Shown here: positions 1 to 37,437 of the stretch, in pieces
How positions within the stretch are numbered: the stretch's first letter is position 1
Layout: each line of letters opens with the position of its first letter
IMG/VR virus record: IMGVR_UViG_3300050120_000111
Location: 1 to 37,437 of that record
From: a virus
DNA: 37,437 nt
Reading direction: 5' to 3' (one strand)
Notes under the pieces: generated by a model
Databases searched by the model: none
The model's input: the letters and a program-made list of their open reading frames with translations, nothing else
What the model was told of the DNA's origin: nothing
Position numbers and translations under genes: made by a program

Positions 1-2
1 TA

Positions 3-113
3 GACTTCATGGTTGAGTTGGGATGGCGGATTAGTTACATTCAAGTTTGGTTTGACGGGATGCAAGGTTGTTGGCGGTGGAGTGCCGATTTAAAAGAAAA
101 GATTAAACGATGA
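3..113 (+). CDS. 3' end of an unidentified small gene (partial)
   Basis: The frame is open from the window edge to a TGA at 111-113, so the true start may lie upstream. An in-frame ATG at position 9 would give a complete 34 aa peptide. The visible product is Trp-rich (five Trp in about 35 residues) with a basic end LKEKIKR. Its stop overlaps the next start as ATGA, which fits the translational coupling seen throughout this accessory cluster. I do not recognise a family. Confidence 0.45.
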   Translation, partial: DFMVELGWRISYIQVWFDGMQGCWRWSADLKEKIKR

Positions 114-304
114 TTTTTGTAGGGAAAATTCAGGCAAAACTAAATCAGGGATGGATTAAATCGCCAAACATACCGATATGTAAAAACTGCAAGTATTACC
201 TACATACAGGTAGAGCGCATGAATGTACATTAGGCGACTTTTTAACTCATACTACTGCAACTTGCGATAAATATACAATGCCGCTAAAACTAAACGAACT
301 TTAA
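110..304 (+). CDS. small Cys-rich hypothetical protein (64 aa)
   Basis: The 64 aa product carries CKNCKYY at residues 24-30, then H37, C39 and C52. This CxxC...H.C...C spacing could hold one metal ion such as zinc, but that is inferred from Cys spacing alone. The start overlaps the upstream stop (ATGA) and the next gene begins two bases after its TAA, so it belongs to a co-translated string. Small Cys-knuckle proteins are common in the accessory region of phages and often have unknown regulatory roles. No family is recognised. Confidence 0.6.
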   Translation: MIFVGKIQAKLNQGWIKSPNIPICKNCKYYLHTGRAHECTLGDFLTHTTATCDKYTMPLKLNEL

Positions 305-305
305 A

Positions 306-497
306 ATGGACGTAAATAAAAACAGGGTTGCAATGGGTGATTTAAGATCAGATTACCCAGATGGTGATTGGGAAGAAGATTTTCCGCATGAAAACGGTAA
401 TTATATGTGCAACTGCCATAAATGCGGCAAACAATTTTTTGGACACAAACGGCGAGTTACCTGTAAGGTGTGCGCCCATAAAATAGAGCAATTATGA
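306..497 (+). CDS. zinc-ribbon-like small protein (63 aa)
   Basis: The acidic N-terminal half (DYPDGDWEEDFPHE) is followed by a compact ribbon: YMCNCHKCGKQF at residues 33-44, then TCKVCA near 52-57. Two CxxC pairs about 12 residues apart, the first followed by Gly, are the classic zinc-ribbon arrangement. Such proteins may bind nucleic acid or act as adaptors; the sequence does not say which. The end overlaps the start of the 178 aa gene at 494 by 4 bases, so the two are probably translationally coupled. Confidence 0.65.
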   Translation: MDVNKNRVAMGDLRSDYPDGDWEEDFPHENGNYMCNCHKCGKQFFGHKRRVTCKVCAHKIEQL

Positions 498-1030
498 AAA
501 CAATAATAGTAGCGGGATGTACCCGTAGTGGGCTAACAGCCACAATGCAAATGCTTCACGCCGGCGGTTATAACTGCTTGGGTGAGTATCCGGCCTTTGA
601 AGGCTTTGAAATTGGCTCTGTGCCATTTAAAGAGTGTGTAGGCTTTGCGATTAAACTCGTTGATACGCACCTGCAATTCCCAATACCGGGCGAATACCAT
701 GTTATCAGGTTGAAGCGTGACCTCGACGAACAGGCGAAAAGTATTGTTAAGTTTTTAAAGTTGGTTTGCGGTATGCCGGTAAACAATAAGGCAATCCCAA
801 AACTTAAAAAGTCGTTAGAGGCTGATTACAAAAAGATAGATGCGTGGGCTTCACACCAAAAGTCTTGCATCACTATCAACTTTGAGGACATGATAACAAG
901 TCCCGCTATGATAGCCCATGTTATACACGATTTTGTTGATGAGAAATTGGATATGTATAAAATGGCTTCGGTTATTATTGACCGCCCTACGAAGTGTTTA
1001 GACACAATGCTTGAAATGACAATGATATAA
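494..1030 (+). CDS. sulfotransferase-like P-loop protein (178 aa)
   Basis: Residues 4-21 (IIVAGCTRSGLTATMQML) match the 5'-phosphosulfate-binding loop of bacterial sulfotransferase-like proteins, whose usual form is PRSGTSL. Residues 70-83 (VIRLKRDLDEQAKS) match the Arg/Ser 3'-phosphate-binding stretch, and INFED at 128-132 resembles the later NYEDL motif of the same fold. At 178 aa it is shorter than typical sulfotransferases (250-300 aa), so it may be a minimal version. A PAPS-dependent sulfation role is inferred. It could instead be a nucleotide-binding protein with another job. The CTRSGLT loop carries Thr-Arg in place of Pro-Arg. It overlaps the upstream zinc-ribbon gene by 4 bases. Confidence 0.7.
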   Translation: MKTIIVAGCTRSGLTATMQMLHAGGYNCLGEYPAFEGFEIGSVPFKECVGFAIKLVDTHLQFPIPGEYHVIRLKRDLDEQAKSIVKFLKLVCGMPVNNKAIPKLKKSLEADYKKIDAWASHQKSCITINFEDMITSPAMIAHVIHDFVDEKLDMYKMASVIIDRPTKCLDTMLEMTMI

Positions 1031-1032
1031 TT

Positions 1033-1350
1033 ATGGAACAACAATATCAACCACTACCAAAGCCTTATAAAACGGGAATTGTGTGCGGCATACCATACGT
1101 GAAGCAATTATTGAGGCCGGGATTAAAAGAGTTAATCGATTTAATGGCTAAATTCAAAGGTTGCTATATCGGCGACACCGACACGGGAGCGTGGCTTTAT
1201 ATTGATGGAAATCCTACAATTAGGGTAAACAACGACTTTTTGGACGACTTGAAGTTAATTTTGGCACGGGACGTTAAAACATACCATGACATTGTTGAAT
1301 ACAGATTATCGCCCGAGCGTTACAAGGAAATATTGATTTATTACTTATAA
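1033..1350 (+). CDS. hypothetical protein (105 aa)
   Basis: This is a soluble protein of 105 aa with no signal peptide or membrane segment. It starts two bases after the sulfotransferase-like gene. The middle (GCYIGDTDTGAWLYIDGNPTIRVNNDF) reads as short beta strands, followed by a helical stretch. I do not recognise a family. Close packing and codon use like its neighbours support it as a real gene. Confidence 0.6.
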   Translation: MEQQYQPLPKPYKTGIVCGIPYVKQLLRPGLKELIDLMAKFKGCYIGDTDTGAWLYIDGNPTIRVNNDFLDDLKLILARDVKTYHDIVEYRLSPERYKEILIYYL

Positions 1351-1353
1351 ACC

Positions 1354-1569
1354 ATGCAATACGCCAAAGGACTAACCTACGACCAGGTAAAAGCAAATAT
1401 CAATTGGATGATTGCTTATTACAGAAAGGACGACCAATTGGACCCGTTTAATACGACGCTAACCATAGATCAGTTGCAACAGGTTTATGAAATTAACATG
1501 GAAATGGTCGCTAAGTATGAATCTGAGTTGTTATTGTTGGAAGCTAACAGATTGATTGGAATGATATGA
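1354..1569 (+). CDS. hypothetical helical protein (71 aa)
   Basis: The 71 aa product is mostly helical by composition, with many Glu, Leu, Lys and Met, and ends in a leucine-rich helix (ESELLLLEANRLIGMI). It lies three bases after the previous stop, and its TGA overlaps the next ATG (ATGA at 1566-1569). Function is unknown. The size and helical make-up would suit a small binding partner or regulator, but nothing in the sequence is diagnostic. Confidence 0.55.
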   Translation: MQYAKGLTYDQVKANINWMIAYYRKDDQLDPFNTTLTIDQLQQVYEINMEMVAKYESELLLLEANRLIGMI

Positions 1570-1724
1570 AAGAACGAGTAGAATTTGACGTTAAGGCGTT
1601 AATAAAAAGATACCCTATGGCATTGCAAATACAATTCAGTACCAACGGTACGGTTAAGCCAATATTTCAATCGAGCCACCGTAATTTACTACCGCCCGCA
1701 TCTAAAAAAGAAACTAACCTATGA
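1566..1724 (+). CDS. small hypothetical protein (52 aa)
   Basis: The 52-codon frame starts at the ATG overlapping the previous stop and ends at a TGA that overlaps the next ATG. It reads MKERVEFDVKALIKRYP and so on, ending PASKKETNL. The product is basic and short with no recognised domain. The unbroken chain of ATGA junctions on both sides is the main evidence that it is translated. Confidence 0.5.
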   Translation: MKERVEFDVKALIKRYPMALQIQFSTNGTVKPIFQSSHRNLLPPASKKETNL

Positions 1725-1894
1725 ACAAAATAGAATATTTAAACGGCGTCCGCTACACACTTGTCGCCTCCACTAAGGATTTCCGTGACCGGGAGTCGAA
1801 AACTTTAATTGAAACGATGGCACCTATAGTTGCCGAAATGGACGCCAATTATTTGAAGCTACGGGTGTTGATGGATAAGGAGGTGGGGAAATGA
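1721..1894 (+). CDS. small hypothetical protein (57 aa)
   Basis: The 57-codon frame starts at the ATG inside ATGA at 1721-1724 and ends in the ATGA at 1891-1894. The N-terminus (MNKIEYLNGVRYTLVASTKDF) looks like a small beta hairpin and the rest like one amphipathic helix (SKTLIETMAPIVAEMDANYLKLRVLM). No family is recognised. Purine-rich GATAAGGAGGTGGGG near its 3' end may serve as a ribosome-binding site for the next gene. Confidence 0.5.
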   Translation: MNKIEYLNGVRYTLVASTKDFRDRESKTLIETMAPIVAEMDANYLKLRVLMDKEVGK

Positions 1895-2064
1895 GCGCAT
1901 TTAAACAAGGACCCATAAAGTTTGGATTTCCAACACCAAAAACAAAGTGGCACTATATTACCAACAAGGCTAACCCAAGAAAATTTATTCAGTTTGTTGT
2001 GTTTGGCTATATATGGGAGTATGAGAAGTGGTTTAAGATAAGGCGTTGTTTAAAGGTAAAATAA
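1891..2064 (+). CDS. small aromatic, basic hypothetical protein (57 aa)
   Basis: The 57-codon frame starts in an ATGA overlap and is preceded by a strong purine-rich ribosome-binding sequence (AAGGAGGTGGGG, 1878-1889). The product is rich in Lys, Arg and aromatic residues (FGYIWEYEKWFKIRRCLKVK at the end), which would fit nucleic-acid or membrane-surface binding. That is inference only. The TAA overlaps the next ATG as TAATG. Confidence 0.5.
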   Translation: MSAFKQGPIKFGFPTPKTKWHYITNKANPRKFIQFVVFGYIWEYEKWFKIRRCLKVK

Positions 2065-2291
2065 TGATCGATGACAATCCCAATAAGCACCATAACACGT
2101 TTTTATTTTTAAAGCATACTTTATACCCGACACATGGAAACTACAGTCACGAAGAAATCAGAGAAAGGCTCGAAAACCAACTATCCGATGTTGCCACACA
2201 TGGAACCGGAGAAACAAGCCCTGCGCTTGCGGAAAGCGGCCCTGAGCGCAAGGATAGCCTGGTTACAGCCGATTGGGTGGTCGCTACGTAA
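2064..2291 (+). CDS. hypothetical protein (75 aa), overlaps another frame
   Basis: The start chosen is the ATG at 2064 in a TAATG overlap with the upstream gene. An upstream in-frame TTG at 2046 is less likely. The first 45 residues (MIDDNPNKHHNTFLFLKHTLY, then SHEEIRERLEN) look like a real protein. The last 30 (GTGETSPALAESGPERK) have a less convincing composition. From 2134 a second frame with better protein character runs through the same bases, so this gene may really end by frameshift or overlap the next one heavily. Confidence 0.35.
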   Translation: MIDDNPNKHHNTFLFLKHTLYPTHGNYSHEEIRERLENQLSDVATHGTGETSPALAESGPERKDSLVTADWVVAT

Positions 2292-2322
2292 TAATCGCTT
2301 AAATAGCCTTAAAATTGATTGA
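2134..2322 (+). CDS. basic hypothetical protein (62 aa), overlaps previous frame
   Basis: The 62-codon frame starts at METTVTKKSEKGSK and continues through KQALRLRKAALSARIAWLQPIGWSLRNN, a convincing basic amphipathic helix. It overlaps the 2064 frame by 158 bases. Either the two genes overlap or one long product is made by a frameshift. Composition favours this frame in the second half. The next small frame begins one base after its TGA. Function is unknown. Confidence 0.4.
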   Translation: METTVTKKSEKGSKTNYPMLPHMEPEKQALRLRKAALSARIAWLQPIGWSLRNNRLNSLKID

Positions 2323-2323
2323 T

Positions 2324-2431
2324 ATGAACACTAACCCCACCCCAATAACCCTACTAACCGATGATAGTGGGATGAATACACGGCCTGTAAATCCACATCA
2401 AGAATTCGGTTTCGATCATTTGAGGAACTGA
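2324..2431 (+). CDS. possible 35 aa peptide
   Basis: The 35-codon frame starts at an ATG two bases after the previous stop and ends in TGA at 2429-2431. The peptide (MNTNPTPITLLTDDSG, later HQEFGFDHLRN) has no recognised domain. Support comes only from tight spacing and from filling an otherwise empty gap before 2460. Confidence 0.3.
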   Translation: MNTNPTPITLLTDDSGMNTRPVNPHQEFGFDHLRN

Positions 2432-2459
2432 AATTAATTAACGATTTAGTTTTATAAAC

Positions 2460-2735
2460 ATGGAAAATAAACCAATTGAAGTAAAAGAGAAAAGCCTTGA
2501 AGAAGCGGCGAAGCAATTCGCAAATGACACCTACGGAGCATTATTTTTAGGTGGAAGCCACATCCCCGCATCGCGTGGTTTTATCGCCGGCCATAACCAC
2601 GCAATCAACTCCAACAACTTAGTTAGTTTGGATAAAGTGGAAAAATGGGTAAAAGACAATTGGTGTAATTGCGGCGTACAAAACTGCGGTATTAACGCTT
2701 CATTAACTGATTTATTAACCCACTTAAAACCATGA
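2460..2735 (+). CDS. hypothetical protein with Cys cluster (91 aa)
   Basis: The N-terminus (KSLEEAAKQFANDTYG) resembles the short helical start found in many Bacteroidota phage and prophage hypothetical proteins. A CNCGVQNCG cluster at about residues 69-77 could bind metal. The stop overlaps the start of the secreted protein at 2732 (ATGA). No enzymatic motif is visible and the function is unknown. Confidence 0.6.
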   Translation: MENKPIEVKEKSLEEAAKQFANDTYGALFLGGSHIPASRGFIAGHNHAINSNNLVSLDKVEKWVKDNWCNCGVQNCGINASLTDLLTHLKP

Positions 2736-3073
2736 AGAAACTAATCATAACCACCCTGTTAATAGCAGCTATTTTTGTATCTAAAGGGCAAAGCAAACAA
2801 GATAGTATATACTTAGGCTCATCAAAGTATATACAAGATTGGGGACGTAAAGATACGCCAGTACCCGCAATGCATATTGAAGGTATAAATGATCGTAATT
2901 CAGGATATATTCTTCATGTAGTCGGTTTAAAATTTGTAAACCATCATAACACTAAGTATAAAATTATAAAAACAGTTAAAAACGTTAAATTAATAAAAAA
3001 AAATACACATCATACAGCGAAGCACGATATAATGATGGACAGTCTAATGCGTAAACTTGATCTTTATGAATAA
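2732..3073 (+). CDS. small secreted protein A (113 aa)
   Basis: The N-terminus MKKLIITTLLIAAIFVSKGQSKQ is a Sec signal peptide: Lys-rich start, hydrophobic core, then a polar stretch. The predicted mature product is about 90 residues, strongly basic, with a His/Lys-rich end. The signal peptide is nearly identical to that of the next gene, so the two are probably tandem relatives that have diverged in their mature parts. Targets could be periplasm or envelope, for example superinfection exclusion or host modification. That role is speculative. Confidence 0.6.
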   Translation: MKKLIITTLLIAAIFVSKGQSKQDSIYLGSSKYIQDWGRKDTPVPAMHIEGINDRNSGYILHVVGLKFVNHHNTKYKIIKTVKNVKLIKKNTHHTAKHDIMMDSLMRKLDLYE

Positions 3074-3083
3074 ATTTATTAAA

Positions 3084-3374
3084 ATGAAAAAACTAATCAC
3101 CACCGCTTTACTAATAGCAGCTATTAGCCCGGTGTTCGCTCAAAGCAATAATTATATATCCGCTGCAACTAAAGATTCATTATTTCTTACCTCAGAATCC
3201 GGGTATAATTTCAAACCACTATGGTATAGTTTTAATGGAGGCGTAAACGGCAAGGAAATGTTAAAAATAAAAATCCCGCAAAATAAATTTCCATTTGATA
3301 GCTTAGTTATGTACGTCAAGAAATCACAATTACGTTGGCTTAACGATAGCACCTTAGTTGTTCATAAACCGTAA
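3084..3374 (+). CDS. small secreted protein B (96 aa)
   Basis: The start chosen is the ATG at 3084, giving MKKLITTALLIAAISPVFAQSNN, a textbook signal peptide with likely cleavage near FAQ/S. An ATG at 3066 and a TTG at 3057 are in frame upstream but would bury the signal. The mature part is about 75 residues and reads as a small beta-rich domain (NGKEMLKIKIPQNKFPFDSL). Its N-terminus closely matches the preceding gene. Function is unknown; export across the inner membrane is well supported. Confidence 0.6.
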   Translation: MKKLITTALLIAAISPVFAQSNNYISAATKDSLFLTSESGYNFKPLWYSFNGGVNGKEMLKIKIPQNKFPFDSLVMYVKKSQLRWLNDSTLVVHKP

Positions 3375-3404
3375 ATTTATAACCAGTAATAACCCATAAA
3401 AACA

Positions 3405-3644
3405 ATGAACATCTGGACCGTAATACCAATACTCATCTTACTTTGCATTATTGCATATTTGCGTAATAGAATGTTAGACAACTCACTTGAAACATATTTT
3501 AAGCGAAACGCCATTGCAAAGGAACCACACCCATTAAACATGAAGTTAGTATGTTGGGGCGTGGTTGTAATACTAATCTCACTGGCTGTAATCGAAGGAT
3601 TTGGCTTATTTTTTAACCTTATATTAACTACTTCAATCAAATGA
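3405..3644 (+). CDS. two-helix membrane protein (79 aa)
   Basis: Hydrophobic stretches at about residues 3-19 (IWTVIPILILLCIIAYL) and 49-74 flank a charged 25-residue loop (LETYFKRNAIAKEP). This is a simple hairpin membrane protein. In a phage it could be a holin, antiholin or superinfection-exclusion factor, and the sequence alone does not decide. It sits between genes for secreted proteins and overlaps the next start by 4 bases. Confidence 0.55.
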   Translation: MNIWTVIPILILLCIIAYLRNRMLDNSLETYFKRNAIAKEPHPLNMKLVCWGVVVILISLAVIEGFGLFFNLILTTSIK

Positions 3645-3934
3645 AAATCAAACTACTAATCGCAGCCGCAGTGATCGGCTTTATCTTTATCAGCAGGGAT
3701 GCCTGGTGCCAAACTAAGCAACCATCCCCAGTCATCATTCAACAAACCGAGGCTACGCAGATAGTCGCCAATATCCAAAAGGGTATGCAGCTTATTCACC
3801 ACCTTGACGTGCCGGCCTTAAAGCGGGATAGCTTAGACCTACTGTTCGGTCAGGTGGCTCAGTTTATTTATGATCGTAACCAATTGGCTTTGAAAAGCGA
3901 TACGGCTAAAAAAGTTACACAGATAAAAAAATAA
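3641..3934 (+). CDS. small secreted protein C (97 aa)
   Basis: Residues 1-23 (MKIKLLIAAAVIGFIFISRD then AWC) form a signal peptide. Cleavage could fall after WCQ, and C23 is not in a good lipobox. The mature part is helical (TQIVANIQKGMQLIHH, then SLDLLFGQVAQFIYDRNQL) and charged at the end. An envelope-spanning lysis role (spanin-like) is possible by size, but the true lysis genes are on the other strand. Function is unresolved. Confidence 0.55.
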   Translation: MKIKLLIAAAVIGFIFISRDAWCQTKQPSPVIIQQTEATQIVANIQKGMQLIHHLDVPALKRDSLDLLFGQVAQFIYDRNQLALKSDTAKKVTQIKK

Positions 3935-3939
3935 ATTAC

Positions 3940-3947
3940 TACATTTG
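3940..3947 (+). promoter_or_regulatory. possible -7 promoter box TACATTTG
   Basis: TACATTTG fits the Bacteroidota -7 consensus TAnnTTTG and lies in the gap after the 3641 gene, 22 bases before the small frame at 3969. I see no good TTTG or TTG about 20 bases upstream, so it is a weak candidate. Confidence 0.3.
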
Positions 3948-3968
3948 TAGTGCTTATTAACACTGTTC

Positions 3969-4085
3969 ATGCAAACAACAGAAAACTTACTTAAAGATAA
4001 CCCGGTGCATAATTGCAATTCTCTCCTTTCGGATGGTGTTGATAAGCCTTTTATGTTGCCGGGCTTTATATTATGGAAATTTTAA
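3969..4085 (+). CDS. possible 38 aa peptide ahead of the HNH gene
   Basis: The 38-codon frame starts at ATG 3969 (MQTTENLLKDNPVHN) and ends LPGFILWKF with TAA at 4083-4085, overlapping the first 13 bases of the HNH gene. It may be a complete small gene, or the start of an older gene cut by arrival of the endonuclease. Nothing after the endonuclease clearly continues it. No family is recognised. Confidence 0.35.
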   Translation: MQTTENLLKDNPVHNCNSLLSDGVDKPFMLPGFILWKF

Positions 4086-4672
4086 TTGGAAATGTATTCT
4101 CTAAACTAACCGTAGTGTCCTTTAGTAGATATAAGCCAAGAAAGGGTAACTTCTGGATTTGTAAATGCGAGTGTGGTTCTATAAAAGAGGTTATGGCTAG
4201 CAATTTGATAAACAAAGGTACCAAATCGTGCGGATGTTTAAAATCAGATAAAAATAAAGGCTATTTGACCAAAACTTCGGAATACAGAAGTTGGTATAAT
4301 ATGAAAACAAGGTGTTTAAATAAAAAAACTAATGCATATATCAATTATGGAGGACGTGGTATTAATGTATGTGAAAGATGGTTAGATTTTAATAATTTTT
4401 TGCTCGATATGGGTAAAAAGCCATCATCAGATTATTCTATTGAAAGAATAGACAACAATGGTAATTATGAGCCATCTAATTGTAGGTGGGCTACTACGCA
4501 AGAACAAAATTTAAACCAACGAAGCAATTTAAATTTGCTGGTTAATGGTGTTAAATACCCATTAAAAGAATTTTGTGAACTAACTGGTATAAAAATACAT
4601 ACTTACTATAGATTTAAAAACGAATTAACAGCACAAGAAATATTTAATAAATTCAAAAAACAATCATTATGA
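4073..4672 (+). CDS. HNH homing endonuclease with N-terminal zinc/DNA-binding module (199 aa)
   Basis: The N-terminal part has CKCECG at residues 30-35 and SCGCL at 52-56, a Cys cluster typical of phage AP2/HNH-type endonucleases. Then come YRSWYNMKTRC (71-81), NYGGRGI (91-97) and CERWLDF (100-106). The core is SIERIDNNGNYEPSNC (122-137), followed by RWAT. These signatures define a widespread family of free-standing phage HNH endonucleases that cut unoccupied sites to spread their own gene. It is clearly AT-richer than its neighbours, as expected for an independent mobile gene. The stop overlaps the next start (ATGA). A C-terminal helix-turn-helix-like segment (LKEFCELTGIKIHTYYRF) may read DNA. 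Confidence 0.9.
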   Translation: MEILIGNVFSKLTVVSFSRYKPRKGNFWICKCECGSIKEVMASNLINKGTKSCGCLKSDKNKGYLTKTSEYRSWYNMKTRCLNKKTNAYINYGGRGINVCERWLDFNNFLLDMGKKPSSDYSIERIDNNGNYEPSNCRWATTQEQNLNQRSNLNLLVNGVKYPLKEFCELTGIKIHTYYRFKNELTAQEIFNKFKKQSL

Positions 4673-5217
4673 ATATTTTTCAAAAAATAGGTTCAGCAAT
4701 CTCTGGTTTTTTTCAAAAAGAGTTGCCAATAGTAGAAAATGCATTTGCGTCTGCAACTGCCGTGGTAAATGTTATTAAAAGTTTTGATGGTAGCATAACA
4801 GGGCAAACACTCGAAGCCATAATCGAGGCTTTATTGCCTGGTACTGGAAGTGCTGTTATATCTGGACTGCACACATTTTTACGTGACTTCGGGTTAGTTA
4901 CCGCTGAAACAACTAAAACGCCCGCACAGGTCGCCGCAGACGGCTTAAACGCCATTGCAAATCTGACAGGTAACAGCAAAGTGTTGGCATTAAGCAATCT
5001 CGCTACGGTTATCGGCGATGCGGCCAGTAACGCCAACGGGGGCAATTCAACTTTGCAACAGGCTATTGTCGCCGTTCCTTTGGTGTATAAGCCTACGTTG
5101 TTGGATAGTATTGGGAGTGCGGTAAGTCAAGTTGCACAAGATGTATCTGCTGGTGCACTATCCGGCGGTACACCCGCTGCCATACCCGCAGCAAACACGC
5201 CATCGGAAGAAAGTTGA
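4669..5217 (+). CDS. Ala/Gly-rich hydrophobic protein (182 aa)
   Basis: The N-terminus (MNIFQKIGSAISGFFQKELP) is an amphipathic helix. The rest is rich in Ala, Gly, Val and Ser with semi-hydrophobic helices, and the tail is Pro/Ala-rich. No signal peptide or strong single TM stands out. Similar small proteins occur next to lysis genes in Bacteroidota phages, but I cannot assign a role. It starts in an ATGA overlap with the endonuclease. Its last 86 bases overlap a second open frame. Confidence 0.6.
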   Translation: MNIFQKIGSAISGFFQKELPIVENAFASATAVVNVIKSFDGSITGQTLEAIIEALLPGTGSAVISGLHTFLRDFGLVTAETTKTPAQVAADGLNAIANLTGNSKVLALSNLATVIGDAASNANGGNSTLQQAIVAVPLVYKPTLLDSIGSAVSQVAQDVSAGALSGGTPAAIPAANTPSEES

Positions 5218-5344
5218 ACTAAGCGTTTCGGAAATTGGCTACTGTCTAAAATACATTAGCCCCGGACGTGGCTATAAAGAAAAACATCTAAGTACCCTAA
5301 AAGGTATCACCGTTGAGAAAATACGACATGTAACGGTCGGGTGA
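5132..5344 (+). CDS. possible 70 aa basic protein overlapping the previous gene
   Basis: This frame shares 86 bases with the previous gene in the +1 register. The overlap part has poor protein character. The part beyond the overlap (VSEIGYCLKYISPGRGYKEK, then STLKGITVEKIRH) looks genuine and basic. Either this is a separate overlapping gene or the 182 aa protein is sometimes extended by a +1 shift near its stop. It is the last possible gene before the terminator. Confidence 0.3.
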   Translation: MHKMYLLVHYPAVHPLPYPQQTRHRKKVELSVSEIGYCLKYISPGRGYKEKHLSTLKGITVEKIRHVTVG

Positions 5345-5355
5345 TTAACTAACAG

Positions 5356-5363
5356 TAGCTTTG
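5356..5363 (+). promoter_or_regulatory. possible -7 promoter box TAGCTTTG
   Basis: TAGCTTTG fits TAnnTTTG exactly and lies in the gene-free gap after 5344. Initiation a few bases downstream would give a transcript of about 100 nt ending at the terminator. The -33 region has no clear TTTG. Confidence 0.35.
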
Positions 5364-5368
5364 TTTTA

Positions 5369-5472
5369 TAGTGTAAATAGAGAGGCGGCTCCATAAACCC
5401 AAGTCCAAACTATGTAAGTAACCAATCTTACTTTAGATGCTTAACCCCCGATGTTTTAAGTCGGGGGTTTTT
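5369..5472 (+). ncRNA. candidate small RNA between convergent modules
   Basis: No reading frame fills this gap. It starts just after a TAGCTTTG box, contains a 6-bp hairpin (AAGTAA, loop CCAATC, TTACTT) and ends in a strong intrinsic terminator. It could equally be the 3' untranslated end of the upstream accessory operon. It does not fold as a tRNA and has no T-loop sequence. Confidence 0.3.
5443..5472 (+). terminator. intrinsic terminator of the accessory module
   Basis: AACCCCCGA (5443-5451) pairs perfectly with TCGGGGGTT (5461-5469), with a 9-base loop, followed by a T run to 5472. It faces the + strand genes and sits three bases before the end of the holin gene on the opposite strand, separating the two convergent modules. 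On the minus strand the following T tract is poor. Confidence 0.85.
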
Positions 5473-5474
5473 AT

Positions 5475-5810
5475 TTACACTTGAGGGATGACAGGACTTT
5501 CGGTAGCGGTAGTTGATACCGGTGGCGTTTCCTCTGCATTAACCACAACATTACTTCCGCCCTGAGCCTGTAAATCGGGGTTCGTAGTCGCTGATTTTGC
5601 CACAGCGGTACATACTAACCCAACGGTGACCATATAGCCTGCAAGCACCGTTAAAATGTGTGGTATAGGCACGGGAGTTGCACCAACACCCAAGATAGCA
5701 CCTCCCGTTACTCCAAGCGACATGCCGAATATAACAATCTTCTTAAAAAAGATAGGCGTTTCTGACGTTAGCCGGGCGATCAGTTGTGAAAAAAAGGATT
5801 TCTGTCCCAT
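5475..5810 (-). CDS. holin-like membrane protein (111 aa)
   Basis: Two hydrophobic segments at about residues 24-44 and 52-72 are separated by a short Pro-containing turn (TPVPIPH). A basic N-terminus precedes them and a long Ser/Thr/Glu-rich tail follows. This topology and size match phage holins, which form inner-membrane lesions that release the endolysin. The gene begins two bases after the GH25 lysozyme stop and is the last late gene before the terminator. Assignment rests on topology and context. It is not matched to a named holin family. Confidence 0.7.
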   Translation of the reverse strand: MGQKSFFSQLIARLTSETPIFFKKIVIFGMSLGVTGGAILGVGATPVPIPHILTVLAGYMVTVGLVCTAVAKSATTNPDLQAQGGSNVVVNAEETPPVSTTATESPVIPQV

Positions 5811-5812
5811 AT

Positions 5813-6442
5813 TTATAATTGTTTAAGTTCATCGATTGTGCCCATGTAGTAATCTAAATCCAAGTTGCCATAAGTACTGTCTTTCCCACCGGAACCGTCA
5901 AGCCTGCCGTATTGCGACCATTGCCAGAAGTCACAATGTTGGGTAGGCGCAGTGCCGTCGTAATCAGCCAGCCATAAATAACAATCTGACCATGAATGCC
6001 CTGCAAGATATTCTTTCAGAAAATTCGCATAGGTATATACCATTGGCTTCCTGCCTGTATGTTGCTTAATTAATCCCAACAACTCGGTAATACTTGCTAT
6101 ACATTGTTTAGAATTACGGATTACCCATTGGTCAAGTGCCGGAGTGGATTGGTTTTCAAGGTCAAGAACCAATGGTAAAACGCCAGGCTTAGAAAAGTCA
6201 ATCCCAAATGAGGCTATGTTGTCCCAATGTTGTTGAGCCGTAGCGTTGCAGTTCCAAAACATATACGCCCCCCGAAGTAGAGGAGTAGTTTTAAGATGCT
6301 GCCAGTATTCATTAAAATGCGGGTCTTTATTTGTGGCCCCCTGTGTAGCCTTGCAATACACGAACTTAATGTCGTGAGATAGATTATCCCATGGGAATGG
6401 GTAATTAAAATGTGACAAATCACAGCCTTTTATATAATTCAT
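5813..6442 (-). CDS. GH25 lysozyme endolysin (209 aa)
   Basis: The whole protein is a glycoside hydrolase family 25 muramidase, which cuts the N-acetylmuramic acid to N-acetylglucosamine bond of peptidoglycan. It has GCDLSHFN with D8, KATQG (31-35), RGAYMFW (57-63), LVLDLEN with D94 and E96 (catalytic pair), VYTYANFL, LWLADYDG, and a terminal QWSQYG...LDLDYYMG. Full family length is present and no wall-binding domain is attached. It has no signal peptide, so it depends on the adjacent holin for access to the wall. Confidence 0.95.
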   Translation of the reverse strand: MNYIKGCDLSHFNYPFPWDNLSHDIKFVYCKATQGATNKDPHFNEYWQHLKTTPLLRGAYMFWNCNATAQQHWDNIASFGIDFSKPGVLPLVLDLENQSTPALDQWVIRNSKQCIASITELLGLIKQHTGRKPMVYTYANFLKEYLAGHSWSDCYLWLADYDGTAPTQHCDFWQWSQYGRLDGSGGKDSTYGNLDLDYYMGTIDELKQL

Positions 6443-6448
6443 ATTATT

Positions 6449-6523
6449 TTAATAAACTTGTTTAGAACCATTAAATGAGCATATACACCAAAGTACTATA
6501 AATGCTAAAATAAACCATCCCAT
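6449..6523 (-). CDS. 24 aa micro-protein with one membrane segment
   Basis: The frame reads MGWFILAFIVLWCICSFNGSK and ends QVY. The first 16 residues form a hydrophobic helix followed by a short polar tail. It starts in a TAATG overlap with the preceding micro-frame and ends 6 bases before the lysozyme start. Position in the lysis cassette suggests a helper such as a pinholin regulator or tiny lysis peptide. That role is inferred. Confidence 0.45.
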   Translation of the reverse strand: MGWFILAFIVLWCICSFNGSKQVY

Positions 6524-6600
6524 TACCTTATAAATTTATAAGCCATCCAAAACGAGGCTATGCCAAAAATTATAAAAAATATTTTAACTGTTACAATCAT
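6523..6600 (-). CDS. 25 aa micro-protein with one membrane segment
   Basis: The frame reads MIVTVKIFFIIFGIASFWMA and ends YKFIR: one hydrophobic helix with a basic end. The ATG overlaps the stop of the 139 aa gene as ATGA, and the TAA overlaps the next micro-frame as TAATG. The uninterrupted overlap chain supports translation despite the very small size. Confidence 0.45.
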   Translation of the reverse strand: MIVTVKIFFIIFGIASFWMAYKFIR

Positions 6601-7016
6601 TGTACGGCGCGTATTACAATTGTTTTACCATTTCTGTCCCTATGTTCACTCACAAACGATACTTGTTTAAATATATTCTCACACTTAATCTGTATCGATC
6701 TAACCGTCCTATTAGTTGCTAAAATATCGGCCTTTAAATCAGTTTTAATATTTATTTTGTCTATACTATCTTCCCGCTTATATTCATTAAAGGCAAACGA
6801 TCCAGCATCTTGTTTTTTAGTTAATACATCTAATTTATTAGAAAGTATCTGAATATCATCTTTGGTAGCTACAGAACTCGTTATTTTACGGGCAGAAAAG
6901 CCCGCACTAAGTAATATCAAACCCCACGTAACAAGTTGCCCCCTTGTTATCTGATAAGACTTCTTTTCTATGTTCTTTATGCTTTCATGCTGCGATTGTT
7001 GTTCGTCGTGGCTCAT
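6597..7016 (-). CDS. membrane-anchored coiled-coil protein of the lysis cassette (139 aa)
   Basis: A Gln/Glu-rich N-terminus precedes a single hydrophobic segment at about residues 26-42 (GQLVTWGLILLSAGF). A long charged helical stretch with heptad character follows (DDIQILSNKLDVLTKKQD...). One TM plus periplasmic coiled coil is the layout of inner-membrane spanins, which fuse inner and outer membranes at the end of lysis. It is also seen in other phage accessory proteins. The lysis-cassette position supports a spanin-type role; no outer-membrane lipoprotein partner is obvious nearby. Confidence 0.5.
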   Translation of the reverse strand: MSHDEQQSQHESIKNIEKKSYQITRGQLVTWGLILLSAGFSARKITSSVATKDDIQILSNKLDVLTKKQDAGSFAFNEYKREDSIDKINIKTDLKADILATNRTVRSIQIKCENIFKQVSFVSEHRDRNGKTIVIRAVQ

Positions 7017-7054
7017 ATTATTTTATATCAAAAATTGTGCTAAATTCTTACAGT

Positions 7055-10000
7055 TTAATACCAAGTATTTGTTCCGCTATCGTAAACCAACATTTGAAAT
7101 GATCCAGCAGACGAAGATACAGCCCCGTCTGATACAGTACCACCTGTATATGTTATAGCTGTGATTGCTTTAGTAAAATCCATTATTACAACATCGCCGT
7201 CAACTGGAGAAGCTGGCATATTAATTGTAAGTGCAGCTATTGCTGTAGCTGGATTAATTATATTATAATATCCTACTATAAGCGTTGACGAACTACCCGT
7301 TGTCGGTGTAAATATTACGTGTAGATATTGTAGTGGCTGATTTCCCGGCAATTTCCATGATGGAGGTGTGCTGCCATTTCCACCAAATAACACCATGTTG
7401 GTACCTCCTGGAGCTAATCTTGTTGCAACTCCGCTTACCCCGCCATATATTATATCACCCTGTGATGTCATTGGGTTAGTCATATAAGATGAAGGATTAG
7501 TCGAGTTATAAGGCGTAAAGCCCAATGCCGTTGTTACCTGACCGGATGTTAACCCTGTTAATCCCGCTGCGCTCCCTGTGGTAGACAATTTTCCATTTAA
7601 TTGCGATTGTACATCACTTGTGGTTGTACCCAGATATCCTATTTGTGCTGCTGTAGTAGATGAGCTAACAATATTTTTAGAAGCATCCGATACCAATGCG
7701 GTAGATGCTGTTAAAGATGCGCTTGTCATTTGACCCGTATTATCTACCTTCCACTTGCTAACATTGCTTAATTGAAAGTCAGCAAGTAGATGTGTGCCGC
7801 TTCCCCATGTTCCAGAGGGGTTAACAAGTAGATGTGTCATCCCAGCCGTTGACGTTTGCGTACCTACCGGAGTTATAGCAAACGCAACCTGGTTAATACC
7901 CGCACCACCGGAGAAGGTGCCGGATGACGCTATGATAGCAGCCGAACTTCCTGTCTGTCCCCTCTTTTGTAGGTTTAACGTGCTTCCGGTTGATATTGCC
8001 GAAACTTCGGAAGTTAACAATCTTCCACTTGCAGACATATTCAAATCCCCTGCAGAACCCAATGATAATAATTGGGTTTTTGTACCGCCATTGGAACTAT
8101 ACCTAAAAGTTAGGGCAGAGTTTACGGGGTTGCCCTGAGATACCTCGTTTCCAACATACCAATCCGACGTATTGTCTGCCAATGTTGAGTTATTCCACCC
8201 GTGCGCACCAAATTGCATAACCGGGCTGTTTTGTTGAGTTGCCCCCGATGTTGCTGCGGTAGTATTATTAAGTATAACAAGTGGTGTGTTTGTGGTTGCT
8301 ATGCCGTTTGCCTGAAATACCTTTGCGCCAAATATGGTTTGATTTGTGGTTAGCTTAACATATTTTGCGCTTATAGCTGCACTATCAATATCCATTGTGC
8401 CAGATGAAGTTATAGGCGTATGAGAAGTGAATAATACGCCGGGCGTAATACTTGTTAAGGTTCCTGGTGTTATAAAAGAACCAACGCCACCAGTAGTAAA
8501 AGCCATTAGCTGCCCGTTAACACTGGGCAGCGCAGTTGGTACTTGTAGAATATAATTAGCACTACCTGGGTTCTGCCAACCCATATTATTTGTACTTGTA
8601 CCCCTTAAGTTTAAGGTTTGAGCGTAAACATTAGCCCAAAACGGATTGCCTGTAGTATTTACATTTTGATCTAATATCGATTGATATCTAGCATCTTCAC
8701 CAGTTTGATTATAAAAAGGCGCAAATGTACCTGGATTCCCTGTTACTGTATTCACCCATCCTAAAATTCCTGTAGATGGATTAGTGTTCCAAAATTTAGT
8801 GCCCTGATAAACTTTATACGTTGAACTTGATGGCGGCGTGGTGCGGTTATTATAAAGGTCGTTATCTTCTATATAAACATGGGTGCCGCTTACATTTATT
8901 GCCATCATATCAACATCGCCAAAGGCGTATCCATACGCTGTTGTGCTGCTTATACGCAAATAATCCATTGCTGATGCGCCCCCGGTTGATGCTTGTACCG
9001 ATATTGCATTAGCCATCCTGGAACCGCCAGTTTCATATAAAGAGTTATGCTCTATTGTATAATGCGGATTGCCGGAATAGATATTTATTTCCCTTAGGTT
9101 AGAATTGTTCCAGCCGTTATCATGTACGATATTGTTACGCATTGTAACATATTTGGGGGATGTTGTTTGGTCTGAATTAACAGGCTGAACCCCTATGCCA
9201 AATTCATTGAACCCTGTTATCGTATTATCGTTAATATCTAAATGTTGGAATTGCCCCTGAACAAAAATACCGCTTGCAAAGTTAGTACCACCGGGATTGT
9301 TTGTCGTGCTGTCGGCGTTTAAAACGTTACCTATTATTTTTGTGTTTAGATCAACTTGGTATGGGCTGGTAATAATAGCTACGATACCCGCTATAGGAGC
9401 ACGGTAACTCGTATCATTCTTATAGGTATTTTCAGCCATATTATTAGCTATCTCCGACCCGTTTACGGTTAACACACTAACATTATCCCCATTGGCAAAG
9501 GGGTTGTAATATATGGCAGCATTAACAGCGTTGAGGGCAAACGAAAGGGGTGTATTAGCTGTTTTCTTGGCTATCCCCCAATTGTGCATTTTATTATTTG
9601 CTATAAGCTGGTTGCTACCATAAATAACTATGGGCGTATAGTAGGTTTCTGCTATACGGTTGCCTATAAATTGCAAATCTTTTGATATATTTAAGAAAGA
9701 AGTTTCACCAAAATTAGCGAACCCGTAATAGTTTAAAGTAAAATCATTGCTTGATATTATTATCTTACCTGATCCAGCAGCCTCTCCTTCATTCATTGCA
9801 CCATAAATAAATTTAGATGCTATACAATTGGTCATTATTGCACCGGATGACTTTGGGCCTGTGGCATTATAGGAACCCATTGCAAATTGAAACCCTATAT
9901 TTCCGCTTCCGACAATGTTTGTACCTATCAATGCGCCCGGCCATGTTCCTAACGTTCCCGTAGCTATACACTTATCAATAATATAATTTCCTATTGGCCC

Positions 10001-11041
10001 TGTATAGGTGATGCCCGAAAGATTAGAGCCGGCAAATGAAAATGCATTACCATTATAAACTAACGCTGATGTAGGTGCCGAAGTTACAAGTCCATCAACC
10101 GTTGTATTGCTAACTTTAATATTATAACTCATCAATAAAACCACACCGCCGTTCTTGGCATTCTTAATGTACACATTGGAAATTTCCCCGTTATCAACCC
10201 CTGCTAAAGAAACTACGGAATTAACCCACCCATACCATGATGGTGTAAGTATTCTAACCCCGTTGGGCATTATATTGGGTAGATTAGAGCAGTCAATTCC
10301 AATATTTCTTATATTGATATTGCCGATTCTTTTCGTCCCTAAATAGTCTGTTTGTGGATTGCCCCGTATGGTAGAAACAAGTATTGTTGAATCAGTAGTA
10401 AACGCAGGAATAATAAGTGACCCCATACCATCACCAGAAAGTGTAACATTTGGATATGGAATCGGTATTGTCGATGTGGTTTTATATCTTCCGGTCGGAA
10501 GGTAAACTTCCCCACCACCCGACAGTGAGTGAGCCCACGCCTGCGCTGCTGCTATATAGGTATGTACGCTAACGGTGTTTGTAGAATCTGCACCAAACCA
10601 TAAAACATTTATCTTTCCTGAATAGATACGGTTAAATCTTCCTGTAGTTATTGAAGTAGGTTTTATGATCGTACCTGTATTATCTGCTCTGGTATCGGTT
10701 GCATTCCAATACCAGTTACCGCCTCCAAAATCTTTTGTTTGATAAATGACAGTCGCTTGCGGGTTTGTGATAGCCCGTAGCCCAGCGACAGTGGTCGTGA
10801 TAGACGTACTGTTAGCCAAGTTTCTTTTCATTTGAACGCTATCCACCCATTGGCGCCATTGCAATGTTGCGCCATTACCCACACTTCCCCACATATTGTT
10901 GGTAGTTGGCTCTAAATAGGTAGCGTTGGTATTTTGCTTAACAGGGTTAACCGGCGATTGTGCCACTAAAATCTCTGCACACCCCGAGATCATGCAGATG
11001 ATCAGTAATATTATATTCTTTATCTTTTTCATATCAATCAT
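7055..11041 (-). CDS. tailspike/tail fibre with beta-helix domain and N-terminal signal peptide (about 1328 aa)
   Basis: The start chosen is the ATG at 11041, which overlaps the upstream TGA (ATGA). An ATG at 11032 gives MKKIKNIILLIICM directly. The N-terminus looks like a Bacteroidota signal peptide ending LVAQS, with a possible lipobox ISGC. GGGEVYLPTGRYKTTS introduces a pectate-lyase-type right-handed beta-helix rich in Asn turns, as in polysaccharide-degrading tailspikes. The last third has tail-fibre-like repeats, including QGDIIYGGVSGVATRLAPG, a stretch typical of Bacteroidota phage fibres, and a Gly/Ser-rich tip. The likely role is binding and perhaps cutting surface polysaccharide. 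No catalytic residues can be assigned. Confidence 0.75.
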   Translation of the reverse strand: MIDMKKIKNIILLIICMISGCAEILVAQSPVNPVKQNTNATYLEPTTNNMWGSVGNGATLQWRQWVDSVQMKRNLANSTSITTTVAGLRAITNPQATVIYQTKDFGGGNWYWNATDTRADNTGTIIKPTSITTGRFNRIYSGKINVLWFGADSTNTVSVHTYIAAAQAWAHSLSGGGEVYLPTGRYKTTSTIPIPYPNVTLSGDGMGSLIIPAFTTDSTILVSTIRGNPQTDYLGTKRIGNINIRNIGIDCSNLPNIMPNGVRILTPSWYGWVNSVVSLAGVDNGEISNVYIKNAKNGGVVLLMSYNIKVSNTTVDGLVTSAPTSALVYNGNAFSFAGSNLSGITYTGPIGNYIIDKCIATGTLGTWPGALIGTNIVGSGNIGFQFAMGSYNATGPKSSGAIMTNCIASKFIYGAMNEGEAAGSGKIIISSNDFTLNYYGFANFGETSFLNISKDLQFIGNRIAETYYTPIVIYGSNQLIANNKMHNWGIAKKTANTPLSFALNAVNAAIYYNPFANGDNVSVLTVNGSEIANNMAENTYKNDTSYRAPIAGIVAIITSPYQVDLNTKIIGNVLNADSTTNNPGGTNFASGIFVQGQFQHLDINDNTITGFNEFGIGVQPVNSDQTTSPKYVTMRNNIVHDNGWNNSNLREINIYSGNPHYTIEHNSLYETGGSRMANAISVQASTGGASAMDYLRISSTTAYGYAFGDVDMMAINVSGTHVYIEDNDLYNNRTTPPSSSTYKVYQGTKFWNTNPSTGILGWVNTVTGNPGTFAPFYNQTGEDARYQSILDQNVNTTGNPFWANVYAQTLNLRGTSTNNMGWQNPGSANYILQVPTALPSVNGQLMAFTTGGVGSFITPGTLTSITPGVLFTSHTPITSSGTMDIDSAAISAKYVKLTTNQTIFGAKVFQANGIATTNTPLVILNNTTAATSGATQQNSPVMQFGAHGWNNSTLADNTSDWYVGNEVSQGNPVNSALTFRYSSNGGTKTQLLSLGSAGDLNMSASGRLLTSEVSAISTGSTLNLQKRGQTGSSAAIIASSGTFSGGAGINQVAFAITPVGTQTSTAGMTHLLVNPSGTWGSGTHLLADFQLSNVSKWKVDNTGQMTSASLTASTALVSDASKNIVSSSTTAAQIGYLGTTTSDVQSQLNGKLSTTGSAAGLTGLTSGQVTTALGFTPYNSTNPSSYMTNPMTSQGDIIYGGVSGVATRLAPGGTNMVLFGGNGSTPPSWKLPGNQPLQYLHVIFTPTTGSSSTLIVGYYNIINPATAIAALTINMPASPVDGDVVIMDFTKAITAITYTGGTVSDGAVSSSAGSFQMLVYDSGTNTWY

Positions 11042-11667
11042 TGTTGAACACCCGCGAGCATTATAAATCCAGTTGTTGCCGCACCATAAGTCCATGTTAC
11101 CGAAGAATAACCGCTTGTCGGGTCACCATTAACCACATAATCAATAGCGGGTGACGTACCAAAGTCAGGATAAGCGGGGTCGCTTCCATTGTCTACATAT
11201 ATCTGGCAAACCAAAGGTGTTTTACCGTATCTAAGTGAATAATTTGCCACATAACTTGATAACGTTATCGTAGTTTGATTGGTGAATGGTATCGTTGTTT
11301 CATTGATAACGCTTCCCTGATTGATAATATTAACGACCGTTCCTGGTATTTGAGCGTTCGGATTAACATTGCCGCCAAACTGCCCATACACATCAAACTG
11401 CTTGGTCTTATTTATTAAAGCCCCCACCAATTCGTAAAATTCAGTTTCATAGGTAGACGGCGTTGAACTAAAGGTTACAAACTGTTCCTCGTTGCCAATT
11501 ACGTTAAAAAGGGTATAAATATCATACTGCAGGTCTTTGTACGTTTGGTAGACAGAACTGCCTAAATAGTAAAATCCGTTTTCTATTGACTGCGATATTT
11601 CATACATAGCCACCTGGGCCCTAAGTTGAGCTGCATTAACCTGAACCTGTGTGTATAGAATAGCCAC
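11038..11667 (-). CDS. minor tail/virion protein (209 aa)
   Basis: The helical N-terminal half (QVQVNAAQLRAQVAMYEISQ, then ENGFYYLGSSVYQTYKDLQYD) is followed by a beta-rich, Thr/Asn/Gly-rich half. It lies immediately before the tailspike and overlaps its start, and it overlaps the 174 aa gene by one base at the other end. A linker between tail and spike would fit the position. No family is recognised, and the virion assignment is by context. Confidence 0.6.
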   Translation of the reverse strand: MAILYTQVQVNAAQLRAQVAMYEISQSIENGFYYLGSSVYQTYKDLQYDIYTLFNVIGNEEQFVTFSSTPSTYETEFYELVGALINKTKQFDVYGQFGGNVNPNAQIPGTVVNIINQGSVINETTIPFTNQTTITLSSYVANYSLRYGKTPLVCQIYVDNGSDPAYPDFGTSPAIDYVVNGDPTSGYSSVTWTYGAATTGFIMLAGVQQ

Positions 11668-12191
11668 TATAGGGTTGTGTTAAGTATGATGTTCTGCGAT
11701 CTGTTTAAAGCGAGTTGCGCACCTGTATAATTAGTATACAGCACCCCTGTCTGGGCGTTCTGCCCTTCAATAATTAAGTCAATGCTATTTATTCGGTATT
11801 GTTGATCGGCAAATGAACTTGGCTGAATAATGTTCAATCGCTGTACCTGTATATTGAATAATCCCTGCTGTAAGAACCTTTCTGTGGCAATATCTGTTTC
11901 AGACACATACACACTACCCCCCTGCGGCGATATGGGCACCAGCGTCATTATAATCTGCAATGCCAAGTCTTTGGTGAGGCCCGTTATAGATAGGCTGTCA
12001 CCTCCTGAATATGGAAACGGTATAGGATTGGTGTATCCCGGCAATGCGGTTCCATCGGATTGTAAAATAGTAACGGTACGCGAACTAATATTTGCCTTAC
12101 TGTCCGGGGCCGCATAGTTTGATTGATCCTGCAATATAAATGTTGCGGGGTTCAGTTGACTTAGGTAAACGATCTTTGCTGTGAAACTCAT
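11667..12191 (-). CDS. minor tail/virion protein (174 aa)
   Basis: The sequence is beta-rich (FTAKIVYLSQLNPATFILQ, later GQNAQTGVLYTNYTGAQLAL) with no signal peptide. The first residues MSFTA also begin the tail protein at 20752, though similarity stops there. Its stop and the next start share a base. Context between internal virion proteins and tailspike suggests a tail component. Function is not identifiable from motifs. Confidence 0.6.
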   Translation of the reverse strand: MSFTAKIVYLSQLNPATFILQDQSNYAAPDSKANISSRTVTILQSDGTALPGYTNPIPFPYSGGDSLSITGLTKDLALQIIMTLVPISPQGGSVYVSETDIATERFLQQGLFNIQVQRLNIIQPSSFADQQYRINSIDLIIEGQNAQTGVLYTNYTGAQLALNRSQNIILNTTL

Positions 12192-12194
12192 AAT

Positions 12195-12524
12195 TTATGC
12201 CTTTTGGTATTGCATTAATAAAATGAGTGCTTGCTGTTCGGTCACATTCAGATAAATCAACAAGGTATCTCCACTTACGGTTCCCGCGGGTAGTTGCGAA
12301 AATGTCCAGGTATAGGTTTTCAATCCTGCTACAAAAGTATTGCTAAATGTAGTTGTGGGATCAAGTTTAAACTCACCGGTGTGGGTGATGTTAAATACCC
12401 TTACAATATCGGTAAGGCCCAAATCCCATGTATCCAGTCCAGATACAACTAATGTGCCAACCGAAGCAACTACGGTCCACGTATAAGCTATAGTATTTTG
12501 CTTGCCAATAATTATCTCAGCCAT
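12195..12524 (-). CDS. small beta-rich virion protein (109 aa)
   Basis: The 109 aa product has alternating hydrophobic strands (TIAYTWTVVASVGTLVVSGLD, and GLKTYTWTFSQLPAGTVSGD), like a single Ig-like or tail-knob domain. It starts about 45 bases after the 1698 aa gene and is followed by the 174 aa gene after three bases. Probably a minor tail protein by position. Confidence 0.55.
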   Translation of the reverse strand: MAEIIIGKQNTIAYTWTVVASVGTLVVSGLDTWDLGLTDIVRVFNITHTGEFKLDPTTTFSNTFVAGLKTYTWTFSQLPAGTVSGDTLLIYLNVTEQQALILLMQYQKA

Positions 12525-12569
12525 GACTTTTTCTTTTTTGTAAAAGTAAGCAATGGATTAAATGTTTTT

Positions 12570-15500
12570 TTAGTGCTTTTTATTTTTGGGTGAATTAGCA
12601 TCATACTCACCAACCCTTACCCCCGTTGTGCCTGAAATAGCCCCAGACATTATACCATTTAATACATGGTCAAGAGTAACTTTATGTGCCCCATGTTCTA
12701 AGGCTGATTGATATGCTACATTAGCGGCTTCGGCAATCGGAAGTGGTGCTTTTTGCCATGCGTATTCGCCCCATGTGAGCTTATGGGCATAGCTATTAGG
12801 TTTTTCGTGGCTATAGGGCATCACATTGCTATTATAATCCTGGCCTTCAAAAAAGTCTGCAGCCGTAGAATATAACGGTGCAAGTTTACCACGCGCATAC
12901 CCCGCTACATCTTTGCCTGCAACCTTGATTCTTTTATCGCCGTGTAATTCCTTTTTTTCTTCAAACGGTATTTTCCCAAGAGCGTGCATAAACATAGCGG
13001 TAGCCCTCATTCCAGAAGTTGGGTCAATCGTCACATCTCCAAATTTAAACTTCAAAAAGTCTGGCTTGTTTGGATTGGTAATATTGACTGGGTTTTTAGG
13101 ATTGATTGTATTTTGAATAGCAGAATTAACAAGCATTGCACCTGTATATGTTGCTAACTGCTCTCCAACCCTTCTGGCCCATACCTTTGCAAAAACCCTG
13201 TCTGCTACTGTGGCTTTAGATGGATGAAATATGGCATTAAGAGCAGTTTGTGTAGCCTTAACTGGACTTGATGTTAACTTCTCCCATCTTGCAGCTTCCA
13301 TACCACCTGCAAATGATGCTTCATTGACCCATGCAGGTATTTTTATGGTAGTAGCACCTGTAGCAAGATTGGCTATATGAGCAATGCTTTTAGCAACTTC
13401 TGGGTCATCCCTCTCAGCAGCAGATAATTTATTGAAGTGATAGTCAAATAATCCCTGTCTTAAAACCTTGATGGCATTAAAACCCCTTTCGCCCGCTAAA
13501 CCAAGTTTGCCTAAATATTTTTGGCTTTTCTGATATTCCTCTGCATTTAGGCGTTCAGGATTGTTTTTTAACCCAGCCCGCTGCGCTATGACATAATTTG
13601 GGCTATTCTTTAGTTCTTCCATTGAACGTTGATACGCACCCTCATTACCATAAGCAAACTTCCAGCCCCTAAAAAAAGCCGGGATTGATATATGTAGTGT
13701 AGATGGGTTAAATAATGTCATCCCCGCGTGGGTGCCCATAAATATACCACCGTGACCAAATACAGATACTCCCCTAAATGCCCCTGACACTTTTTGCAGT
13801 GCCTTTCCTAAAATGGATTTATTCTGATCACCAATCCAGTTTTTTATAGCCGTTCTATATCTGGTATTTTCTGCTTGCCTTTTCCACATTTCATCCGACA
13901 TTCGCTTGTTTTTTGGTGTAGTTATGGCTTCGCTTACTTGTCGCCATGATAACCCCAAATCATCAGCAGTTTTTGAGAGTGCGTCCCGATATGAAATACC
14001 ATTTTCGATATACCGATTTTTCATATAACCCCATATATCTCTCGCTTCGGTGTGTGAAAACTTGTTATCGGTTTTATTTACAAAGCGATCTCGCAAATCA
14101 TCTAAATCGGTGCTACTTATACTATCATGGTTAAAGCGGGTAAATTCTTTTTCAGCTAATTCTTTTTTGTTTTTAGACAGCGATTTGTACCAATCAGTGC
14201 TTTTTATGTGTTCAATTCCTTTATCAATAGCATCAGCAACCTTTCCACCCGCCTCTATACTTTTTGCGGCAATCTCTATAGCCGCGTCCCAGGCCACAGA
14301 CGCAGGGGTTGCCGCACTAAAAACACCTGGTCTATGTATCTTGGCGTTAGCCCTTAACTTATCAGCGACCCGTTTAGCCTTTTCGGTTTTTGTTTCATTC
14401 TTATCGGCAGTATCTGCCTTAAACTCTTTATCTGTGGCTTCAATTAACTTAGCTTCGGCATCTTTAAGTTTGGCTTTTAAATTTTCATTTTCATCGGTTA
14501 ATGCCTTTATCTTTTTTCCTTGTTCAGGCGTTAACGGTTTACCAGTCAATGCTTCAACCCGTTTTTTTACTTCGGCAAAATCCAATTCTGCATTTTCATA
14601 CTCATGAGCCAGTTGCCCATTAAACTCTCCGCCCAAATACCCTTTTTTCTCCATGAGGGCTATATAATCGGCTTGCTTTTTGGCAAGTATATCCCGTTCT
14701 TCGCTACCTTCTGGAAATTCAGTCATAGCCCGACTATTCTTTATTTGTAGTTGCGCCAATATTGATGCTGCCATACCACCATCAATGTCGCCAGATTCCA
14801 CTGCCCTAAAAGCCGCATCTTCGCCAAATTTATCTATAAAATCAGTGGCTTGTTTTGATCGTTCTTCCTGACTAAACGATTTTCGCGTCAAACCTTTATC
14901 TTCAAGATATTTTTTTACATCATCGGCCACGTCGCCCTCATACGCCCGTTTGGTAAGAATGGTTTTCTTCACTTCTTCACCCCCTTCTTCTTCCTTACCA
15001 CCCAATTCTTTAAATAAACCTGGTAGGTGCTCTTTTATCTTTTCGCCAACCTCATCTATCATCCGTTTAGAAAAGGCTTTAAAATCACCCAAAGTATCTT
15101 CTAATACCAAGCCAGCATATTCCCTAAATTCTTTATCGGCCAATAAGGTCGGTATACGGGTAATATCATTCAGTTGCCCTCCAAACTTTTTACGTAGTTC
15201 GTTTAGCCGGGCTACTTTATCGCTGCTAAGGCTACTTTGTACTGCCTCACCGCCTTTACCTTGTGGCTTGCTTGCTGTTTGGTCATTTTCGGGGCGTTGT
15301 ACATTGTCTGCAGGGTTTTCAACTGCTCGTCCGTGAATGGTTCCTGGTTCTCCAGCGTTTCTGTAGTTTTCATAATCTTGTACGTCTTGGTGTGTTATAC
15401 CTAAATCTTTTAAGCCTTTATTATTGGCTTCAATATCTTGTTCTTTTGCCAGTTTAAACGACTTAGCATCGTCAATGTTTTGCTGTATATCTTCCGATGT

Positions 15501-17666
15501 GGCAAATTTAGATCGATTGGTTTGACCGCCCTGTCCTTCAATAATTGGGTATTCACCCTTCTTTTCAAATTCAACAACTTTATCAATTAATCGTTTTGCC
15601 GAAACTCCATCATATTTTCCTTCGGTAATATGACGCACGGCAACTTCCTGATCTTTGGTAGACATACCTAAATCAAAACGAGGTGATGTGTCATTTGGCT
15701 TACGCTCAGGATCGCCAACTATCCCATGGGTAATAGCATCAATAGCTTTTTGACGAATAGGGTCAATAGTATCGGGCTTGGTTTTATCCTCGCCCGATTT
15801 AACTACTTCTTTTTCTTGGGTGGTGCTGATTTTTTCACCTGAGCCGCCATTTTCTTCATTCCTGCTTTGTCCGCCTTCTTGTCGGCTGGGCTGTTTTCCC
15901 ATTTCATCATTTTTGCCATCTTCTTGAGTTTTAGTTATTGAGTTATTTTTAGTTGTTTCATCATTTTGGTCAGCAACTTTCGGTACGCCGACTGTTTCAT
16001 CTGCCGGTTGTTCAGCAGGTACTTCCGTATTTTGTTTGGTTTGTTCATATTGCTTTTTGATAATATCATCCAACTGGGCGTTCTTATCCTGTAACTTGAT
16101 TTTATTCTCTTTATCCTTTATAATATCACCTGTTGGTTCTTGCTGTAATTCAGTTATTTCATCGGCCAGTTTTGTTTTCTGTTGTTCAATCGGGTCAAGG
16201 GCTTTATGTACTTCATCAACCTTTGCAATTACAGCGTCCTTAGTTTCCTGTGGTAAAGGCAAATCATTAACCGCTTCAACAACTCCATCCTTATCTTTCA
16301 GGATAGACTGCGTTACAGCCTTTACAGACGAGGCTTTTCCATTGACAGATGATTGTACCACTTGCTGCTGCTTTTCTTCCTGGTCGTCAGATTTAAAGGC
16401 ATCTTCGGCATGGGTAGCCGCTTTTATTTGCAAGTCGTGCGGTGTTTCTTTGGTGTCATTTATTGCCTTTATGGTATTAACGTCGGTATCCATGAAGTTA
16501 TGTAGATCAACCAGTGGCGCACGTTGCAACACTTCTTTAGCGGCACCATCCGCAGGGGTAGGTTCGTCTGATTTTGCTTCTCCACTATGCACCATCCCCA
16601 ACACGCCGCCGAAAATAGCGTTGTTTTTAAGTTCATCTAAAGAAGTTGGTTTGCCTTGTACGGCATTCGTTACAAATGGGACAGCTGAAAATGCTGTTGC
16701 CTGGGCAGTAGAGTGCAATATTTTCTTTTCGGCGCCAGCAACTAACTTATTCCCCGACATTAGCCCGTTATCTTCCAGTAGCTTTTTACCGAAGTCGGTT
16801 GCCTTTTCTGCTGCCTTTCCCGCACCCTCAAATAATACCCCTTTGCCATAATCCTCCACACCTGTTTTTAAAGCACCAGCCAAAGCGTCGGTATCATCCA
16901 TACCTGCAGCTTTATTATCGGCATACGCCCCTGTAAGACCCTTTGTGGCTTGCTGTATGGGGAACTTCCCGGCAGCCATATTAGCAACTTTTGGCGCATA
17001 TTTGCCCCCATATTTAGCTAATACATCCCCCAATTTTCCGATTTTTGCTACATCCAATTCGGGTGTTAACGCCAATTCCATTATATCGGGGGCAAAGCCA
17101 ATAGCAGATGAAGCAACTTTACCCATAGTTGTATTTGGTAAAGAGTGACTTTGTGCTGTTTGCTCATCACTTATCCCTGCCTGACGTAGGTTTTCACCGG
17201 CACGAGATAATGGGTTTTTATCTGAAAAAGCAAAATTATCGCCTACAAACTTCATCGCACCACCCAGGTCTTTTTCTAATCCGGCCTGTACGGTTTTAAA
17301 TGAAAAGTCACCAATATTATTCCATGAGTTTTTTTGAGTGACTTTTGGTGCAGATGCTTGAGGAATGGGTTGTGGTTTATTCTGTGCTTGCTGATAAGAA
17401 GCGTTTAGTTGGGCATCCTGCTGCTGATGGTGTCTGGTATCTGACGCTACAGGTGCATTTGGGTCAAACTTTGAAATAGAGTATGGTGTTGATAAATTAA
17501 CCTTATTGGCATAGTCGGGGTATTTTTCTATAATACTTTTGGTCAGTGTAGCATTATCAACTTTGGCATAGTCGGGGTATTTCGCTTTTATTTGTGCAGC
17601 AAATTCGTCAACCGAAAGTTTCTTTGGCGGTTGTTCCTGAACCGGGGTATCAACTTCTTCTGCCAT
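12570..17666 (-). CDS. giant internal virion (polyvalent) protein, 1698 aa
   Basis: The N-terminus carries two copies of a KYPDY motif (about residues 29-33 and 48-52, inside KLSVDEFAAQIKAKYP...), a signature of large proteins in Bacteroidota phages. Long charged coiled-coil regions follow, with very Gln/Glu/Lys-rich linkers around residues 550-660. The last 400 residues include hydrophobic helices (GHGGIFMGTHAGMTLFNPS, YTGAMLVNSAIQNT). Size, position after tail genes and low-complexity linkers fit an ejected internal protein that enters the cell with the DNA, comparable in logic to T7 gp16 or N4-type virion proteins. I see no lysozyme, protease or polymerase motif. Confidence 0.65.
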   Translation of the reverse strand: MAEEVDTPVQEQPPKKLSVDEFAAQIKAKYPDYAKVDNATLTKSIIEKYPDYANKVNLSTPYSISKFDPNAPVASDTRHHQQQDAQLNASYQQAQNKPQPIPQASAPKVTQKNSWNNIGDFSFKTVQAGLEKDLGGAMKFVGDNFAFSDKNPLSRAGENLRQAGISDEQTAQSHSLPNTTMGKVASSAIGFAPDIMELALTPELDVAKIGKLGDVLAKYGGKYAPKVANMAAGKFPIQQATKGLTGAYADNKAAGMDDTDALAGALKTGVEDYGKGVLFEGAGKAAEKATDFGKKLLEDNGLMSGNKLVAGAEKKILHSTAQATAFSAVPFVTNAVQGKPTSLDELKNNAIFGGVLGMVHSGEAKSDEPTPADGAAKEVLQRAPLVDLHNFMDTDVNTIKAINDTKETPHDLQIKAATHAEDAFKSDDQEEKQQQVVQSSVNGKASSVKAVTQSILKDKDGVVEAVNDLPLPQETKDAVIAKVDEVHKALDPIEQQKTKLADEITELQQEPTGDIIKDKENKIKLQDKNAQLDDIIKKQYEQTKQNTEVPAEQPADETVGVPKVADQNDETTKNNSITKTQEDGKNDEMGKQPSRQEGGQSRNEENGGSGEKISTTQEKEVVKSGEDKTKPDTIDPIRQKAIDAITHGIVGDPERKPNDTSPRFDLGMSTKDQEVAVRHITEGKYDGVSAKRLIDKVVEFEKKGEYPIIEGQGGQTNRSKFATSEDIQQNIDDAKSFKLAKEQDIEANNKGLKDLGITHQDVQDYENYRNAGEPGTIHGRAVENPADNVQRPENDQTASKPQGKGGEAVQSSLSSDKVARLNELRKKFGGQLNDITRIPTLLADKEFREYAGLVLEDTLGDFKAFSKRMIDEVGEKIKEHLPGLFKELGGKEEEGGEEVKKTILTKRAYEGDVADDVKKYLEDKGLTRKSFSQEERSKQATDFIDKFGEDAAFRAVESGDIDGGMAASILAQLQIKNSRAMTEFPEGSEERDILAKKQADYIALMEKKGYLGGEFNGQLAHEYENAELDFAEVKKRVEALTGKPLTPEQGKKIKALTDENENLKAKLKDAEAKLIEATDKEFKADTADKNETKTEKAKRVADKLRANAKIHRPGVFSAATPASVAWDAAIEIAAKSIEAGGKVADAIDKGIEHIKSTDWYKSLSKNKKELAEKEFTRFNHDSISSTDLDDLRDRFVNKTDNKFSHTEARDIWGYMKNRYIENGISYRDALSKTADDLGLSWRQVSEAITTPKNKRMSDEMWKRQAENTRYRTAIKNWIGDQNKSILGKALQKVSGAFRGVSVFGHGGIFMGTHAGMTLFNPSTLHISIPAFFRGWKFAYGNEGAYQRSMEELKNSPNYVIAQRAGLKNNPERLNAEEYQKSQKYLGKLGLAGERGFNAIKVLRQGLFDYHFNKLSAAERDDPEVAKSIAHIANLATGATTIKIPAWVNEASFAGGMEAARWEKLTSSPVKATQTALNAIFHPSKATVADRVFAKVWARRVGEQLATYTGAMLVNSAIQNTINPKNPVNITNPNKPDFLKFKFGDVTIDPTSGMRATAMFMHALGKIPFEEKKELHGDKRIKVAGKDVAGYARGKLAPLYSTAADFFEGQDYNSNVMPYSHEKPNSYAHKLTWGEYAWQKAPLPIAEAANVAYQSALEHGAHKVTLDHVLNGIMSGAISGTTGVRVGEYDANSPKNKKH

Positions 17667-17668
17667 TA

Positions 17669-19210
17669 TTAAGGTAGATTTAATCCCAATGGATTGCCTT
17701 TTGTCGGTTTAACTGTTTTTTGTGGATTAGAGAGTTGTTGTTTTATATCTGTATTAAGTCCGTGTTTACCAGTACCACCAAGCATAGTATTAATTTTGTC
17801 CACTGGTATATGCAATCTATCAGCCAAAAGCTGTGCTTTAGTTTGAATATCTATCGGATTACCAGGATCCATATAAATAGGTTCGCCCGATTTTTTTGTC
17901 ACATATGGATTGTTAGATTCGTCGTCGGTCAAATCTTTATAGGCTTGACTTTGTTCCCAAGGCACTTTTTTCTTCCACCATAACGAACCCTCAGTACCCC
18001 CAGCCTTTTCATAATCGGCTTTAGCTTCCTTATTCGCTTTAATTATATCTTGCCCATTTTTCTTTAAATCTACCTGATCGGGAACATCTATTTTATACAT
18101 TCCATCTGGGGTTACTGTAGCAACAGGTTTTTCACCATCCCTGAATTGTGCTGGCGAGGCAAGTTTTAAAACGTTATTAATGGCTGGTACACCACCTTTT
18201 TGGATAGGCGCAACATAATTATGCTCAAATGGTAATGGTTGTTGATTTTGAATTTGTCCAAATGTTATATGTGGATGTTTACCTTCATAATCCCATTTAT
18301 CTTTGGCTAACTGTAATTTATCCGTATCTGTTTCGCCATTTTTATAAATACTGCTTGCACCGGGTTTATATAACTGCCCTTGATGTGCTTCCCTTGCAGC
18401 CGCAAGATTAATGGCATTGTGCATGTCATCTTCTGATTTAACATCGGCAAATAAATCTGCATTTCGTCCCTTTAAAGCATTGAAATATCTGGCATCTACA
18501 GGAACACCATTAATAAAACTTGCCCGATTAGCTATTTGATGGGCTAACCCATTTTCAGCCATTGGGTCAATTTTCTGACCTTCGGTTTGATATTGAATTG
18601 GATTGCCTACACCATCTTTGGATACGGGACCAAGGGTTACGGTTTTTACAGCATTATTAATCAAGCCATCGTTTATAGCCTTTGTATTCTTATTGAAATA
18701 GTCAATATCTGGGGCTGACTTTAAAGAATACGGATTTGGATTATATGCTTTATCGTTTACTCCACGCTGATTGTTTGCCATAAACTCTTTAACGGCATCA
18801 TCCCCATACTCGTATCGTTTTGTTGGGTCTGCCAATACACTCGCAACCGGCGCCCATGTTGCAGCAGCTTGTTTTGACTTAGCAACGGTATTTTGCGCCT
18901 GCATATAGGCTTGTTGGGCCTGTGATTGAGCCAATGACTTCTTATATGGATCCCGTTCATTCATAGCCCCTATGGACTTATTACGCCAATCCTGTACCTG
19001 ATTAAAGAAATCTTGCCTATCAGCATCATTACGCAATCCGTCAGGCTTTAATTGAGCCTGCTGGTCGGTAAGTTGCTTTAGCTCTTGTTGGCGCTGTTGT
19101 TGTTGACGGGCAAGCATTTGAGCAAAGCCTTGTTGGGCACCACTTGTGGGGTCAATTACCTGAGCCCCCCCTTTGTTAATTCCATAAAATTGGGTGTTGC
19201 TAACAGGCAT
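17669..19210 (-). CDS. internal virion protein (513 aa)
   Basis: The N-terminus is Gln-rich and helical (QMLARQQQQRQQELKQLTDQ, then AQAQQAYMQAQNTVAKSKQ). A soluble Asn/Lys/Asp-rich remainder follows with no recognised enzyme motif. It overlaps the 204 aa gene by one base and precedes the 1698 aa gene by three, so the three are made together. The layout of a small hydrophobic protein, a medium Gln-rich protein and a giant protein parallels the ejection proteins of podoviruses such as T7 gp14/15/16 or P22 gp7/20/16. That parallel is positional and not sequence-based. Confidence 0.6.
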   Translation of the reverse strand: MPVSNTQFYGINKGGAQVIDPTSGAQQGFAQMLARQQQQRQQELKQLTDQQAQLKPDGLRNDADRQDFFNQVQDWRNKSIGAMNERDPYKKSLAQSQAQQAYMQAQNTVAKSKQAAATWAPVASVLADPTKRYEYGDDAVKEFMANNQRGVNDKAYNPNPYSLKSAPDIDYFNKNTKAINDGLINNAVKTVTLGPVSKDGVGNPIQYQTEGQKIDPMAENGLAHQIANRASFINGVPVDARYFNALKGRNADLFADVKSEDDMHNAINLAAAREAHQGQLYKPGASSIYKNGETDTDKLQLAKDKWDYEGKHPHITFGQIQNQQPLPFEHNYVAPIQKGGVPAINNVLKLASPAQFRDGEKPVATVTPDGMYKIDVPDQVDLKKNGQDIIKANKEAKADYEKAGGTEGSLWWKKKVPWEQSQAYKDLTDDESNNPYVTKKSGEPIYMDPGNPIDIQTKAQLLADRLHIPVDKINTMLGGTGKHGLNTDIKQQLSNPQKTVKPTKGNPLGLNLP

Positions 19211-19824
19211 TATTCGTCCCCTCCCATACCGTAATTCCCACCTGTATCTGTGTAGGTATTTGGCACCTTACCAACCCTATTGCCGGCTATTTGTGTCCCC
19301 GCACCTATCAACGCGCTTGCCGCACCTGCCTGGTTCTGCATACCGGCGCCCCGTAAAGCCTGAGATTTGGCTAATTGCTCACTGTACTTATCTGCATAGT
19401 TATAATCCCATGCCCTTTGTTTAGCACCAGCAAGCAATCCCTTTTGCTGCATTAATAGCAATGTGTTCTTATTGCGGGCAATAGCATCCTGTGCATTAAG
19501 GTTACCCGTAGCATTATCGCCGGCACGCACAATGGACGCAAGGTTAGCACCGGGATTAGCAGAATTGTTTAGTGACGATATGGCTGCACCTTGGTTTTGA
19601 TTGATCGCATTCTCTTGATTATTATACGATGCTTGGGGAATGCCCTGTTGGGACATGTTTTGGGCCGTATTGACATTTTGCTGATATGCGGGGTCAACGT
19701 ACTCTGTTGGACGAATATTATTTTTTTCTATTTGAGAAGCCTGGTGGTTCTGAACAGCACCGGTAATACCCTTGTATAAGGCTCCGGCACCTATTAATGC
19801 TCCTGCTGTTATAAGTCCCGCCAT
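19210..19824 (-). CDS. small ejection-type virion protein (204 aa)
   Basis: The N-terminal glycine-zipper-like hydrophobic segment (AGLITAGALIGAGALYKGIT) is followed by a Gln/Asn/Ala-rich helical body with many NQ and AQ runs, ending in a Gly-rich tail. Membrane-active N-terminus plus helical body is typical of small podovirus ejection proteins. It sits directly upstream of the two larger internal virion proteins. Assignment is by architecture. Confidence 0.6.
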   Translation of the reverse strand: MAGLITAGALIGAGALYKGITGAVQNHQASQIEKNNIRPTEYVDPAYQQNVNTAQNMSQQGIPQASYNNQENAINQNQGAAISSLNNSANPGANLASIVRAGDNATGNLNAQDAIARNKNTLLLMQQKGLLAGAKQRAWDYNYADKYSEQLAKSQALRGAGMQNQAGAASALIGAGTQIAGNRVGKVPNTYTDTGGNYGMGGDE

Positions 19825-19826
19825 AG

Positions 19827-20291
19827 CTATTTTTGAACTTGTTTTAATTGAGGTAAAGTTATAAAAGTATTGTCGTTATTTTCATATAACCGATGTTCCA
19901 ATACTTCAATATCACGGCAGTTATCCGGATTGGGATGAACAGTAACCCAAAGTGTGTTTTCTAAAGTGTAAATAATGCGTTTAGTTCCCTTTTTTGTTCG
20001 GCCTCTATGAAACGCTGTTATATGATCCCATTTATCTTTTTCATCCCAAACCAGCATTTCGCCAAAAAATATAAAAAACAGATTATTGGTTTTATGCGTC
20101 ATGCTTGTGCATAGTGTGCCTGCGGGTATGGTTAGTTCACGCATATATATGCCATCTTCAAATTGATGAGATAGCGTGGTTTCTACAGCTGGCAGATCAA
20201 CAATAAATGCTTCTAACTTAAACAACTGCTGTTTAGTCGATAAGCCTTCAATTAATTCCTTTGCGGATAATTCTACTGCGGATTCCTTCAT
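19827..20291 (-). CDS. cupin-fold phage protein (154 aa)
   Basis: Residues 48-120 follow the two-motif beta-barrel pattern of RmlC-like cupins seen in many phages: IYMRELTIPAGTLCTSMTHK with H66, FFIFFGEMLVWDEKD, then GTKRIIYTLENTLWVTVHP with H119. The family occurs near tail genes in diverse podoviruses and its function is not established; metal or small-ligand binding is possible. Only part of the usual metal-binding His/Glu set is visible, so it may be structural. The gene overlaps the 155 aa gene by four bases. Confidence 0.7.
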   Translation of the reverse strand: MKESAVELSAKELIEGLSTKQQLFKLEAFIVDLPAVETTLSHQFEDGIYMRELTIPAGTLCTSMTHKTNNLFFIFFGEMLVWDEKDKWDHITAFHRGRTKKGTKRIIYTLENTLWVTVHPNPDNCRDIEVLEHRLYENNDNTFITLPQLKQVQK

Positions 20292-20755
20292 TCGTCTTTC
20301 TTTAAGTGCGCGGCATCGAACGCCTCTGTATTGGTTCCATAATCAACTTTAGATGTTTTTCCATTAGCGGTTACGGTTGAACTCGCGGTTGGGTAGCGAT
20401 AGGAACTTGTTTTGCTACCAAGCCAGCCATCGACATTTGATAAGCCAGGCATAATGTCATCTTCTGTTTTAATATCTACCCCTTGTACTTTACCAGCTTT
20501 CCATTGTCCAACTAAGTTATTACGATAATCCTGTAATTCCTGTTGTACGCGGGGCACATCGTTGTAGGTTATTTGAAGTCCAGGATTAGTTGATGCAAAT
20601 TTTTGGAAATAGTATTGGCCTAAGTTTTTATCTCTTTGGTCAAGTAATGGACTGCCTTTTACTCCCTGTTTATCGAGATAGTCAATAAACATATTCCACT
20701 GTGCCCTTTGCTGTGGCGTTAGTCCAGGAGGTGGTTGTTGCTGTGGTGGGTTCAT
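20288..20755 (-). CDS. hypothetical virion protein (155 aa)
   Basis: A Pro/Gln-rich start (MNPPQQQPPPGLTPQQRAQ) leads into a helical region (QWNMFIDYLDKQGVKG..., QYYFQKFASTNPGLQ). It overlaps both neighbours by four bases. Small Pro/Gln-rich proteins often accompany tail assembly, but no family is recognised here. Confidence 0.55.
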   Translation of the reverse strand: MNPPQQQPPPGLTPQQRAQWNMFIDYLDKQGVKGSPLLDQRDKNLGQYYFQKFASTNPGLQITYNDVPRVQQELQDYRNNLVGQWKAGKVQGVDIKTEDDIMPGLSNVDGWLGSKTSSYRYPTASSTVTANGKTSKVDYGTNTEAFDAAHLKKDE

Positions 20756-21672
20756 CGTGTACCAATTTTATCCTGTGAAGCGTTTACTGCAATGCTAAAT
20801 AATTTAAGTGCTATATTGCCGTTAATGGTGGTTAAAGTTATGGTAATATAATTTCCTTTCAAAGTATTTCCGTTGATTAAGCCACCAGCAGATGTTTTAT
20901 CTTTTAAGAAACTCGCACTGTAAATACCTTCAACGCTTTCAACGTTTACACTTGTTACACCATCGTTTAGTATTTGCTTAATGAAATCTGCTTCTATCAA
21001 GTCGCTAACCTGTCCCAAACTTGTGACAATACCATCGGTAGCAGTCACCAATAACTCATTAGACTGCATGGCGATCGAATTATAGCTTTTTAATTGCTCA
21101 GGGTGGCTATTTTCGACATACTGAAATATCGTTTGATATTGGGTGCCGTAGAAGTTATTCCTATTTGGCGATCCGTTTTGGTGTAACCAAAGCTGGCCCT
21201 GATACATAGTCACCATGTCGATATAAATGGAAAAACCGTAGTCGGGGGCGATCGTCCTGAATTCAATCCATTTCTTCTCATCAAACGAGTAAACAGGAGT
21301 ATATTTTTGAGTGTTACTGGTATCAACAACGGTATTTCTGATATTTAACGATTGTATCTGACAGTTCCCGTTAGAGAAAAATGATAGTTCTGTGCCATTA
21401 GAAACAATATTTTCTACATATAGCCCTGGGGCTGTACGCTGAACACCGCCTGTGGTACCGGCAAACAACTGAACATAACCTGAATTTATTGATAATACAG
21501 CATAACTTACCTGATAGGTTACGCCAGACAGTATAGGATTCCTAAGACGTATGTACCCAGAATTGCACACTTGGTGTGTGGCAATATTCCCGCTTATTGA
21601 CCACCCAGTGTCATTGGCTTGAGTAAGCAGGTTAACTTGGATGGGAATGTTCTCTATGGCTGTAAAAGACAA
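20752..21672 (-). CDS. tail protein related to C-terminal module of stabilisation proteins (306 aa)
   Basis: The N-terminal half is a beta-sandwich-like carbohydrate-binding-type domain (SGYIRLRNPILSGVTYQVSY). Residues about 125-215 hold YSFDEKKWIEFRTIAPDYG, then YQGQLWLHQN, NRNNFYGTQYQT and NSHPEQLKSYNSIAM. In many phage tail/stabilisation proteins this string of motifs follows the propeller domain in the same polypeptide. Here it is a separate gene just downstream of the 1443 aa propeller-like protein. Role: probably part of the tail tip or muzzle. The family parallel is from memory of motif patterns. Confidence 0.65.
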   Translation of the reverse strand: MSFTAIENIPIQVNLLTQANDTGWSISGNIATHQVCNSGYIRLRNPILSGVTYQVSYAVLSINSGYVQLFAGTTGGVQRTAPGLYVENIVSNGTELSFFSNGNCQIQSLNIRNTVVDTSNTQKYTPVYSFDEKKWIEFRTIAPDYGFSIYIDMVTMYQGQLWLHQNGSPNRNNFYGTQYQTIFQYVENSHPEQLKSYNSIAMQSNELLVTATDGIVTSLGQVSDLIEADFIKQILNDGVTSVNVESVEGIYSASFLKDKTSAGGLINGNTLKGNYITITLTTINGNIALKLFSIAVNASQDKIGTR

Positions 21673-21688
21673 TTTATTTTCCTCCTTT

Positions 21689-24600
21689 TTAATAAGTAAC
21701 TACCGAAACCGCATCTGTTGTAAAGTTATAAGTTATTGTAAGAATTGGTGCACCCACGGCTATTCCTACTGTTCCATTTGCCCCCGCACCTATATGAGTA
21801 GTTACAGTTATAGGCGATGACGAACCAAATGTAACTGCTGGTATCTTGCTACCAACCGAACCAACTAACTCTAATACACCTTCGCTAATATTCCTAACCC
21901 CATAACTCATACTTGGTGCGATAGCGCTTCCGCTTCTGCCTCTTATCTCAAAATCTATTGAGGTAAGTATACCAGTATATTTCTGAATGAAGTATGCAAG
22001 GTTGATTCCAAACCGCCATGCGGGAGCACCACCTGTCAATTTATCGGATGATAATATCCAGCAAGTAGCAGGATCACGTCCGTCATTTGGCAGTTGAAGT
22101 GGGCCACTTGGGCTTTCTATAGTTCCTGTTACAATAATATTAGTTTCTGATAATGCGGCAGTTTTAACATAACCACATAAGTCTGCTGTTGTATCGGTTA
22201 AATAATCTACCAGTATTGTAGACTTTGTTGAATCAACCAAACATGTTCCTGTAGCATTGGCCTGGGCTTGTGCGGCTGCCTGAGCTAAAGCGTCTGCTGC
22301 TATTTGTGTGCCAGCAAAATAAGTATTAGCCGCTATTGAAATTGGAACGGTTGTGCCACTTTCGCCGGTTGGGCAATTATTTCGTTGGTATGGCTGATTA
22401 ACTATAGCCACGTTCCCAAATTGAATTGTAGTCACGGCAAATACACCTGTTTGTGGAGGTGTTCCTATAGACAGAGTAATATCAGTTTCAGTGTTATTGG
22501 TTGCAGAACTTGTCTGCCTTACCTGCACAGTATCATACTGATTAACCGTTCCTGCCGCAGAGGTAAACGCACCACCGTTTATAGAATACTGGCCTGCTGA
22601 AATGCTAATGATCGCCGGGGCGTCGTTGCCACTGACTAAAATGGTATTTGAATTAATAATGGTGCTTAATGGTACATTTATTTGTGGCGCAAAAGAGAAC
22701 GGGTTAACCGTAACGATAGCATCAGTCCAGTTAAGACACACATTTTTTGTAACCGTTCCACCACCTGGTTTATTAAAGGTAAATGTGGGTGCGTCGTTAC
22801 CAACGTAATTTGTTGACGGTACATAGGTAGCTATCCCGGTTGAACTATTATAACTCGCCGTACTATGGGCGCCGTTAGGAGTAGCAGTTACATCTGTTCC
22901 GACAATGGAATAGCTATCAAAGGCATTCCAATCGGTATCGTCAAATGGGTATAATATTAATAAGCCACCATCTGCCTCGATACAGCACATTACTTCATTG
23001 TAATATTTATTATAGAACAGAACAATCTTTTTGCCCTGGGAGTAAGCTAAGGATAAAACCTGCTTAAAATACTTACTCATTTTGCCGGTAATGGAATAGA
23101 TCCCACCCGTAGTGATCTCAAAAATATCGCTTCGGTGCGGGTCAACCATACACCCCCAATTTTTATCTATACAAAAAGCCTCTTTAGCTAATCCTAATCC
23201 CACGTTCTCTGTAGCATATCTGCCATTATTCAAGAGTTTCTCAGATATGGCTACCCCTGTTAACTGATCATTTAATTGCTGATAGGCGATGTTTACGGGC
23301 ACGTAGAACACGTTTAATTCCTGTAGCAGTACCAATATATCCCCACGTTGCCAAGCGGCTTGTATGGCCCCGAAATTAGATGAGGTTTGCCCATTTCCTT
23401 CGCCATAAATATCAGCCGGATAAAAACGGGTTAATCCATTATTCTTACTACCCAATATATAAGGTTGGCTTGTAATTGTTATTGCCTTTCTTTCGGTTTG
23501 TTCCAACTCATCGTAATAGCTTCTTGGCCTGCCAAATGAAGCGTAGGCAGAAGCATAGAAATCAGAATAGTTCAGATCATTAGCCAGGACATCTATAGGC
23601 GGGTTAGTGTATGGAAGCAAAGCATCATCATATTGCCTTGTTTTATAGTAAGCACCACCATCTGTAATAGTGCCACTTAGTGTATCGAATAATCCGTTTG
23701 TGATCGTAAATCGCTCACCAATTTCATACCATATGGTGCCATTTTGAACGGTACTTACTGTTTGGGCCGTAGGCGCTGGTGAATAAAGCCTTAAAAAGAC
23801 GTTTTTGCCATTTAATAAGGTGTTATTAAATGTAGCCGATTTCTCTACTTTAACAATATAATTTCCGCTATCGTACCCAAAAACGCTTAGGTTAACGCAT
23901 GGGTTATTTATAAATACTTTTACCCCCGAATCGATATAATAGTGAAGGGTACATCTATCTCCCGGCGCAAAGTCATAGGATAAAATAGTATTTACACCTA
24001 AATCGGCATATTGGGATGTGAATAGGTTTAATGGGTTAAGGCTTATCGCCAAAATATTACCGGTTGAAGTCAAGTCACCGAATGTTTTTGGCAGGATATC
24101 CCATGACTGACCGTTGTAGGTTACATAATCACCGGTATTGTATGGGCCGCCAGCACCTAAATTAATTGTGTCGGTAGGGAGGCTTGGAGTTGTTATCTGA
24201 TAAGTATCCCCAGTTGTGCCTACATTAACGGCAAGTGTTGGTGTATTTGTATGGGCATCCCAACCACCTTTATACACTAATGGCGTACCCAATACATCCA
24301 AAACTTTCGTAACTGGTGGTTTAGTAATCATCCATTGGTAGTCTACAGCGCCGACCGGGGCAACGGGGTTATTTATCTGCCATGACATTTGAATTGCCTG
24401 TCCGTTTACCTGTGCGTAGGAAGGTGTCTGAAATTTAAAATTATTGGTGGTATCTAAAGGGAAAAACCTGCCACCAGCACCATCGCGCACCGATAAAGCA
24501 GCCTGGTAATTAGTATTATCTAAAAATGTAGGGATTGAATTGGCAACCGTAGCTCCGGCAAAATGTAACTGTATAGTCGCGGTCTGTAAGCCAAAGTATG

Positions 24601-26020
24601 GAGGACCTACAAACTTAACCGCAATAGATCCGTCTAAATTTGGTAGGAAATTAGATCCCGGTATTAACTGCGAAAAAGAACCAACTGCAGCACCCAAATT
24701 ACCATCTTGCGCCATTGGTACTGTATAAGTATAAGTTAACGTATTTGTTGCGTTTCTGATATCTGCAATAACTACGGTGAACACATCACCGGTATGGGGC
24801 ACCCCGAAATAGGTGACAATCATTATACGCTTATGGTTTCCGGCCCCGCTTCCACTTTCACCTGGGAATACTCCTGTTATCACTAACGGATTAGGATAAG
24901 TACCTGCTGGAATGTCGATATTGGGGTTATATCCTGTAGCACCTATGGTTACATCGATATTCGGACGCTGATAGCCTACTGATAAGTCATGTAATGCGAC
25001 AATGTTACCATTTAAGGCATTTACAGCATTTGCCGGCCATATATAATCATACGCCAAATCTGTTTGAGTTGGAGTAACGGGGACCTTTTGCTCATTATTA
25101 TAAAAGACAAATGAGTACAGGTTGGTAGCCGGGTCATACGCCTCGTAAATCTCGGTAGGCACATCAACCGTTGTGTGGGGCAAAGCGACCACGTAAGACC
25201 TGTCTACGCTTTTTATAATAGAGAATATCTCCAAAGCGAAACGAACGGCTACGTTAAGCGTAGTGGCACGTATTGAACCGATATTGACCGAGACGATAAT
25301 ATAGTTATTCTGAGTAACATCAGCCCCGGCGGTAGGTGTATTTTGCTGATAGGGAACAATACGTTTACTCCATGTACTCCACGCTGAATAGTTAAAGTCG
25401 GCGTTTACATATTGACAGTTAAACTGGGGAAGATTGCCGAATAGGTAATTAGCCGGTTGCCCGGGATCACTACCATATACGCCGGTTATAGGTATTAAGC
25501 ATTGTGGTTTAAGCAATGACAAGTCCTCGGCTAATACAGTTCCATACCCGCCAGTTCTTAACGTGTTAAGGTTAGTGTATCCCACCTCTGAGCCTTTAGC
25601 AACCCATATATAATAGGTTTCATTGATCAGAATGCCTTTAACATAACTTTGCGGGTCAGAAGGCAGTAATTGAACGCCACCACTATCAGTCTTATCAGTA
25701 AATATTACGGTTTCAGTTTGAGTATTTTTATCATATATCCCAATTTGGCAGTTTCCGAAAGAATTATAGCGGTGAAATATAATAAGCCCAACATCTTCGG
25801 CGGCGATGCCACCAATGCATTTATTAATTCCTGCTGGCATCGATTGAGTAATCAGCGTGTTTGATTCAGGATTGCTGCCAACGCCTTGTTCGCCCGGCTG
25901 TGTTCCCCCCACCCTAAAATTATACGCACCTATCCATTCGTCCTTACCAACATATTCGGGGGCGTCATTCTGGTTCATAGAACCATTGGCGAGTAACTTT
26001 ATATTATTAATAGCGGTCAT
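21689..26020 (-). CDS. large tail stabilisation/muzzle-like protein with DUF5977-like module (1443 aa)
   Basis: The N-terminal LANGSMNQNDAPEYVGKDEW and later repeated beta motifs (NVGLGLAKEAFCIDKNWG, then YSITGKMSKYFKQ, YNKYYNEVMCCIEADGG) follow the propeller pattern of podovirus and crAss-like stabilisation proteins, which close the tail below the ring. After about residue 1010 it extends into Ig-like stretches. Near 1210-1262 is a Cys/Ala module (RNNCPTGESGTTV..., AQANATGTC) that matches DUF5977, common in Bacteroidota extracellular and phage proteins. The gene starts right after the terminator at 26035-26066, so it probably has its own promoter. Confidence 0.7.
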   Translation of the reverse strand: MTAINNIKLLANGSMNQNDAPEYVGKDEWIGAYNFRVGGTQPGEQGVGSNPESNTLITQSMPAGINKCIGGIAAEDVGLIIFHRYNSFGNCQIGIYDKNTQTETVIFTDKTDSGGVQLLPSDPQSYVKGILINETYYIWVAKGSEVGYTNLNTLRTGGYGTVLAEDLSLLKPQCLIPITGVYGSDPGQPANYLFGNLPQFNCQYVNADFNYSAWSTWSKRIVPYQQNTPTAGADVTQNNYIIVSVNIGSIRATTLNVAVRFALEIFSIIKSVDRSYVVALPHTTVDVPTEIYEAYDPATNLYSFVFYNNEQKVPVTPTQTDLAYDYIWPANAVNALNGNIVALHDLSVGYQRPNIDVTIGATGYNPNIDIPAGTYPNPLVITGVFPGESGSGAGNHKRIMIVTYFGVPHTGDVFTVVIADIRNATNTLTYTYTVPMAQDGNLGAAVGSFSQLIPGSNFLPNLDGSIAVKFVGPPYFGLQTATIQLHFAGATVANSIPTFLDNTNYQAALSVRDGAGGRFFPLDTTNNFKFQTPSYAQVNGQAIQMSWQINNPVAPVGAVDYQWMITKPPVTKVLDVLGTPLVYKGGWDAHTNTPTLAVNVGTTGDTYQITTPSLPTDTINLGAGGPYNTGDYVTYNGQSWDILPKTFGDLTSTGNILAISLNPLNLFTSQYADLGVNTILSYDFAPGDRCTLHYYIDSGVKVFINNPCVNLSVFGYDSGNYIVKVEKSATFNNTLLNGKNVFLRLYSPAPTAQTVSTVQNGTIWYEIGERFTITNGLFDTLSGTITDGGAYYKTRQYDDALLPYTNPPIDVLANDLNYSDFYASAYASFGRPRSYYDELEQTERKAITITSQPYILGSKNNGLTRFYPADIYGEGNGQTSSNFGAIQAAWQRGDILVLLQELNVFYVPVNIAYQQLNDQLTGVAISEKLLNNGRYATENVGLGLAKEAFCIDKNWGCMVDPHRSDIFEITTGGIYSITGKMSKYFKQVLSLAYSQGKKIVLFYNKYYNEVMCCIEADGGLLILYPFDDTDWNAFDSYSIVGTDVTATPNGAHSTASYNSSTGIATYVPSTNYVGNDAPTFTFNKPGGGTVTKNVCLNWTDAIVTVNPFSFAPQINVPLSTIINSNTILVSGNDAPAIISISAGQYSINGGAFTSAAGTVNQYDTVQVRQTSSATNNTETDITLSIGTPPQTGVFAVTTIQFGNVAIVNQPYQRNNCPTGESGTTVPISIAANTYFAGTQIAADALAQAAAQAQANATGTCLVDSTKSTILVDYLTDTTADLCGYVKTAALSETNIIVTGTIESPSGPLQLPNDGRDPATCWILSSDKLTGGAPAWRFGINLAYFIQKYTGILTSIDFEIRGRSGSAIAPSMSYGVRNISEGVLELVGSVGSKIPAVTFGSSSPITVTTHIGAGANGTVGIAVGAPILTITYNFTTDAVSVVTY

Positions 26021-26024
26021 TGAC

Positions 26025-26032
26025 CAAAAGTA
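26025..26032 (-). promoter_or_regulatory. -7 box TACTTTTG directly before a start codon
   Basis: On the minus strand TACTTTTG is followed by GTCA and then the ATG of the 1443 aa gene. TAnnTTTG boxes start transcription a few bases downstream, so the message may be leaderless. The intrinsic terminator immediately upstream makes an independent promoter necessary. No clear TTTG lies about 20 bases upstream. Confidence 0.45.
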
Positions 26033-26034
26033 AC

Positions 26035-26066
26035 AAAAAAAACACCATCACTTTCGTAATGGTGTT
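26035..26066 (-). terminator. intrinsic terminator after the pentamer array
   Basis: Read on the minus strand, AACACCATTAC (26066-26056), loop GAAA, GTGATGGTGTT (26051-26041) gives an 11-bp stem with one G-U pair, followed by a run of eight T. It ends the transcript that carries the 193 aa gene and the pentamer array. Confidence 0.88.
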
Positions 26067-26097
26067 TTACTATCATACCACATCTTGGGCTAATTCG

Positions 26098-26475
26098 CCG
26101 GAGCTTACCCCACCCCACCTAAAGCATCCTCACCTCTGACCTTAAATCACCCTACCCGACCACAACCCACATTACCAAACCGGACCGTATCCCACCTCTG
26201 ACCTAACCAAACCTGACATCACCATGCTCCACCGGACCCGACCGCACCAGAACTCGCCACACCTCTGACCTTACGTTACCGAACCATACCACGCCGAAAC
26301 CCACCACGACCTACCATACCAGACATAACCGCTGACCAAACCAAACCAAACCGCACCACACATTGCCTATTCTCTCCTTACCATGCCTAACCACTGACCC
26401 TACCTAATATTACCGTACCAAACCACGCCATCCCCAACCGGATCTTGCCTCGACTTACCACTGACCTTACCTTTC
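26098..26475 (-). repeat. degenerate pentanucleotide array with 62/67-base superperiod
   Basis: About 378 bases directly after the 193 aa gene contain no reading frame and follow a 5-base period. On + the pentamer is CCNNR; on the transcribed minus strand it is YNNGG. Counting the five complete units, CC occupies its two positions in 42 of 58 pentamers, and the fifth base is a purine in 55 of 58 (A in 46). CTGACC occurs at 26136, 26198, 26265, 26332, 26394 and 26461, spaced 62, 67, 67, 62 and 67. Each unit is 11 or 12 pentamers plus one 7-base block CCNCTGA. The two middle bases differ from unit to unit. Confidence 0.93.
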
Positions 26476-27048
26476 AGATGGAAACTCTTTCTCTACTTCA
26501 AAGCGCCCAAATCGTGGTCTGTAATCGCAAATACCTACGTATAGGCCCGCGTTCTTTACAATATTATCGATTTCGCTTTCGTTTAACTTGGCTTCGTCCA
26601 GTATTATTGTGCAACTGAACTCCCACGTTTTAAAAACGGGGCGGCAGCGCATGGTTTTTGCTTGACCAACCTTAACGGTTCTAACGTCGCAATAGCCTGG
26701 AACGTCAAATAGTTTTTCAGGTGCTTTTTTTGAATCTTTAAACTCAAATATCGCATCGTCTGATATAAAGCATGCCTGCTTCCACAATACGCCCTGTTTA
26801 AACATTTTTGCCGAAGAAAGAAAGGTAGCGTCAAGTACGGATGCAGGCATGACATATTTACCATTTTCATAGTAACACCCGGCCTCAAATTCGACACGGG
26901 CAATTGCCTCCAAATCTTCGTCTGTCTTATTTCTTTTTTTGGTGAGTTCCTTTAGTTTTTTTGTTAAAGGATGGAGTGGATTAGCGGTTTTGTCGCTGTG
27001 CATCAATAAAGGTGCTGTGCCCTTAATTCTGTAATTCAATTTTTTCAT
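26467..27048 (-). CDS. widespread phage protein, possibly RAMP/Cas7-like RNA-binding (193 aa)
   Basis: Conserved blocks known to me from many phage and prophage homologues are visible: GTAPLLMHSDKTANP (10-24), RNKTDEDLEAIARVEF (39-54), DVRTVKVGQAKTMRCRPVF (121-139) and VGICDYRPRFGRF (171-183). The family is common but has no assigned function that I can name with certainty. The opening strand ending in PLLMHS and the Gly-rich terminal loop recall RAMP/Cas7-type ferredoxin-like folds; this is a hypothesis. The gene has its own promoter and structured leader. Its stop codon overlaps the first pentamers of the array, so protein and array are expressed as one unit. Confidence 0.7.
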   Translation of the reverse strand: MKKLNYRIKGTAPLLMHSDKTANPLHPLTKKLKELTKKRNKTDEDLEAIARVEFEAGCYYENGKYVMPASVLDATFLSSAKMFKQGVLWKQACFISDDAIFEFKDSKKAPEKLFDVPGYCDVRTVKVGQAKTMRCRPVFKTWEFSCTIILDEAKLNESEIDNIVKNAGLYVGICDYRPRFGRFEVEKEFPSER

Positions 27049-27189
27049 TGTTACGCAATTTATTTTATCAAAGCAAGGGGCTGCGTAACAACTAAGGCGG
27101 TGCCTATGATTATTGCCGTTCCAAACGGCTCCCCTTGTTTATGAATATCTTTTTAATTGATTGAGGCTCGATTGCCTTAATTGTTACGC
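27048..27189 (-). promoter_or_regulatory. structured leader with three alternating 9-nt elements
   Basis: On the minus strand, GCGTAACAA occurs at 27189-27181 (A, at the predicted RNA 5' end), TTGTTACGC at 27091-27083 (B), and GCGTAACAA at 27056-27048 (C, its last A being the A of the start codon). B can pair with A (16 positions, 15 Watson-Crick plus one G-U) or with C (at least 10 pairs). The two states exclude each other. A further 7-bp pairing, CAAGGGG (27137-27131) with CCCCTTG (27080-27074), would enclose a hairpin at 27115-27129. This has the logic of an attenuator, riboswitch or autoregulatory site. Confidence 0.6.
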
Positions 27190-27194
27190 TGAAA

Positions 27195-27226
27195 CAAATG
27201 TCAGACAATTAAATGACAATACCAAA
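27195..27226 (-). promoter_or_regulatory. Bacteroidota-type promoter for the 193 aa gene and array
   Basis: On the minus strand TTTG (27226-27223) is followed after 20 bases by GACATTTG (27202-27195). This matches the -33 TTTG / -7 TAnnTTTG consensus at normal spacing with one mismatch. Start of transcription would fall near 27189, exactly at leader element A. Confidence 0.55.
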
Positions 27227-27230
27227 TTAA

Positions 27231-28016
27231 TTATGCTTTTGCAGTTAAATTACTACTTCTGCGGATTATATCATTCATTTCAGCAAGATTAAACGGATTC
27301 ATTCTCATGCGGGCTAAGCGCTTCTGATTATAAAATTGTCTCTCGTACATAGCCACCAAAGACGGTGAAAACTTCTTTGGCTGATCTATACTTCCCTGCC
27401 ACCTAATCCAGCTTAACATGGCCTCGGCGCACCGGCTATCAATCATGTAATCGGTATCTTCCTCATTATATCCATCACTCAAATACTCCAACAATACCTG
27501 TGGGTAGGTGAAGTCTGGGTTAAGTATGATTACATTGGCACCAATATCAATTTTATAAGTGCCTATAGTAGCTGTACCACTTGGCAATCCGTAAAGGTTA
27601 AACGAGGTGCCTAACTGCCAAAAGTTGTACCAATAGCTGTAAGCATAGCCGGTACTTCCAACCGGAAGGAATGGGTTACTAAAGTTATTTATAGATGGAA
27701 CCCCAGCGTTTCTATTTGCTTGGGTATAATAAATAGCATGATAGTTAGATAATTGATCATTTCGCTTTAAACAGACAAATTCTCCTACCTGGTTAACTAT
27801 ACCAACCTTAGAGTAATTAACATATCCCACCGGTAATTGTACTGTTTTATTGGGTTCAACATCGAGCAAAACGGTTAAAAATGTTCCTTGTATGTCAAGT
27901 TGAAATTCATTTTCACAACCGCGAACTGCGATATTATAAAGGCGTACAAATTCGTGGTCGGACCTATCGGCGCTATTAAGATATTGACTTACTATTTTTC
28001 TGATTGGCACTTGCAT
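27231..28016 (-). CDS. ring/adaptor (head-tail connector) protein (261 aa)
   Basis: The N-terminal helix (RKIVSQYLNSADRSDHEFVRLYNIAV), a central beta region, and the C-terminal block VLLEYLSDGYNEEDTDYMI followed by RCAEAMLSWIRWQGS resemble ring/tail-tube proteins of crAss-like podoviruses, which stack below the portal. It ends just upstream of the promoter of the 193 aa gene and follows the 216 aa gene after ten bases. The family call is from motif memory and gene order. Confidence 0.6.
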   Translation of the reverse strand: MQVPIRKIVSQYLNSADRSDHEFVRLYNIAVRGCENEFQLDIQGTFLTVLLDVEPNKTVQLPVGYVNYSKVGIVNQVGEFVCLKRNDQLSNYHAIYYTQANRNAGVPSINNFSNPFLPVGSTGYAYSYWYNFWQLGTSFNLYGLPSGTATIGTYKIDIGANVIILNPDFTYPQVLLEYLSDGYNEEDTDYMIDSRCAEAMLSWIRWQGSIDQPKKFSPSLVAMYERQFYNQKRLARMRMNPFNLAEMNDIIRRSSNLTAKA

Positions 28017-28026
28017 ATCTTATGTT

Positions 28027-28677
28027 TTAAGCAGGGATCTGGTGTTCATCGTTCTTTATATCTCGTGGCCTGTTACTGGTTTGCAATAACCTTTGTATTA
28101 CCCGACTGCTCAATGTTCCTTCCAGGTTCTTAGGAAGCAGTAATTCAGCATCCAGCAATGTACCATTTGGCATAGCACCTATAAGGTTAACATTTACAGC
28201 ACCAAAGTTAAAGGCAGTAGTATTGTCAAAAACCAAATTTCCGTTTTCACCATAGCACAATACCATACCTCGGACAGGCGGTAACATATCCTGTGAGAAC
28301 TTACTACGGTTACTCATATATGCAATCTGTATCTTACGGGAACTTACTCCTGCAGGATTTACCGGCCATATCTTTTGTATTTCCTGATTAGCGGGTAAAG
28401 CGGTTGGTAAGGATGGTAATGGGATATATTTTTGGTTTAATACACTATCAAACTGTATAGCTATATTGGGGAAAGTAGCAATGAAAGTGTCATTGGAATA
28501 AAATGTTTCCCCGGCTTTGCTATTCATCACGGCGTTATCGAACGCCATAGTAGCCATTTCCTCGCTAATTATCTGTGCTATAAACTGCGTGGTGAACGTA
28601 GCTGTCTGATCCGGGACGCCCCTGTAATACTCAATCTGTATCTTATCCGCAGTCGTCCTGTAAGTTGAAACACTCAT
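28027..28677 (-). CDS. head-tail connector-region protein (216 aa)
   Basis: The 216 aa product is beta-rich with an N-terminal helix (FTTQFIAQIISEEMATMAFDN) and no signal peptide. It lies between two ring-like proteins with gaps of 5 and 10 bases. A head-completion or tail-adaptor role fits the order. No diagnostic motif is visible. Confidence 0.55.
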   Translation of the reverse strand: MSVSTYRTTADKIQIEYYRGVPDQTATFTTQFIAQIISEEMATMAFDNAVMNSKAGETFYSNDTFIATFPNIAIQFDSVLNQKYIPLPSLPTALPANQEIQKIWPVNPAGVSSRKIQIAYMSNRSKFSQDMLPPVRGMVLCYGENGNLVFDNTTAFNFGAVNVNLIGAMPNGTLLDAELLLPKNLEGTLSSRVIQRLLQTSNRPRDIKNDEHQIPA

Positions 28678-28682
28678 ATCAT

Positions 28683-29579
28683 TTACGGATTAAGTTTTTC
28701 TTGTTGCATGGCATAGTTCATTACTTCCTGATCGCGGGAATTAATACCGAAATCTCCTAAAATTAAGCAAACTATCTTATAAATATCGGTGTCCAGAAAA
28801 ACCGGGTCAACCGAATTTGTCGGGTTATAGGTTGGCCTGGGCTGAGTGGTTACAATTGTTGCCACCCTTATACTAAAACCACTACCAGAACCGCCCAAAA
28901 ATGAATTGTTGACCACTAATGTATCGGTAGTCAGGTAGTTTACACCACCATTAGTTACGGTCACCGAAGTAACTATACCACCCGATACAACAACCGTAGC
29001 CGTCATACCTGAACCACTACCGCCTGCAAGGAATACACCGGGGTAGGTTGCGTTTACATAGCCCGTGCCACCTACAAGGTTACTTAACGTTAAGATGGTG
29101 CCATTTATAGTATAAGCCCAAAAAGACGGCGTAGGGCGCTTTAAATAGGTTAATATCGCAGAGCCAAGTGTTATGGGGTAAAACTGTAAATAAGTGGCGT
29201 ATCGCACATATATCGGAAATTCAAGCGTTGGAGCATCTACAGAGTTAGATAGTTTATTAGCTAACCTGTTTCCTTCAAATTGGGTCACCTCCTGTGGTAT
29301 GCTGTTAAAGAGTGCCATAACACTATCCTCATGTAACATATCTACCGGGAAGGTGTATTTACCGGTGCCGGGGATAGTGATAGTTAAGGGATCAACCTTA
29401 ATTTTAGAAATGGTATCATTTATTTCTTTTGTCGCGCCGTATTCTTTGTATCGGGCATCTATGAAGCGGAGTTCCGCCTGCGGCCATATCAAATTAAATT
29501 GGTCAGGGGAAAGGCTGGCTAAGTATGAATTAGCGTTTCCTAAGTACTTTAATATCCCGAAACATTGATTGATCGTCAT
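28683..29579 (-). CDS. ring/adaptor protein with inserted Gly-rich beta domain (298 aa)
   Basis: The start chosen is the ATG at 29579; a TTG two codons upstream overlaps the putative promoter. The N-terminal part (NLIWPQAELRFIDARYKEYG, later KYTFPVDMLHEDSVM and FPIYVRYATYLQFYP) and the last 50 residues read as a connector/ring fold. Residues about 170-244 are an inserted Gly/Thr/Val-rich repeat domain (GGTGYVNATYPGVFLAGGSG, repeated in looser form as GGVNYLTTDTLVVNNSF). This module is often found in surface-exposed phage proteins. Confidence 0.6.
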   Translation of the reverse strand: MTINQCFGILKYLGNANSYLASLSPDQFNLIWPQAELRFIDARYKEYGATKEINDTISKIKVDPLTITIPGTGKYTFPVDMLHEDSVMALFNSIPQEVTQFEGNRLANKLSNSVDAPTLEFPIYVRYATYLQFYPITLGSAILTYLKRPTPSFWAYTINGTILTLSNLVGGTGYVNATYPGVFLAGGSGSGMTATVVVSGGIVTSVTVTNGGVNYLTTDTLVVNNSFLGGSGSGFSIRVATIVTTQPRPTYNPTNSVDPVFLDTDIYKIVCLILGDFGINSRDQEVMNYAMQQEKLNP

Positions 29580-29582
29580 GCT

Positions 29583-29590
29583 CAAAGATA
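29583..29590 (-). promoter_or_regulatory. -7 box TATCTTTG directly before a start codon
   Basis: TATCTTTG on the minus strand fits TAnnTTTG exactly and is followed by AGC and the ATG at 29579. As at 26025, initiation would fall at or next to the start codon, giving a leaderless message. The upstream unit ends in a terminator at 29795-29823, so a new promoter is expected here. Confidence 0.45.
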
Positions 29591-29627
29591 CTATAAAACA
29601 TTATTTCGTTTTGGAGGTTGTATCAAT

Positions 29628-29792
29628 ATGGAAATTCAAAACATCTGGATAATAGTGTCAACTATTATTTTCACGTTATCGGCATTCAGTTACCCTGCTA
29701 CGGCACCGTACTATTGGGGATTCAGGGCTTTCGCAATAATTTTAGCTATTTGCGGATGGTTCTTAATATTTACGAGTATCGTTCATAGGTAA
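29628..29792 (+). CDS. 54 aa membrane protein on the opposite strand within the late module
   Basis: The start is the ATG at 29628, 11 bases after GGAGG (29612-29616), one of the few good Shine-Dalgarno sequences here. Two hydrophobic segments, about residues 6-22 and 32-51, are joined by a short Tyr/Pro loop (YPATAPYYWGF). It is the only convincing + strand gene between 5475 and 37437, so it behaves like a moron gene inserted between late transcription units. A role in superinfection exclusion or membrane biology is possible but unproven. A longer in-frame start at 29565 exists. Confidence 0.5.
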   Translation: MEIQNIWIIVSTIIFTLSAFSYPATAPYYWGFRAFAIILAICGWFLIFTSIVHR

Positions 29793-29794
29793 TA

Positions 29795-29823
29795 AAAAAG
29801 CACCGATATTTCTATCGATGCCT
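29795..29823 (-). terminator. intrinsic terminator after the 337 aa gene
   Basis: On the minus strand GCATCGATA, loop GAAA, TATCGGTGC forms a 9-bp stem with one T-G pair (29822-29801), followed by six T (29800-29795). It ends the transcription unit that includes the 337 aa gene. Confidence 0.85.
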
Positions 29824-29860
29824 ATCAATCCCAAAAGAACTTTTCGGGAAACTTTCAGGA

Positions 29861-30874
29861 TTAATTTTGATTGTGGTTTAGCACTAATTCGTCACTTGCT
29901 TCATCGCCCCATGCGGTTATGATTATCAAACCAGTAATTCCATTGGCGTGAGTAACACTAAGCGACACAATCGGGTCATAAACCAACTTCCATCCTTCTT
30001 TTACCTCGTAACCTTGCGTGTTCATGTCGGCAATCGGTGCGCATATTTTAAGTTTAGCCTCTTTTCGAGATACGGTTTCTTTTCTGCTTCCGCCTTTGGC
30101 AATATATGATGGCATATACATTTTGTACATATCAGCAACTGATTGCATATATTGGTCGTGATATGACGTTCTACCATAACCACGTGCAGGTGACTCGTAC
30201 CAATGAAGCCTGTCTTGTTCTCCAGCGCTAAACGGAGAATCAGGAGTTGCTTGTTGTAAAGTTTGTATTTGGTTGTCAATAGCCTTCACGTCAAAAACAC
30301 TTTTATAGGCTTTCGTTTCGGGCTTAGTGGCCTCAATACCTAACTTAGCCAACTTCTCAACGCTTTCTTTATGCATATAAGCATCGTACTCCTCTTTTGT
30401 AGCAGAAGTTTCGCCATTGGTTAGATGCCATATTAAACCCTGTCCTGTCGAATCCCCACCTTGTTTAGTGTAGGTATAACGAGCCTCTGGATGCTGCTCA
30501 AAAAACCGTTCGATGTCGTGCAGGTTTTTATCGGGCACAAAGCCTTTATATTGCTCAACGCCACCTAATACCAAATGGTATTTTTTACAGATTTTTTCTG
30601 CCTGTTTTTCAGGTATGAATTTAAAGTTTGGAAATTTGAGGTGATAAAAGTTAATTGCTTCTACCAATTTTTGCTGGTATTGCTTTTCCTTTTTGTCGTC
30701 CTCTTTGGCGGTGTTGTCTTTGGTCTTAGTAAATCCAAATGATTTTAAACGGTCAATCTTTTCACCATTTTCTTCTACTTGTTTGGCAAGAATATCTTCT
30801 GCCTTTTTAAGTAACTTGTCAGATGCCGTGTTGAATTTGTTATGGATTTCCATAACTTCTGATGGGTAGTTCAT
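29861..30874 (-). CDS. hypothetical head-region protein (337 aa)
   Basis: The start chosen is the ATG at 30874, just after a long hairpin; upstream TTG starts would run through that hairpin. The N-terminal 80 residues are a charged coiled coil (DKLLKKAEDILAKQVEENGE). The C-terminal part (KICAPIADMNTQGYEVKEGW, then YDPIVSLSV and LIIITAWGDEASDELV) resembles a conserved domain in Bacteroidota phage-derived hypothetical proteins. It ends at a strong terminator. Function is unknown. Confidence 0.6.
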   Translation of the reverse strand: MNYPSEVMEIHNKFNTASDKLLKKAEDILAKQVEENGEKIDRLKSFGFTKTKDNTAKEDDKKEKQYQQKLVEAINFYHLKFPNFKFIPEKQAEKICKKYHLVLGGVEQYKGFVPDKNLHDIERFFEQHPEARYTYTKQGGDSTGQGLIWHLTNGETSATKEEYDAYMHKESVEKLAKLGIEATKPETKAYKSVFDVKAIDNQIQTLQQATPDSPFSAGEQDRLHWYESPARGYGRTSYHDQYMQSVADMYKMYMPSYIAKGGSRKETVSRKEAKLKICAPIADMNTQGYEVKEGWKLVYDPIVSLSVTHANGITGLIIITAWGDEASDELVLNHNQN

Positions 30875-30891
30875 ATTTGAAAAGTTTTTTG

Positions 30892-30925
30892 TTGAAAGCC
30901 CCTCACTTTCGCAAGGGGCTTTCAA
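30892..30925 (-). promoter_or_regulatory. 12-bp hairpin with GAAA loop ahead of the 337 aa gene
   Basis: TTGAAAGCCCCT pairs perfectly with AGGGGCTTTCAA, with further wobble pairs closing on a GAAA loop. A run of nine T precedes it on the minus strand and no T run follows, so it is not a standard terminator for either strand. It sits 18 bases before the ATG and may be an RNA-processing site or translation control element. Confidence 0.5.
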
Positions 30926-30942
30926 AAAAAAACCAACATGAA

Positions 30943-31986
30943 CTATCTTCCTAATAAATTGCAGATTTGCTGATATAGGGCAACGGCATTGTCAACGCGG
31001 TTATACACCAGTTGCGCGAATTGCTCTGCTGCGTCTCCCTCTTTAACATCAAAATAAGCCCGTTGGGTACTTGTAAGCACCATTTTACCAGGGATTACAT
31101 TAGTGGAAATTAGGTTATCCCGTAACGCCAGGGTAATATTATATTTAAAGGCATTCTTAGGGTTGGTAAACTGCTTATTGAAGTTATCAGGATCGCTTTC
31201 GGCACGAAGTATAAACTCATTCCTGATACGGCCCAAATCGGCCTCCGGATGGTCAACGTTAATACCGAAGTGCATAGCCACTGGCAACATTTCCTCAACA
31301 CTTGCTTCACGGGCAGCCTTGGCCGCGGCGAATAGCATATCTGATCTATTCATAGTCTGCCTCATTTCCTTTTCAGGATTTACAAGTCTGTAAACTGGCG
31401 GAACCGGGTTAAGAGGGTTCTTTACTTCCTCAAACACGTCCTGTACCATAATCGCATCTAACAGGGCTGTATTCATACCACTAACGAACAAACTGCCGTT
31501 ACGGAACTCAATAAAGTTTTTCGGGTTAGACAACTGTGCTTCTGAGGGCTCGGGCTTCATCTGGTCTTTTACCCAAATAGAACCATATCCGGCAAGATAA
31601 CGCCAATGCTCTATTTCGCCACTATCGGGGTTTATAGCTGTCCCCGATGGCTCAATAAAGTAAATAGGCGGGAATGGGTTATCCTGTACTTCCCCTGTTT
31701 CATAATCGCGGCCCTTAGCGCTGGTATACTCTTTCATCAACTGAAAGTGATAACGCTTTTTAGGGTCGTACTTTTGCACGGGTTTTGGAGGTGATTTAAC
31801 TACCGTTGGAGTTTCTACGGGAGCAACATAAGGCATACCGCCCCATTGTGTAGTTTGTTCTTGTTGCTGTGGTGAATTACTTTGTTGAGTTGCCGCCGCT
31901 TTATTTTTGCGGGCATTTGCAAACTTTTCTCTTGCAGCCAACTGCGCAGCAGAGGGTGCTTTCTTGATTTTTTCTGTTTCTGACAT
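30943..31986 (-). CDS. hypothetical head-associated protein (347 aa)
   Basis: The N-terminal 80 residues are low-complexity (KKAPSAAQLAAREKFANARK, then Gln/Pro-rich linkers), followed by a globular part (PPIYFIEPSGTAINPDSG, WRYLAGYGSIWVKDQ). The gene follows the major capsid protein and its attenuating hairpin. A capsid accessory or head-assembly function is plausible by position. No family is recognised. Confidence 0.55.
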   Translation of the reverse strand: MSETEKIKKAPSAAQLAAREKFANARKNKAAATQQSNSPQQQEQTTQWGGMPYVAPVETPTVVKSPPKPVQKYDPKKRYHFQLMKEYTSAKGRDYETGEVQDNPFPPIYFIEPSGTAINPDSGEIEHWRYLAGYGSIWVKDQMKPEPSEAQLSNPKNFIEFRNGSLFVSGMNTALLDAIMVQDVFEEVKNPLNPVPPVYRLVNPEKEMRQTMNRSDMLFAAAKAAREASVEEMLPVAMHFGINVDHPEADLGRIRNEFILRAESDPDNFNKQFTNPKNAFKYNITLALRDNLISTNVIPGKMVLTSTQRAYFDVKEGDAAEQFAQLVYNRVDNAVALYQQICNLLGR

Positions 31987-32008
31987 GATTTTTTGATTTG
32001 TGGAATTA

Positions 32009-32043
32009 TCAAATAAAGCCCCCGAACACTATCGCCGGGGGCT
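32009..32043 (-). terminator. terminator/attenuator after the capsid gene
   Basis: On the minus strand AGCCCCCG (32043-32036) pairs with CGGGGGCT (32024-32017), followed by TTTATTTG. The interrupted T tract suggests partial termination, which would make capsid protein more abundant than the downstream head proteins. Confidence 0.65.
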
Positions 32044-32071
32044 AATTAATTGCATTTTTTTTTTTTAATTA

Positions 32072-33436
32072 TTAGTTACCTTGTAAGATAACATATTGTT
32101 GTGCACCCCTGACCCTGGAACCCCAGTAACCTATGGTTGTAGAAACCCGGTTAGCGGTGGTATTGGTCGGCGTAGAAGCAAACAAGCCTGTTTCGGCTAT
32201 ATGCCATTTATTGCCGCCAAACGGTGTCTGGTACATGATCTCAAAGCGAGGTACAGTAACAGTAGTGCTTTTGCCATCACCATCAACGTTTACGCCATTG
32301 GTTTTTCCTTGTGGGAAGCCCATCATAAAGCGGTAACGCTGACCTAAGCCAGATGAGGCATACATAGCCTGTTCATCCCATAACCCGTAGTTGGTTACGT
32401 TGTACTTACGTTTGTAGATTTTCAATGATTTAAAATCAATTGAAAGGTCGATACCTGCACGGCTACCTTCTTCAACGTAGATGATAGCACCGTTGTTAAC
32501 CGTGTTGAACATAGAGTTGGTGAACTCAATATAACTTTGGTTATCGGCAAGCAAATCGTACTCTTTAGGGCAACCCATTGAGCTTAAGGCGCGTTCTGTC
32601 TGCGCAAAGGTAGTAGTAACACCTAAAGTGTTAAAAGTACCGTTCACGCCGTTAGCCTGCACCTGTTTAACCACGCCGTTTGTACCTTCTTCAACATACG
32701 GCAGGTTATTAGTCTGCGTAGCTTCCATAATCAGGTATTCACGTTCCAGCATCAATGACAAGTCATCGTCCTGGCGCTGTTTGTAGGTGTAGCAATATTG
32801 CCCGTTAACCTGGAAGTCGATACGTTCTGCATCGGCAAGGTCGGTAATGGTAGTATCCTTACGGATCTCTGTGCAATAGTTGCTGTACTTATCAATGTTC
32901 CTGATAATGGTTTGGGTAACCGTTGATGCTTCACCAAGGTATTTAAAGCCACGGTTAAGCAGTTCGTCACCGGCCAGCGTTGAGGCATTTTGGCCCAACA
33001 CAACTGGGGTTAATACGAAGGTATGCGCGTTGTTAACGCTGCGTGAAACACCCGATACCTGACTTTCAACACCTGTACGGGAGTTATAAAAAATAAGCCC
33101 GTTTGATGGTAATGATTTGGTACCACTTTGGGTATAGCCACCTGCCTGAACAGTGATAGTAGCAGGGGCAGATGCAGCCACCGTAACCGCTGTTGCTGAT
33201 TGCACAAAGCCCATAAACGCACCACGGTTTTGATACCATAATGTTTGCTTATTGGGCGATTTCATAATGTTGCCGGCCAATTCATTGACAAGCACGTAAG
33301 GCACGAAGTTTCGTGTCTCAGTAAATTTTTCATACGGACGTACCGTAACGATATTCAGACCGCTGATCTCTCCATACCTCGTTACTGAGGGGTCGGAGTA
33401 CTGTGCCGGGGTCTGGGTAGGAAGTGTTATTGCCAT
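32072..33436 (-). CDS. major capsid protein, HK97-type (454 aa)
   Basis: The size, abundant beta strands and long E-loop-like region, and the order portal, scaffold, capsid identify it. Typical elements are the N-terminal arm (YEKFTETRNFVPYVLVNELAG), the middle spine-like region (NIDKYSNYCTEIRKDT, REYLIMEATQTNNLPYVEEG), and a P-domain-like C-terminus (YQTPFGGNKWHIAETGLFAS). It forms the icosahedral shell together with the preceding scaffold protein. I cannot see a protease or cleavage site. Start is the ATG at 33436 with an AT-rich leader. Confidence 0.75.
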   Translation of the reverse strand: MAITLPTQTPAQYSDPSVTRYGEISGLNIVTVRPYEKFTETRNFVPYVLVNELAGNIMKSPNKQTLWYQNRGAFMGFVQSATAVTVAASAPATITVQAGGYTQSGTKSLPSNGLIFYNSRTGVESQVSGVSRSVNNAHTFVLTPVVLGQNASTLAGDELLNRGFKYLGEASTVTQTIIRNIDKYSNYCTEIRKDTTITDLADAERIDFQVNGQYCYTYKQRQDDDLSLMLEREYLIMEATQTNNLPYVEEGTNGVVKQVQANGVNGTFNTLGVTTTFAQTERALSSMGCPKEYDLLADNQSYIEFTNSMFNTVNNGAIIYVEEGSRAGIDLSIDFKSLKIYKRKYNVTNYGLWDEQAMYASSGLGQRYRFMMGFPQGKTNGVNVDGDGKSTTVTVPRFEIMYQTPFGGNKWHIAETGLFASTPTNTTANRVSTTIGYWGSRVRGAQQYVILQGN

Positions 33437-33470
33437 TTTAGTAATTTTTTAATTGGGTTAATAATTTAGT

Positions 33471-34589
33471 TTACCCCCAAACTGCATCGCCCGCATCAAG
33501 TGGTTCACCTGGACCTGCTGGTTGCCTTACTTGCTGATCATCAATATTCTTGATTTTAGCAACTTCGGCCTTGCGTCCATTGGTTACACCTTGCGTATAA
33601 GCTGATCGCTGCATCTTTTCAATATTCTCTAAAACATGCTCATCCTTGGCGATGTTTAAGAGATTAAATGATCCGTCTGCATTTGTCCAGCCACGCCGGG
33701 ACATAAATTCAGCACCGCTCCACGTTTTCATGGCTTCTTTCCTTGCTGTATTTTCTTCTGGTGTTACGGCAAAAACCACTTCCTCGGGATTTTTGTCGTC
33801 ACCTACCTGAAAAGTATAGTCAGTAAGGGAAACCTGTTTGTCTGCCATATCGGCCCAGTTACGAGCAGCTTCGTCAAGTTGCTCTTGTGTTGGGGCTGTT
33901 GATACTTCGGCAGCGGGTGGCGTATTATTGGTTATTTTTGGGAGTTCAATTGCTTTTTGTGCTGATTTAAGGGTGATGCGGTAGTCCCGGCTATCCCTTT
34001 CCAACTTTAATGCGTTAGCATCGGCCTGTTCGTTATGCGCCAATGCTTCTTTATACGCCTCGGGGTCAACTTCCTTGTCGAAGTCTGACATATTAAACTT
34101 TTCGAGCTGCTTTCCGTATTCAGAGCGCAGTTCAAGTTCAATATCGGCAGGTGTCCATTGTGGGTTCTTTTTGGCAAGCCCTTCGCGTATCACGTCAATA
34201 TGCGACATGGTATCGTAGTTCTTATCCATTTCACGCCAGTAGGCTTTCACCTTGTCCATTTCGCCGTTAGTCCAGGCTTCGTAGAGTGCTTTAGAATCTT
34301 CGTCCTTAAACTCAGGGTGTTTCTCAATTATCTTTTCGACAATCTTCTCTACGATCTTTGGTTCAGGTTCTTTTACTTCGGCTGATGCCGGGGCTGCTTC
34401 ACCTGCTTTTGGCTCAACTTTAGCTGCGGGCGGTGGTACTGCGGCAGGCGCAGGCGTTTCGGCTGCGTGTTGCTGTTCAACGGGTGCCGTGTTAAGATTT
34501 GTTAATGTTTGTTCGTTTGGTTCTGTTGATGTAGGTGGCCCTTTTGGCACCACTTCGGGCTCATCAGCGCCCATGTATCCTGTTCCCAT
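33471..34589 (-). CDS. capsid scaffolding protein (372 aa)
   Basis: The N-terminal 90 residues are Pro/Ala/Glu/Gln-rich and disordered (EQQHAAETPAPAAVPPPAAK), leading to a coiled-coil run (EPKIVEKIVEKIIEKHPEFK) and a charged helical body. This is the usual composition of phage scaffolds, which fill the procapsid and leave or are cleaved before maturation. It lies immediately upstream of the capsid gene in transcription order. The C-terminus (EPLDAGDAVWG) could be the capsid-binding end. Confidence 0.75.
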   Translation of the reverse strand: MGTGYMGADEPEVVPKGPPTSTEPNEQTLTNLNTAPVEQQHAAETPAPAAVPPPAAKVEPKAGEAAPASAEVKEPEPKIVEKIVEKIIEKHPEFKDEDSKALYEAWTNGEMDKVKAYWREMDKNYDTMSHIDVIREGLAKKNPQWTPADIELELRSEYGKQLEKFNMSDFDKEVDPEAYKEALAHNEQADANALKLERDSRDYRITLKSAQKAIELPKITNNTPPAAEVSTAPTQEQLDEAARNWADMADKQVSLTDYTFQVGDDKNPEEVVFAVTPEENTARKEAMKTWSGAEFMSRRGWTNADGSFNLLNIAKDEHVLENIEKMQRSAYTQGVTNGRKAEVAKIKNIDDQQVRQPAGPGEPLDAGDAVWG

Positions 34590-34660
34590 GTTGTTTAATA
34601 AATTGTGTAATTTTTATCTGCACAATAATAATACTAAATAATTAGCTTTTTTGGTGGCCA

Positions 34661-35122
34661 TTAATGACTTGTTATGGGGATATAATTAGGATTATTAAAT
34701 GGAATTCCATTGGCCCCTATACCGTTTAAAACATTTGTACCTGTTTTATATCCGTTATTGGCAAACCACGTTCCTTGCTCAGCTGGCAATTGGATGCCAG
34801 TTCCGGTAGATTTAGCATAATCGTACGCCATATCGGTATCATAACTTATTTTACCTGTTTTTGGATCTTTTATAGTTTTACCTAAAAATGTTAAATTTTT
34901 CTCTCCGGGTTTTCTTATTACAGTGGGATAAATATAGCCGTTACCATCATCGGCCATAAAATGGGTTGATAAGTCGGGTTGGCCTGGAACTTGAAGTGTA
35001 GGTGCATTTTTTTCACGTAATCGTTGGACCCAATCTAAATGGTTGTTTGCATTTAAAACGCTATCAACATATGCCCTTTTATTCGTTTTGAATAATGGTG
35101 GACCATTTTGTAATTCCTCCAT
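34661..35122 (-). CDS. small conserved phage protein next to portal (153 aa)
   Basis: The sequence follows a domain frequent in phage head regions and inside polyvalent proteins: VDSVLNANNHLDWVQRLRE, then STHFMADDGNGYIYPTVIRK, AYDYAKSTGTGIQLP and TWFANNGYK. The conserved pattern is a WVQRL helix, an STHxM turn, a beta hairpin ending in YPT, and an A-Y-A helix. Its exact role is not known to me. It starts two bases after the portal stop. Confidence 0.65.
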   Translation of the reverse strand: MEELQNGPPLFKTNKRAYVDSVLNANNHLDWVQRLREKNAPTLQVPGQPDLSTHFMADDGNGYIYPTVIRKPGEKNLTFLGKTIKDPKTGKISYDTDMAYDYAKSTGTGIQLPAEQGTWFANNGYKTGTNVLNGIGANGIPFNNPNYIPITSH

Positions 35123-35124
35123 AT

Positions 35125-37437
35125 CTAAGCTGCTACTTGTTGTTGAGGTTGTGATTGGTCGGGTTGACCTTGTTGCTGCTGTTGGGCTTGCTGAGCCTCC
35201 TGCATTTGCTGCTGTTGCTCGGCTTGTGCCTGTTGTGCGTCGTCCTCCTGTTGCGAATGTATAGCATGTACCATTAACTGTTTTTCGCTTTGGTCAACTA
35301 TACCCATTCCATCAAGAATAACAGGTGGAAGGTCTTTCCAGGTCGCACCAGGCTGCGCCATCATACTCTTAGCTATTTCGGCCTTAATAATATTTATACC
35401 TTTTAATATTTCAACTTCCTTTTGAATATCGGCTTTTTCTTTTTCATTACGCAATTCAAGATCTGCTTTAAACTGCATAGTTTGCCTGTCCTGATCACCC
35501 TTTGCCTGCGCCGCAGCTTCTGCCGCCTTAGTATTATCATCCGAATTTTGCTTGGCTTCCTCTCTGAGTTCTCGTTGACGCCTGTTAATTCTTGCACCCA
35601 GCATGTATGAAGCATAGTCCACATCTATTGCGGCCCGTTTACGCACTTCCATAGCATCGGCAACGGTAATTTCTTTTTGAGTTAACGCGGCGGCCAAATT
35701 CTGTTCTAAGAACATTTGCGCTTGATCATCGACAATAGTCGTTAACTGTATATCAAAAGTGGACCTGTCAAAATCGTCATCACCTTCAACTTTTATGTAC
35801 TCCACCTTATCATTACCAAGTGCCCGACGATAACCGTCATAATACCTGTTTTCTTTTTTACCAAAAACAAGTATATCCCATCCACGCAATTGAACTAATT
35901 TGGCTGTCCTTAGTAATATATTCAGGTAGCTATTGTAAATGTAATTTGATGAGCTTTCGCCAGTTTGCTTGGCCTGTTTAACTACTTCCTGGCTAACCGC
36001 CTGATTGGTGATAAGTCCGGCATTCAGGTTATTGTCGCCGGTAATTTTCATCAGCGTATCAAACTCAGCATTCCATTCCTGACGTAACTGCTCTAACTTG
36101 CCGCTAAAAGGCACATTATTGGGACTGATAGGTTCCCGGCGCTTTTCTATACCGCCATCGTCAATTAACTTCCAAAAACCAACACCTGTCTGCTTTTTTA
36201 TTTTATAAAGCTGGAAAGGATTTAAGGTACCTTGACCGGTGCCGATATCCACATCTGACATAGTAGAAATATCCACGTCATAACCATCTGGCATGGCTGC
36301 AGCAATAATGGCCTGTTGTTTCAGGTCAATCAACTGCATCTTTTTAATAGACGGTATCATGGTTTCCACCATTGGTTTGTTAACCATTTTATGATTACCG
36401 TACATATAAACCACGTAGGAAGAAACTACTTCCTGTAGGTTATCTTTGGGCTTAACCATGTTTTTAGATAACCCCCATTCCAGAACATAGTTCCATGGCT
36501 TATCATCTTCCTGATCACCGGTTCCGGCGTTAGCCACCATTACCCCAGTATAGGTTACTTCATAGGCATTACTCTGTAAAGTAGTATCGGCGTTTTTTAC
36601 TTTTTTTATGGGGTCAAGCGTTTCCTTACCAAAACGGTCTACGCCTGTTTTATATTTAAGGTTATAAAGGGTTTTAGCCTCCAACTCGATTAACTCTACC
36701 CGAAAACTATCGTAAGGACGCGCAAGTGCTGTAGTATAGGCATAATCCCATCCGTAACCGAAGTCTTGAGGGTTACCATATTTACCTACGTTTGTTTGGG
36801 CCAGATTGAACAGTTTTTGTTCACTTATTTTACCGGGGTATTTAAGTCTGATATTGGCTATGCTTTCACAAAACACTTCACCATTGTATTCCCAGTCACG
36901 AAAATCATTAAACCGGCAATAAGAGGTGATTAGGTTTTCAGGTTGAATAAAACGTATTTTAATGCGACCATTGGCATCGATATATACTTTTGTTCCAGCA
37001 TACCCACAACATCTTAAATCATCCAGTATACGGCCTTTAATAACGCCTGACATATCATTATCATAGAACACGATATTAATGAGTTCCTGCATGATGACTT
37101 CTTCGCGTTCTTTGTAGTTATAGCCAAATTCAACCTCTACTTCTTCATCGGTCTGCGGGTCGCTATCTTTATATTCAGCTATTTGTACGCCAGCGTCTTG
37201 TTGCAATGCTTCAATGCGTGCACGTTCTTTTAATTTGAACTTAGCGTAGTCTTTGGCGTTTTTCTTTTTTTCGGTGGTAAATGGGTCAATGGCGTTACAG
37301 GATATTTTTTTTATGCGCTGGTTGTATCTGTCATCCATACGCATAAGGAACGGTATAGCTATGGGTAATGGTTCGTATATGAGCTGTATTACGCTATCTT
37401 CGCCGTCAAGGTCAAGGATGTCCTTATACTCCTGCAT
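35125..37437 (-). CDS. portal protein (770 aa, 5' end at window edge)
   Basis: The protein sits first in the head cluster and has the layout of large podovirus/crAss-like portals: an N-terminal mixed domain (IQLIYEPLPIAIPFLMRMDD), a central region with ITGDNNLNAGLITNQAVSQE, and long helices near the C-terminus. The C-terminal 45 residues are Gln-rich (QQAQAEQQQQMQEAQQAQQQ). The portal is a dodecameric ring through which DNA is packaged and released. The first Met is at the last base of the window, so the true start may lie further upstream. Confidence 0.75.
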   Translation of the reverse strand: MQEYKDILDLDGEDSVIQLIYEPLPIAIPFLMRMDDRYNQRIKKISCNAIDPFTTEKKKNAKDYAKFKLKERARIEALQQDAGVQIAEYKDSDPQTDEEVEVEFGYNYKEREEVIMQELINIVFYDNDMSGVIKGRILDDLRCCGYAGTKVYIDANGRIKIRFIQPENLITSYCRFNDFRDWEYNGEVFCESIANIRLKYPGKISEQKLFNLAQTNVGKYGNPQDFGYGWDYAYTTALARPYDSFRVELIELEAKTLYNLKYKTGVDRFGKETLDPIKKVKNADTTLQSNAYEVTYTGVMVANAGTGDQEDDKPWNYVLEWGLSKNMVKPKDNLQEVVSSYVVYMYGNHKMVNKPMVETMIPSIKKMQLIDLKQQAIIAAAMPDGYDVDISTMSDVDIGTGQGTLNPFQLYKIKKQTGVGFWKLIDDGGIEKRREPISPNNVPFSGKLEQLRQEWNAEFDTLMKITGDNNLNAGLITNQAVSQEVVKQAKQTGESSSNYIYNSYLNILLRTAKLVQLRGWDILVFGKKENRYYDGYRRALGNDKVEYIKVEGDDDFDRSTFDIQLTTIVDDQAQMFLEQNLAAALTQKEITVADAMEVRKRAAIDVDYASYMLGARINRRQRELREEAKQNSDDNTKAAEAAAQAKGDQDRQTMQFKADLELRNEKEKADIQKEVEILKGINIIKAEIAKSMMAQPGATWKDLPPVILDGMGIVDQSEKQLMVHAIHSQQEDDAQQAQAEQQQQMQEAQQAQQQQQGQPDQSQPQQQVAA

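Follow-up and report, generated by a model that had tools for sequence, protein, structure and literature searches.

The lysis region of the window

The DNA analysed here (the window) is the whole 37.4-kb stretch of an uncultured virus record, G000. On its minus strand, the genes of the lysis region follow one another in the order tail-fibre-like protein, 139-aa protein, P1, P2, GH25 lysozyme and 111-aa protein, P1 and P2 being the two micro-ORFs under study:

7055..11095, minus strand: tail-fibre-like protein; the 88 aa at its C-terminus form a domain conserved among relatives, a landmark for where the lysis region starts
6597..7016, minus strand: 139-aa protein with an N-terminal TM helix, a helical stalk and a C-terminal hairpin-like end (low-confidence model)
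6523..6600, minus strand: P1, 25 aa, MIVTVKIFFIIFGIASFWMAYKFIR, single helix; ATGA overlap with the 139-aa gene
6449..6523, minus strand: P2, 24 aa, MGWFILAFIVLWCICSFNGSKQVY, single helix; TAATG overlap with P1
5813..6442, minus strand: GH25 lysozyme (endolysin), 209 aa; PF01183, E=4e-28; phrog_291 endolysin, 1.1e-29
5475..5810, minus strand: 111-aa protein with two hydrophobic segments, in the place of the relatives' 93-104 aa holin-like protein

An earlier, sequence-only reading of this DNA had pointed to two overlapping ORFs of 25 and 24 aa at 6449-6600, and these are present as described on the minus strand. The ATG of P1 overlaps the TGA of the 139-aa ORF (ATGA), and the ATG of P2 overlaps the TAA of P1 (TAATG); the earlier description, which could be taken to include an overlap with the lysozyme as well, holds for these two links, while 6 nt (6443-6448) lie between the P2 stop and the GH25 ATG. 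Kyte-Doolittle hydropathy bears out one hydrophobic helix per peptide, the 16-residue maxima being 2.38 and 2.34, and at most about nine residues lie outside the helix in each. ORFs of this size are discarded by standard gene finders. Both peptides combine the two elements of the holin criterion, at least one TM segment and a gene in the lysis cassette. Neither matches a Pfam or NCBIfam family, known holin families included, although such a failure counts little against holin identity, holins being very diverse; the only PHROG match is that of P1 to phrog_36757, of unknown function, at a marginal E of 0.065.

The catalytic domain of the GH25 lysozyme begins at residue 8, and no hydrophobic N-terminus, signal, SAR or anchor segment is visible. 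An endolysin of this kind, lacking signal or anchor segment, should by established phage biology need a holin, and a main holin is therefore likely to be present in the window phage. The candidate is the 111-aa protein, which has no family match and no detectable similarity to the holin profile of the relatives, most of which carry a two-TM, holin-like gene of 93-104 aa after the endolysin. Homologues of the 139-aa protein occur in L120 and L102 (25-26% identity) and, more distantly, in L095, and its AlphaFold model is of low confidence (pLDDT 56). The TM/coil proteins of the window (6597-7016), L095, L098, L102 and L103 have in common a C-terminal end resembling F-T-E-R...I-P-V-K, modelled with low confidence as a beta hairpin, and form a candidate i-spanin-like or tail-related family. 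Elsewhere in the window, the plus strand carries a 199-aa ORF (4073-4672) with relatives in L034 (52% over 84 aa) and L012 (31% over 165 aa), which by eye resembles a homing-type HNH protein.

Host and virus relatives

The portal matches listed are phages of Flavobacterium, Cellulophaga and Maribacter plus one Caudoviricetes record, at about 22% identity, and in the relatives Bacteroidota-type promoters (TTG, 17-23 nt, TANNTTTG-like) stand directly 5' of several genes; on these two grounds the host is probably a member of the Bacteroidota. Searches of isolated phages with the capsid, with the window DNA and with the neighbouring 139-aa, 118-aa and 69-aa proteins gave no match. A pattern search with the 139-aa protein found no relative among viral and genome contigs, a GH25 search of genome contigs returned only distant Rhizobiales enzymes, and the TM/coil alignment used as a query added no virus. 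The Flavobacterium elemo phage, which is annotated and whose portal is 22% identical, has no annotated lysis gene within a 49-kb stretch. Relatives were instead collected by capsid, tail-fibre C-terminus and holin searches, yielding about 20 distinct contigs with a related lysis region, among which obvious duplicates were merged and some contigs may still represent one virus.

What the window itself can say

A filter requiring ATG starts, an overlap of 4 or 1 nt, lengths of 20-45 aa and 16-residue Kyte-Doolittle maxima of at least 2.0 in both members, its thresholds chosen after the P1/P2 pair had been seen, passes P1/P2 as the sole pair on either strand of the window. Coupled hydrophobic pairs appeared in 0 of 60 dinucleotide-shuffled windows and in 0 of 20,000 shuffles of the 158-nt gap, and coupled pairs regardless of hydropathy in 19 of 50,000 gap shuffles. 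Hydropathy by itself is weak evidence in this gap, since T makes up 44% of it and, at such a composition, about 10% of random open frames would equal each peptide in hydrophobicity. Given the post hoc thresholds and the weakness of hydropathy taken alone, the independent weight rests on the relatives. A structured-RNA explanation of the gap was dropped, folding being no better than in shuffles (z=+0.87).

No close relative of P1 and P2 themselves was found among the viruses searched. When both peptides were run by tblastn against all loci, only weak matches resulted; these pointed to a 24-aa ORF of G004, the best match to the window peptides (p about 0.005-0.014 before correction). A W-x-A-[YF] motif of several peptides was set aside, having been chosen post hoc and giving p=0.24, not significant, in the comparison of the window with G016.

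Micro-ORFs in the cassettes of relatives

Coupled or abutting pairs of single-helix ORFs of 24-40 aa lie in the lysis regions of seven viruses, the window included. With a fixed filter slightly looser than that used on the window, the fetched relatives yield seven further distinct pairs clear of longer ORFs, and just one that runs antisense to a gene. Of the seven clear pairs, five belong to lysis regions, those of G001, G012, G015, G016 and, with less certainty, G022. By inspection, at least one single-helix micro-ORF is present in 15 of 20 cassettes, a count that includes ORFs reached by following weak matches and is a description, not a statistic. The micro-ORFs of the relatives are as follows:

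G012: 27+31 aa and 23 aa
G015: 25+24 aa, 3' of the holin
G001: 26+29 aa between a tail protein and GH25, an interval that also holds an inserted methyltransferase
G016: 26+40 aa and 28 aa
G022: 36+36 aa; lysis assignment less certain, no endolysin domain recognised
L119: 31+27 aa, abutting, 1-nt gap
L124: 26, 48 and 22 aa in an ATGA chain
L123: 31 and 25 aa, the 25-aa ORF running by ATGA into GH25
L118: 28 aa, ATGA at both ends, including into a 153-aa gene
L116: 31 aa, ATGA after the holin
G004 (L014): 24 aa, abutting the holin-like gene
G018 (L112): 25 aa, 1-nt overlap into a 163-aa gene
G019: 41 aa
G023: 40 and 27 aa

The arrangement in G012 repeats that of the window, with a TM/coil gene resembling the 139-aa one followed by ATGA, 27 aa, ATGA and 31 aa. 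Inspection of the cassettes of G017, G021, L120, L121 and L122 found no micro-ORF. In L120 the 139-aa homologue is followed directly by GH25; the micro-ORFs are thus accessory, gained and lost. Adjacent or ATGA-coupled single-helix pairs also occur outside the lysis region, in L032 (8609-8814) and L040 (13962-14206); coupled small TM pairs thus cluster at lysis genes and are not exclusive to them, and those outside may have other uses too.

Promoters, homology and constraint

In both G001 and G023 a promoter of the form TTG-N-TANNTTTA stands close to a micro-ORF: between its end and the ATG of the G001 pair, or of the 27-aa ORF of G023, there are 4-5 nt. The G001 lysozyme shows this spacing too, and the chance of such a placement is about 0.003 in each case. 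A GC-rich stretch resembling a hairpin comes after the G001 pair. Most micropeptide sequences do not align with each other. The second peptide of G001 and the first of L119 are clearly homologous (score 100), and class-preserving shuffles gave p values of 0.0003 to 0.002 for L124 P1 with L123 P1, G022 P1 with L123 P2, G012 P3 with G018, and G015 P2 with L124 P3, values that call for some caution with about 325 comparisons made. The G001/L119 homologues differ at 20 nt, with nine aa changes and no stop, whereas random placement of 20 differences gives 12.6 aa changes and introduces a stop in 65% of trials; the probability of a BLOSUM score at least as high, given no stop, is 0.004. Judged by these substitutions, the comparison shows coding constraint on one pair of homologues, in relatives and not in the window peptides.

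A proposed role in the timing of lysis

Recurrence, promoters, homology and constraint in the relatives make P1 and P2 look real, and there is a high probability that they are a genuine, overlooked gene pair. The suggestion that lysis-cassette genes had been missed here is well supported by the recurrent pairs, the two upstream promoters and the one constrained homologous pair; the lysis-timing role proposed along with it is the most likely one, and what speaks for it is position. Our main reading, to which we give a probability of roughly one half, is that P1 and P2 are genuine genes of the lysis cassette, coupled in translation, whose single-span products lie in the inner membrane and most likely act as accessory lysis-timing factors. 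Within this reading each could be a holin, an antiholin or a depolariser; for an antiholin, which would bind its holin and hold back its action, what speaks is position. We infer that both are translated in the window phage, enter the membrane and affect the timing of lysis. Each peptide would insert in the inner membrane as a single helix and there form assemblies, with further copies of itself, with the other peptide or with the main holin, that advance or delay membrane opening or depolarisation, so that the signal-less GH25 lysozyme reaches the wall; the start/stop overlaps would hold P1, P2 and the 139-aa protein in a fixed ratio. An accessory role fits gain and loss, as L120 joins the 139-aa homologue directly to GH25. 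Against it, a two-TM holin-like gene is already present in most cassettes, and a second function is not required. A broader reading, which we hold tentatively and rate clearly below an even chance, is that in one lineage of phages, probably of Bacteroidota, lysis is under the control of paired single-helix micropeptides, start/stop-coupled and about 25 residues long, which have been exchanged time and again without loss of their position or pairing; such peptides would be far smaller than described holins or antiholins.

The peptides might instead be real membrane proteins of a late operon that act elsewhere, for example in superinfection exclusion or by modification of a membrane complex of the host, a role that the host's own small single-span peptides play. 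Patchy presence and fast divergence suit such a role, as do the G001 pair, a separate promoter-led unit beside an inserted methyltransferase gene, and the similar coupled TM pairs beyond the lysis region in L032 and L040; the many cassettes in which micro-ORFs contact endolysin or holin genes, often by start/stop overlap, weigh against it, and we regard it as unlikely, at perhaps one chance in a few. A smaller share of the probability goes to the view that P1 and P2 trigger lysis on their own, as micro-holins or depolarising peptides comparable to pinholins or type I toxin peptides. Known membrane-depolarising peptides resemble P1 and P2 in size and hydrophobicity, and the position immediately 5' of the endolysin is a frequent holin site. 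Relatives without micro-ORFs nevertheless retain the two-TM holin-like gene, and small holes or depolarisation alone should not release a GH25 enzyme without visible SAR or signal, so this explanation seems improbable beside an accessory role in timing.

That translation and not its product matters, the ORFs serving as coupling spacers that set lysozyme expression, would account for the tight start/stop overlaps, and hydrophobic peptides come cheaply in T-rich DNA. We think it quite improbable, because amino-acid sequence is kept between viruses in the homologous micropeptides, the G001 micro-ORFs have their own promoter and no coupled downstream gene, those of G015 and L116 come after the holin, and the RNA structure of the gap is not unusual. 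Chance ORFs in AT-rich DNA, conceivable for frames so short in a T-rich gap, sit badly with the shuffle results, the recurrence in relatives and the promoters, and are very improbable. As for the tiny spanin-like partners that the sequence-only reading had envisaged, a TM/coil protein that may itself be i-spanin-like lies nearby, and P1 and P2 are, like Rz/Rz1-type spanins, small adjacent overlapping genes of a lysis cassette; they differ in having neither lipobox nor periplasmic domain (PMC6139136). The periplasmic parts of known two-component spanins add up to 62 residues or more (PMC6139136), as against 24 + 25 aa in total here, mostly helix. No lipobox-like motif occurs in P1 or P2, and one weak match was found among 26 micropeptides. 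A two-component spanin, whose o-spanin would carry the lipobox, was accordingly rejected, and the probability that P1 and P2 are spanin parts is close to nil. A colicin-type lysis lipoprotein was likewise rejected, neither peptide having a signal peptide with lipobox.

Comparison with known systems

Small TM proteins in lysis cassettes are known; what sets the present ones apart is size, pairing and recurrence. In actinobacteriophage cassettes several small TM genes stand beside the endolysin, some with overlapping frames, and these multiple holin-like genes adjoining the endolysin recall the window region (PMC9671378, PMC13056207); two distinct holin-like proteins regulate lysis in F1 mycobacteriophages. 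The actinobacteriophage proteins are larger (LysF1a, 88 aa), whereas the present ones are usually of 22-31 aa, with a single helix and in paired micro-ORFs, apparently in Bacteroidota-specific phages. The Sgl proteins of ssRNA phages are likewise very small, fast-evolving and mostly unannotated, have a TM segment and emerge from the same kind of search, but in an RNA phage, which has no endolysin, Sgl is sufficient for host lysis, whereas P1 and P2 belong to a dsDNA phage with a lysozyme and a holin-like gene (PMC7693330). The catalogue of Fremin et al. 2022, as cited in PMC11323111, also concerns small phage genes missed by standard annotation; the present case differs as one particular coupled pair linked to the lysis region throughout a set of related viruses.

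If P1 and P2 are translated and affect lysis, they would be among the smallest lysis proteins known and would offer a minimal system for single-helix control of membrane opening. To our knowledge, lysis by Bacteroidota phages is little studied. The recurrence suggests a search rule: the immediate surroundings of endolysin or holin genes can be scanned for coupled ORFs of 20-40 codons that encode hydrophobic peptides.

Other features of the related lysis regions

In L012 (3514-4581) and L111 (8285-8605) the micro-ORF pair and the endolysin are separated by an insert that a 12-nt inverted repeat (CAACCACGATTA / TAATCGTGGTTG) surrounds; the repeat is absent from the window and all other fetched viruses. 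The inserted DNA carries a C-5 cytosine methyltransferase (PF00145) on the reverse strand in L012 and is a short stretch in L111. The lysis region of G012 contains a secreted DNA/RNA non-specific endonuclease (L095, 6745-7416; PF01223, E=1.9e-8 on the identical L034 gene), and L120, L122 and L116 have secreted proteins of about 190-200 aa that by eye resemble it. Finally, four tRNA genes (2 Leu, 2 Ser; L014, 3303-3638) lie immediately 5' of the micro-ORF and holin-like gene of G004.
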